From Oscillospiraceae bacterium (GTDB lineage Bacteria > Bacillota > Clostridia > Oscillospirales > Oscillospiraceae), in contig JAGPMA010000012.1 in the NCBI GenBank assembly GCA_018053145.1, forward strand, positions 1-46,342: 46,342 nt of DNA. Direction: 5' to 3'. The notes under the pieces are model-generated. The model ran no database searches. It was not told where the DNA came from and saw nothing but the letters and a program-made list of their open reading frames with translations. Both the position numbers and the translations under genes were made by a program. Positions 1 through 46,342 of the stretch are shown piece after piece (position 1 is the stretch's first letter; the number at the start of each line of letters is the position of its first letter).

Positions 1-92
1 GAAAGCGTCAGAAAGTAAGCGGGGCTTTAGAGAACAGGGCAATAAAGTACGATACACGCCGCGAAAGCGTTTTCTGAAAGCTCAGACACGCG

Positions 93-137
93 TTTGGGAC
101 CACGAGGCCGCAGGTTCGAAACCTGTCACTCGGACCA
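93..137 (+). tRNA. 3' half of tRNA-Pro(UGG), 5' half missing
   Basis: The 45 bases fold as the 3' half of a proline tRNA. They hold an anticodon loop TTTGGGA (93-99, anticodon TGG at 95-97), the 3' anticodon-stem strand CCACG (100-104), variable loop AGGCC, T-arm GCAGG/TTCGAAA/CCTGT (110-126), acceptor strand CACTCGG (127-133), discriminator A134 and encoded CCA (135-137). The matching 5' half (acceptor CCGAGTG, D-arm, stem strand CGTGG) is absent: bases 88-92 are ACGCG, and only one of the five pairs forms. Integrases of elements that target tRNA genes typically leave such a 3' half at the far end of the element. The likely reading is that bases 1-92 are the end of an integrated element and the chromosome resumes at 93. 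An assembly join would look the same. Confidence 0.75.
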
Positions 138-146
138 ATTTCAAAG

Positions 147-172
147 AAAAACCGCCGATTTCGGCGGTTTTT
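147..172 (+). terminator. Rho-independent terminator after the tRNA-Pro fragment
   Basis: A perfect inverted repeat has arms AAAAACCGCCGA and TCGGCGGTTTTT around a TT loop, and the T-run is inside the right arm. It starts ten bases after the CCA end, so it was probably the terminator of the original tRNA gene. Confidence 0.85.
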
Positions 173-179
173 CTGCGCT

Positions 180-576
180 TAATGTTCTGATCTTATAAGT
201 GCATTTCTGATTGATTGCAGCAATTAGAATCAGGAAAAGATGCTCGGCGGCGGAGTCCTTCCGCCGCCGATTTTGCCAAAATCCCTAATTTGTCCCTAAC
301 GGGAGTGAAAATCGCCAAGTATGCGCCTTTTTTGACATTTAGATTGCAATTACTTCCATTTTATTTTACTTGATGTTTATTGTGTCCATCAAACTCGGTA
401 CGGGTCAGTACCAGAAACCTCTGTAATTTAACGCACTACAATTATCAAGCTAAAGCAAACTATATTAAACTCTGTATATTGCAATCGCCTATTTTCCTGC
501 TTGTCTTTCAGTTCTTCGTGTTGTATCCTTAAAGTGGAAATAATTCTTAACAATGATAATCTTTTGGAGGAACCAT
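180..576. other. Non-coding gap with one GC-rich hairpin
   Basis: This 397-base gap holds no convincing gene. Bases 244-270 form an 11-bp perfect stem (TCGGCGGCGGA / TCCGCCGCCGA, loop GTCCT) followed by TTTT, which is a second terminator-like hairpin. A 5-bp stem GGTAC/GTACC lies near 399-414. The rest is AT-rich, and no strong sigma-A promoter for the gene at 577 could be picked out. Confidence 0.6.
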
Positions 577-1098
577 ATGCAAAAAGAGATTTTGTACACC
601 CCTGAAGAGCTTTCCAATATGTTAAAGCTGTCCAGATACACAATCTATGAAATGATAAAGCATGGTGATATACAGGCGCATCATATAGGTCGCAGCATAC
701 GTATCTCACAATCTCAGCTAGATTTGTTTTTAATGAGTACAAAGCAAACTGAGAACACATATGATGCTGAAATTATTGCAGTCGACGGCGAAAAATATGC
801 TTTGGTCAATGGCGTCAGAATCGCGGTTTTGACCGAGCTGGAGGGCCGCGTTAAGGTCATGGTAAGACCCGAGGATATTATCCTCAGCGCAGGAAATTTT
901 GTCAGCAGCGCGCGGAATATGCTGAAAGGCAACATCACAGATATCGTTGTCGATAACCATAGCGCAAGAGTTTATTTAAATGTCGGTATACCCATTTGTT
1001 CACTTATTACCAAGCGTTCTCTCAATGAAATGGGCCTTAAAAAAGGCGATACACTATTCGCGGTGTTTAAAACGATGTCGGTTGAAATAAAAAAATAA
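577..1098 (+). CDS. HTH (excisionase-type) - TOBE/Mop molybdate-responsive regulator
   Basis: A 173-residue protein. Residues 1-50 form a MerR/excisionase-type helix-turn-helix (YTPEELSNMLKLSRYTIYEM, then a wing with HHIGRSIRIS). Two beta-rich segments follow, at about 60-105 and 110-172. The last (NMLKGNITDIVVDNHSARVY through GDTLFAVFKTMSVEI) matches the TOBE/Mop fold that binds molybdate or tungstate. The start is set by GGAGG at 566-570, six bases before ATG 577; the ATG at 553 lacks a site. It sits 47 bases ahead of moeA, so the inference is that it senses oxyanion and controls the Mo-cofactor genes. It differs from ModE, which has a LysR-type winged helix. Excisionase-type HTHs also occur in element genes, and the nearby tRNA scar keeps that alternative open. 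Confidence 0.75.
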   Translation: MQKEILYTPEELSNMLKLSRYTIYEMIKHGDIQAHHIGRSIRISQSQLDLFLMSTKQTENTYDAEIIAVDGEKYALVNGVRIAVLTELEGRVKVMVRPEDIILSAGNFVSSARNMLKGNITDIVVDNHSARVYLNVGIPICSLITKRSLNEMGLKKGDTLFAVFKTMSVEIKK

Positions 1099-1145
1099 GG
1101 ATTAAGCTTCAGGTAGTCTTTTTCAAAGAAGCGAATGAGGTTATT

Positions 1146-2360
1146 ATGCTTAGAGTAAAAACACCTTTTGAAGCGGATGCTTTGCTGAAGGAACGCTTCA
1201 CCAGAAAAGCAGAATGTGAGAAGCTTCCGCTTTGTGAGGCTCTGGGACGCACGCTGTCTGATGACGTGATAAGTCGCGAAAATGTGCCCGATTTCCGCCG
1301 CTCATTGGTTGATGGCTATGCAGTCCGCGCGGAGGATACCTTTGGCTGCTCCGAAACAATTCCCGCTCTTCTGCACCTTGAAGGCGAGGTAAAAATGGGA
1401 CAGCCTGCAGAAATAACCCTTGCTAAAGGGTCCTGCGCCTATGTGCCTACAGGCGGGCAGCTCCCTGACGGAGCAGACGCTATGGTTATGATGGAATTCT
1501 GCGAGGATTTTTGCGATGAAACCATCGCTGTTGAAAAGCCCGTCGCTCCCGGAAGTCACGTGATTTTTCGTGGGGACGATGTTTCTGCGGGAGATGTTCT
1601 ATTCCGCCGAGGGCATCGGATTTTGTCAAAGGATATTGGAGCTTTTGCAGCTCTGGGTTTTGGCCATATTTCTGTGTTCCGCCGTCCTCGCGTGGCAATT
1701 TTATCTACCGGAAACGAAATTGTCCCTTCGGAAACCGAAACATTGAAGCTAGGCCAGATAAGAGACGTGAACGGGCCCATGCTATCAGCCGCAGTTACCG
1801 CCTCCGGAGGAGAGCCTGTCTATCTCGGCATATTTCCAGATAATCCTCAGGTTCTTGAGAATGCAGTCGCCGATGCTGTAAAAGCTTCCGATATTGTGCT
1901 GATTTCCGGCGGAAGCTCCGTAGGCATCAAAGACACAACAGAGGCGGTTCTCTCCAATCTGGGTGAACTTTTATTTCACGGTTTAGCTCTTAAACCCGGC
2001 AAACCGACCCTTGCGGCCGACATTTGCGGCAAGCCGGTTTTCGGCCTGCCCGGGCATCCCCTCGCTGCATATTTTATCTATTGCCTGCTCGTCAGGCCGC
2101 TTCTTTACGAAATGCTGGACAGCACTCCTCAAAACAGGACAGTTTCTGCTCGTAGCGCCGCTGCAATCCCCTCAAATCACGGGCGTGAAGAATGTGTGCC
2201 CATCCGACTGGAGGGCGAACGTGCTATACCCATTATGGGTAAATCCGGTCTTATTACAACTCTCTCCGGTGCAGATGGATATATCCGCATACCTCGTAAC
2301 GCTGAAGGCATTGAGCAGGGCGAATCTGTGCAGGTGTTTTTGTTTTCGGAGGAATTATGA
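1146..2360 (+). CDS. moeA: Molybdopterin molybdotransferase MoeA
   Basis: A 404-residue protein of normal MoeA length. MoeA inserts molybdate into adenylylated molybdopterin, the last common step of molybdenum-cofactor synthesis, in the cytoplasm. Visible family signatures are RRSLVDGYAVRAEDT (about 52-66), RGDDVSAGDVL (about 141-151), ILSTGNEIVPSE in the MogA-like domain, GQIRDVNGPML, ISGGSSVGIKD, and the C-terminal GLALKPGKPTLA...FGLPGHPLAA block. GAGG at 1137-1140 precedes the ATG by five bases. The stop overlaps the next gene's start by four bases (ATGA), so the two MoeA-type proteins are translationally coupled. With two paralogues side by side, one may handle tungstate; the sequence does not decide which. 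Confidence 0.93.
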   Translation: MLRVKTPFEADALLKERFTRKAECEKLPLCEALGRTLSDDVISRENVPDFRRSLVDGYAVRAEDTFGCSETIPALLHLEGEVKMGQPAEITLAKGSCAYVPTGGQLPDGADAMVMMEFCEDFCDETIAVEKPVAPGSHVIFRGDDVSAGDVLFRRGHRILSKDIGAFAALGFGHISVFRRPRVAILSTGNEIVPSETETLKLGQIRDVNGPMLSAAVTASGGEPVYLGIFPDNPQVLENAVADAVKASDIVLISGGSSVGIKDTTEAVLSNLGELLFHGLALKPGKPTLAADICGKPVFGLPGHPLAAYFIYCLLVRPLLYEMLDSTPQNRTVSARSAAAIPSNHGREECVPIRLEGERAIPIMGKSGLITTLSGADGYIRIPRNAEGIEQGESVQVFLFSEEL

Positions 2361-4255
2361 AATACGAATACTTGACAAATGTGCCTCTTGAAAAGGCCAA
2401 AACAGATTATTTATCCTTTTTGCACGAGGCCGGAATGAAGGGAAGAGAAGAAACAGTTCCTGTTACCAATGCCCTTGGGCAGATTACTTCCCGGGCCGTA
2501 TATGCAAAGCTCTGCTCTCCGCATTACAACGCCTCGGCTATGGACGGAATTGCTCTTTTGGCGTCAAAGACCTTTGGAGCATCAGAAACCACTCCTGCGG
2601 TTCTAATGAAAAATGATTTTATCCGCGTCGATACAGGCGACCCTCTTCCCGAGGGGTTCGACGCCGTAATAATGATTGAAGACGTGGTAGAAACCGATAG
2701 TGGAATATTGCTCTACTCCCCCGCTGTTCCCTGGCAGTATATCCGTCAAATCGGAGAGGATATTTGTGCCGGTGACATGCTTCTCCCGTCATACACCCAA
2801 ATAAGCCCTGCCGCAATGGGTGCGATGCTCGCCGGAGGCATACAGGAAGTGCCGGTAATGGCAAAACCGCTTATTGGTATATTACCTACCGGCGACGAAA
2901 TCGTTTCGCCGTCCTCCAATCCCCGCCCAGGAGAGGTAATGGAGTTCAATTCCGCGATTTTTGGCGGTATGCTTACTCAGTGGGGCGCCGAACCGAAGGT
3001 GTATTCCATAATCAAAGACAATGCGGATGCGCTTCGAATGGGGCTTGAAAAAGCCGTCAGCGAATGTGACGGACTGCTGATTGGCGCCGGCACCAGTGCC
3101 GGACGCGATGACTATACGCCTATAATTCTTAAAGAGCTTGGCAAAGTATTGTACCATGGGCTTGCTATCAAACCGGGAAAACCTGCCGTGCTTGCCCGCG
3201 TGGGTACTAAGCCTGTTTTAGGGGTCCCCGGCTACCCTGTGTCCGGAATAATTGTTCTTGAGGAGATTTTTAAACCTATAATCTTCGACCTGCTTAACAA
3301 GCCCTTAGAGGAGCCGCTCACATCACCTGCCAAACTGAGCAAGCGGGTCAATTCCTCTTTAAAATACAGAGAGTTTTTGCGTGTCCGGCTCAACGATACC
3401 GCTGACGGTCTTACCGCCATACCCTTAAACAGCGGGGCCGGAGTGGTGACAAGCTTTGTCAAGGCGGACGCGATACTGGACATTCCTCAAAATACAGAGG
3501 GGCATGAGGCTGGGGAAATAATAAATGTCCGGCTCTTAAAGCCTATCTCACAGATTCGAAATACGCTTTCAGTCGTAGGAAGCCACGACCCTTTAATTGA
3601 CGAAGCAGCGGACCTCCTTCGCAGAGAAAATCCCGCCCTGTCGATTGCCTCCTCTCACGTTGGCAGCATGGGCGGAATATTCGCTGTAAAGCGCGGTGAA
3701 GCAACAATAGCCGGTATTCACCTGCTCGACCCGAAAACGGGTATATATAATAAGAGCTATCTCAAGCGATACTTTTCTGATGGAGAAGCTGTTCTTCTCC
3801 GCTATGTCGGCCGTGTTCAGGGGCTCATTGTCGCTGCCGGAAATCCGCTGAAAATCAGAGGATTCGAGGATGTTACCCACCTGAGATATGTAAATAGACA
3901 GGGCGGTTCGGGAACTCGCATACTTTGCGATTATCTCATTGACGAAAATGATCTGAATATTTCTAATATAACCGGCTATCTTCGTGAAGAATTCACCCAT
4001 ACCGCCGTTGCCGCCCAGATTGCGGCGGGTACGGCGGACGCAGGACTTGGTATATATTCGGCAGCCAAACTCTACGGGCTTGATTTTATACCAATTTGCA
4101 CAGAGGAATATGATTTGCTTCTTAAGGCGGAAAATCTTGAGCTGCCCATGGTAAAACATTTTCTGAGTGTAATCGCCGGAGAGGACTTCAGAAACAGGCT
4201 TAATTCTATGGGAGGTTATATTATTGACAACCCTGGCGGTCTAATTGAGTTTTAG
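2357..4255 (+). CDS. MoeA fused to a C-terminal periplasmic-binding-protein-like domain
   Basis: A 632-residue fusion. Residues 1 to about 400 are a second complete MoeA module: NASAMDGIALLA, GILPTGDEIVSP, GEVMEFNSAIFGGM, IGAGTSAGRDDYT, GLAIKPGKPAVLA, LGVPGYPVSG. From about 405 (SVVGSHDPLIDEAADLL) to the end is a PBP-like ligand-binding domain, with GIHLLDPKTGIYN, GLIVAAGNPLKI, VNRQGGSGTRILCDYL and a TADAGLGIYSAA segment. It resembles the substrate-binding domain of molybdate and LysR-type binding proteins. No signal peptide is present, so the domain is cytoplasmic and may hand over or sense an oxyanion or cofactor precursor. This architecture is known in anaerobes as a molybdopterin biosynthesis protein; its exact role is not settled by the sequence. 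Confidence 0.9.
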   Translation: MKYEYLTNVPLEKAKTDYLSFLHEAGMKGREETVPVTNALGQITSRAVYAKLCSPHYNASAMDGIALLASKTFGASETTPAVLMKNDFIRVDTGDPLPEGFDAVIMIEDVVETDSGILLYSPAVPWQYIRQIGEDICAGDMLLPSYTQISPAAMGAMLAGGIQEVPVMAKPLIGILPTGDEIVSPSSNPRPGEVMEFNSAIFGGMLTQWGAEPKVYSIIKDNADALRMGLEKAVSECDGLLIGAGTSAGRDDYTPIILKELGKVLYHGLAIKPGKPAVLARVGTKPVLGVPGYPVSGIIVLEEIFKPIIFDLLNKPLEEPLTSPAKLSKRVNSSLKYREFLRVRLNDTADGLTAIPLNSGAGVVTSFVKADAILDIPQNTEGHEAGEIINVRLLKPISQIRNTLSVVGSHDPLIDEAADLLRRENPALSIASSHVGSMGGIFAVKRGEATIAGIHLLDPKTGIYNKSYLKRYFSDGEAVLLRYVGRVQGLIVAAGNPLKIRGFEDVTHLRYVNRQGGSGTRILCDYLIDENDLNISNITGYLREEFTHTAVAAQIAAGTADAGLGIYSAAKLYGLDFIPICTEEYDLLLKAENLELPMVKHFLSVIAGEDFRNRLNSMGGYIIDNPGGLIEF

Positions 4256-4697
4256 ATAGTAAGAGAGAATAAGAAATTATTACTGTACCTTTCCACATAA
4301 TATCTGGTGCTCCCGATTAAACTGAAAATTCACCCATCCGCAATATATTATTAAGACAATACGAAGTACACGCATAACGAGCATGATAAGATTGTTCAGC
4401 AATCCTATCATGTTCGTTATGTTTGCTTATAATGGGTAGCATTCTCAAAAAACGACCTTAGGTCCACCACATATATATGGGCGTTGGAATTGTTTCGGCT
4501 CATTCCAGCCTCGTTATTTAAAATTCATGCTAGTATTATTCTTTATTGTGTATTATAATTAGATTTAATTTAGTTTGGTTTAGTTTGTTATATATGTTCT
4601 ATTTTTCTCAGTTCCCATCAGCTGTTCTTTTTTTGAAGTCGAATTGTATTTAAAAAGTATTCGCCATACTTATATCATGATATACGGGGGAAGCCTT
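4256..4697. other. Long AT-rich gap between moeA pair and xdhC
   Basis: This 442-base gap carries no supported gene. It contains a long hairpin (4373-4421, listed separately) and a smaller TGGAAT/ATTCCA stem (4485-4507). A TATAAT at 4554-4559 has no good -35 element. From about 4500 to 4640 the sequence is very AT-rich, as expected for the promoter region of the xdhC operon. I did not recognise a Moco riboswitch. Confidence 0.5.
4373..4421. repeat. 22-bp inverted repeat (long hairpin)
   Basis: Arms 4373-4394 and 4400-4421 pair over 22 positions with one G-T wobble (4381/4413) and one mismatch (4389/4405) around the loop TTCAG. The left arm begins CATAACGAGCATGATAAG. Only three Ts follow on the + strand, so it is not a standard terminator. 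It could end the moeA operon, act as a transcript stabiliser, or be the remnant of a small mobile hairpin element. Confidence 0.8.
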
Positions 4698-5720
4698 ATG
4701 CGTAAGCTTTTCATTGAAATGGAGAAAAGATTTAATAATAAAGAGGACCTGGTGCTTGTTACAATAGTCGGCAGCTTCGGAGCAACCCCAAGAGGAGCAG
4801 GTGCTCGTATGCTTGTAGGTGAGAGCGGACGAATATCGGGCACTATTGGAGGCGGCACCGTAGAATTTCGCTCGGTCGAGCTGGCAAAAGAAGTCCTTGA
4901 AAAGCAGACCTCAGCATTCAAGCGCTATATTCTGCACCAGAATCAGGTTGAAGATCTTGGGATGATATGCGGTGGCAATGTAACCCTGTTTTTCAGGTTT
5001 ATCAAAGGTAACGACAATCACATGCTGAACCTGTGTCACACTGTGCTTGAACAGTTCAGCGAGAAAAAAACCACATGGCTGATAACGGAGCTTACCGACA
5101 GTCTCGACGGAGCAATGGGACTATATTCTGAAAAGCTTGGGCTCGTGGGCAACATCCCAGACGAAGCCACCGAAAAGCTTTCCGGGCAAACGTGCACCTT
5201 TGAATTAACAGGCAAACGGTTTTTCGCAGAGCAGATATTATCCCCTGGCTTTGTTTATATTTTCGGTGGAGGACACGTTTCGCAGGAGCTTGTTCCCGTT
5301 CTGTCGCATCTTGAATTCCGGTGCATAGTTTTAGACGATAGACCGGAATTTTCGACGAAAGAGCTTTTTCCGGATGCGGTAGACGTCAGAATGACAGTTA
5401 TGTCGGAGATAAAAGAAATGTCAGAGATTACGGCTGAGGACTACATAATAGTACTGACCCGCGGACACAGCTTCGATCAGGCCGTAGAAGAGCAGGCTCT
5501 CAGCACTCCGGCAAGCTACATTGGCGTGATTGGAAGCAAAAGCAAGAGAGGCATCGTAGAAAAGAATCTTCTGGAGCACGGCTTTTCACCCGAGGATATT
5601 AAGCGTGTCACTGCGCCCATAGGGCTTTTGGGCATTAAGGCACAAACTCCGGCAGAGCTTGCAATCAGCATTGCCGGCCAGCTCATAGCCTTCCGTGCGG
5701 GAGCGGGAATAATCATATGA
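4698..5720 (+). CDS. xdhC: XdhC/CoxI-family molybdoenzyme maturation factor
   Basis: A 340-residue protein of the XdhC family, which binds molybdenum cofactor and promotes its sulfuration and insertion into xanthine dehydrogenase-type hydroxylases. The N-terminal CoxI/XdhC domain shows TIVGSFGATPRGAGARMLV (about 22-40), ISGTIGGGTVEF and DLGMICGGNVTLFF, with the conserved Cys-Gly-Gly. The C-terminal Rossmann domain shows VYIFGGGHVSQELVPVL, VLDDRPEF, IVLTRGHSFDQ, YIGVIGSKSKR and APIGLLGIKAQTPAELAISI. ATG 4698 is preferred because GGGGGAAG (4686-4693) precedes it; the reading frame also runs back to a TTG at 4644. It overlaps the next gene by four bases. No hydroxylase subunits are in the window, so the client enzyme lies elsewhere. 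Confidence 0.9.
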   Translation: MRKLFIEMEKRFNNKEDLVLVTIVGSFGATPRGAGARMLVGESGRISGTIGGGTVEFRSVELAKEVLEKQTSAFKRYILHQNQVEDLGMICGGNVTLFFRFIKGNDNHMLNLCHTVLEQFSEKKTTWLITELTDSLDGAMGLYSEKLGLVGNIPDEATEKLSGQTCTFELTGKRFFAEQILSPGFVYIFGGGHVSQELVPVLSHLEFRCIVLDDRPEFSTKELFPDAVDVRMTVMSEIKEMSEITAEDYIIVLTRGHSFDQAVEEQALSTPASYIGVIGSKSKRGIVEKNLLEHGFSPEDIKRVTAPIGLLGIKAQTPAELAISIAGQLIAFRAGAGIII

Positions 5721-6286
5721 GCGCGATTTTCGTCACCGGTCCTGTGGGTGTCGGGAAATCAACACTTCTAAGACGTGTTATCGACTTCTGTGCTCATGAG
5801 TCTAAGATATACGGCTTTTGTACCGAAAAGGTTTCGGACAGCGGAAGAACCGGAAGTCTCGGAAAGGTCTTCATCTATCCGGCGTTAGGACCGCCTTGCC
5901 AAGATGATGAGCACTGCGTTGCGGATATATTGTCGCTGAACTCGTTCAATATACATACGGCAGTTTTTGAAACTCGGGGCATAGCACTGTTGTCGGACAT
6001 TCCCCAAGGCAGTGTTGTCATGATGGACGAACTGGGCTTTCTTGAAAGCACTGCACCCGAGTTTTGCAAAAAGGTCTTTGAAATAATCAGCGGCAACTAT
6101 ATTGTTTTGGGGGCAATCAAGCCTGTTGCACGCCCTTTTCTGGACGCAGTGCGAACAAATCCCAGCGTATCATTGTTTGAAATTACCGAGCAGAACCGTG
6201 ACAGTGCCGCCAAAGAATTAATTAGTGCTTTTCGAACAGTTTTGGAATCAAAGGAAAATAATTCAGGAGAGTTTCCATATGTCTGA
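5717..6286 (+). CDS. THEP1-family nucleoside-triphosphatase
   Basis: A 189-residue P-loop protein of the NTPase_1/THEP1 type. Walker A is GPVGVGKSTLLRRVI (about 7-21), followed by the family element GFCTEKV with a short gap. The Walker B/sensor region is VVMMDELGFLES (about 93-104). Members hydrolyse NTPs in vitro but their cellular roles are mostly unknown. It overlaps xdhC by four bases (ATGA) and the methyltransferase gene by eight, so the three are almost certainly one translational unit. The inference is a role in cofactor maturation for a molybdenum hydroxylase, perhaps GTP- or CTP-dependent. Confidence 0.82.
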   Translation: MSAIFVTGPVGVGKSTLLRRVIDFCAHESKIYGFCTEKVSDSGRTGSLGKVFIYPALGPPCQDDEHCVADILSLNSFNIHTAVFETRGIALLSDIPQGSVVMMDELGFLESTAPEFCKKVFEIISGNYIVLGAIKPVARPFLDAVRTNPSVSLFEITEQNRDSAAKELISAFRTVLESKENNSGEFPYV

Positions 6287-7010
6287 CAATCATAAGAAAA
6301 AGCTGTTTGAGTGGACACCGGAGAAGACGCTCTGGTATGCTGCCGCATGCGAGTATTCGGGAAACGACCGCAACAAAAAGATTTCGGAGGCTATTCTTGA
6401 TGTTTTACCGCCGCATCCCAATGTCTGCGATATTGGTTGCGGAATCGGCGCTATCAGCATGGAGCTTGCCCCAAAAGCCTCGAAGGTTACGGCCATCGAT
6501 ATAGACGCAGACGCGCTTAAGTTTCTGCGTAAAGCGTCTTTACGCCGCGGTATTAATAATATAGACCTTGTTCACGGCGATTTCAACGAGCTTTCGCCTC
6601 CCTTAATAAAAACCGATTGCATGGTCTTCTGTATGATCCGAGTTGAAAATCTCCTCGAAAAAGCCAAACTTTGGACAGACAGAAAAATTGTAATTGTGAC
6701 AAATCCTGCTGATTACCATAGCTTTTCACCGAAAACTAAGAAAAACGAAAATGCGCGAATAGAGAGCCTAAACGAATATCTTAAAAATAGCGACTTTAGC
6801 TTCACAAAGCATATGGTATCGACTTCGTCAGGACAGCCGCTTCGGGATTTCAAAGACGCAATCAGTTTCAGCTCAAGCTATGCCAGCGATAAAAGCCTTG
6901 ATGAGATTGTAAAAATGCTTAATGAAAATCTTGAAGAAACCGGTAGAACAGATTTTCCGCTCTACCTTCCGAATAATAAGAATTATCTGATTTTTACCGT
7001 GGAGCTTTAG
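6279..7010 (+). CDS. Class I SAM-dependent methyltransferase
   Basis: A 243-residue Rossmann-fold methyltransferase. The SAM site shows motif I VCDIGCGIGAISMELA (about 47-62), motif II acidic end TAIDIDADALKFL, and HGDFNELSPP. The core is reminiscent of CbiT-like precorrin methyltransferases, but I cannot name a substrate. The start at 6279 is chosen because CAGGAGA (6264-6270) precedes it; an in-frame ATG at 6225 lies deep inside the NTPase gene. It overlaps the NTPase end by eight bases, so it is the last gene of the xdhC-NTPase-methyltransferase unit. Methylation of a small molecule or a maturation partner is possible. Confidence 0.75.
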   Translation: MSDNHKKKLFEWTPEKTLWYAAACEYSGNDRNKKISEAILDVLPPHPNVCDIGCGIGAISMELAPKASKVTAIDIDADALKFLRKASLRRGINNIDLVHGDFNELSPPLIKTDCMVFCMIRVENLLEKAKLWTDRKIVIVTNPADYHSFSPKTKKNENARIESLNEYLKNSDFSFTKHMVSTSSGQPLRDFKDAISFSSSYASDKSLDEIVKMLNENLEETGRTDFPLYLPNNKNYLIFTVEL

Positions 7011-7195
7011 CTGAATACTCAAAGGCAGTGATAGCAGCGCTATTCCGGTTTCAGAGCTCAGCTGACGTTATGTAATAAACTCAAATTAGTTTTTTACGTT
7101 TGTTTTTTAATTTACGCATCGATATTCTCAAATTAGAACAACGGCTTTAATGCTCATGTATTATCAACATTTTGTAACTTTAGGAGAACTGCCAA

Positions 7196-8716
7196 ATGAA
7201 ACTGATGCTTTCAAAAACTGTGAGTGTAATTCTCGTAGCCGCTTTTATGCTTGCTATTATGCCCCCTGCCAGAGCAGATTCGCAGACGCAAAATGGAGCT
7301 TCTTTAAACAGCTTAACACCGACCACCGTCGCTCTTGTCATAGGCGGTAATCAGATTACCACGGGACAAGGCTATTTGAAGAACTTCAGGTATCTCACCA
7401 ACGAGGAGCTGGAGGATATTCGCAAAGGTGCATCCGGAACCATTACATATAAATATGGACTTGGCGACAGCTATCTGGAGGTACCGGTGCTCTATTCCAT
7501 CTGCGAGCACCATGAGACATATCGCTGGGGCTATCGCTATGTTACAGGCCTCGATATCCAAAAGCTTGCCGGTGCTCTTGGAATCGACACGAATCAGGTG
7601 CTTGATATCGGCGTCAAAGCGACGGATGGAATGGAGACAAATTTGCCCGATGCATTCGGATATAAAATTAAGCGTTACTGCTATGATGTTACCGGCAACA
7701 TTAGCAACAAGGTTTTACCCTCCCTTGTTTTTTTTGAATCCGTCAATGAAACACTTATCGAGCCTTCACCCGAAAATCCGACATCTATACCCACGGAACC
7801 GAATACGAGCTTCGGGAGCGCGGATATGTGCTCACAGCCTATTTTCGGTTTTGGGCAGTTGTCCTCAAGAGAGTCAAATAATTGCTTGTGGACTAAGTAT
7901 GTCAACAAGCTTCGTATCGGTTCCGAGTCTGTGGCGCTGACAATTTTCAAAGACAACGGCGGTAAAATAACCACATCAATTTCCGAGATTGTTCGCCGCG
8001 GCGTATACACAACAGATTACTCATTTTTATCCGCCGGAAAGTCAGTTTCAAATCAGGTTTACGGTATCCCGTTAAAAACGCTTTTAACGCAGATGGGCAT
8101 CAGTTTGGATTCCGGCACCCCGTTGGTGGCAACCGATATAAACGGCGGAATAAAAAGCATTTCCAGTGCCGATATTCCATATTGGTTTGTTTCCTGGGAT
8201 GCTCGCAACAATGGCAGCGCTGTAACAAACCAAACCGCCTTGCGGCTTTACGGGCCGGGGCAAGCAGAAAACGAGGTTGTTTTTGCAGACCTGACGAGTC
8301 TCTCTGTCGGAGCAGCGGCTTCTCCTTTCAAGGACCTCGGTGCTTTCAGTTGGGCAAATGAGGCTATAAGCTATTTGTATTCGCGCAGTGTCGTATCGGG
8401 AACAAACGCGACTACCTACTCCCCTGAGGAGAGCATTACTCGAGGTGACTTCATGGTGATGCTTTACCGTGCTTATAAGCTCGGCAGTTTGACTACTGCT
8501 TCCGGCAACTTCTCTGATGTTGTATCCGGCAGCTATTACTTCAACGCGATTGCCGCCGCAAAGGAGCTTGGTAAACAGTCTTATATAAAGCATAAACGCC
8601 ACTATTACTCCGAAGGAAATACTTCCGTTAATCGCAAGCGCCGCTCCAGTAACACAGACGGCCACATAGCCAAGATTTCCGATGAAGCTCATAATTGGCA
8701 TCATCAGACCGGATAG
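7196..8716 (+). CDS. Secreted SLH-domain protein, 3' end lost at a junction
   Basis: Residues 1-27 are a signal peptide (MKLMLSKTVSVILVAAFMLA then PPARA). About residues 35-200 and 235-375 are two related beta-rich modules ending in the patterns QKLAGALGIDTNQ...VKATDG and IPLKTLLTQMGISLDSG...VATDINGG. They recall the sulfite-oxidase-like molybdopterin-binding fold seen in clostridial surface proteins, which is a weak assignment. An SLH repeat follows (FKDLGAFSWANEAISYLYSR ... YSPEESITRGDFMVMLYRAY) and a second begins (FSDVVSGSYYFNAIAAAKEL). At about base 8570 homology stops. The remaining ~48 codons (from QSYIKHKRHYY) are antisense of the converging ABC gene. Normal SLH anchors have three repeats, so the rest of repeat 2 and repeat 3 are gone. 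AGGAGA at 7181-7186 supports the start. Confidence 0.8.
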   Translation: MKLMLSKTVSVILVAAFMLAIMPPARADSQTQNGASLNSLTPTTVALVIGGNQITTGQGYLKNFRYLTNEELEDIRKGASGTITYKYGLGDSYLEVPVLYSICEHHETYRWGYRYVTGLDIQKLAGALGIDTNQVLDIGVKATDGMETNLPDAFGYKIKRYCYDVTGNISNKVLPSLVFFESVNETLIEPSPENPTSIPTEPNTSFGSADMCSQPIFGFGQLSSRESNNCLWTKYVNKLRIGSESVALTIFKDNGGKITTSISEIVRRGVYTTDYSFLSAGKSVSNQVYGIPLKTLLTQMGISLDSGTPLVATDINGGIKSISSADIPYWFVSWDARNNGSAVTNQTALRLYGPGQAENEVVFADLTSLSVGAAASPFKDLGAFSWANEAISYLYSRSVVSGTNATTYSPEESITRGDFMVMLYRAYKLGSLTTASGNFSDVVSGSYYFNAIAAAKELGKQSYIKHKRHYYSEGNTSVNRKRRSSNTDGHIAKISDEAHNWHHQTG

Positions 8717-9553
8717 GAACTGAGATTTAAACGCACTATCGCAAAGTGTGTCGTTAATTTCGTCAAAGGTCTTAGTCGCGGCTTCTTCCCCGTTATAAAT
8801 TTTTACAATATTGTGGCCGGCATAGATTTCCTCAACATGGCCGTTCATCGCACCGAGGTTCTGTTGCTGGCTAGTAAAGTATTTCTGCGATTTTGACATT
8901 ATGAGAATCATTAGCCCAAAGCCGATTATGGTAGCGGCGACCGCGGCAAGCGTCATAATCACATTCGTAGTAAGCATCATGACAAGTGCTCCCAAAAGCA
9001 GGGTTCCTGAGGATACCAGCGTACCAATGCTTTGATTTAGTGTCTGTCCAATCGCGTCAACATCGTTGGTTACACGGCTTAGCACATCGCCGTGGGTAGT
9101 TCTGTTGAAATACCGGATAGGCAGTCTATTGATTTTTTCGGACACATCCGTACGTAGGCTTTTTGATACCTTCTGCGTTACCGTTGCCATAATATATCCT
9201 TGAGCATAAGAAAGCAGCGCACCGACAGCGTATATTACCACAAGCGTAACACATATTTTAACAACAGCGTCCAAATCAATTCCGGTCATTAGCCCCTCTC
9301 CAATCAAATCTGTGACATCACTGATTTTGTTGGGACCGACGAGCGACAGTATCGAGCCTGCGGCCGCAAATAGAATTGCTATGATAATTGCAGGTAGATG
9401 GGCTTTGCAGTATGTAATCAGCTTTACCAGCGTTTGTTTAAAGTCCTTCGCCTTTTCGCCGCTGCCGCCTCCCATGGGCCGCCCCATTGGGCCGCCGGCA
9501 CTAACTTGCTGAGTGGTTTTATTGTCTCCGATAGTGTATTCGTTTTTACTCAT
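8084..9553 (-). CDS. ABC exporter subunit 2, transmembrane domain only (nucleotide-binding domain lost)
   Basis: The first ~327 residues (bases 9553 down to about 8571) are a type I ABC exporter membrane domain. After a Gly/Met-rich head (SAGGPMGRPMGG) come membrane segments from about 50 on, the coupling region PIRYFNRTTHGDVLSRVTND, and MLYIRLFT, where homologues continue with a QPL-type sequence. From about base 8570 the frame reads antisense through the SLH gene to a stop at 8084, giving ~160 residues with no ABC features. The whole nucleotide-binding domain (about 250 residues with Walker A, signature and Walker B) is missing. The start codon shares one base with the stop of the upstream subunit, so the pair was built as a heterodimer of the BmrCD/TM287-288 kind. 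Confidence 0.8.
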   Translation of the reverse strand: MSKNEYTIGDNKTTQQVSAGGPMGRPMGGGSGEKAKDFKQTLVKLITYCKAHLPAIIIAILFAAAGSILSLVGPNKISDVTDLIGEGLMTGIDLDAVVKICVTLVVIYAVGALLSYAQGYIMATVTQKVSKSLRTDVSEKINRLPIRYFNRTTHGDVLSRVTNDVDAIGQTLNQSIGTLVSSGTLLLGALVMMLTTNVIMTLAAVAATIIGFGLMILIMSKSQKYFTSQQQNLGAMNGHVEEIYAGHNIVKIYNGEEAATKTFDEINDTLCDSAFKSQFLSGLMMPIMSFIGNLGYVAVCVTGAALAINGSISFGVIVAFMLYIRLFTKLLCGGNRVEVIAAGYNIREVAGSSSQTAELISTVKHHHEVTSSNALLRGVGSRVCSRYDTARIQIAYSLICPTESTEVLERRSRCSDRETRQVCKNNLVFCLPRPVKPQGGLVCYSAAIVASIPGNKPIWNIGTGNAFYSAVYIGCHQRGAGIQTDAHLR

Positions 9554-11310
9554 TATGCCAATTCCTCCTTTGAAAGCTGTGATAGAGCAATTTCTTGATA
9601 GACCGAACAGTTTTTCATAAGCTCATCATGCGTGCCGATGCCGGCTACACAGCCTTCCTCAAGCACAACGATTTTGTCCGCATCCTTGATTGTACCGATG
9701 CGTTGTGCAACGATAAGCGTGGTTGTGTCACCGGTTTCCTTTTTCAACGCCGAGCGCAAAACCCTGTCAGTCTTATAGTCGAGCGCGGAGAACGCGTCGT
9801 CAAAAATATAGATTTCTGGCTTCCTGCAGACTGCGCGCGCGATGGAAAGGCGTTGCTTCTGTCCTCCTGACAGGTTTGTTCCGCCCTGCGCGACCAGTCC
9901 ATAGTAATTTGCCGGCATTTTTTCAACAAAATCTCTGCTCTGTGCAATTTCTACAGCCTTTATTACGTCGTCCTCGCTATATGCGTCACCGCCGTTTTCA
10001 CCATAAGCCACATTGGACATCACCGTTCCGGAGAACATCACCGCTCTTTGCGGTACATACCCAAATTTATTATGAAGCACCTTCTGAGTGTATTTTTTTA
10101 CATCGACACCGTCCACCAGCACCTCGCCCTCCGTGGCATCATAAAAGCGCGGCACTAGATTGATGAGTGTGCTTTTTCCACTGCCCGTTGAGCCGATAAA
10201 CGCGACTGTCTCACCCTTGTGAGCCGTAAAGCTCACGTCCTTGAGTACATATTCCGAAGCGTCCGGATATTTGAAGCTGACATTGCGGAATTCAAGCTCA
10301 CCCTTCTGGCCGCCGAGAACTGATGATACCGTTCCGTCAAGTATCGTCGGCTTAGTTCCAATTACCTCGGCAATACGCTTCGCGGCAACGGTAGCGCGCG
10401 GCAGCATTATAAATATCATGCTGAGCATCATAAACGACATTATTATCTGTAGTGCGTAGGACATGAAAACGACCATATTTGAAAACAACGTGAATTTTTC
10501 CGGCATTCCCGCAGAATTGATAAGGTATGCTCCAATCCAATATATTGCCAGGCTTAGTCCGTTCATAATCAGCGACATTCCAGGCATCATTATCGCCATC
10601 ACGCGATTTGCGAAAAGATTGGTGTTCGTAAGCTCGCTGTTAGCCTGCTCAAATTTGCTTTCCTGATAGCTTTCGGCGTTATAAGCTCTCACGACGCGAA
10701 GTCCTGTAAGGTTTTCTCTCGTAACGCGGTTAATATTATCCGTAAGCCCCTGGATTTTTTTGAATTTAGGGATTGCAAATAAAACAACGATGCTTATCAT
10801 AATTATAAGTACAAGCACCGCTACGGCGGTTGCTGTTGTCCATTCCATACCCTTGTTGGCAATTTTTGTAACCGCCCATACTGCTGTTATTGGAGCTTTT
10901 ATAATTGCCTGCAAGCCCATGGCTATAATCATCTGCACTTGTGTGATATCATTTGTAGAGCGAGTAATGAGGCTTGCTGTTGAAAATCCGTTAATTTCCT
11001 CCATGGAGAAGGACTCGACTCTATCGAACTGAAGCTTGCGAAGAGTTTTGCTGAAGTTTGCCGCCACGCGCGCCGCCAGACCAGCGGTTACTATTGATGC
11101 GCCAAGGCTTCCGAGCGTGCACATGAGCATCTTTACTCCAGCGTTTAATATTTCGCTCATCGTGCTGCCCTGGGTTTGAATTAAATTAGTTATATCACTC
11201 ATATAATCCGGCAGCTTCAAATCGAGCCATACCTGCGACAGTATAAAAATCAGGCTGACGCCTATCAAGCTCCAATCCCTTACTTTTAAGTATTTTATAA
11301 TTTTTGCCAT
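9553..11310 (-). CDS. ABC exporter subunit 1 (degenerate-site half of a heterodimeric multidrug-type pump)
   Basis: A complete half-transporter of 585 residues: membrane domain about 10-310, nucleotide-binding domain about 335-575. Walker A is GSTGSGKST (about 374-382), the Q-loop is in FGYVPQ, and the signature is LSGGQKQR (about 480). In Walker B (IYIFDDAFSALD) the catalytic Glu is Asp, and the switch His is Gln (LIVAQRIGTI). These substitutions mark the degenerate-site subunit of heterodimers such as TM287/TM288 and LmrCD. It therefore needs the partner encoded downstream for ATP hydrolysis, and that partner has lost its ATPase domain. The start at 11310 (MAKIIKYLK) fits AAGAGG nine bases upstream better than the ATG at 11319, which abuts it. 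It diverges from a two-component system. Confidence 0.9.
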   Translation of the reverse strand: MAKIIKYLKVRDWSLIGVSLIFILSQVWLDLKLPDYMSDITNLIQTQGSTMSEILNAGVKMLMCTLGSLGASIVTAGLAARVAANFSKTLRKLQFDRVESFSMEEINGFSTASLITRSTNDITQVQMIIAMGLQAIIKAPITAVWAVTKIANKGMEWTTATAVAVLVLIIMISIVVLFAIPKFKKIQGLTDNINRVTRENLTGLRVVRAYNAESYQESKFEQANSELTNTNLFANRVMAIMMPGMSLIMNGLSLAIYWIGAYLINSAGMPEKFTLFSNMVVFMSYALQIIMSFMMLSMIFIMLPRATVAAKRIAEVIGTKPTILDGTVSSVLGGQKGELEFRNVSFKYPDASEYVLKDVSFTAHKGETVAFIGSTGSGKSTLINLVPRFYDATEGEVLVDGVDVKKYTQKVLHNKFGYVPQRAVMFSGTVMSNVAYGENGGDAYSEDDVIKAVEIAQSRDFVEKMPANYYGLVAQGGTNLSGGQKQRLSIARAVCRKPEIYIFDDAFSALDYKTDRVLRSALKKETGDTTTLIVAQRIGTIKDADKIVVLEEGCVAGIGTHDELMKNCSVYQEIALSQLSKEELA

Positions 11311-11424
11311 TTCATCCATCCTCTTCTTTGTTATAGTTGCTGTTTCATTACAGGCCGATGATAAAACCGCTTCATTAACTGAAAAGAAACTTAGAAAGTT
11401 CTTTTTCGGTTAATTTTCATATGC

Positions 11425-11430
11425 TATAAT
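11425..11430 (+). promoter_or_regulatory. Probable -10 box for the response-regulator operon
   Basis: A perfect TATAAT lies 24 bases ahead of ATG 11454, with GGGGTGA (11441-11447) as ribosome binding site. The -35 region (around TTTTTC) is poor, which would suit an activator-dependent or autoregulated promoter. The 134-base region to the exporter gene must also hold the divergent promoter. Confidence 0.45.
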
Positions 11431-11453
11431 GCAGATATAAGGGGTGACTGGCT

Positions 11454-12128
11454 ATGTTTCATATACTGATAGTTGAAGATGATAAAAACACTAGAAAGCT
11501 GATGGAAGCCGTTCTGAAAAGAGACGGTTATTCGGTTTGCACCGCCGAAAACGGACTGCTTGCGCTTGAGCTAATGGATACACAGCATGTCGATCTTATT
11601 GTTTTGGATATTATGATGCCCGCCATGAACGGTTATGAATTCACAAAAGAGCTGCGGGATGCCGGCTGCACGATTCCCATTCTCATGGTTACGGCAAAAC
11701 AGCTTCCCGCAGATAAAAAGCAGGGTTTTATTGTCGGCACCGACGACTATATGACAAAACCTGTGGATACTGAGGAAATGCTTTTGCGAATCAAAGCTCT
11801 CCTCCGACGTTCACAGATCGTCAGCGAACACAAGCTCACTATCGGGCAGGTAACGTTGGATTACAATGCTCTGGCCGTTATTCGAGGCGACGAAAGGCAG
11901 ACTCTTCCGCAAAAGGAATTCCAGCTATTGTACAAGCTGCTGTCCTATCCCGACCACATTTTCACACGCATACAGCTCATGGACGAGATTTGGGGCATGG
12001 AGTCCGAAAGCACGGACACAACAGTGAATGTTCATATCAATCGGCTGCGCAGGCGGTTCGAGGATTATCCGGAATTTGAGCTAGTTTCCGTACGAGGACT
12101 TGGCTATAAGGCGGTGAAAACAATATGA
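11454..12128 (+). CDS. OmpR-family response regulator
   Basis: 224 residues. The receiver domain (1-118) has the acidic pair ED(D) at 8-10, phospho-acceptor Asp52 in IVLDIMMPAM, the switch Thr in LMVTAK and Lys in MTKPVD. The C-terminal winged-helix domain (about 128-224) has the typical FQLLYKLLSYPDHIFTR and VNVHINRLRRRF...VRGLGYKA patterns. It overlaps the kinase start by four bases (ATGA 12125-12128), a standard coupled pair. Since it diverges from the ABC exporter genes over 134 bases, it may control that pump, as in many Firmicute antimicrobial-response modules. That link is inferred from position only. Confidence 0.93.
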   Translation: MFHILIVEDDKNTRKLMEAVLKRDGYSVCTAENGLLALELMDTQHVDLIVLDIMMPAMNGYEFTKELRDAGCTIPILMVTAKQLPADKKQGFIVGTDDYMTKPVDTEEMLLRIKALLRRSQIVSEHKLTIGQVTLDYNALAVIRGDERQTLPQKEFQLLYKLLSYPDHIFTRIQLMDEIWGMESESTDTTVNVHINRLRRRFEDYPEFELVSVRGLGYKAVKTI

Positions 12129-13168
12129 GACAAAAACTCAGGAATCGCATAGGAATGTCTTTGCATTTTTCTCTAGTAGTGTTTTTCAATTTCGTTTTCA
12201 CTTCTATGTTAATTGCCGCCATCAGTTTTATTGCCTTAAAAGTTCAGCCTGTGGATAGATTTGATAGTCGCAATATCTTTTTTATGATCGTAATTGTGCT
12301 GGCCGCAAGCGTTATAGTCGGCACGGTATTATCACCTGTCATTGGCCGGCGAGCTCTCAAGCCCTTCAGAAAGGTCATCTCTGCCACCGACAAGCTAGCC
12401 GGCGGAGATTTTTCCGTAAGGCTTGATATTTCTCATCCACCGGAATTCAATAAACTTGCCAAGAGCTTCAATCGCATGGCTGAGGATCTCGGCGGCATTG
12501 AGCTTTTGCGAACAGATTTTATAAACAACTTTTCCCACGAGTTTAAAACCCCCATTGTTTCAATTAAAGGTTTTGCGGAAATATTGAAATATGACGACCT
12601 GACTTCTGAAGAGCGGAACGAATATCTCGATATTGTAATTAGTGAGTCAAGCCGTTTGGCTGCGCTTGCAACTAATGTGCTGAATCTTTCAAAAGTGGAA
12701 AACCAGCAAATTCTAACCGATAAGCTAACCTTTGACTTAGGAGAACAGATTCGTCGTTGCATTCTCATACTTGAGCCAAAGTGGAATAATAAAAACATAT
12801 CGCTTTCCGTTAATTTGCAGGACTTGCAATGCTTCGGAAATGAAGAATTTCTGAGTCAGGTTTGGATTAATCTTCTTGACAACGCGTTGAAATTCACGCC
12901 GGAGGGCGGAAAAATAACAGTTGCGCTCGGAACGGATAACGAAAAGGCTAAATTTGTTCTGCGCGATAATGGGGCAGGCATCAGCGAGGATGCAGCAACG
13001 CATATTTTTGACAAATTTTATCAGGCGGACACCTCTCATGCCGCCGAGGGAAATGGGCTTGGTCTAACTTTGGCAAAGAAAATTGTTGAGCTGCATGGCG
13101 GAAGCATAGCGTGCAAAAGCAGGCTTGATGAAGGTACTGAATTCACGGTTCTGCTGCCGCTAAAGTAG
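12125..13168 (+). CDS. Membrane sensor histidine kinase (HAMP-HisKA-HATPase)
   Basis: 347 residues. Two membrane helices (about 15-40 and 52-75) flank a very short external loop of about ten residues (VQPVDRFDSRN). A HAMP linker (about 76-128), HisKA with NNFSHEFKTP (His138) and a HATPase domain follow. The HATPase domain has N-box WINLLDNALKFTPEGG, G1 box LRDNGAGISED, F-box FDKFYQAD and G2 box GNGLGLTLAKKI. A kinase with almost no extracellular domain usually senses within the membrane or through a transporter, which would fit the divergent ABC exporter. It is coupled to the response regulator by a four-base overlap. Confidence 0.93.
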   Translation: MRQKLRNRIGMSLHFSLVVFFNFVFTSMLIAAISFIALKVQPVDRFDSRNIFFMIVIVLAASVIVGTVLSPVIGRRALKPFRKVISATDKLAGGDFSVRLDISHPPEFNKLAKSFNRMAEDLGGIELLRTDFINNFSHEFKTPIVSIKGFAEILKYDDLTSEERNEYLDIVISESSRLAALATNVLNLSKVENQQILTDKLTFDLGEQIRRCILILEPKWNNKNISLSVNLQDLQCFGNEEFLSQVWINLLDNALKFTPEGGKITVALGTDNEKAKFVLRDNGAGISEDAATHIFDKFYQADTSHAAEGNGLGLTLAKKIVELHGGSIACKSRLDEGTEFTVLLPLK

Positions 13169-13234
13169 CTTTAAATATGAAACACCGTAAAACATAACAA
13201 GCCGTCTCTGTTCAAAAAAGTAATTAGCAATAAT

Positions 13235-13261
13235 AACGCCCCTCCGTATTGGAGGGGCGTT
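13235..13261 (-). terminator. Terminator hairpin for the cysE-cysS operon
   Basis: A perfect 11-bp stem (AACGCCCCTCC / GGAGGGGCGTT, loop GTATT). Read on the - strand it ends in GGGGCGTTATTATT, a usable U-rich tail for transcripts leaving cysS. Confidence 0.65.
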
Positions 13262-13320
13262 CAGACTGTCGAGAAAAAGCGTCTCATGCTAAGCATGGGG
13301 CGCTTTTTGTCTACAGTCTG
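13262..13320. repeat. Compound hairpin between two terminators
   Basis: Outer arms CAGACTGT (13262-13269) and ACAGTCTG (13313-13320) enclose an inner hairpin. In it AAAAAGCG (13274-13281) pairs with CGCTTTTT (13301-13308), continued inward by CATGC/GCATG around TAA. The inner arm ends in TTTTT, so it could itself terminate + strand transcripts. It lies between the other two terminator stems. Confidence 0.7.
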
Positions 13321-13354
13321 AGCCGGAGGATTGATTTCCTCCGGCTCTTTTTTT
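13320..13354 (+). terminator. Rho-independent terminator of the two-component operon
   Basis: The arms GAGCCGGAGGA (13320-13330) and TCCTCCGGCTC (13337-13347) form a perfect stem followed by seven Ts on the + strand, running into the cysS stop codon on the other strand. Confidence 0.85.
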
Positions 13355-14756
13355 ATATGTGACGCCACTTAACACCCTGCGGCGTGTCTTCAAGCACTAT
13401 TCCCTTCGCTTTCAGCTCATCGCGAAGCCGGTCAGCCTCAGCAAAGTTTTTTGCTTTTCTGGCCGCCTGACGCGCCTCAATAAGCGCCTCAACCTCAGCG
13501 TCAAGGTTTTCCTCCGCTTTTGAAATCGGAAGTCCTATAACAGCCGAAAGCTCATCGAAAATCGCACCACAGGCGCTTGCCAAAGCTTTTGTTGGGTTTG
13601 AGGAGGGGCTAACAGCTGCGTTTATCTCGCGCACCAGTTCAAAAATAACGGCAACCGCGTCGGCAGTATTAAGGTCATCGTCCATAACCTCGCAAAAACG
13701 CGCACGGTATTTCGGAAGTCCCTCAGCAATGGTCTTTTCAGCATCTGTCATCTCGCCGTCAACACCATTTTCAATGAAAAATTCAAGATTTGCTTTAGCT
13801 GTGGAAAGACGTTCGAGCGCGTTATTAGCCTGTTCCAGAATATCACCGGAGTAATTGAGCGGACTGCGATAATGGCTCATCAGCATAAACATACGTATTG
13901 CATTATACCCATAAGCCGCTGCCGCATCACGAACGGTAAAGAAGTTATTGAGCGACTTGCTCATCTTTTTATTATCAACGCTAATAAAGCCGTTGTGCAT
14001 CCAGTAGTTTACGAATTTGCAGCCGTTTGCCGCCTCTGATTGAGCGATTTCGTTCTCGTGGTGAGGGAAAATTAAGTCCTGTCCACCGCAGTGAATGTCG
14101 ATAGTTTCGCCCAAATATCTGTTGCTCATGGCGCTGCATTCAATGTGCCAGCCTGGTCTGCCTTTTCCCCAGGGCGAATCCCAATAAGGCTCGTCGGGCT
14201 TCGCTGCCTTCCATAGCGCAAAATCCATGGGATTCTCTTTAATCTCTGCAACGTCAATTCTTGCTCCCGCCTGCAAATCTTCAAGCGGCTGATGGCTCAG
14301 CTTTCCATATTCTTTAAACTTCGTTGTACGGTAATATACATCTCCGTTCACCTCATATGCATAGCCTTTTTTGATAAGGGTGTCCACCATCGAAATAATC
14401 TGTTCGATGTTTTCGGTAGCCTTTGGATGAATAGTTGCCTCGCGAACTCCCAAGCCATGCGAATCGTGAAAATACTCCACGATATATTTCTCGGAAATTT
14501 CCTTGGAGCTTGCGCCCTCTTCGTTTGCGCGTTTGATTATTTTATCGTCAACATCGGTAAAATTCTGGACAAAGGTGACTTCATAGCTGCGATATTCCAG
14601 ATAACGTCGCAGAACATCAAACATAATCAGGGGTCTTGCGTTGCCAACATGAATATAGTTATAAACCGTCGGGCCGCAAGCATACATTCTCACCTTTCCC
14701 GCTTCAATAGGCACAAATTCTTCCTTTTGCATTGTCAGTGAATTAAATAGTTTCAT
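13353..14756 (-). CDS. cysS: Cysteinyl-tRNA synthetase
   Basis: 467 residues, the usual length for bacterial CysRS. The enzyme charges tRNA-Cys with cysteine. The catalytic zinc-binding Cys lies in [20 protein letters not shown], which carries the HIGH-type signature as HVGN. Further zinc-site residues occur in GWHIECSAM and [11 protein letters not shown], and the KMSKS loop is [10 protein letters not shown]. The C-terminal DALR-type helical domain ends in GVKWRHI. GGAGG about seven bases upstream supports the start. It is the second gene behind a Cys T-box with cysE, so cysteine supply and charging are controlled together. Confidence 0.97.
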
Positions 14757-14790
14757 TTGTATTTTCCTCCGAAATTATATTCTCTAAATT

Positions 14791-15429
14791 CTATTCGCCT
14801 TTTGCTCTTTGATCCAAAAGCTCTTTAATCTGCTCGTGCAGACAGACAAGCTCGTTTGCAATCGGGTCTGTAACGCTAATCTGGTCAACATCTCCGGCAA
14901 AGTTTGTTTTCTGTCCGTCAATGCGAACTATCCTGGCCGGAACGCCCACAGCGGTGCTATTTGGAGGAACCTCCTTCAGCACAACAGCATTTGCGGCAAT
15001 GCGGCAATTGTCTCCAACCTTAAACGGCCCCAAAATCTTAGCTCCGGACCCAATAAGCACATTGTTCCCGATAGTCGGGTGCCGTTTGCCCGTGTCCTTT
15101 CCGGTTCCGCCCAGTGTAACTCCCTGATACAGCAGCACGTCGTCGCCGATTTCCGCTGTTTCACCAATGACAATGCCCATACCGTGGTCAATAACAAGCC
15201 GTTTCCCGATTGTTGCACCGGGGTGAATCTCAATCCCAGTCTTTTTTCGTGAACGCTGAGAAATCCAGCGTGCGATAAGTTTCATGTCGTGTCTATAAAA
15301 ATAATTCGCTCTTTTGTGTGATAAGCTCGCCTTAATGCCCGGATAGAGCAAAAACACCTCAAGAGATGAGCGCGCAGCCGGATCTCTTGCTTTGTAAGCG
15401 TCAATCAATTCTCGCAAATTGTCAAACAT
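14791..15429 (-). CDS. cysE: Serine O-acetyltransferase
   Basis: 212 residues of the short SAT type (EpsC/CysE). It makes O-acetylserine from serine and acetyl-CoA, the first step of cysteine synthesis. The N-terminal helical part has HKRANYFYRHDMKLIARWIS. The left-handed beta-helix shows IHPGATIGKRLVIDHGMGIV (His residues of the active site), IGETAEIGDDVLLYQGVTLG and GNNVLIGSGAKILGPFKVGD. The C-terminal tail may hold the cysteine-synthase-binding segment, though it does not end in Ile. It is the first gene after the T-box; GGAGGG sits just upstream. Confidence 0.95.
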   Translation of the reverse strand: MFDNLRELIDAYKARDPAARSSLEVFLLYPGIKASLSHKRANYFYRHDMKLIARWISQRSRKKTGIEIHPGATIGKRLVIDHGMGIVIGETAEIGDDVLLYQGVTLGGTGKDTGKRHPTIGNNVLIGSGAKILGPFKVGDNCRIAANAVVLKEVPPNSTAVGVPARIVRIDGQKTNFAGDVDQISVTDPIANELVCLHEQIKELLDQRAKGE

Positions 15430-15444
15430 AACATCCCTCCAATA

Positions 15445-15693
15445 AAATCAAAAAGCCTCTCACGGACTTTATGCCCGTGAGAGGCGAATTACATTCGCGG
15501 TTCCACTCTCATTTATCACTCGCCGGCTGTCACCGGTTATAGCCATATCGTGGCAAACGGGGAAGCATTTCCTCCTCCCATAGCTCCGGGGCGCACTTCA
15601 AACATCTCTGCGATATTGCCGCTTTCAGCCTTGGCGGCAAATCTCTGTAGCGCTAAAATGTTTTACTTTCCCTTTCATAGCCATATTCAGTTA
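15445..15693 (-). promoter_or_regulatory. T-box riboswitch (tRNA-Cys) for cysE-cysS
   Basis: On the - strand the leader shows the T-box core AGAGTGGAACCGCG (15496-15509). A terminator follows, GCCTCTCACGG...CCGTGAGAGGC (15455-15485), and then TTTTTGATTTT. The core and the sequence after it can pair with the terminator arm as an antiterminator. Upstream, a stem I region contains a specifier-like GAAGTGCGCC (bases about 15588-15597). TGC in that loop is a Cys codon, matching the cysE-cysS cargo. Uncharged tRNA-Cys should therefore turn both genes on. The specifier assignment is by eye. Confidence 0.9.
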
Positions 15694-15700
15694 TGACATT

Positions 15701-15729
15701 ATATTAACACGAAGTAAAAATAGTGTCAA
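15701..15729 (-). promoter_or_regulatory. Sigma-A promoter of the T-box cysE-cysS operon
   Basis: A perfect -35 TTGACA (complement of 15724-15729) and a -10 TAATAT (complement of 15701-15706) are 17 bases apart. It overlaps the last codons of pgsA, so cysE-cysS has its own start and does not depend on readthrough from rimO-pgsA. Confidence 0.8.
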
Positions 15730-16277
15730 TCTTTAATATTGAAGGCATTTTTGTTTGCCACAAAGTAATCAACGCCCGAATAAACCGTCACAAAAACAAT
15801 GAGCGCAACGCAAATATCGTTTACAGACAGTAGTGAAAACACCTTGAACCCATATATTTTCTCTGGCAAAAACATTATGCATATACAGATCATCGACAGA
15901 GCCGTCTTAACCTTGCCGGATGTCCCCGCAGCAATAACGGTTCCGTCCTCCATCGCCACGAGCCGAAGTCCTGTAACCGCAAATTCGCGCGCAATAACAA
16001 TCATGCACGCCCACGAAACCATCTGTCCGTTCTCGACAAAAATTAGCAGCGCGGCAAAAACGAGAAGCTTGTCCGCCAGCGGGTCGATGAACTTGCCGAA
16101 GGTTGAAACCTGATTATAGTGCCTTGCCACATAGCCGTCCAAGCTGTCTGTAAGTGCGGCAAAAACAAAAATTCCGAGTGCGAGATAGTTGTGTCCCGCA
16201 AAATCCATAAGCGCTGCGGCAATAAAAAATGGTATTAGCGCAATTCGCGCCATAGTGATTTTACTTGCAGTAGTCAT
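15726..16277 (-). CDS. pgsA: CDP-diacylglycerol-glycerol-3-phosphate 3-phosphatidyltransferase
   Basis: 183 residues, a polytopic membrane enzyme that makes phosphatidylglycerol phosphate, the committed step to acidic phospholipids. The CDP-alcohol phosphotransferase signature is complete: DSLDGYVARHYNQVSTFGKF followed by IDPLADK (about 42-68), giving D-x2-DG-x2-AR-x8-G-x3-D-x3-D. Several hydrophobic segments cover the rest. It lies 24 bases after rimO on the same strand, a neighbourhood common in Firmicutes. Confidence 0.95.
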   Translation of the reverse strand: MTTASKITMARIALIPFFIAAALMDFAGHNYLALGIFVFAALTDSLDGYVARHYNQVSTFGKFIDPLADKLLVFAALLIFVENGQMVSWACMIVIAREFAVTGLRLVAMEDGTVIAAGTSGKVKTALSMICICIMFLPEKIYGFKVFSLLSVNDICVALIVFVTVYSGVDYFVANKNAFNIKD

Positions 16278-16301
16278 AAAAAAGGCCCATTCCTTTCAGC
16301 A

Positions 16302-17624
16302 TTACACTTGTCCGCCAATCCATTCTCCGTCGGCAATTTCTGTAATCTCCACCTCAACAAGCTCGCCTGCGGCGCATTCTCCAGAGAAAAGAACAATTCC
16401 GTCAATATCCGGCGAATCCGCGAAGCTTCTGCCGAACTGCAGTCCGATTTCCTCGTCATAGCCCTCGCAGAGCACGCGAATAGTTTTTCCAACAAAGTCT
16501 TGGCTCCACTCGTCCATAATCTCCGCTTGAATGTCCATAACGATTTCCTGACGGCGTTTTGCTTCGTCCTCATCGCAGCGGTCAAGCATTTCAGCAGCCG
16601 GCGTGCCCTCCTCCGGAGAAAACACAAACACGCCAGCACGCTCGATTTTTGCCTCACGTAAAAATCCGCAAAGCTCATCAAATTCGTCCTCGCCCTCACC
16701 GGGCAACCCGACAATAAGGCTTGTCCGAATCACGACCTCAGGTATTTTTTTTCTAAGCTTTTTAATTAATACGCGAACATCATCGCCCGTTCCGCGCCGA
16801 TTCATTCTCTTGAGGATGTCGTCGTTTATGTGTTGAATCGGAATGTCAACGTACTTTAGTATTTTCTTTTCCGTAGCTATAACATCAATCAGCTCGTCTT
16901 CAAGCACATCCGGATAGAGGTAATGAAGCCTAATCCACTCAACGCCCCTTATTCCGCAAAGCTTGCGCAAAAGTTCTGAAAGTGAGCGTTTTCCGTACAA
17001 ATCCACGCCATATCGCGTAATATCCTGCGCTACCACGATAAGCTCCTTGGTGCCTGTCTGCGCGAGAGCACGCGCTTCGTCCAAAATGTCTTCCATTTTA
17101 CGGCTGCGATATTTCCCCCTAATAGAGGGAATAACGCAGAAGGCGCAACGGTTATTGCAGCCCTCGGCAATGCGCAGATAAGCCCATGCGGGGCCGGTTG
17201 ATACTATGCGTCCGGTCTCGTCCAGCGCCCCGTCAATATCTCCGAATTTCGCCACTTGCTTGCCCTTGAGCGAAGAATTGACAGCCTCGACTATGTCCGA
17301 ATAGCTCCCTGTTCCAAGCACAGAATCGATTTCCGGAAGCTCTTTTAAAATGTCGTCCTTGTATCTCTGTGCAAGACAGCCGGTAACGATAATACTCTTG
17401 ATTTTACCGGCTTTTTTAAGCTCACCCATCTCAATAATGGTGTCAATAGCCTCCGTTTTCGCGGATTCGATGAAGCCACAGGTGTTGACAACAACAGCCT
17501 CCGCTTCCTCGGGGTCGGGTACAATTTCCATGCCCGCCTCACACATAAGATAAAGCATCTGCTCGCTGTTTATCAGGTTTTTCGGACAGCCCAGCGATAT
17601 CAGAGCCACCTTGTTTTTCGCCAT
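16302..17624 (-). CDS. rimO: Ribosomal protein S12 methylthiotransferase RimO
   Basis: 440 residues. A radical-SAM enzyme with two 4Fe-4S clusters that methylthiolates an Asp of ribosomal protein S12. The N-terminal methylthiotransferase domain has the three cluster cysteines in ISLGCPKNLINSEQ, VVNTCGFIES and VTGCLAQRY. The radical-SAM motif C-x3-C-x2-C is GCNNRCAFCVIPSIRGKYRS (about 147-166). The C-terminal TRAM-like domain includes IRVLCEGYDEE. The CPKN motif and overall length favour RimO over MiaB. GGAGG lies eight bases upstream. Confidence 0.95.
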   Translation of the reverse strand: MAKNKVALISLGCPKNLINSEQMLYLMCEAGMEIVPDPEEAEAVVVNTCGFIESAKTEAIDTIIEMGELKKAGKIKSIIVTGCLAQRYKDDILKELPEIDSVLGTGSYSDIVEAVNSSLKGKQVAKFGDIDGALDETGRIVSTGPAWAYLRIAEGCNNRCAFCVIPSIRGKYRSRKMEDILDEARALAQTGTKELIVVAQDITRYGVDLYGKRSLSELLRKLCGIRGVEWIRLHYLYPDVLEDELIDVIATEKKILKYVDIPIQHINDDILKRMNRRGTGDDVRVLIKKLRKKIPEVVIRTSLIVGLPGEGEDEFDELCGFLREAKIERAGVFVFSPEEGTPAAEMLDRCDEDEAKRRQEIVMDIQAEIMDEWSQDFVGKTIRVLCEGYDEEIGLQFGRSFADSPDIDGIVLFSGECAAGELVEVEITEIADGEWIGGQV

Positions 17625-17707
17625 AGAAACCTCCCATTTGTGCGTTATAAATCGGGTTAAGTACCCCCATAAAAGTCTTCTTTTTGAGCAAAACAGCGCT
17701 CAAAATA

Positions 17708-17790
17708 GGTCGATTATCGTTATAATATGGTCAATTATTGTTAGTTTTGGGTCATAAATCGTTATATTTCGGGTCGAAAACGAAGAATTT
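17708..17790. repeat. Degenerate 21-bp direct repeats upstream of rimO
   Basis: GGTC starts at 17708, 17729, 17750 and 17772, a spacing of 21, 21 and 22. The first three units follow the pattern GGTC-(A/T-rich)-AT(C/T)GTTA-(A/T-rich). The fourth is partial (GGTCGAAAACG). Two helical turns per unit would put each copy on the same face of the DNA. The repeats lie in the 238-base gap between recX and rimO, where the rimO promoter should be. A regulator array or a decayed tandem duplication are both possible. Confidence 0.6.
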
Positions 17791-17862
17791 GGGAACTATT
17801 TGTTGGACGTTTCGGTACAAAAGCACAGACTTAAGACTGTAACCCCGAGCCAAAATTTGAAA

Positions 17863-18477
17863 TTATGATTCGGACGTTTCGGTGCAAAACCTGTTCACCG
17901 CTGCCTTGATTTCGTCCCAGGTGAAGCCGCGCCTGAATAGCATATCTGTTGCCTTCTTAAGCTCCGCTCTATCCGGCTCGCCGCTTTTGAGTTTTCGGCA
18001 CAGAAGCTCATAGGCTTTGTCGTCCGTTTCCGGCATCTCCTCGATGGCCTCGTCCCAAAGTGGCTTGGGCACACCGTGCCTGTAAAGCTCACTTTTTACC
18101 TTCTGTATGCCATAGCCCTTTGCGGCATAATGACGAACAATCATGCCGGCGTACTGAGCGTCGTCGAGATAGCGGAGCTTTGAAAGCCAGTCTATACATT
18201 CCTCGGCATTCTCGTACGTTTCACCCTTTTCAAGAAGCCTGTCGAAAAGTTCTTTTTTTGATAAGGGTCTTGCTCCGATTATCCTTAAAGCCCGCTCCTT
18301 GCACTTGGAAAGCTCGGCTTTGGATTTAAGGCTTGAAAACTCGTCATCGTCGAGCTCCTTGCCGCGATACAGGGAAAGGTCAGCAACAATATCAAGGCTG
18401 AGCTTTAGCTCTGAGCCGTCGGAAAAGCCAACGGCGAATTTCCCGGTTGAAATTTCGCGAAGCTCGGTAATCGTCAT
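17863..18477 (-). CDS. recX: RecA regulatory protein RecX
   Basis: 204 residues with the three-helix repeat layout of RecX, which binds RecA filaments and limits their activity. Recognisable parts are ALRIIGARPLSKKELFDRLL (about 64-83), the ENAEECIDWLSKLRYLDDAQ segment, and KSELYRHGVPKPLWDEAIEE, followed by a third helical repeat (ATDMLFRRGFTWDEIKAAVN). An N-terminal beta-rich extension of about 50 residues is typical of the longer Firmicute proteins. It follows recA on the same strand after 109 bases, as in many bacteria. Confidence 0.9.
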   Translation of the reverse strand: MTITELREISTGKFAVGFSDGSELKLSLDIVADLSLYRGKELDDDEFSSLKSKAELSKCKERALRIIGARPLSKKELFDRLLEKGETYENAEECIDWLSKLRYLDDAQYAGMIVRHYAAKGYGIQKVKSELYRHGVPKPLWDEAIEEMPETDDKAYELLCRKLKSGEPDRAELKKATDMLFRRGFTWDEIKAAVNRFCTETSES

Positions 18478-18586
18478 AGCGCCTCCGTTAAGCTTTTGAA
18501 TCTCGGCAATCGTAATAGTTCAGTGTTCGACTTGGACTTTGGTAATTATAATAGTGTTTCCGTAAGCCTTAGGCTCTCTGCATCGC

Positions 18587-19684
18587 TTAGCCCTCAAAAT
18601 CGTCCGCCGATACATCGACTGCTTTGCCTGCCGCTTTTGCGGCTGTTTTCGCCTGAGGTGTCAGCTTTGCGGAATTTTCGCGTATTTTTTCTTCAATCTC
18701 GTCACAGACCGCTGGGTTTTCCTTCAAGAATTCTTTGACTGCTTCCTTGCCCTGAAGTCTTGTGTCTCCGACTGTAAACCACGCGCCGCCCTTGTCAATG
18801 ATATCGAGCTGTACGCCAAGGTCAATAATCTCACCGATTTTTGAGATTCCCTCGCCGTAAATAATGTCAAACTCCGCCTCCTTGAAGGGAGGCGCAACCT
18901 TGTTCTTAATAACCTTTGCCTTTGTGCGGTTGCCATAGGGTTCACTGCCGTTTTTAAGGGTTTCTGTGCGGCGAACATCGATACGCACACTGGAAAAATA
19001 CTTCAGCGCACGACCGCCCGGTGTGGTTTCGGGATTGCCGTACATAACACCGATTTTTTCACGGAGCTGGTTTATAAACACCACTATTGTGCCAGTCTTT
19101 GAAACCGTTCCCGCAAGCTTACGCAGAGCCTGTGACATGAGACGCGCAACAACGCCGACGCTGGAGTCGCCCATATCTCCCTCCAGCTCGCTGCGCGGCA
19201 AAAGCGCCGCGACGCTGTCGATTACGACAACATCCAGAGCGCCGGAACGCACAAGTGCCTCGGTAATTTCAAGTGCCTGCTCACCCGTGTCGGGCTGGGA
19301 TATTAGAAGGCTGTCTATATCGACGCCCAAGGCTCTTGCATACGCGGGCTCAAGCGCGTGCTCGACATCGATGAAGGCGACCTCGCCGCCCTTTTTCTGT
19401 GCGCTTGCCAGAATGTGCAGGGCAAGCGTTGTTTTACCGGAGGATTCCGGTCCAAATATCTCAACAATGCGGCCCTTTGGCACGCCGCCTATTCCCAGAG
19501 CGAGGTCCAGGGACAGCGAGCCTGTGGAAATTGCTTCGACATTAACAGGAATATCATCCCCAAGGCGCATAATCGCACCCTTGCCATAGTTTTTTTCAAT
19601 CTGTGCAAGCGCCGCTTCCAGTGCTTTTTTCTTGTCGTCCGCCTGTCCAACCTGAGTAATCGGAACTTTTTTCTTTTCAGCCAT
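18587..19684 (-). CDS. recA: Recombinase RecA
   Basis: 365 residues. The ATP-dependent strand-exchange protein and SOS co-protease. Visible features are the N-terminal helix with [20 protein letters not shown], Walker [14 protein letters not shown], the VDVEHALE-type segment ([17 protein letters not shown]), Walker [15 protein letters not shown], loop L2 region [11 protein letters not shown] and [20 protein letters not shown]. The C-terminal tail is Ala/Lys-rich and ends acidic (VSADDFEG). Start 19684 (MAEKKKV) is chosen because GAGG lies about ten bases upstream; the in-frame ATG at 19702 has none. No clear LexA operator was found in the 60-base leader. Confidence 0.97.
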
Positions 19685-19744
19685 ACTGTCACACCTCATC
19701 AAACATATTCACCGCAAATACGCGGAAAATTTAATTACACTTTA

Positions 19745-20602
19745 TCAAACATTTCCGAAAACGACTCTGTCTATCCCTTGAGTGTCCTTAACGCATCCCA
19801 CATTATTAAGCCCCCAGCAGCGCATAAGCTCCATCACGTCTCCTGCCTGTCCGATTCCGACCTCAAAAACGAGAAGTCCGCCAACCCGCACTACATTGTG
19901 CCACTTGCTGAGAATTGCAATATAAAAATCAAGCCCATCCACACCGCCATTCAACGCGGAAATCGGTTCATAGTCCTTGACCGAAACGTCCAGCTTGTCG
20001 ATGTCCGCTCGCGGAATGTACGGAGGATTGCAGACCAGCATATCAAAGCTTCCAAGCATCATTGGAGGCGTAGCCAGCGCGTCGACCTCCACACAGGTAA
20101 CCCGCGGATTGAGCCTGAGCGTTTGGACGTTTTGCTTTGCAACAAGGAGCGCGGGACGGCTTATATCCGCAAGCACAACATGCGTTGCGGGGAGTTCCTT
20201 TGCAATCGCGCAGCCGATGCAGCCGCTTCCTGTGCACAAATCGAGAACTCTCGCGTCCATTTTTCGACCTTTAAGCGCATTTATAGCTGTTTCCGCCAAA
20301 ACCTCGGTGTCGTTTCTGGGAATCAGAACGTCTCTCGTTACAATTATTGGTATGCCATAGAATTCCCAATTTCCAGTAATATAGGCGACAGGCTCACCCA
20401 TCAGCCTTTTATCAAGCATTTCATAAACTTTCTGGGCGACAGCATCCCCTGTGTAGAGATTCATATCCCGAAGTAACGCATCCATGGATTTTCCTGCGGC
20501 GCTTGATATTATCAGCCTTGCCTCGAGGCTTGCCGCTTCGATTCCGCTGTCACGAAGCCGCCTTCTCGCGTCGATGTAAATTTCGTTATAAGTTTTTGGC
20601 AT
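19745..20602 (-). CDS. prmC: Release factor glutamine N5-methyltransferase PrmC
   Basis: 285 residues. It methylates the Gln of the GGQ motif in release factors 1 and 2. The N-terminal helical domain is followed by MGEPVAYITGNWEFYG, the SAM motif VLDLCTGSGCIGCAIAKELP (about 121-140), VLADISRPAL, and the catalytic NPPY in LVCNPPYIPRAD. The YEPISALNGGVDGLDFY segment is also typical. It follows the DUF1385 gene with 37 bases between; prfA, a frequent neighbour of both, is not in this window. Confidence 0.95.
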   Translation of the reverse strand: MPKTYNEIYIDARRRLRDSGIEAASLEARLIISSAAGKSMDALLRDMNLYTGDAVAQKVYEMLDKRLMGEPVAYITGNWEFYGIPIIVTRDVLIPRNDTEVLAETAINALKGRKMDARVLDLCTGSGCIGCAIAKELPATHVVLADISRPALLVAKQNVQTLRLNPRVTCVEVDALATPPMMLGSFDMLVCNPPYIPRADIDKLDVSVKDYEPISALNGGVDGLDFYIAILSKWHNVVRVGGLLVFEVGIGQAGDVMELMRCWGLNNVGCVKDTQGIDRVVFGNV

Positions 20603-20639
20603 CGCAAAATAATGTCCTTTCAGTGAAAACGCGGCGCTG

Positions 20640-21590
20640 TTACCATACGTCCTGTCCCTTTACCTCGGGTATAACAAGCTTTGTTGCCTCGATTGCGCAT
20701 TCAATCATACCATCGTCCGGCTCGCTTGTTGTTAGCCGCTGCAAAGCTTTTCCGGGTGCGGAAAGCGCTGACGAGAGCCAATTATCGTGTTTTCCTGCCC
20801 AACGGATAATCTCATAGGAGATACCCATTACAACTGGCAAGAGCAGAATTCGAAGAACCATGCGAAGCCACACGTTGCTCCAGCTGACAAAGGAAAACAC
20901 AAAAATGCTGATTATCATTACCACAAACAAAAAGCTTGTTCCGCAGCGGGGATGAAAGCGAGACTGCTCACGCACGTTCTCAACTGTCAGCTCCAAGCCC
21001 TTTTCATAGCAGTAGATGGTTTTATGCTCCGCCCCGTGGTATCGGAAGACCCTGTTTAAGTCCTTCGACTTTGTGCAGAAATACATATACAGCAGGAAAA
21101 TTACAATTCGCAAAAAGCCCTCTGTCAGATTGTAAACCATTGTGGAAGACGTAAGGTTTTTTACAAGCCCTGCAAGTATTGTTGGCAAAAGCACAAATAA
21201 TCCGACCGAAAGCGCAACTCCGAGAAAAACTGCAAGCCCGATAACGAACTTCTGCGCTGCCTCGGCACCAAATTTCTTTTCAATCCACTTATCGAATTTG
21301 CTTGGCTGTTCCTGCTCCTCTTCGGGCATAAGCTCTGCGGAGTAGGTCAGCGCTTTAACGCCGTAAACCATTGACTCAACAAAAACTACGATTCCTCGAA
21401 AAAACGGCCAGCCCAAAAACTTGATTCGCTCCCTGATGAAATGCGGCTCGTTGACTTTTGTAACAAGACCGTCGGCTGTTCGCACAACAATGGCTTCCTT
21501 TACAGGCCCTCTCATGAGGATGCCCTCAATCAAGGCCTGTCCGCCGATGCTGGTGCGAAACTCGGTCTCGTCCTTCTTCTTTTTTTTCAT
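20640..21590 (-). CDS. DUF1385 (YqhQ-family) membrane protein
   Basis: 316 residues. After a charged N-terminus comes the family opening GGQALIEGILMRGPVKEAIV (about 16-35). Membrane helices follow at about 115-145, 155-180, 220-245 and 255-280. A conserved polar block lies between helices: FRYHGAEHKTIYCYEKGLEL, then HPRCGTSFLFVV, with His, Glu and Cys residues that look like a metal or active site. The biochemical function is unknown to me. The position next to prmC is a common arrangement in Firmicutes. Confidence 0.85.
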   Translation of the reverse strand: MKKKKKDETEFRTSIGGQALIEGILMRGPVKEAIVVRTADGLVTKVNEPHFIRERIKFLGWPFFRGIVVFVESMVYGVKALTYSAELMPEEEQEQPSKFDKWIEKKFGAEAAQKFVIGLAVFLGVALSVGLFVLLPTILAGLVKNLTSSTMVYNLTEGFLRIVIFLLYMYFCTKSKDLNRVFRYHGAEHKTIYCYEKGLELTVENVREQSRFHPRCGTSFLFVVMIISIFVFSFVSWSNVWLRMVLRILLLPVVMGISYEIIRWAGKHDNWLSSALSAPGKALQRLTTSEPDDGMIECAIEATKLVIPEVKGQDVW

Positions 21591-21654
21591 TACCTGTTTC
21601 CTTTCGGGTTATAAACGAATTATGTTTGCATTAAGGCTTCGGCATAACGCCGTT

Positions 21655-23058
21655 TCACCTACTGATAGGCAGTCTGACCGTGACGCAAACTCCGCCGTCC
21701 TCGGCGTTTGCAATGATAAGGTCGCCGCCGTGTCGAGTAACTATCTCGTCGCATACGGCAAGCCCGATTCCGCTGCCGCGTTCCTTCGAGCTTCCCTTGT
21801 AAAACTTTTTCTTGACGAAGGGCAATTCGGAGGGAGGTATTCCAGGGCCGTGGTCTCTGACCTTTATGACCACATAATCGCCTTGCTTTTCAATTTGAAC
21901 GCCGATTGCCTTGCCGTCCTTGCCGTATTTTGAAGCGTTGTCCAGAATGTTCAGAAACACCTGCCGCAAACGCTCGGGGTCGCCGGGAATCGGCGGAATC
22001 GGCTGGGGGCTTGGAGCGTATTCCAGCTCCATGTCCATCTGGCGTAAAAGCTCGCCATAGGCAAAAATCGAGTCCTCCAACTCCGCTTCAACGTCCATTT
22101 GTTCAATGTTGAGGTTAAAACGTCCGTCCTGTATTCGGGTAAATTCCAGAAGCTCCTCGACCATTTTGGTGAGTCTTGCTGCTTCCTTTGAGATAATTGC
22201 AACACCCCTCTGCGAGTCGCCCTTGATTTCGGGGTCGTACATCAGAGTTTCGCTCCAGCCCGTAATCGCTGTTAGCGGTGTGCGAAGCTCGTGAGAAACA
22301 GAGGAGATAAATTCCGTCTGCATTTTTTCGGACTGGCTGATTTTTTGCGACATTTCGTTGATTGCGTCTGTCAGTTCTCCGATTTCGTCGTTGTATTTCT
22401 TCTCGGTCTGGATGCCGTAGCTACCCTCGGCAATTCTGCGAGCAAGCTTCGTCAGCTCGTGAATCGGCTCGATAATTGTACGGATAAAGTACATATTGGA
22501 GAAAAGGACGATTATGATTATAACAAGCCCGATTGCCGAAGCAATCAGCGTGATTTCAAAGACCTTCTGGTGAACGGGCTTCATGCTCGTTACGTAACGC
22601 AAAACGCCAACCATTGAATCTTCGCCATATTGCAACGGTACGGAAACGGACATTTGCCTTTCGCCTGTTGCGCCGGTGCCCTTCCAGTCGCTGATTTGTC
22701 CTTCGGTAAGAGCCCTGATAATGTCGGAGGTTCCGGGGGGGGTGCCGTCTGTGAAGCCGTTGCTTGAGAGCTTGACAAGGCCTTTTGTGTCGATGAACTG
22801 GACTTCGATTGCTTCTGTGTCTTCAAAGGACTCGGTGTAGTTGCAGGCGCTGTCGTAATAGCCTTGATAGGTTTGCGAAACATCGCTCGAAAAAAAAGCG
22901 ATGGCTGTCTGCGCCTTGTTTTCAAGCCCCATACGGGCCGCGGAATAGTAATAATTGTAAACAACAAAGGCAAACGCAATGATTGAAACGGCAACGACAA
23001 GCACAACAACGGCTATGCCGTTTGCCATCCACCTGCCCTTGATTCCCTTGAAATACAT
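21655..23058 (-). CDS. Membrane sensor histidine kinase with extracellular sensor domain
   Basis: 467 residues. Membrane helices at about 14-37 and 172-195 enclose an extracellular domain of about 135 residues (PAS/Cache-like, with AIEVQFIDTKGLVKLSSNGF). HAMP (about 196-245) is followed by HisKA with FISSVSHELRTPLTAITGWS and HATPase with LNILDNASKYG, VRDHGPGIP and GSGIGLAVCDEI. The start at 23058 (MYFKGIKGR) is preferred over 23076 because a GGTGGGTG stretch precedes it. It follows the response-regulator gene by 39 bases. The layout is like PhoR/WalK kinases, but the neighbourhood does not name the stimulus. Confidence 0.93.
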   Translation of the reverse strand: MYFKGIKGRWMANGIAVVVLVVAVSIIAFAFVVYNYYYSAARMGLENKAQTAIAFFSSDVSQTYQGYYDSACNYTESFEDTEAIEVQFIDTKGLVKLSSNGFTDGTPPGTSDIIRALTEGQISDWKGTGATGERQMSVSVPLQYGEDSMVGVLRYVTSMKPVHQKVFEITLIASAIGLVIIIIVLFSNMYFIRTIIEPIHELTKLARRIAEGSYGIQTEKKYNDEIGELTDAINEMSQKISQSEKMQTEFISSVSHELRTPLTAITGWSETLMYDPEIKGDSQRGVAIISKEAARLTKMVEELLEFTRIQDGRFNLNIEQMDVEAELEDSIFAYGELLRQMDMELEYAPSPQPIPPIPGDPERLRQVFLNILDNASKYGKDGKAIGVQIEKQGDYVVIKVRDHGPGIPPSELPFVKKKFYKGSSKERGSGIGLAVCDEIVTRHGGDLIIANAEDGGVCVTVRLPISR

Positions 23059-23097
23059 ATGCGCTTCACCCACCATGTTTATTATTATTGAGCGGTG

Positions 23098-23790
23098 CTA
23101 AAATCCCCATTTATAGCCAAAGCCCCATACGGTTGTGATGAAGGAGGGGATGGTCGGGTCGTCCTCGATTTTTATGCGGAGTCTGCGAATGTTGACGTCA
23201 ACGATTTTCAGCTCTCCGAAATAGTCCCGTCCCCACACGTCGGTCAAAATTTCCTCGCGCGATAGGGCTTTGCCCGGGTTATCTATGAATAGCTTCATAA
23301 TCGAATACTCGATTTGTGTAAGCCTGATTCTGCTGCCGTTTTTCTCCAGTGTGCGGTTTCTGGTGTTCAGGCGGAAGGGCCCGCTCAAAAGCTCGCCGCT
23401 AAGCGACTCCTCTTCAACGTCGCTACCGGTACGGCGATACAGCGCGTCGATTCTGGCTGTGAGCTCCGCGGGTGAAAAGGGCTTTGTAACATAGTCGTCC
23501 GCCCCGGTCATGAGACCTGTAACCTTGTCCATCTCCTGACTCTTTGCGGTTAGCATAATTATGCCGATTTTTGAGCCGGATGCGCGGATGCGCCTGCAAA
23601 CCTCAAACCCATCGATATCGGGGAGCATAACGTCCAGAAGTGCGACCTTGATGTCGGGGTTTTTCTTCAGCTCCTCAAGAGCCTGCTCTCCGGTTTCGGC
23701 TTCGATGGGTTCATAGCCCGAGCGCTTGAGATTGATAACAACAAAGCTGCGGATACTGGATTCATCTTCCAAAACCAAAACTTTTTTCAT
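23098..23790 (-). CDS. OmpR-family response regulator
   Basis: 230 residues. The receiver domain has the acidic pair ED(E) at 7-9, phospho-acceptor Asp53 in VALLDVMLPDIDG, IIMLTAKSQ and VTKPFSPAEL. The winged-helix DNA-binding domain (about 133-230) has LTQIEYSIMKLFIDNPGKAL and VNIRRLRIKIEDDP...TVWGFGYKWGF. It is the first gene of a pair with the kinase at 21655-23058. It may head the long - strand block through recA, although gaps of 40-240 bases leave room for internal promoters. Confidence 0.93.
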   Translation of the reverse strand: MKKVLVLEDESSIRSFVVINLKRSGYEPIEAETGEQALEELKKNPDIKVALLDVMLPDIDGFEVCRRIRASGSKIGIIMLTAKSQEMDKVTGLMTGADDYVTKPFSPAELTARIDALYRRTGSDVEEESLSGELLSGPFRLNTRNRTLEKNGSRIRLTQIEYSIMKLFIDNPGKALSREEILTDVWGRDYFGELKIVDVNIRRLRIKIEDDPTIPSFITTVWGFGYKWGF

Positions 23791-23875
23791 AGCAGCTTGA
23801 TCCCTTCGTAAAATATAGATAAACCCAACCTGTCTTTTTAGAAAAGTTGAAAGTTGCTTACATTTAAACTAATGT

Positions 23876-23881
23876 ATTATA
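23876..23881 (-). promoter_or_regulatory. Extended -10 box for the response-regulator gene
   Basis: On the - strand the sequence reads TGTTATAAT, a consensus -10 with the extended TG element, about 85 bases before the start codon. The -35 region is weak, as is common with extended -10 promoters. Confidence 0.5.
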
Positions 23882-23911
23882 ACACATCGAAATAAAAAAT
23901 GGTAGTGCAAA

Positions 23912-23929
23912 ATCACAATATGTTGTGAT
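23912..23929. promoter_or_regulatory. 18-bp near-palindrome in the divergent intergenic region
   Basis: ATCACAATA/TGTTGTGAT is an inverted repeat with a single mismatch. It abuts a possible -10 TACAAT (23929-23934) for the + strand transferase gene and lies about 30 bases upstream of the - strand -10 box. The position and symmetry suit an operator serving both directions. I cannot name the regulator. Confidence 0.5.
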
Positions 23930-23987
23930 ACAATACAGCTCAGAAAGATACAGCTTTGAATCAGGAAGCTTGTTGGGGGTGACTTAG

Positions 23988-24599
23988 GTGCGGCTTTATT
24001 ATGCGGATATTCGCGGAATTGACGAAAGCGACGCGCTTTATCCTCCACTCAGCGAAAGCAAAGGCTCGGCATTTGGCGTTTCACTGCTCGCCGCCGCCTA
24101 TCAGGACTACGCCGGAGCACCTCTTCCCAAAATTGTGAAGCTGCTTACGGGAAAGCCGCTTTTCCCCGAGCGGCCTGAATATCACTATTCCGTCAGCCAT
24201 AGCAAAACCCACGTTCTTCTTGCGCTTTCAAAAAAGCCTGTGGGCGTGGACACCGAAACGCATCGCTTCGTTAAGCAGACTACAATCGAAAAGCTGACAA
24301 GCCCCGCCGAGCTTGCAGGTCTGTCTTTTTTCGATATTTGGGTGCTGAGAGAAAGCCTTTTTAAGTTAAACGGAAAGGGCGATATACGCTCCATGCGCTT
24401 CTACAGGAGGAACGGCAAAATCGTTCCCCCCGAGAGCGGTGTTTTCTGCCGGCTTTATTCTGACATTGAGGGAAGCTCAAGCGCCGTTTCGTGTTATGAC
24501 GGGAACTTTCCCGATAAAATAACTAAAATCCCTGTTGAAAAGCTTCTTAAAAAAGATGCAATCAAGCGTATGGCGAAGGAAAATCGGACGAAGAATTAA
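23988..24599 (+). CDS. Sfp-type 4'-phosphopantetheinyl transferase
   Basis: 203 residues with a GTG start; GGGGGTGA at 23975-23982 supports it. The family moves phosphopantetheine from CoA to a serine of carrier proteins. The first motif is HYSVSHSKTHVLLAL, then the Mg-binding pair in GVDTETHR (usual form GVDIE), then WVLRESLFKLNGKGDIR in place of WxxKEAxxK. The Lys-Glu pair has become Arg-Glu, a modest deviation. The protein is short at the N-terminus compared with Sfp (about 224). No AcpS was seen in this window, and the only carrier protein here is acpP at 34683-34937. No NRPS or PKS genes are nearby. Confidence 0.85.
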   Translation: MRLYYADIRGIDESDALYPPLSESKGSAFGVSLLAAAYQDYAGAPLPKIVKLLTGKPLFPERPEYHYSVSHSKTHVLLALSKKPVGVDTETHRFVKQTTIEKLTSPAELAGLSFFDIWVLRESLFKLNGKGDIRSMRFYRRNGKIVPPESGVFCRLYSDIEGSSSAVSCYDGNFPDKITKIPVEKLLKKDAIKRMAKENRTKN

Positions 24600-24603
24600 C
24601 CAA

Positions 24604-24656
24604 CAACCAGCTAAGGCGCTGCCGAATTAACGGCAGCACCTTAGCTGGTTGTTTTG
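24604..24656 (+). terminator. Strong terminator after the phosphopantetheinyl transferase
   Basis: A long stem: CAACCAGCTAAGG (24604-24616) pairs with CCTTAGCTGGTTG (24639-24651), and an inner GCTGCCG/CGGCAGC surrounds AATTAA. TTTTGTTTG follows on the + strand. It may also block - strand traffic after nifJ. Confidence 0.85.
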
Positions 24657-24765
24657 TTTGAATTCTTCTATAATTGCTTTTGTTTGTCCTAATTATTAGC
24701 GGCGTTTTGATTCAATTATTACTTAGTTATTGTTTAATTGTTCCTCGGATATTCTCCTTTGATTA

Positions 24766-27700
24766 TTACTTTGTTTCCTTGACGCTGTCTTCGAAAAGCT
24801 CCTTCTGGCGAACAAGCTTGTCATATTTTGCCTTGGCTTCTTTTTCTGCTCTTGGGAACAGCTCTTCCGCGCGCTCGGGGAAGCTAAGCTTTAACGAGGT
24901 ATAACGAACGTCGTTGTTGATAAAGTCCTGATAGCTGGCCGTTGCGGGCTTGCTGTCCACAGACAAAGGTTTTTCAAGGCGCGGGTCAAAGCGGAACATG
25001 TTCCAATAGCCTGCTTCAACCGCCTGCTTTTCGGTTGTAATCGACTTGCCCATGCCGTTCCTATTGCCGTGGTTTATGCAGGGAGAATAGGCAATTACGA
25101 GGGAGGGTCCATCGTAGCTTTCTGCTTCAAGCAGAGCGTTTAAGGTCTGCTGATAATTTGCGCCCATGCAAACCTGTGCGACATAGATATAGCCATAGGA
25201 CATGGCAATCTGAGCCAAATCCTTTTTCTTAATCGACTTGCCTGCCGCTGCGAACTGTGCGACAGAGCCTGTCGGCGTTGACTTGGAGGCCTGACCGCCT
25301 GTGTTACTGTACATCTCGGTGTCGAACACGAGAACATTGATGTTTTCTCCTGCGGCAAGAACATGGTCAAGTCCTCCGTAGCCTATATCATAGGCCCAGC
25401 CGTCGCCGCCGAACACCCAGAAGCTGGGCTTCATAAGCAGCTCGTTGTGCTCGATGACGATTTTACAGTCAGCATTGCCCTCGTTCTGACGGCAAAGCGC
25501 AAGCAGCTCATTTCCGGCAAGTTTACCTGCCTGCGGGTCATCCATGACGGACAGCCATTTTTCGGCTGCTTCCTTACAGGGGCCCTCAGCCCCAAGGTTT
25601 TCGGCAGCGTCTACAAGCGCTCGCCTGCGTTGCTTTACGCCGTGAAGCATTCCGAAGCCAAATTCCGCGTTGTCCTCGAACAGTGAGTTTGCCCAAGCGG
25701 GACCGCGGCCTTCTTTGTTCTTCGTATATGGGAAGCTGGGCTCCGAGCCGCCCCAGATGGAGGTACAGCCGGTTGCGTTTGCGATATACATTCTCTCGCC
25801 GAACAGCTGAGTCGTAAGCTTTGCATAGGGCGCTTCGCCACAGCCTGCGCAGGCACCGGAGAACTCAAGCAGCGGAGTCTTGAACTGGCTGCCCTTGATA
25901 GTGTTCTCTGCAAAGGGAACGACCTTATCGGAAACGTTCTTATAAGCGTAGTTATAGGATTCCTGCTCGTGCAGTCTTTCCTCCAGAGGAACCATCTCAA
26001 TTGCCTTATCCTTTGCGGGACAGACGTTTACGCAGCTTCCGCAGCCTGTGCAGTCCATAACGCTGGGGATAATCGCAAATTGATAATCCTCACAGCCCTT
26101 GCCCTTCATCTGAACTGTGACTGTTCCCTTTGGAGCTTTTTTAAGCTCATTTGCCGTGAACACGAAGGGGCGAATTACAGCATGGGGGCAGACAAAGGAG
26201 CACTGATTGCACTGCAGGCAGTTTTCGGGAATCCACCGGGGAACATCAACAGCAATACAGCGCTTTTCAAACGCCGAGGTGCCGTTTGGAACAGTTCCGT
26301 TTGCAACATCCATAAAGGCTGAAACCGGCAGCTTATCTCCGCGCATGGAGTTGACGGGAACGAGGATTTTTTCAACGAAGTCTTTGGCATGGTCAAGACC
26401 GCCAACAGGAACTGCTTTCGGCGAGCCTGCCGGAGCATTTGCCCATTCGGCAGGAACGGTTAGCTCGTGTACCTTTTCGATGCCTGCGTCAACAGCCTCG
26501 ATGTTCATGCTGACAATCTTCTCGCCCTTACGGCCATAGGTCGTGCGGATGGCGTCCTTCATATAGGCAATAGCGTCCGCCTCGGGCATTATTTTGGCAA
26601 GCTTGAAGAAGGCTGCCTGCAAGATGGCGTTGGTTCTGTTGCCAAGTCCAATTTCGCGGGCAATTTTGATTGCATCGATGGTGTAGAGATGAACCTTGTT
26701 GTTTGCGATATGCCGCTTTGCCTCACCGGACAAATGCTCGGCAAGTCCGTTTATATCATAAGAACAATTAATTAACAGCGCGCCGCCCGGCTTGACATCC
26801 TGAGCTATATCGAATGCATCAAGATAAGACGGGTTATGACAAGCGACAAAGTTCGCCTTTGAAACAAAGTATGTTGACTTGATTTTGCTTTTACCGAAGC
26901 GCAGATGACTTATTGTTACACCGCCAGACTTCTTAGAGTCATACTGGAAGTATGCCTGAGCATTCAGGTCGGTATGGTCGCCGATGATTTTTATGCTGTT
27001 CTTGTTCGCGCCGACAGTTCCGTCGGACCCGAGGCCCCAGAACTTGCAGGAAATAATGTCGGAGTGGGTTGTGTCGGGGTCTTCCAAGATGGGAACGGAA
27101 AGTCCTGTGACATCGTCGACAATGCCGATAGTGAAGCTCTTTTTGGGAGAAGCTGCCTGAATGTTGCGATAGGCAGAAATTAATGAGCTGGGTGTAACGT
27201 CCTTGGAGGAAAGTCCGTAACGACCTCCGAATATGGGAATGCTATGGAACTTTGTTCCCATAAGTGCCGTAACCACGTCAACATACAGAGGTTCGCCGAC
27301 GGCTCCGGGTTCCTTGGTGCGGTCGAGCACGCCGAGGGTCTTAACGGTTTCGGGAAGCACGTCCAGAAGGTAATTCACGGCAAAGGGGCGGTAAAGGCGA
27401 ACCTTGACCAAGCCGACCTTGTCGCCCTTGCCGTTGAGATAGTCCACGACCTCCTCGGCGGCTTCGCAAACACTGCCCATGGCGATTATGACATGAGTTG
27501 CGTTGGATGCGCCGTAGTAGTTAAACGGCTTATAATCTGTTCCGATGCGTTTGTTGACCTCGTTCATATAGTCCACGACAATTCCGGGAACAGCGTCGTA
27601 TTTTTGATTTGCCGCCTCACGAATCTGGAAGAAAATATCGCCGTTCTGAGCGGTTCCTCGAAGCGCAGGGTTGGTGGGATTGCTTGCTTTCTCACGAAAG

Positions 27701-28305
27701 GACTTTATAGCGTCGTAATCAACCATTTCCGCAAGCTCTTTGTAATCCCAAACTTCAAGCTTTTGCATCTCGTGAGAGGTGCGGAAGCCATCGAAGAAAT
27801 GAAGAAAGGGGATGCTCGATTTTATGGCGGCAAGGTGTGCAACCGCGCCCAAATCCATTGCCTCCTGAGGACTGTTTGCGCAAAGCATGGCATAACCTGT
27901 TTGACGGCATGCATAAATATCTGAATGGTCGCCGAAAATAGAAAGCGCATGGGTGGCTATTGAACGTGCGCTGACGTGGATAACGGATGGGAGCATTTCA
28001 CCCGCCATTTTGTACATGTTCGGAATCATGAGCAGCAAGCCTTGAGAAGCTGTGTAGGTGGTCGTTAGCGCGCCTGCGGTCAGACTGCCGTGCACGGCAC
28101 CGGCGGCGCCACCCTCGGACTGCATTTCGACGACATTGACAGGCTGTCCAAAGATGTTTTTTTGCCCTGCTGCTGCCCATTTATCGGCATACTCCGCCAT
28201 TGTGGAGGAAGGTGTAATCGGGTAAATCGCCGCTACTTCCGAAAACGCATATGAAACATGCGCAGCAGCGTTATTGCCATCCATTGTTTTCAGTTTTCTT
28301 GCCAT
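24766..28305 (-). CDS. nifJ: Pyruvate:ferredoxin (flavodoxin) oxidoreductase
   Basis: 1179 residues, the full single-chain form. It oxidises pyruvate to acetyl-CoA and CO2 and reduces ferredoxin, the central step of clostridial fermentation. N-terminal pyrimidine-binding domain: AAAHVSYAFSEVAAIYPITP, with SEGGAAGAVHGSLTAGALTT. Middle: the CoA/transferase and gamma-type domain (FWGLGSDGTVGANKNSIKII). A 2x4Fe-4S ferredoxin module has CLQCNQCSFVCP and CTGCGSCVNVCPAKD. The thiamine-diphosphate domain has CAGCGEAPYAKL (with the proximal-cluster Cys) and GDGWAYDIGYGGLDH followed by FDTEMYSNTGGQASKSTP. An A/T-rich 377-base leader precedes it. It is monocistronic here. Confidence 0.98.
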   Translation of the reverse strand: MARKLKTMDGNNAAAHVSYAFSEVAAIYPITPSSTMAEYADKWAAAGQKNIFGQPVNVVEMQSEGGAAGAVHGSLTAGALTTTYTASQGLLLMIPNMYKMAGEMLPSVIHVSARSIATHALSIFGDHSDIYACRQTGYAMLCANSPQEAMDLGAVAHLAAIKSSIPFLHFFDGFRTSHEMQKLEVWDYKELAEMVDYDAIKSFREKASNPTNPALRGTAQNGDIFFQIREAANQKYDAVPGIVVDYMNEVNKRIGTDYKPFNYYGASNATHVIIAMGSVCEAAEEVVDYLNGKGDKVGLVKVRLYRPFAVNYLLDVLPETVKTLGVLDRTKEPGAVGEPLYVDVVTALMGTKFHSIPIFGGRYGLSSKDVTPSSLISAYRNIQAASPKKSFTIGIVDDVTGLSVPILEDPDTTHSDIISCKFWGLGSDGTVGANKNSIKIIGDHTDLNAQAYFQYDSKKSGGVTISHLRFGKSKIKSTYFVSKANFVACHNPSYLDAFDIAQDVKPGGALLINCSYDINGLAEHLSGEAKRHIANNKVHLYTIDAIKIAREIGLGNRTNAILQAAFFKLAKIMPEADAIAYMKDAIRTTYGRKGEKIVSMNIEAVDAGIEKVHELTVPAEWANAPAGSPKAVPVGGLDHAKDFVEKILVPVNSMRGDKLPVSAFMDVANGTVPNGTSAFEKRCIAVDVPRWIPENCLQCNQCSFVCPHAVIRPFVFTANELKKAPKGTVTVQMKGKGCEDYQFAIIPSVMDCTGCGSCVNVCPAKDKAIEMVPLEERLHEQESYNYAYKNVSDKVVPFAENTIKGSQFKTPLLEFSGACAGCGEAPYAKLTTQLFGERMYIANATGCTSIWGGSEPSFPYTKNKEGRGPAWANSLFEDNAEFGFGMLHGVKQRRRALVDAAENLGAEGPCKEAAEKWLSVMDDPQAGKLAGNELLALCRQNEGNADCKIVIEHNELLMKPSFWVFGGDGWAYDIGYGGLDHVLAAGENINVLVFDTEMYSNTGGQASKSTPTGSVAQFAAAGKSIKKKDLAQIAMSYGYIYVAQVCMGANYQQTLNALLEAESYDGPSLVIAYSPCINHGNRNGMGKSITTEKQAVEAGYWNMFRFDPRLEKPLSVDSKPATASYQDFINNDVRYTSLKLSFPERAEELFPRAEKEAKAKYDKLVRQKELFEDSVKETK

Positions 28306-28682
28306 TAATTCATCTCCTTGTAAATTTGACGAGTTCTTAGACCCACTAGCGCTTTTGCGTTTAGTATATTCTTCCCCTTCTCATAAATTCAGCGAAGTGA
28401 AATTATTTTTATTTTTGTAAAATGCTTGAACTTAACGGGATATACAGTATTTGCACGCTTATTCGGCTTCTATTTTGTTTTAACAAATAAAAGCAAACAT
28501 CTCATACTTCCGACACGTATAGGGTGCTCAGAAATATTTCGCTTGTGCTTTCGTATCATTCGGGTTATAATTACAAGATGTTCCCGATAGGTTATTAGAA
28601 GTCACCTTGAGGAAACATAAAGCCGATTTCTTCCTTCGTATAACAGCGAGAGGTATTCCATTTCAAGAAAGGAGCCGACATC
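28306..28682. other. Divergent control region nifJ / asp23
   Basis: This 377-base gap has no gene. It serves nifJ on the - strand and asp23 on the + strand. AAGGAGA lies before the nifJ ATG, and a TATACT-like -10 without a good -35 lies on the - strand around 28360-28365. The + strand promoter is listed separately. Confidence 0.5.
28543..28571 (+). promoter_or_regulatory. Putative sigma-A promoter for asp23-fakA
   Basis: A perfect -10 TATAAT (28566-28571) lies 17 bases after a partial -35 TTGTGC (28543-28548). The start codon is 112 bases further on, which leaves a leader of about 100 bases. Confidence 0.5.
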
Positions 28683-29036
28683 ATGGTAAAAATCGAAAAC
28701 GAACTTGGCATGATTAGTATTACCAGCGACGTGTTTATGAACATCGCCGGAGAAGCCGCAACAAACTGCTTTGGAGTCAAAGGCATGGGAGCGCGCTCAA
28801 AAACCGACGGACTTGTTCATCTGCTTCGACGCGAGTCAATGTCTAAGGGTGTCGGTGTCAGCTTCAATGATGACGGAAGCGTTTCAATAGCCCTGCACAT
28901 TGTGGTTGATCACGGTGTCAACATTAAAGTTCTAGCGGGAAGCATAATGAACGAGGTTAGCTATAAGGTTTCAAAGGCGACCGGAGTTCCTGTAAAAAAT
29001 GTCGATGTTTTTGTTGACTCAATGCAGATAAGCTGA
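28683..29036 (+). CDS. Asp23/Gls24-family protein (YloU-like)
   Basis: 117 residues. The Asp23/Gls24 family contains small cytoplasmic or membrane-associated alpha/beta proteins linked to cell-envelope homeostasis. The sequence shows the family's opening (ELGMISITSDVFMNIAGEAA), the central CFGVKGMGA, a beta-rich middle (SIALHIVVDHGVNIKVLAGS) and the closing VPVKNVDVFVDSMQIS. GAAAGGAG precedes the start. It is 63 bases ahead of the fakA-like gene, reproducing the yloU-yloV arrangement of Bacillus and clostridia. Confidence 0.92.
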   Translation: MVKIENELGMISITSDVFMNIAGEAATNCFGVKGMGARSKTDGLVHLLRRESMSKGVGVSFNDDGSVSIALHIVVDHGVNIKVLAGSIMNEVSYKVSKATGVPVKNVDVFVDSMQIS

Positions 29037-29099
29037 AAACCCGACTGTTTCATTCGCTCGGGCTCAGCCCCGCCATTTCTTCCCCGGAGGTGTTTTATT

Positions 29100-30743
29100 T
29101 TGAGAGAGACAATTGACAGCGCGTCATTTACCAATATGCTTCTTTGCGCTGCCGCTGCTTTGGAAGCTAATAAACAGCATATAAACGATCTAAATGTTTT
29201 TCCCGTTCCCGATGGTGATACGGGTACTAATATGAGCATGACTATGGGCGCGGGAGCCGCCGAATTGCGTCGTAAAAAGCCAGTCGGTGTCGGTGAGGTC
29301 GCAAAGTGCGCAGCCGATGCTCTTTTGCGTGGTGCCCGCGGTAATTCCGGCGTTATACTCTCCCTTCTGTTTCGCGGACTTTCAAAAGCTTTGAAGGGCA
29401 AGGACACCTGTGATTCATACGACTTTGCTCTGGCACTTAGCGACGGTGTCGAAGCCGCCTATAACGCTGTTATGAAGCCGGCTGAAGGAACAATTTTGAC
29501 AGTTTCCCGTATGGCTGCTTCCGCGGCTTCCGATTTTGCGGAAACCGGAAATGACGTCGAGCTTCTTTTGTCCTGTGCGCTGGAAACAGCTAAGGACGCT
29601 CTTGCTCAGACCGTCAATCAAAATCCCGTCCTTAAAAAAGCCGGAGTCATCGACGCCGGCGGCAAGGGCTATGTTGTTATTTTGGAGGCAATGCTCGCTT
29701 CTCTGAGGGGCGAGGTCACGCCTGACTCCTATAATATCGAGGTTTCGGATACAAACGATACGGCGGATTTCTCTCGTTTTGACACGGGCGACATTACCTT
29801 TACTTACTGCACGGAGTTCATTGTGGGCAGAGAAACCGGCAAGTCTGCCGACCTGCTGAGGACTTTTCTTCAGGACATGGGCGACAGTGTCGTTGTTGTC
29901 GACGATGAGGAGATAATCAAAACTCACGTCCACACGAATGACCCCGGAATGGTTTTGACGGAGGCTCTGACCTATGGCAGCCTTCTTAAGATTAAGATTG
30001 AGAATATGCGCGAGCAGCACTCCACACTTTCGGAGGGTGCTCCTGCCGAGGATGCTCAGCCCGATAGGCCTGCCGAACCCGAAAAGGAATTCGGAACGGT
30101 TGTTGTTTGTGCCGGAAAGGGCATGGCCGATTTGTTCATCGAGCTTGGAGCCGACAAAATTGTTACCGGCGGTCAAACCATGAACCCCTCAACCGAGGAC
30201 ATTTTAAAAGCTGTTGAGGCTACTCCGGCTTCTGTGGTTTTTGTGTTCCCCAACAACAAGAACATTATAATGGCTGCGGAGCAGTGCATACCGCTGACCG
30301 AAAAGCGTGTTGTTATCATTCCCACCAAGACTATTCCTCAGGGCGTTTCCGCCATGCTGAGTATGGACACCTACACTCAAAGCGAGGAAGAGTTAACCGA
30401 AAGCGCGACAGCCGCTATCGGGAACGTCCACACCGCTCTTATTACCTATGCCGCAAGGGATTCGGACTTTGACGGTTACGAAATCAAAGCCGGCGAATAC
30501 CTCGGATTGCTTGACGGTGCACTTTTGGGCAGCAATTCCGACATTGACGCTCTGGTCGAAACACTGGCGGAAAAGCTCGAGGGACTTAGCCCCGAGTTCC
30601 TTACAGTGTATTACGGAGAGGATGTTAATGCGGAGGCTGCGGAACAAGTCGGTGCTTTACTCTCTGTTAAGCATCCTTCGGCTGAAATGAGCATTATCAA
30701 CGGCGGTCAGCCTGTTTACTACTTCATGATTTCGGCGGAATAA
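29100..30743 (+). CDS. fakA: DAK2-domain fatty acid kinase FakA-like protein (YloV)
   Basis: 547 residues with a TTG start; GGAGGT (29086-29091) is eight bases upstream. FakA phosphorylates fatty acids presented by FakB (DegV) proteins so that they enter phospholipid synthesis. The N-terminal DAK2 kinase domain (about 1-200) shows NDLNVFPVPDGDTGTNMSMT, RGARGNSGVILSLLFRG, MKPAEGTILTVSR and AGVIDAGGKGYVVILEAM. The middle domain has VVVDDEEIIKTHVHTNDPG (His-rich), and the C-terminal DegV-like part begins near 325 (FGTVVVCAGKGMADLF). No fakB is in this window, so the partner is elsewhere. Confidence 0.93.
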   Translation: MRETIDSASFTNMLLCAAAALEANKQHINDLNVFPVPDGDTGTNMSMTMGAGAAELRRKKPVGVGEVAKCAADALLRGARGNSGVILSLLFRGLSKALKGKDTCDSYDFALALSDGVEAAYNAVMKPAEGTILTVSRMAASAASDFAETGNDVELLLSCALETAKDALAQTVNQNPVLKKAGVIDAGGKGYVVILEAMLASLRGEVTPDSYNIEVSDTNDTADFSRFDTGDITFTYCTEFIVGRETGKSADLLRTFLQDMGDSVVVVDDEEIIKTHVHTNDPGMVLTEALTYGSLLKIKIENMREQHSTLSEGAPAEDAQPDRPAEPEKEFGTVVVCAGKGMADLFIELGADKIVTGGQTMNPSTEDILKAVEATPASVVFVFPNNKNIIMAAEQCIPLTEKRVVIIPTKTIPQGVSAMLSMDTYTQSEEELTESATAAIGNVHTALITYAARDSDFDGYEIKAGEYLGLLDGALLGSNSDIDALVETLAEKLEGLSPEFLTVYYGEDVNAEAAEQVGALLSVKHPSAEMSIINGGQPVYYFMISAE

Positions 30744-30773
30744 GACTAAGCGCTCGCCGTTTTATCAAATAAT

Positions 30774-30827
30774 AAAGCTATCCCCCCGCGGAAGACATTT
30801 TTCTGTCCGCGGGGGATAGCTTTTATT
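30774..30827 (+). terminator. Rho-independent terminator after fakA
   Basis: AAAGCTATCCCCCCGCGGA (from 30774) pairs with TCCGCGGGGGATAGCTTTT, with one bulged C. The TTTTATT tail (30821-30827) makes it a strong + strand terminator. Confidence 0.88.
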
Positions 30828-30924
30828 GTATCGGCGCCGGAAACAGCGCATGATATTTGTCTTTTTGCAAAATGTGCAAGCTGTTAAGCGGGGCTTTTGT
30901 AATTAGGCGTGTTTGAACATAAAG

Positions 30925-32196
30925 TCACTCGCTCTTTGCCTGTCCCTCATTTTTTGGTTTGGGTCTGTTGTAATGGTGCTTTTTGTTGCGATTTTGATTG
31001 TTTGGTTTGTTGTTTGGGTTGTTCGGCTGGTTACCGGTTGGCTGGGGCTTTGCTTGGCTTGGCGCAGCTTGTCCTCCCTGCGGTGCAGGCTGTGAGCTTG
31101 CTGTATTCCCCTGCTTTACTACGGGTTTGTTGTTGTTCTGATGGAAGTTTTTGCCCGAATTGTTCGCGTGGCGCGGACGATTTTGCTCCGGCCTGCGGAA
31201 TTCAGGTTTGGCTTGCATACTCGCCTCGGGAGCTTTTTCTTCTGCCCAGCTTTTTTTGCGGGCGGTCTCTTCTTCGGCAAACAGTGTTGGAGCTGTCCAT
31301 GGGTCGGAAATCGGTTCAGGAAGCTCTTCGGTCTTTTCAACCTTAACCAGCACCTGTGGGAGGGGGTCACCCGGTTTTGGTCTTCCGCCGGGAATCGATG
31401 CGACTTGGTCGGCATCGAGCACCTTTAATTCGGCATCACCGCTATCGTCAATGCGCACTTTAACCTTCTGGCGAAGGACATTGGTCGAAACCACGTTGCC
31501 ATATCCCGTGGGTGTCTGAACAAACGCTCCGACCTTAGGGATTGTTTTCATCAAATCCTCATATGCGTCCTGCTCATATCGCAGACAACACATAAGCCTG
31601 CCACAGCTGCCCGAAATTTTCGTTGGGTTGAGAGACATGGACTGCGTTTTGGCCATTTTTGTTGAAACAGGCTGGAAATCGTTTAGAAATTGATTGCAAC
31701 AATAGGGTCTGCCGCAGATTCCAAGCCCTCCCAGCATTTTTGTCTCGTCTCTGACGCCAATCTGGCGCAGCTCGATACGCGTACGGAAAACAGCCGCCAA
31801 ATCCTTTACAAGGTCGCGGAAATCGACTCTGCCGTCTGCGGTGAAGAAGAAGAGCATTTTATTGCCCTCAAAGCCGCACTCTACATCGACAAGTTTCATA
31901 TCGAGGTTGTGTGCCAAGATTTTTTCCTTGCAGATTGCAAAGGCTTCCTTTTCCCTCTCCTTGTTTTGGGCGGCAACTCGGAGGTCCTCCTCGGTTGCTT
32001 TTCTGATAACAGGTCTGAGCGGAGGGATAATGCTTTCATCGGTGACATAGTGCTCACCAAAGGCACATTCACCGATATCAAGACCTTTCGAGGTTTCAAC
32101 AATAACGGTATCACCCGTATGAACTTCGACCTCAAGCGGGTCAAAATAATATGCCTTACCATGGCAATTAAACTTTACACTGACTACTTTAACCAA
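30925..32196 (-). CDS. ricT: RicT/YaaT-type PSP1-domain protein with long disordered tail
   Basis: 423 residues. The first ~275 match the PSP1 domain protein RicT (YaaT), which in Bacillus binds Fe-S clusters with RicA/RicF and directs RNase Y processing. Cysteine clusters are present: LGICGRPYCCNQFLNDF (about 170-186) and SGSCGRLMCCLRYEQDAY (about 206-223). From about 290 the protein is low complexity, rich in Pro, Gln, Asn and Lys (for example NNPNNKPNNQNRNKKHHYN), about 130 residues longer than the Bacillus form. Such tails often bind RNA. It follows holB after 14 bases, so it closes a darA-holB-ricT operon. Confidence 0.92.
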   Translation of the reverse strand: MVKVVSVKFNCHGKAYYFDPLEVEVHTGDTVIVETSKGLDIGECAFGEHYVTDESIIPPLRPVIRKATEEDLRVAAQNKEREKEAFAICKEKILAHNLDMKLVDVECGFEGNKMLFFFTADGRVDFRDLVKDLAAVFRTRIELRQIGVRDETKMLGGLGICGRPYCCNQFLNDFQPVSTKMAKTQSMSLNPTKISGSCGRLMCCLRYEQDAYEDLMKTIPKVGAFVQTPTGYGNVVSTNVLRQKVKVRIDDSGDAELKVLDADQVASIPGGRPKPGDPLPQVLVKVEKTEELPEPISDPWTAPTLFAEEETARKKSWAEEKAPEASMQAKPEFRRPEQNRPRHANNSGKNFHQNNNKPVVKQGNTASSQPAPQGGQAAPSQAKPQPTGNQPNNPNNKPNNQNRNKKHHYNRPKPKNEGQAKSE

Positions 32197-32210
32197 AATT
32201 TTTCCTCATT

Positions 32211-32993
32211 TCAAACTGTCAACACGCAAAACAGGCCTAAAACATGCTTTGTGCCGACGTTAAGACGCAAATACTCCTCCGCCCTGTCGCACAGAGATAA
32301 AAGGCGAAATGCATCTTCGCGCGTTAAACCGGAGTATTTTTTTTTCATTGATATAAAACTGTTTAAGCAAAACCTGACGTCAGAAACAAAAGCGGCTGTC
32401 CGCTCGGTGTCTAGCACTTCGTTTTTTCCGAAAAACGTGCAAAGCTTCGCCTGATTTTTGCTTGAGGCAAGCGAGATATATTCCTCAGCAAGCTCGCTTT
32501 CCCGCCCCTGCTTTTCTCCCTCAACACGAATAAGGGTACAGCGGGAGCGCACAGTTGCCAGCAGTGTTTCTGCACTGTCGACACAGAGGATGAAAACGGC
32601 ATAAGCCGGAGGTTCCTCCAGAATTTTGAGCGCTGCGTTTTGTGCGGGGATGTTCATTGTGCCCGCATCTTTTATAAGGTAGACCTTTTTTTCCGCCTGC
32701 TGAGGACGAACATAGGCGTCTGCAGCCATATGCCGGATTTGCTCGATTTGTATTTCGCGTTTTAGCTTTCCCTTGTCGTCGCTCTTTCGAGAAATTTCAA
32801 TAACATCGGGGTGAAAGCCCGCAAGAACATTTTTACAGCTTTGGCACTCCATGCACGGCGAGCGGCCTTGCCCATTGCACACAAAAGAGCAAGCCAGTTC
32901 CAATGCTTTTTTCTCCCTTTGCTCGATGTCGGGCGACGCGATTATATATGCATGCGAATTGCGCTTTGCCCCTCCGAGAGTTTCGTTTGTCAT
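32211..32993 (-). CDS. holB: DNA polymerase III delta' subunit
   Basis: 260 residues, shorter than the usual 310-340. It belongs to the clamp-loader AAA+ proteins. Residues about 13-36 (HAYIIASPDIEQREKKALEL) replace the Walker A loop with a non-binding sequence, as is common for delta'. A zinc site follows: CNGQGRSPCMECQSC. KDAGTMNIPAQNAALKILEE and PPAYAVFILCVDSAETLLAT, then RSRC, are the strongest family signatures. The C-terminal collar domain is short. The start overlaps darA by four bases. Synteny with darA and ricT supports the assignment. Confidence 0.9.
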   Translation of the reverse strand: MTNETLGGAKRNSHAYIIASPDIEQREKKALELACSFVCNGQGRSPCMECQSCKNVLAGFHPDVIEISRKSDDKGKLKREIQIEQIRHMAADAYVRPQQAEKKVYLIKDAGTMNIPAQNAALKILEEPPAYAVFILCVDSAETLLATVRSRCTLIRVEGEKQGRESELAEEYISLASSKNQAKLCTFFGKNEVLDTERTAAFVSDVRFCLNSFISMKKKYSGLTREDAFRLLSLCDRAEEYLRLNVGTKHVLGLFCVLTV

Positions 32994-33304
32994 AGCTTTG
33001 CGAACTGGTCGACATTCAGCGTGAAAACAACAGCCCGTCCCGTTTTGATTTGGGTTGGTAATTTAAAGTTGCCCATAAGAACATCGGACGGCACGTCCTC
33101 GATCCTCTCTGATGTATGATCCCTGATAATTTTGAGAGCAGAGCTCACCTTTGTGTCGTCGATAGCGGAGAGAATTATTGAGTTTTCTTTCTTCAGAAAA
33201 CCTCCGTAGCTATCTGACACCGTTGAGTGATAACCTGCCATAGACATAGCGCTCGCAACAACAGGCGCGTCCGTCTTGTTAATAACCGCAATTAGTAGTT
33301 TCAT
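32990..33304 (-). CDS. darA: Cyclic di-AMP receptor DarA/PstA (PII-like)
   Basis: 104 residues of the PII-like family that binds the second messenger cyclic di-AMP. It shows the alternating beta-alpha-beta PII pattern, starting MKLLIAVINKTDAPVVASAM, the conserved SDSYGGFLKKENSIILSAID (the Gly-Gly-Phe loop binds the ligand in characterised members) and a C-terminal AVVFTLNVDQF. GGGAGG stands before the ATG. It is first in the operon with holB and ricT, the same order as the Bacillus yaaQ-yaaR-holB-yaaT region with yaaR missing. Confidence 0.92.
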   Translation of the reverse strand: MKLLIAVINKTDAPVVASAMSMAGYHSTVSDSYGGFLKKENSIILSAIDDTKVSSALKIIRDHTSERIEDVPSDVLMGNFKLPTQIKTGRAVVFTLNVDQFAKL

Positions 33305-33357
33305 GCCGGAGCCTCCCTGTATGAAAATCAGTATATTGGAGAAACGTGTCCTGTATT

Positions 33358-33386
33358 ATTCTACCTTTATTCTCGGTATTCGTCAA
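33358..33386 (-). promoter_or_regulatory. Sigma-A promoter of darA-holB-ricT
   Basis: On the - strand, TTGACG (complement of 33381-33386) and TAGAAT (complement of 33358-33363) are separated by 17 bases, about 55 bases before the darA start. Confidence 0.75.
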
Positions 33387-33420
33387 TGGCAAAATGTTTG
33401 GCCGCGCTTCTCCGAATTGC

Positions 33421-33450
33421 TTGACATTGAGCTTATAATAATACTACAAT
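33421..33450 (+). promoter_or_regulatory. Sigma-A promoter of the DUF2974 gene
   Basis: A perfect -35 TTGACA (33421-33426) and a -10 TACAAT (33445-33450) are separated by 18 bases; the ATG is 30 bases downstream. It is back to back with the darA promoter. Confidence 0.75.
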
Positions 33451-33480
33451 CACATTATAAGTCTGAAGGGATGAGGGAAA

Positions 33481-34599
33481 ATGAAGAACATAGTCGAATA
33501 TGCAGAAACGGAATTTAGCCTGTTTGAAGAAAAGCCGTTCTCCCCCGTGGACAGCCTTATATTGTCGCAGTTTGCCTACATTAGCTTTGATGGCATTGTG
33601 CCTGAGCTCTCGTCCGGCTTCAAAACCGTTAGAATCGGGGATTGCCTTAAAGCAGAGCACTTTACCTCAATGTTCATCCAAACACGCGACCCGAAGCATA
33701 ACAGAAGCCTTCTCATTGCTTTGGCTGCAAATCCTCGCTTCAGAGATATCAAAATGACCTGCTATGTCAACGAATTCGACGCTGTTAAAGAAAAACAGTT
33801 TTCAGCCGTTACTTATATTCTGCCCGATAACAGCGTATATATCGCCTTTCGCGGCACAGATGATTCTCTTATCGGCTGGAAAGAAGATTTCAACATGGCC
33901 TTTGTCTACCCTGTTCCATCGCAGGTGAGAGCCTTGGAGTACCTGACGGAAATTTCGAGGCTTATACCGGGAAAGCTAATTATCGGCGGTCATTCAAAGG
34001 GCGGAAACCTTGCGGTATACTCGTCTTTCACCGCTCCAGAGTCCGTTCGGCGCAGGATACAGCTAATTTACGACCACGACGGCCCCGGCTTTAAGGAGGG
34101 CGTTCTAGATTGCGAGGGCTTCCATCAAATCGAGGACAGGATACAAAAAACCATTCCGCAGTCCTCAATGATAGGAATGCTGCTGGAGGGTCACAAAAAA
34201 TATACCGTTGTTGAAAGCAGCCGCATCGGCGTGATGCAGCACGACCCCTTTTCTTGGAAAATAGCAGGCGACCGATTTTCCACCGTCGAGGAAGTCTCGG
34301 ACGGCGCTCGCTATGTTAACCGCACTATAAGGGATTGGATTGACAGGCTTTCTCCTGAAGACCGCGAAAAATTTATAGACCTTCTTTTCGGCGTTTTGGA
34401 CGCGGGCGACGCAAGAACATTTTCAGAAATAACCCAGGAGTGGAAAAAGAACTTCTCCGCAATATTTACAGCTATCAGGGATACGGATCCGGAAATGAAA
34501 AAATTCATTGGAGAGCTGCTTAAAGACTTTGGTCGACTGCTGCTGCACAATCTTCACGGAAAGCGAACTTTGCCGAGAAGGTCACTTTCTGAACAATAA
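33481..34599 (+). CDS. DUF2974 (Mbeg1-like) alpha/beta-hydrolase-fold protein
   Basis: 372 residues. The N-terminus (FSPVDSLILSQFAYISFDGI) and the segment VYIAFRGTDDSLIGWKEDFN are typical of DUF2974. The nucleophile elbow is IIGGHSKGGNLAVYSS (G-H-S-K-G, Ser at about 178), followed by IYDHDGPGF, where Asp could be the acid residue; a later His (QHDPFSW) may complete a triad. It resembles class 3 lipases, but the substrate is unknown. There is no signal peptide, so it is cytoplasmic. It has its own promoter and terminator-like hairpin and no obvious partner. Confidence 0.87.
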   Translation: MKNIVEYAETEFSLFEEKPFSPVDSLILSQFAYISFDGIVPELSSGFKTVRIGDCLKAEHFTSMFIQTRDPKHNRSLLIALAANPRFRDIKMTCYVNEFDAVKEKQFSAVTYILPDNSVYIAFRGTDDSLIGWKEDFNMAFVYPVPSQVRALEYLTEISRLIPGKLIIGGHSKGGNLAVYSSFTAPESVRRRIQLIYDHDGPGFKEGVLDCEGFHQIEDRIQKTIPQSSMIGMLLEGHKKYTVVESSRIGVMQHDPFSWKIAGDRFSTVEEVSDGARYVNRTIRDWIDRLSPEDREKFIDLLFGVLDAGDARTFSEITQEWKKNFSAIFTAIRDTDPEMKKFIGELLKDFGRLLLHNLHGKRTLPRRSLSEQ

Positions 34600-34603
34600 A
34601 TAT

Positions 34604-34640
34604 AAGGGGCTGCTGCAAAGTTAATTTGCAACAGCCCCTT
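34604..34640. terminator. Bidirectional hairpin between DUF2974 gene and acpP
   Basis: AAGGGGCTGCTGCAAA pairs with TTTGCAACAGCCCCTT (one bulge) around TTAA-type bases. There is no T-run on the + strand, and a modest TTATATTTATTG follows on the - strand. It probably separates the two converging genes. Confidence 0.6.
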
Positions 34641-34682
34641 AATGTCTATCAAACTCCCATCGCATTTTGCAGCCGGGCGGTA

Positions 34683-34937
34683 TTACATGGGTCTTTTTAG
34701 CTGCTTTTCGATGAATAGAACTATCTGTCCGACAGTAATTAGTTCACTTGCATCATCGTTTGAGATGATGATGTTATAACCCTCTTCAAGAGTCATAATA
34801 AGTTCAACCACATCAAGCGAATCTGCACCGAGATCCTGAACAATTTTTGTGTCTTCCGTTATTATGTCCGGGCTGATTTCAAGCTGCATTGACAGTGTTT
34901 TTCTAACGGTTTCGAAAATAGAATTCAAATCTGCCAT
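34683..34937 (-). CDS. acpP: Acyl carrier protein
   Basis: 84 residues, acidic and helical. The phosphopantetheine site is Ser40 in LGADSLDVVELIM, the canonical DSL motif. Four-helix ACP layout: FETVRKTLSMQLEIS (helix 1), DSLDVVELIMTLEEGYNIII (helix 2 and loop), ITVGQIVLFIEKQL (last helix). It lies 45 bases after the khpB stop on the same strand, outside a fatty-acid-synthesis cluster. It may therefore be the general ACP or a second, dedicated one; the transferase at 23988 could load it. Confidence 0.92.
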   Translation of the reverse strand: MADLNSIFETVRKTLSMQLEISPDIITEDTKIVQDLGADSLDVVELIMTLEEGYNIIISNDDASELITVGQIVLFIEKQLKRPM

Positions 34938-34982
34938 GTTACGGCGGTCAAGCCGCCCCTCACCTCTGTTCTTTTGTATATT

Positions 34983-35642
34983 TTAGTCCTGCGACTTGTT
35001 TTTATCGCAGGAAATTACAACTCTGCGATTCGGTTCAACCCCTGTAGAGCCGGTTGAAACCCCCTCATAATTCTGCAGAGCGGTATGGATAACATGGCGC
35101 TCATAGGAATTCATTGGTTCAAGAGCCATGCTTCTGCGATACTTCAAAGCTTTCGCGGCCATTTTTTCCGCAAGATGAACCAGCGATTCCTCGCGCTTGC
35201 TGCGATAGTTTTCCGCGTCTATGCTGATGTGTGTCCGCTCTTCGCTTCCTCTGTTAACCGCATAATTTGTAAGGTGCTGAATTGCGTCCAGTGTTTCACC
35301 TCTGCGGCCGATAATTGCGCCCATTCCGTCGCCGCGAAGTTCCACATTAACCGAGCTGTCGTCTTTTGTATTGACATCAATCTCGGCATCCACGCCCATA
35401 CGGCTAAGGAGTCCCTCAAGAAAGCTTTTTGCTTTTCCGGCAATGTTATCTGCAGAAGGCTTGTTGGGAACATCATAGGTCACCTTAACAACTGCCGGAG
35501 AGGATCCAATTCTCAAAAATCCGCTTTTGGCGCGTTCAAGTATCTCGATTGATACTTCGTCTCTTTGAAGATTTAGTTGACGGAGAGCGGAAGCGATTGC
35601 CTCCTCCTCGGTTTTTCCCGTCACTTCTATTGAATTCTGCAT
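34983..35642 (-). CDS. khpB: RNA-binding protein KhpB (Jag/EloR)
   Basis: 219 residues from MQNSIEV. The N-terminal Jag-N domain (about 1-50: EVTGKTEEEAIASALRQLNL) is followed by a KH domain with GDGMGAIIGRRGETLDAIQH (GxxG loop GRRG). An R3H domain follows, with NSYERHVIHTALQ carrying the Arg-x3-His motif. The protein binds RNA and, with KhpA, affects cell elongation in Gram-positive bacteria. AAAGGA is about 12 bases before this ATG; two upstream in-frame ATGs (35654, 35678) fit worse. It lies after yidC, the usual place in the rpmH-rnpA-yidC-jag cluster. Confidence 0.93.
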   Translation of the reverse strand: MQNSIEVTGKTEEEAIASALRQLNLQRDEVSIEILERAKSGFLRIGSSPAVVKVTYDVPNKPSADNIAGKAKSFLEGLLSRMGVDAEIDVNTKDDSSVNVELRGDGMGAIIGRRGETLDAIQHLTNYAVNRGSEERTHISIDAENYRSKREESLVHLAEKMAAKALKYRRSMALEPMNSYERHVIHTALQNYEGVSTGSTGVEPNRRVVISCDKNKSQD

Positions 35643-35804
35643 TATACTGACCATTCCTTTCGCTGCGCCAAGCCGCAAGCGGTCATAAAAACGACCCTTT
35701 GTACGCCCTTTAATATACCATATTATCAGAGAGCTCTTGACGCAAAAGACAGACTTTGAATTAAGCTATATCTATCATTGTAATATTGTCGTTTTGACGA
35801 AACC

Positions 35805-37094
35805 TTATGCCTTGTCCTCGGAATCTGTGCTTTCGGTTTCGGTCTTGGTATTTTCTTCATATTCGGTATCGACTGCCTCGTCAATATCTGAAAACGCAGA
35901 CGCTGCCTTCGTGGCTTCCTCTGCCCCTTCGGGATTATAATAGCGGTCTTCTACATACGCCCTGCCTCTGGCATAACGGCGAGCACCGACCTGCGAATCC
36001 GGTGTGTCGTTTGAAAGACCAAGTGCTGTGCGACGTGCTGCTTTTTCCTCTGCACGCTCTGCGGCAAGTCTTTCATTGCTCGCAGCTTTTGCTGTTGCCT
36101 GAATTTTCTTTTTGCTGGTATTCTTGTTTACTTCGGTTGCGCCCAGCTCTTTTAGTCTTTCCGTTTCCAGACGTTTCTTTTCAAGCTCAATTTCTCTTGC
36201 GCGCATTCTCTCCCTACGTTCAGCATCCTCTTTGTCCAGCTGCTTTCCGAAATAGCTGTTAAGAATCGAATCCTGAATTATCGCAAGCAAGCTGTTTGCA
36301 ATCCAGTAGATACCCAGAGCGCCCGGCATAATGAAGCCGAAATATATGGACATTACGGGCATCATGTACATCATCATCTTCATTTGGCCCTGCTGCTGTG
36401 CCATTCCGGGGTTTGCCTTGTTGCTTATCACCATGGAAAAATATGAAAGCGCACCGGAAATAAACGGTATAAGGAAAAGTCCCAGCGCCGGAAGCCAGAC
36501 TGCTGTTTGGCTCCAATCAGTGCTCGTAAAGAATTTAAAATCAGGCTGAACGCCGAGGTTCATGCCCAAAAAGCTGAAATCTAGGTCAATAAGCTTGTCC
36601 GATATGTTTTTGAACGAATCAAAGTTCTTGTGAACGAAATCCACGAGTGACAGCTGAGAATAGCCGCCGGTGGGGATAGTTCCGCCCAAGCTTGTTACCT
36701 TATCGGTAATCGCCGTGTACTGGTCAGCTGAAAGGTGCATGAGGTTTGTATATGGTTTGCGTATGACATCATAGAGCATGAACAGGATGATCATTGGAAT
36801 TAAAGACCATAAGCATCCCGACATGGGGTTGATGTTTTCCTCTTTGTAGAGCTTGGCGACTTCTTCCTGATACTTTTGCTTGTTGCCTTCGTGCTTTTTT
36901 TCAAGCTCCTTCATGTAGGGCTGAAGACGTGCAGAGCGCATCATGCTTTGCTTGCTCTTCATCATCGGATATAAAAGGATGAGCTTTAAAACCACGGCAA
37001 AGAGAATGATAGCAATACCGTAGTTGAGCGCGAGGTTGTAAAAAGCCATCAACAGCTGGGCAAATGGCCAGGTTATTGTTTCGGTTAAGGTCAT
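35805..37094 (-). CDS. yidC: Membrane protein insertase YidC/OxaA
   Basis: 429 residues. It inserts proteins into the cell membrane, with or without SecYEG. The Gram-positive type has a first helix, a cytoplasmic coiled hairpin (KSKQSMMRSARLQPYMKELE then EEVAKLYKEENINPMSGCLW, holding the conserved NPMSGC) and four more helices; the last pair includes MMMYMMPVMSIYFGFIMPGA. The C-terminal ~150 residues form a long charged coiled region (AERRERMRAREIELEKKRLE) ending in an acidic tail. That tail is considerably longer than in many homologues and may dock ribosomes or KhpB. Confidence 0.95.
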   Translation of the reverse strand: MTLTETITWPFAQLLMAFYNLALNYGIAIILFAVVLKLILLYPMMKSKQSMMRSARLQPYMKELEKKHEGNKQKYQEEVAKLYKEENINPMSGCLWSLIPMIILFMLYDVIRKPYTNLMHLSADQYTAITDKVTSLGGTIPTGGYSQLSLVDFVHKNFDSFKNISDKLIDLDFSFLGMNLGVQPDFKFFTSTDWSQTAVWLPALGLFLIPFISGALSYFSMVISNKANPGMAQQQGQMKMMMYMMPVMSIYFGFIMPGALGIYWIANSLLAIIQDSILNSYFGKQLDKEDAERRERMRAREIELEKKRLETERLKELGATEVNKNTSKKKIQATAKAASNERLAAERAEEKAARRTALGLSNDTPDSQVGARRYARGRAYVEDRYYNPEGAEEATKAASAFSDIDEAVDTEYEENTKTETESTDSEDKA

Positions 37095-37120
37095 AGGTTT
37101 TCTCCTATCAGTATGGCCGG

Positions 37121-37339
37121 TTACGGTACCGGATCATAGAAATCGTGCTCACCTCTGTGGAATGGGTGACATTTGCTGAGACGTTTAACGGCAAGCCACG
37201 AGCCTTTTGCCGCGCCGTATTTTTCAAGAGCTTCCAAAGCATATTGAGAACAGGTCGGAATGAATCTGCAACTGGGCTTCGTAAGCGGAGATATGCGCTT
37301 TTGATAGAATCTGACAAGCGCGATTAAAAATCTCTTCAT
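37121..37339 (-). CDS. yidD: Membrane protein insertion efficiency factor YidD
   Basis: 72 residues. The whole length matches the YidD family: [20 protein letters not shown] and [15 protein letters not shown] with the three conserved cysteines (the third in [18 protein letters not shown]). It is a small peripheral membrane protein that assists YidC. The start ATG shares one base with the rnpA stop (TGATG at 37337-37341), so translation is coupled, and it is 26 bases ahead of yidC. Confidence 0.95.
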
Positions 37340-37698
37340 CAGTTTTCACCGCTTTTAGGTGAATCAGCCAAAATTCCCAAGCGTGAGCAAGCGAATAAAT
37401 ATGCCTTTTCTAACTCAGCATAGCTTACATAGCGGCTTTTCTGCCTTGCAACCACCACCAAATCAAGGCCCTTTTGCATACGCGGCTCGTTGAGCCGGTA
37501 AATCTCCTTAAGTCGGCGGCGTACACGGTTGCGGCATACTGCGTTGCCGATTTTGGTGCTTACGGTAAGTCCAAGCTGGTTGTAGTCCCTGTTTGTTCTG
37601 CGAAAGTAAACGACAAGACAGGGAGTGGCAACGCTTTTGCCCTTTGCATATAGGCGGCGGAACTCATGATTCTTTTTCATTGAAACCGAAAATTTCAA
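37339..37698 (-). CDS. rnpA: Ribonuclease P protein component
   Basis: 119 residues, basic. It is the protein part of RNase P, which trims the 5' ends of tRNA precursors. Family elements are [38 protein letters not shown], and the RNR signature [17 protein letters not shown], then [11 protein letters not shown]. It follows rpmH on the same strand after 147 bases. No RNase P RNA gene was recognised in the window. Confidence 0.95.
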
Positions 37699-37845
37699 AT
37701 TTCACAGTCCTTTCGCCGGAAAAACAAATGGGTAAACACCTAAAGGGCGGAAAATTCCGCCCTGAAAAATCGGTATTACGCGGAAGCTTCCGCTCTTATT
37801 GAGTAAATTGCGAAACCCACTTTACTGTTCATGTTGATCACAGGA

Positions 37846-37980
37846 TCAATATGAGAGTTTAGCTCTGCCTTTTGCTCTGCGACGGGCGAGAACCTTGCGG
37901 CCATTCTTTGTGGACATTCTCTTGCGGAAACCATGCTCCTTCTGAGCATGACGCTTTTTGGGCTGATACGTACGAACCAT
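37846..37980 (-). CDS. rpmH: 50S ribosomal protein L34
   Basis: 44 residues, very basic: [20 protein letters not shown] then the conserved [18 protein letters not shown]. Start 37980 is fixed by GGAAGG about nine bases upstream; the frame is open further upstream but without homology. L34 is a late-assembling large-subunit protein, and its gene leads the rnpA-yidD-yidC-khpB block. Confidence 0.97.
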
Positions 37981-38149
37981 TTTCGTACACCTTCCTTTCG
38001 TTGTATGGTACTCAACAGCGTAATTGTTTGTACTGTTTTGTGCTAAAACAAGCAGCAAGCAAGTCGCAGTAGTTGATAAAATTCTTGCAGAAATCTGCTG
38101 TTTCTGCGGGCAAACTGCCACAAATAATTTATGGACAGAAAGCTAAATT

Positions 38150-38179
38150 ATTATACAGTATTCGTCCGCGCTGTGTCAA
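38150..38179 (-). promoter_or_regulatory. Strong sigma-A promoter of rpmH-rnpA
   Basis: On the - strand, a consensus -35 TTGACA (complement of 38174-38179) and a consensus -10 TATAAT (complement of 38150-38155) are separated by 18 bases, about 170 bases before the rpmH start. The remaining leader is long for a ribosomal-protein gene and could carry regulation. Confidence 0.85.
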
Positions 38180-38223
38180 CAGGAATTTGCGCTGTATTTG
38201 CGGGCGCAGCTGAGCACTCGGCG

Positions 38224-38769
38224 CTATTGCAGCTTAACGAAAAATTCCTTTAGCGCAGGAGTTTTTTGCAGATATCTTATGGCAGGAAGCCCAAGTCCAA
38301 GCATTACAACAAGCTCTCCCAAGCCGACCTGTCCGCCGAAAATTGCGGCTGTTTGCCAAAAACCTCCCTGAAACGACGGGTCCTGAAGCGAGACGTAGGC
38401 AAGCACGCAGCCGATAATCGGAGTGTTAAAAATGACCGGCATCAGGCAGGCTGCGGTATTCGTTCCCCACCCAGCCTTATCAGTCTTGCGCGCGTGTATA
38501 CCAATAGCGGCAGTGCATAAGCCCGCGAGTAAGGTCGCAAGCGAACCAAACACAATATCAATCATCCCGTATGCGCTGATTAGATTTGCGATAACACAGC
38601 CTATTGCAAGTCCAAAAGCTGAGACGGGTAAGAAAAACGGCAGTATACACAGCACTTCCGATACACGAAACTGTATTGGACCATAGCTGAGGGGATTAAT
38701 CATCGTCAAGGCAGCATAAGCCGCGCCGATAACGGCGGCAGTCACAAGTTTTCTGAGCTTACTATTCAT
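38224..38769 (-). CDS. queT: QueT-type queuosine precursor transporter
   Basis: 181 residues, almost entirely hydrophobic, with about five to six membrane helices. The family signature is near the N-terminus: TMINPLSYGPIQFRVSEVLC (about 25-44), followed by GCVIANLISAYG and DIVFGSLATLLAGL. QueT proteins are substrate-specific components of ECF transporters for queuosine precursors. The start at 38769 is supported by GGAAAGGTG; a longer frame runs back into queH without homology. It lies 146 bases after queH on the same strand, so salvage and the final reduction step are paired. I looked for a preQ1 riboswitch ahead of it and did not find one. Confidence 0.88.
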   Translation of the reverse strand: MNSKLRKLVTAAVIGAAYAALTMINPLSYGPIQFRVSEVLCILPFFLPVSAFGLAIGCVIANLISAYGMIDIVFGSLATLLAGLCTAAIGIHARKTDKAGWGTNTAACLMPVIFNTPIIGCVLAYVSLQDPSFQGGFWQTAAIFGGQVGLGELVVMLGLGLPAIRYLQKTPALKEFFVKLQ

Positions 38770-38915
38770 TAAAAACACCTTTCCGTGTGCATCCGGTTTT
38801 AAAATTCCGAAGTAAGTCGAATTATCGGAAGCATTGATTTGAGACTTTTCGGCTTTGCTTTTCGAAGCGCTGATTTTTTTGGGGGCTGCAGCTGAGCTTT
38901 GGTAAGCGTTCTGTT

Positions 38916-39524
38916 TCAAGGCTGTTCTGTTTCCGCAAGGCTGAATATACAGCCGCAATAGTCCTGGCGGTAAAGCCCATATTCACGCGCAAGCTCATTT
39001 GAGCGCTTGTATCCCTCTCGCTTTTTGAAGTCCGAGGGCAGCCACTTGACGCCATACTCACGCTCAAGCAAGAAGCCGATTTCGTTTAATCGCTTCTCAT
39101 CCTTATGAGGACTGACCGACAGGGTGGTACAGAAATAATCGAAAGCACCCTCTTTGGCAAGCTTTGCCGTTTCACGAAGGCGAAGCTCAAAGCATTTGCC
39201 ACACCTTTCGCCGCCCTCCAGCTCGTTTTCAAGACCTCGTGACGCTTCCATGAAGTCCTCGCCCCTATAGGCGCATTCGATGACAGAGACGGTTTCGGGA
39301 TATTTTGAGGCGACCTGCCTCATATAGTATAGGCGCTTGTCATATTCCTCGGCAGGCTGAATGTTCGGATTGTAATAAAGCACGGCCACATCGAAATATT
39401 TCGTCAGATATTCCAGCACATAGCTGCTGCAGGGTCCGCAGCAGCATTGGAGAAGAAGGCTTGCGCGAGCACCGCGAAGAGACGCAATTACATCGTCTGT
39501 TTCAAGCTGATAGTTGTGCTTCAA
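38916..39524 (-). CDS. queH: Epoxyqueuosine reductase QueH
   Basis: 202 residues with a TTG start; GAGGGG is eight bases upstream. QueH reduces epoxyqueuosine to queuosine in tRNA using an Fe-S cluster, as the non-orthologous replacement of QueG. Cysteine motifs are LLQCCCGPCSSYVLEYL (about 27-43), GERCGKCFELRLRETA and the C-terminal RQDYCGCIFSL. The ATGs further upstream lie across the promoter and are not used. The gene is divergent from the SLH-transpeptidase gene. Confidence 0.92.
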   Translation of the reverse strand: MKHNYQLETDDVIASLRGARASLLLQCCCGPCSSYVLEYLTKYFDVAVLYYNPNIQPAEEYDKRLYYMRQVASKYPETVSVIECAYRGEDFMEASRGLENELEGGERCGKCFELRLRETAKLAKEGAFDYFCTTLSVSPHKDEKRLNEIGFLLEREYGVKWLPSDFKKREGYKRSNELAREYGLYRQDYCGCIFSLAETEQP

Positions 39525-39597
39525 TGGCAGTTCCCCTCTCTGTTCCGAATCCGAAATTATGAAATGACACAGTTTTGTTGTTGACTTACGGGTTATT

Positions 39598-39626
39598 ATT
39601 ATAATACTATGAACAGACAATTGCAA
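39598..39626 (-). promoter_or_regulatory. Sigma-A promoter of queH
   Basis: On the - strand, TTGCAA (39621-39626, self-complementary) and TATAAT (complement of 39598-39603) are 17 bases apart. A + strand TATAAT (39600-39605) for the divergent gene overlaps it almost exactly, so the two directions should compete. Confidence 0.7.
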
Positions 39627-39655
39627 AACAATAATTAGCACTGATGGAGCTGTAG

Positions 39656-41770
39656 ATGAAAGCAAAGAAAACAATTTCCGGAGCACTGATTCTGATAATT
39701 TTAATCAGTCTTTCCTTAAACACATACGCGGCACAATGGGAAGATTTTTCTGATATAAAGGGACATTGGGCGGAGGAGACACTTCGCCGCAGCTTCAATG
39801 ACGGACTGATTTCAGGCTTTGAAGACAACACGCTTGCACCTGATGCACCAATTACTACCGCTCAGATGATAACCGTGCTGTGCCGCGTTCTCGGCGCAAC
39901 CGAAACCGCTGATGCTTCAAGTCTTGGCATTTCCGCCGACGCTTGGTATTTCGATTCCGCAAGCAAGGCTCTTCGCCTTGGCTTGATTTCTTCCGAAACG
40001 GGAAATTTGGAAGCCGACATGACAAGACAGAATGCACTATCAATGATGGCTAAGGCGTTTTGCCTTGTTCCGGCAGAGCCGAATTTTGCCGAATTAAGTC
40101 AATTTTCGGACACAGGCAGTATTTCGGCAAATAACAAAGGCGCTTTAGCTGCCCTTGTTTCCGAAAAATTTGTAACCGGTTACGGCGGTGCGCTTAACGT
40201 AAGCAGCAGTATCACTCGGGCAGAATTTTTTACAGTTCTCTATCGTGTCGCCCAAAATTATATCACTTCTGACGCACTTAGCTCCGGCACGCAAGGCAAC
40301 AGCGTTTTAAGAGGCAACAGCTTTCTCAGCTATATCAGCACAGGCAAAATCTGGTTTGATTCCTCAGCGGAAAGCGTCACACTTTCGGGCGTAAAGTCCG
40401 ACACGGTTACCCTTCGCAGTCACAAGCTTAATAGTTTTAGTATCAGTAACGGTTCAGACCTTTCTCGTTTGGTCATCGCCGTCGGAACAGGCAGCGCTGC
40501 TCTTGATTTTATCGGAAGCTCAAAAATCGGTCAGCTTCAGCTTGAAGCCTGCACAAGCGCAAGTGTCGGCTCGGGCGTCGGCTCTATTGAGATAACAGGA
40601 AACGGCATTTCCACAAGTATTTCGGGAACGCACGATTCACTGATCATCACAGGCAGTAACAACACTGTTACTCTCTCCGCCGGTGTTTCTCTTACAAAGG
40701 TGAAAATTATGGGGGATAATAATATCGTTAAAGCGGCCGACTCCGCTTCTCTCGGCGGCAGCGCTTCCTGTGCGGATATCGAGATTTCGGGAAATGGAAA
40801 CACCCTTGCCTTTAACAATTCTGCCGAAACCCCCTGCAAGCTTTTAGTCAGCGGCTCGCTTAACAACATCTCGGCAAAAAGCGAGGGCAATATTGAGGCT
40901 GTGACACTTTCGGGCAATTCGAACTGGCTTTCTCTTGTTTGCAAAAACCTATCCTCAGTTGTGATATCCGGAAACTACAACACCGTGAATAAGCAAGACG
41001 CCGGCAAGGTAGAGGCTGTCGAAATCCCCGGAGTGAACAACGTTTTCGTGCTATATGAGGAAAACGAGCTTGTCAGCGCCCAAACGAAGGGGTTGAGCAA
41101 TACCGTCACAATTAACGGCGCTGCCGACAATATAACTCTTTACGGACGAAAGACCATTCTTGACGGCAGCGGAAAAGTCAAAAGCCTAAACATCAGCGCC
41201 TCGGACTGCACTATTAGCCTTGCGGCAGAAACTATAGCCGACAACGGCATTCAGGCAGAGGAAGACCGTGTACTCGAGCTTGTGACTCTCGGTTACGCCG
41301 GAGACTTTACACTAAAATGGGCTCAGGAGCACGACTACGAGACTTCGGAAAAGGAAATCTGGGTTAACGCGAAGGAATATACAAGCAAAACCGAATATCT
41401 TTTATGGATTAATCTTTCGATGCAGAGAGTTAACATCTTCAAAGGCAGCGAGGGCGCATGGTCGCTGTGCTACAGCTGCATCGTTGGAACGGGCGCTCCG
41501 GGGCGCGGCACGCCTGTGGGCATATATAATACCACCTATAAGTCGTGGGCCGGTTGGACAACCCCCTCCTATACGGTTAAGCCTGTTGTCGGCTTTAAGA
41601 TAAATACAGGCTATGCCTTCCACTCCCGTTTATACAACCCCGGCGGCACAAAGCTCTCTGACGCGTCAATCGGCTTTCCCGTCAGCCACGGCTGTGTGAG
41701 AATGTATGACGAGGATGTGTTGTACATTTACAACAACATTCCGCTCGGCACAACAGTTGTGGTATATTAA
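39656..41770 (+). CDS. SLH - beta-solenoid - L,D-transpeptidase (YkuD) wall protein
   Basis: 704 residues. Signal peptide (1-25, ending NTYAA). Three SLH repeats (about 26-210: FSDIKGHWAEETLRRSFNDG, then ISADAWYFDSASKALRLGLI, then a third) anchor it to wall polymers. From about 220 to 545 is a chain of short repeats with a G-x2-N-x-[VL] core (ITGSNNTVTL, IMGDNNIVKA, ISGNGNTLAF, ISGNYNTVNK, TKGLSNTVTI), predicted to form a right-handed beta-solenoid. The last ~150 residues are a YkuD L,D-transpeptidase: LLWINLSMQRVNIFKG, GTPVGIYNTT, AFHSRLYNPGG and the catalytic FPVSHGCVRMYDED (Cys in SHGC). It would crosslink peptidoglycan 3-3 or attach proteins. It diverges from queH. Confidence 0.93.
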   Translation: MKAKKTISGALILIILISLSLNTYAAQWEDFSDIKGHWAEETLRRSFNDGLISGFEDNTLAPDAPITTAQMITVLCRVLGATETADASSLGISADAWYFDSASKALRLGLISSETGNLEADMTRQNALSMMAKAFCLVPAEPNFAELSQFSDTGSISANNKGALAALVSEKFVTGYGGALNVSSSITRAEFFTVLYRVAQNYITSDALSSGTQGNSVLRGNSFLSYISTGKIWFDSSAESVTLSGVKSDTVTLRSHKLNSFSISNGSDLSRLVIAVGTGSAALDFIGSSKIGQLQLEACTSASVGSGVGSIEITGNGISTSISGTHDSLIITGSNNTVTLSAGVSLTKVKIMGDNNIVKAADSASLGGSASCADIEISGNGNTLAFNNSAETPCKLLVSGSLNNISAKSEGNIEAVTLSGNSNWLSLVCKNLSSVVISGNYNTVNKQDAGKVEAVEIPGVNNVFVLYEENELVSAQTKGLSNTVTINGAADNITLYGRKTILDGSGKVKSLNISASDCTISLAAETIADNGIQAEEDRVLELVTLGYAGDFTLKWAQEHDYETSEKEIWVNAKEYTSKTEYLLWINLSMQRVNIFKGSEGAWSLCYSCIVGTGAPGRGTPVGIYNTTYKSWAGWTTPSYTVKPVVGFKINTGYAFHSRLYNPGGTKLSDASIGFPVSHGCVRMYDEDVLYIYNNIPLGTTVVVY

Positions 41771-41816
41771 AAAAAATAACTATAAAAAGGCAGAACGTAC
41801 GATTTGGAGGAACAAC

Positions 41817-42305
41817 ATGGACAAGAGAACAAGCAAGGACGACTACTATCTCGGCATAGCGGATTCTGTTTTGAACCGCTCCACCTGTCTTCGCAGAAAA
41901 TACGGCGCGATAATCGTTAAAGCAGACGAAATCATTTCAACAGGCTACAACGGAGCACCGAGAGGACGCGAGAACTGCAACGATTTGGGCTACTGCACAC
42001 GTGAGCACCTTAACATCCCCGCTGGCGAGCGCTATGAGCTTTGCAGAAGCGTTCACGCCGAACAAAACGCCATTATCTCCTGCTCGAGGAGAGATATGCT
42101 GGGCTCGGTCATCTATCTTGTCGGGCGCGATGCAAAAACAAATGCTCTTATAACCGCCGCTCCCTGCACTCTCTGCCGAAGATTTATACTTAACGCAGGC
42201 ATCGAAAAGGTGATTTGCCGCACCGTTGAAAACGGAATTGAAGTCATTAATGTTACGGACTGGATACAAAACGATGATTCTCTTCCGGATTTGAAAAAGA
42301 TATAA
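41817..42305 (+). CDS. dCMP deaminase-family protein (ComEB-like)
   Basis: 162 residues of the cytidine/deoxycytidylate deaminase family. Zinc site: His and Glu in SVHAEQNAI and two Cys in APCTLCRRFI. The N-terminal part (YYLGIADSVLNRSTCLRRKY, then GYNGAPRG and NCNDLGYCTRE) matches dCMP deaminases and Bacillus ComEB, including the extra Cys residues of the second zinc site. dCMP deaminase makes dUMP for thymidylate synthesis. GGAGG (41806-41810) fixes the start. It follows the wall-protein gene by 46 bases and could be cotranscribed with it. Note the ComER- and ComEA-like genes nearby. Confidence 0.9.
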   Translation: MDKRTSKDDYYLGIADSVLNRSTCLRRKYGAIIVKADEIISTGYNGAPRGRENCNDLGYCTREHLNIPAGERYELCRSVHAEQNAIISCSRRDMLGSVIYLVGRDAKTNALITAAPCTLCRRFILNAGIEKVICRTVENGIEVINVTDWIQNDDSLPDLKKI

Positions 42306-42314
42306 CATAAAAAT

Positions 42315-42353
42315 CCGCCGTGAGCAGTTTGCTCGCGGCGGTTATAATTTTTT
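42315..42353 (+). terminator. Rho-independent terminator after the dCMP deaminase gene
   Basis: CCGCCGTGAGCA pairs with TGCTCGCGGCGG (one G-T wobble) around GTT, followed by TTATAA and a run of eight Ts. Confidence 0.85.
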
Positions 42354-42489
42354 TTGATGCGGTGCAAAGCTCATAATTTGGTCTTTGTGATGCTTAGATG
42401 ATGCTTTGTTTGGTCGTGGTGTAAAACTCATAATAAGGTTTGCCTTTATTATAAAGGCTCAATTTGGTGGAACTTCTTTGGGTGTTGTA

Positions 42490-43317
42490 CTATTTCCCGA
42501 GTGTAGTCGTTCTTTTATAAGCCTCATAAACGGCGGAAGCCGCCGCCGCGCGGAAACCCGCCTTTTCGAGCTCTTCGACGCCCACGATGGTTGAACCACC
42601 GGGCGAGCAGACAGCATCCTTGAGCTCTCCCGGGTGTTTGCCTGTTTCAAGTACCATCGCAGCTGCGCCCAAAACCGCCTGCGCTGCAAATTTCTGTGCT
42701 TTGTCGCGGGGTAAGCCGACCATTACGCCGCCGTCGGCAAGGGCTTCGATGAACATATAGGTGTATGCGGGTGAACAACTGAAAACAGGTGTCGCAGCGT
42801 CGATATAGCTCTCGTCTATAAGTGAGCTTAACCCACCGGGAGCCAAAGCGGCAAGCAAGTGCTCGACATCCTCCTCCGACACATCCTTTTCGGGAGAAAC
42901 CAGAACAAGCCCTTTGCCAACCGCAACAGGCGTGTTCGGCATAAGTCTGACGATAGGCAAAGCTAGACCGTTGTTTTCAAGAACGGCGGCAATGGTGCCC
43001 TTTGTAACTCCGGCGGCAATCGAAACAATCACCTTTTCGTCGCCGTTTTCGGAGCACTCCTTGAGTATGGGGCATATGCCTTTTAGAGCGTCCGCCAAAA
43101 TGTTCGGTTTGACACAGAGAAACACAAAGTGAGCTCTCGCCACTGCATCCTCCGCAGTTTCTGCAACACTACAGCCTGTTTTTGCGGAAAGCTCGGCTGT
43201 TTTGTCAGTGTCTCTGTCATAAACGAACACGTTTTTCGGCTCGATTGCACGGCAAACTGCCTCTATAATTGCACCGCCCATATTCCCGGCTCCGATAAAT
43301 GCAAAAGTACTCTTCAT
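42490..43317 (-). CDS. proC: Pyrroline-5-carboxylate reductase
   Basis: 275 residues. It makes proline from pyrroline-5-carboxylate with NAD(P)H. The N-terminal Rossmann motif is FAFIGAGNMGGAIIEAV (about 4-20), FLCVKPNILADAL follows, and VSIAAGVTKGTIAAV and IVRLMPNTPVAVGKG are typical. The C-terminal helical domain has FSCSPAYTYMFIEALADGGV and the signature-like HPGELKDAVCSPGGSTIVGV. The start at 43317 has AAGGAGAG upstream. In Bacillus the proC paralogue comER is next to comEA-comEB; the same relatives sit around this gene. Confidence 0.95.
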   Translation of the reverse strand: MKSTFAFIGAGNMGGAIIEAVCRAIEPKNVFVYDRDTDKTAELSAKTGCSVAETAEDAVARAHFVFLCVKPNILADALKGICPILKECSENGDEKVIVSIAAGVTKGTIAAVLENNGLALPIVRLMPNTPVAVGKGLVLVSPEKDVSEEDVEHLLAALAPGGLSSLIDESYIDAATPVFSCSPAYTYMFIEALADGGVMVGLPRDKAQKFAAQAVLGAAAMVLETGKHPGELKDAVCSPGGSTIVGVEELEKAGFRAAAASAVYEAYKRTTTLGK

Positions 43318-43391
43318 AATGAGCTCTCCTTTTATAAAGATCGTCAAAGGCTGGCTTTGCGGCTTTTGTTGCTAGCGACCTTCATAGCTGT

Positions 43392-44939
43392 TTATTTTTT
43401 GTTTCTTCCGAAAAAATCATCAAAATAGTCACGCTCGGCTTTGGATTCGCCTGCATTGCCGTCATCCTTGCCCAAATACTCAGCTTCCCTGTATTCAACT
43501 TTTTCGTCTTTGTTGGGGGCGGCCGCGGCACGTGTTTTTGGCGGACTTGTTGAGGCTTGACGCTCTCCTAAGGCTTTTTCCTTTGCCCTGCGCCGCATTT
43601 CAAGCTCCTGCATGTGCCTTTTCTTCGCCCTGCGGTAGCGCACAACAAGGTAAATGTATGTACCCAAAAGGCCAAGGACTATTAGGATGAAAATGATTAC
43701 CAGTGGGTTTGAAAGCGACTTAAAGATTTTTTGCTTTATAAACTGCGAATAGCTTAAATCAACGGACGAGCAGGCCACAAGCTTTGATTGTCCGTATACA
43801 ACTCCGTCGCGTAATATGGATATCTCTCCAAGGACAGAGCCAGCGTCAATCGGCGCTACAAGGTCTTTGCCTTCGTCTTCGCTGTAAATTGTGACCTGCT
43901 GCTCAAAGCTTGAATTGTCTTCATCGTTTGCCATTAGAGCTTGAACAACCGTTTCCGGACGAACTGTCACGTAGTCCGCGTCTTTTCCCATTTTTACGGG
44001 AACATCCTTGATTAGGTCGTTTGTTTCCAGAATGTTGCGGTAACTGTAATTCTCGAACGCCCAATTATAAATCCGAATTGACTCGGAAAAATTGGTGTAT
44101 TCTGTTTTTTCAACTTTTTCTACCGCTGCACCGCCCATTAGAACACAAAGCAGCGATACGCTGTCCTTGTTTGCCGTTGAAACCAGGCAGTAACCCGCGT
44201 CGTTTGTGTGGCCGGTTTTCATTCCCTTGGCGTATTCATAATAATAGCCGGGATAAAGCTCGGAATCTTTGTTTATTAGTCCGTTTGTGTTGCTTATCAC
44301 ACGCTCCGGCGAAAGGTTTGTTGCCGGAATAGTCTTTGTAACCGTGTTGCAGACCTGCATAAACAGCGGGTGAGAATAAGCCTCAAACGCGATTAGGGAC
44401 AGATCCTTCGCCGTTGTGTAATGGTTATAATCGGGATATCCGTGTGTGTTTTGAAAGTTTGTTCCCGTACAGCCGAGCTCCTTGGCTCTGGCGTTCATCA
44501 TTCCCACAAAGGTCGAGATGTCCCCTGCTATGTAACTTGCAACCATGTTACACGCTTCGTTGGCCGAAGAGAGCATTGCGCAGTAGAGCACGTCCTCCAG
44601 CGTCATGGTTTCACCTACGAGAATTCCGGCACTGCTACCGTCCTCCCCAAGTGCCGTTGAAATGTCGGCTCCGGCGGTTACTGTATCTGTAAGTGAGACT
44701 TTTCCGGCCTCGATTGCTTCAACCGCAAGCAAAACGGTCATAATCTTTGTTGTACTGGCGGGATAGACCTTTTCGTTTTCGTCTTTTGAATAAAGGACAT
44801 TGCCTGTTTGCGTATCGATAAGTACAAGCGCCTTTACCTCCGGTGCGGGGTCGGATAATGCTTTTGCGGAGGATGGCATAAGCATCGCGGATATTATGGT
44901 AAATATTAAAATATAGGATAAAATCTTTGACTTTTTCAT
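43392..44939 (-). CDS. dacF: D-alanyl-D-alanine carboxypeptidase (DacF/PBP5 type) with cytoplasmic tail
   Basis: 515 residues. After a signal peptide (about 1-28), the serine penicillin-binding domain shows S-x2-K in YPASTTKIMTVLLA, SAN in CAMLSSANEACNM and K-T-G in GMKTGHTNDAGYC. It trims the terminal D-Ala of peptidoglycan stem peptides. Following the PBP5-type beta domain, residues about 405-440 contain a strong membrane helix (LVIIFILIVLGLLGTYIYLV). It is followed by a basic-then-acidic cytoplasmic tail of about 80 residues (RRAKKRHMQELEMRRRAKEK ... DYFDDFFGRNKK). Classical PBP5 ends in an amphipathic helix, so a true transmembrane anchor with a long inner tail is distinctive. Confidence 0.93.
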   Translation of the reverse strand: MKKSKILSYILIFTIISAMLMPSSAKALSDPAPEVKALVLIDTQTGNVLYSKDENEKVYPASTTKIMTVLLAVEAIEAGKVSLTDTVTAGADISTALGEDGSSAGILVGETMTLEDVLYCAMLSSANEACNMVASYIAGDISTFVGMMNARAKELGCTGTNFQNTHGYPDYNHYTTAKDLSLIAFEAYSHPLFMQVCNTVTKTIPATNLSPERVISNTNGLINKDSELYPGYYYEYAKGMKTGHTNDAGYCLVSTANKDSVSLLCVLMGGAAVEKVEKTEYTNFSESIRIYNWAFENYSYRNILETNDLIKDVPVKMGKDADYVTVRPETVVQALMANDEDNSSFEQQVTIYSEDEGKDLVAPIDAGSVLGEISILRDGVVYGQSKLVACSSVDLSYSQFIKQKIFKSLSNPLVIIFILIVLGLLGTYIYLVVRYRRAKKRHMQELEMRRRAKEKALGERQASTSPPKTRAAAAPNKDEKVEYREAEYLGKDDGNAGESKAERDYFDDFFGRNKK

Positions 44940-44998
44940 ATGCATCTCCGGAAGAATATGTTATATTGTATATAATATAATTTAAAACACTACCGTTT

Positions 44999-45027
44999 AT
45001 TATACGAACATTTCTATTGAAAATCAA
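44999..45027 (-). promoter_or_regulatory. Sigma-A promoter of dacF
   Basis: On the - strand, TTGATT (complement of 45022-45027) and TATAAT (complement of 44999-45004) are separated by 17 bases, about 60 bases before the dacF start. A very AT-rich stretch (44955-44995) forms the leader. Confidence 0.65.
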
Positions 45028-45073
45028 TCAAAATATATGTGCCCGTTCAAAGCGGCTGTTAGGAGAAGATTAT

Positions 45074-45457
45074 TTGAAGCTTAGCAAGGCCGAAATTATT
45101 ATAATTGTTATCACTGTTGTTTTTGTATCTCTAGCCTTTATCTCTTTTCTTATTGACCGCGACGGAAGAGCCGCTGTTACCATTTCAACCGACATCACGG
45201 CAAGCGCGGAAGCCTCGGTCTCACCGTCTTCCGCCGCGCCGTCGCCTGAAATCTCGTCGGTTACGCTTGTGAATATAAACACCGCGACGGCGCAGGAGCT
45301 ATGCTCCCTTCCCGGAATCGGCGAAACCTTATCGGGAAGAATAGTTGCCTATCGCGAGGAGCACGGCTTATTTAAAAGCACGGATGAAATTATGAGCGTT
45401 GAAGGAATCGGCGCAAAAACATTTGAAAACCTAAAGAACAACATCACAGTAGACTAA
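45074..45457 (+). CDS. ComEA-like helix-hairpin-helix membrane protein
   Basis: 127 residues from a TTG start; AGGAGA (45061-45066) is seven bases upstream. A single N-terminal membrane helix (IIIIVITVVFVSLAFISFLI) is followed by a Ser/Ala/Pro linker and a C-terminal helix-hairpin-helix DNA-binding domain (VNINTATAQELCSLPGIGET, then GRIVAYREEHG and MSVEGIGAKTFENLKNNITV). This matches ComEA, the DNA receptor of natural competence, but lacks the SLBB domain of Bacillus ComEA; the short form occurs in many genomes. comEC is not in the window. The next gene starts 18 bases later, so it may be cotranscribed with the response regulator. Confidence 0.85.
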   Translation: MKLSKAEIIIIVITVVFVSLAFISFLIDRDGRAAVTISTDITASAEASVSPSSAAPSPEISSVTLVNINTATAQELCSLPGIGETLSGRIVAYREEHGLFKSTDEIMSVEGIGAKTFENLKNNITVD

Positions 45458-45475
45458 ACAGTCGGAGGCATTATA

Positions 45476-46159
45476 ATGAGAATACTTGTCGTGGATGATG
45501 AGAAGCTGCTTGTCAAGGGAATAAAATTCAATCTGGAAAACGAGGGCTATGAGGTCGACGTCTGTTACGACGGGGAGGCCGCTGTTGAAATGGCAAAAAG
45601 CAGCTCGTATGACCTTATCCTTCTCGATTTGATGATGCCCAAGCTCGACGGGCTGGAAGCCTGTATGAAAATTCGTGAGAGCTCGGTCGTTCCGATAATA
45701 ATGCTCACCGCAAAAAGCGAGGATACGGACAAGCTGATCGGTTTTGAATACGGGGCTGACGACTATATAACAAAGCCCTTCAACATTCTTGAGCTTAAAG
45801 CAAGGGTTCGCGCACTTCTGCGTAGAAGTGCTATCCAGAATCCCGGAAACAAGGATGACTGCCTGACACGCGGCCATGTTGCAATCGACACTTCCCGCCG
45901 CATCGCTTTGAAAAACGGCGTTCCCGTTGAGCTTACTGCTAAGGAGTTTAATCTTGCCGAGCTTCTTATGCGAAACCCCGGCAAGGTATACAGCCGCGAA
46001 CGACTTTTGGACATCATCTGGGGCTTTGACTATCAGGGTGACGCCCGAACAGTCGATGTCCACATTCGCAGACTGCGTGAAAAGCTGGAGCTTGACCCCG
46101 CCGACCCGAAGTGCTTTGCGACCAAGTGGGGCGTTGGCTATTACTTTGGTGAGGACTGA
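45476..46159 (+). CDS. OmpR-family response regulator
   Basis: 227 residues. The receiver domain has acidic pair DD(E) at 7-9, phospho-acceptor Asp51 in ILLDLMMPKLDG, IIMLTAKSE and ITKPFNILEL. The winged-helix effector (about 130-227) has LTAKEFNLAELLMRNPGKVY and VDVHIRRLREKLELDP...TKWGVGYYFG. The layout is that of PhoP/WalR regulators. CGGAGG (45461-45466) sits ten bases before the ATG. The next gene, begun at 46296, is likely the cognate kinase. Confidence 0.93.
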   Translation: MRILVVDDEKLLVKGIKFNLENEGYEVDVCYDGEAAVEMAKSSSYDLILLDLMMPKLDGLEACMKIRESSVVPIIMLTAKSEDTDKLIGFEYGADDYITKPFNILELKARVRALLRRSAIQNPGNKDDCLTRGHVAIDTSRRIALKNGVPVELTAKEFNLAELLMRNPGKVYSRERLLDIIWGFDYQGDARTVDVHIRRLREKLELDPADPKCFATKWGVGYYFGED

Positions 46160-46295
46160 CATTATTTGAGCAAGGATGTCGCCCTGGCTTATTGAAGACG
46201 TGTTATATTGTTCTAAAATTTTATATAGACTTTTTTTGCCTTTTGAAATAAAATATCTTAATTGCTAACAAAAGGAACCATGGGGAGAGAAGCTC

Positions 46296-46342
46296 ATGAA
46301 AAGGCTACCCGGTGTAAGTTCAATAACGAACAGCGTACAGCT
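46296..46342 (+). CDS. Start of next gene (partial, probably histidine kinase)
   Basis: ATG 46296 is preceded by GGGGAGAGA (46282-46290) and the first 15 codons read MKRLPGVSSITNSVQ, with no stop before the window ends. There is no homology to judge by. The position 136 bases after a response regulator suggests a sensor kinase. Confidence 0.5.
   Translation, partial: MKRLPGVSSITNSVQ

Follow-up and report, generated by a model that had tools for sequence, protein, structure and literature searches.

The anchoring unit of SLH surface proteins is a trimer of SLH domains, as described in the excerpted part of PMC6081394. In the heterodimeric ABC exporter TM287/288 the glutamate of the consensus ATP site lies on TM288, and the excerpt of PMC5216877 on which we draw reports a turnover of 0.022 ATP per minute (25 °C) once it is changed from Glu to Gln; the degenerate site is considered an unlikely source of this residual activity. 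In DNA obtained by multiple displacement amplification, according to the passages of PMC1855051 used here, most chimeras consist of inverted sequences with a deletion between them, and over 70% of the junctions involve priming at 2–21 complementary bases.

The window analysed here is the entire 46,342-base contig C62, which contains no N bases and belongs to a draft genome of 2.25 Mb in 106 contigs, with a listed completeness of 95% and contamination of 1.2%. Like SLH-anchored surface proteins such as Paenibacillus alvei SpaA and the S-layer protein Sap, its SLH protein has, on the C-terminal side, a complete repeat followed by roughly half of another; unlike them, it has its three-repeat unit cut short and an N-terminal part without relatives in the genomes, plasmids and contigs searched. 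The neighbouring ABC pair resembles TM287/288 (PDB 3QF4) in that subunit A matches TM287 and carries Asp and LSGGQ, while the intact subunit B of a relative (genome G001) matches TM288 and B homologues have Glu and a mostly non-consensus signature; the window's own B differs in lacking the entire nucleotide-binding domain (NBD). As in gene remnants left by microhomology deletions, two genes are cut at one point with 3–4 common bases, but the ABC remnant is undecayed and the ancestral arrangement was not found among the relatives examined. The inverted sense of the two genes and the few common bases also recall the chimeric junctions of amplified DNA in the cited part of PMC1855051, a comparison that presupposes amplified DNA and from which the window departs in that its missing parts were not found elsewhere.

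Results

Junction of two converging genes

Both genes lose their homology at the same bases, as the initial annotation had proposed for a single junction at about 8570. The SLH gene (5′ part at 7196–8572, + strand) opens a 506-aa frame at 7196 in which Pfam places an SLH domain at residues 377–419, and phmmer against solved structures follows the homology into the second repeat, up to residue 458. Within 8555–8585, which reads GCCGCAAAGGAGCTTGGTAAACAGTCTTATA, the SLH frame runs GCC GCC GCA AAG GAG CTT GGT (AAAKELG) and its last base is 8572, so that the loss described after AAAKELG agrees with homology reaching to about 8572. On the – strand the ABC frame reads CTG TTT ACC (L-F-T), with 8570 as its last base, and the codon that follows is AAG (K), a position occupied by Q in 20 of the 24 homologues compared there, in keeping with the loss of homology noted after MLYIRLFT.

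The bases GGT at 8570–8572 are common to both genes by codon reading in both frames. Of the GGTA first described as shared at 8570–8573, GGT is therefore certain and the A is inferred: because A comes next at the corresponding place in 12 of the 22 SLH repeat motifs examined, the A at 8573 appears compatible with the SLH side and is assigned to it, and we place the junction, which has no strand, at 8570–8573. In window orientation the corresponding bases are AAAGCGGCTGAGT in the ABC gene of G001 and AAGTGGCTGGGT in that of contig C86 of the same genome, set against AAAGGAGCTTGGT in the SLH gene, and because of these readings the true parent sequences may have had a longer, imperfect match than 3–4 bases.

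Past the junction each frame reads the antisense of the other gene, again as annotated. The + ORF runs on for 144 bases to 8716 (8573–8716, antisense to the ABC gene) and the – ORF for 486 bases to 8084 (8084–8569, antisense to the SLH gene), and neither tail contains a Pfam domain. For annotators, the C-terminal tails of the 506-aa and 489-aa ORFs are false.

The shortened SLH protein

The SLH protein retains one full repeat plus roughly half of the next, short of three in a row, and the nearest SLH protein in the genus mate G007 extends 297 bases further. By analogy with the trimeric anchoring unit, the cut surface protein should anchor poorly. Its N-terminal part comprises about 365 residues without known relatives: a search of 393 other genomes from the order gave no relative of its N-terminal 335 residues, plasmids gave none either, and no close relative came from GTDB contigs or viral contigs, in scans that detect close relatives only and may omit the source genome itself. 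Among the matches listed in 97 other genomes, none reached the N-terminal 270 residues, and 7196–8275, encoding the N-terminal 360 residues, gave no Pfam match at E up to 1. The gene comes after molybdenum-cofactor (MoeA) and XdhC genes, and the window holds another SLH protein at 39656–41770, fused to a YkuD L,D-transpeptidase domain.

The exporter pair and its homologues

The converging gene encodes a TM288-like subunit B (8570–9553, – strand) that consists of an N-terminal linker and the transmembrane domain and is without an NBD, as judged by Pfam and an 80-locus comparison; its ORF from 9553 is 489 aa long, with ABC_membrane at residues 56–328 and no ABC_tran. The partner, TM287-like subunit A (9553–11319, – strand), is intact and has both the membrane and the ATP-binding domain by Pfam. 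It matches TM287 (3qf4_A) at 1.4e-114, ranking behind 8wcw_A and others, and the intact B of G001 has TM288 (3qf4_B) as its top match at 3.1e-138. As two adjacent half-transporters, each with transmembrane domain and NBD, A is complete and the window B is without its NBD; the B subunits of G001 and of contig C86 are complete. A putative response regulator and histidine kinase (11454–13168, + strand) stand divergent from the pair and give tblastn matches of 58% and 41% in L092, a locus of G001 where the ABC pair is adjoined by a similar two-gene (two-component) set.

A scan of GTDB contigs with the membrane domain gave 107 relatives, the best 80 of which served as loci. Walker A and the signature are present in 76 of the 80, a contig end cuts two, and in L123 and L130, where Walker A is present and the signature unrecognised, the protein continues for 290 and 197 residues past the membrane domain. 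Homologues that naturally stop after the membrane domain, the counter-case raised in the initial annotation, were looked for, and, unlike the window copy, none of the 78 evaluable loci among these best 80 ends there. In G001, the closest relative, an intact B of 621 residues lies next to A, with 289 codons past L-F-T, or 870 bp with the stop; the earlier estimate of about 840 bp lost from the ABC gene was similar in size and is adjusted accordingly. Across the other genomes of the genus the best B copies lie in open frames of 608–657 aa in 8 of 10, with the B pieces of G010 split over two contigs and G005 without a close copy.

Subunit A reads IFDDAFSALD, with Asp for the catalytic Glu, and NLSGGQ, a normal LSGGQ signature. 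At the 80 loci, A-type motifs have Asp in 73 (no motif recognised in seven), and B homologues have the catalytic Glu in 77 (no motif recognised in three) and a signature that is non-consensus in 69, SGGQ in five and unrecognised in six; these B-half features of the degenerate site are judged from the homologues, the window B having lost its NBD. By analogy with TM287/288, we infer that the window pair would have lost the catalytic half (Walker A/B and the Glu of the sole consensus ATP site) and kept the degenerate one. Because the consensus-site catalysis of B is gone and A carries Asp there, A should not pump, either by itself or with the cut B, and the exporter should be dead; the pair is not to be counted as functional. 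A second exporter pair, A and B, is complete on contig C86, with a likely counterpart on contig C21 of G001 (77.5% and 79.2% identical), and its presence may make the loss tolerable.

Age of the break

Of 64 positions with conservation of at least 90% across the rest of the alignment, the surviving membrane domain keeps all 64, and it outscores 65 of the 80 homologues. Over the membrane domains, dN to G001 is 0.174 for the cut B, against 0.173 for A, its intact partner; in the intact second pair A stands at 0.192 and B at 0.201. We use dN alone and give the event no date because synonymous sites are saturated (dS 1.7–3.6). The membrane domain shows no sign of relaxed constraint. Since it is undecayed, the break would be either very recent or artificial: if real, it must on this sequence comparison be very recent, and an artefact would give the same picture. 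A real junction would thus mark a very young loss beside a paralogous pair. The truncation is specific to the source genome on the ABC side, where the homologues are intact; the SLH gene has an open frame and no orthologue with which to compare it.

Composition, assembly and the missing parts

The left 8,570 bases of the window have a tetranucleotide distance of 0.0134 to the genome mean, compared with 0.0149 ± 0.0022 and a maximum of 0.0197 for 20 segments of the same genome; four segments from two genus mates lie at 0.0195–0.0238, so that the two ranges just touch (0.0197 and 0.0195). On this side the MoeA/molybdenum-cofactor genes are 71% and 81% identical to those of G007, and on the right a block at 13365–17635 corresponds to one continuous place in G001, G006, G007 and G010 at 76–79% (79% to G007). 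A foreign left half, that is, a chimera of distant organisms, is unlikely because the composition of the left side fits and both sides resemble genus mates.

A repeat-driven misjoin within the bin is also unlikely. Searching 8440–8700 against its own genome at E up to 10 yields only weak matches, of 14 bases at 100%, 20 at 90%, 38 at 79% and 47 at 75%, all of which stop short of crossing the junction, and no repeat that crosses it is present in the assembly. An overlap of 3–4 bases is far under the word sizes of assemblers. The suggestion that similar short words, wrongly joined in assembly, would give an identical picture is consequently too loose, and the artefact really able to look like this junction is a chimeric molecule.

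With the missing domain of G001 as query, the genome returns 69 ABC-type matches, led by the complete C86 paralogue at 71%, with the following ones at 33–34%; the lost NBD was not found elsewhere in the 2.25-Mb, 95%-complete draft, from which some 5% may be missing. With the SLH end of G007 as query there are 11 matches, every one in a frame of at least 513 aa and none of them an orphan SLH 3′ piece, although such a query may miss an SLH end that has diverged strongly.

Gene neighbourhoods in relatives

SLH genes were sought over 101 loci, 97 around ABC homologues and four around molybdenum genes, many of them with short flanks. Matches occur in five: L109, L164, L092, L101 and the molybdenum region of G007. 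In the Paenibacillus loci L109 and L164 the SLH match lies on the same strand, 4.4–4.9 kb past the membrane-domain match; in L092 and L101 of G001 it is an upstream same-strand gene, putatively glycosidase-like; and in G007 the molybdenum genes lie on a different contig from the ABC pair. An intact SLH gene beside an intact exporter pair, the arrangement that the initial annotation had proposed seeking in related genomes, did not emerge: none of the 101 loci, many with short flanks, has an SLH gene that converges on an ABC homologue.

Discussion

Our comparison of the two broken genes with their homologues leads us to prefer, as the origin of the junction, a deletion that is real and recent and took about 1.2 kb or more, and to which we give a probability of roughly 0.55. 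A recent chromosomal deletion, joined at 3–4 common bases, would have taken some 300 bp or more from the 3′ end of the SLH gene, about 870 bp from that of the convergent ABC subunit gene, and any sequence that separated the two. We infer that the two genes were formerly convergent neighbours whose ends were lost in this way, and damage of this kind would be ordinary. One junction explains both losses, and the single deletion first put forward stands as the simplest reading, but no relative examined has both genes, intact and convergent, as neighbours.

An artefact is the foremost alternative, which we hold to be possible but clearly less probable than a deletion: distant places of one genome would have been linked by an assembly misjoin or by a molecule that became chimeric in the library or during amplification, and both genes would be intact in the cell. 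The undecayed membrane domain and the division of the draft into 106 contigs are both as expected on this account. The window joins two converging coding strands at 3–4 bases, as amplification chimeras would to judge from the cited portion of PMC1855051. An artefact of this kind should, however, leave the missing NBD and SLH ends elsewhere in the assembly, where they were not found, and the absence of a junction-crossing repeat makes a misjoin within the bin unlikely.

Doubtful, and rather less probable again, is a real inversion, translocation or insertion that broke both genes and left the reciprocal SLH 3′ end and ABC NBD in an unassembled part of the genome. An inversion or translocation with a missing partner piece fits the form of the junction as well as a deletion does. 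The SLH and ABC genes are not neighbours in any relative examined, the two-component genes, divergent from the ABC genes in the window, share their orientation in G001, and the start of the contig resembles a mobile-element join in tRNA-Pro (92–137), which suggests that the contig carries another rearrangement. Set against these points, neither missing 3′ part was found in the 2.25 Mb, and the inverted repeats in 7800–9600 are imperfect and at most 15 nt long, which leaves no obvious site-specific switch; an inversion switch of that type is rejected on the same ground.

A natural short form, an NBD-less membrane domain working with the intact subunit A, is very improbable: the frame is indeed open and conserved up to the junction, but none of the 78 evaluable loci ends there, even though L130 is short (197 residues past the membrane domain), the window tail is the antisense of another gene, and the NBD that is kept, in A, is the degenerate one. 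We give equally little credence to the idea that the NBD-less subunit is retained on purpose, pairing with A as a regulator or passive channel while the second pair carries out active export.

Other features of the contig deserve mention in their own right. The 3′ half of a tRNA-Pro gene lies at 92–137 without its 5′ half, with a flank at 138–361 behind it, and ARAGORN finds no tRNA in the window. In G001 an intact tRNA-Pro(TGG) is followed by the same flank at 89%. Locus L187 of G007 (C66, 7–9628) likewise has the tRNA-Pro 3′ half and flank (7474–7748) without the 5′ half, with an AbiEi/AbiEii pair on one side, a HerA-like ATPase on the other and a phage-type integrase about 7 kb off on the ATPase side. 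From these sequences, 92–137 resembles the distal attachment site of an off-contig element integrated in tRNA-Pro; alternatively, the contig may begin with a false join.

The cluster at 553–4255 comprises HTH-TOBE, MoeA and MoeA-PBP genes in an order unlike that of G007, where HTH-TOBE comes after the MoeA genes and is followed by a putative ABC-transporter set. Finally, short intergenic pieces at 13275–13346 match contigs C16 and C88 of the same genome at 86–94% over 32–42 bases and are perhaps a small interspersed repeat.
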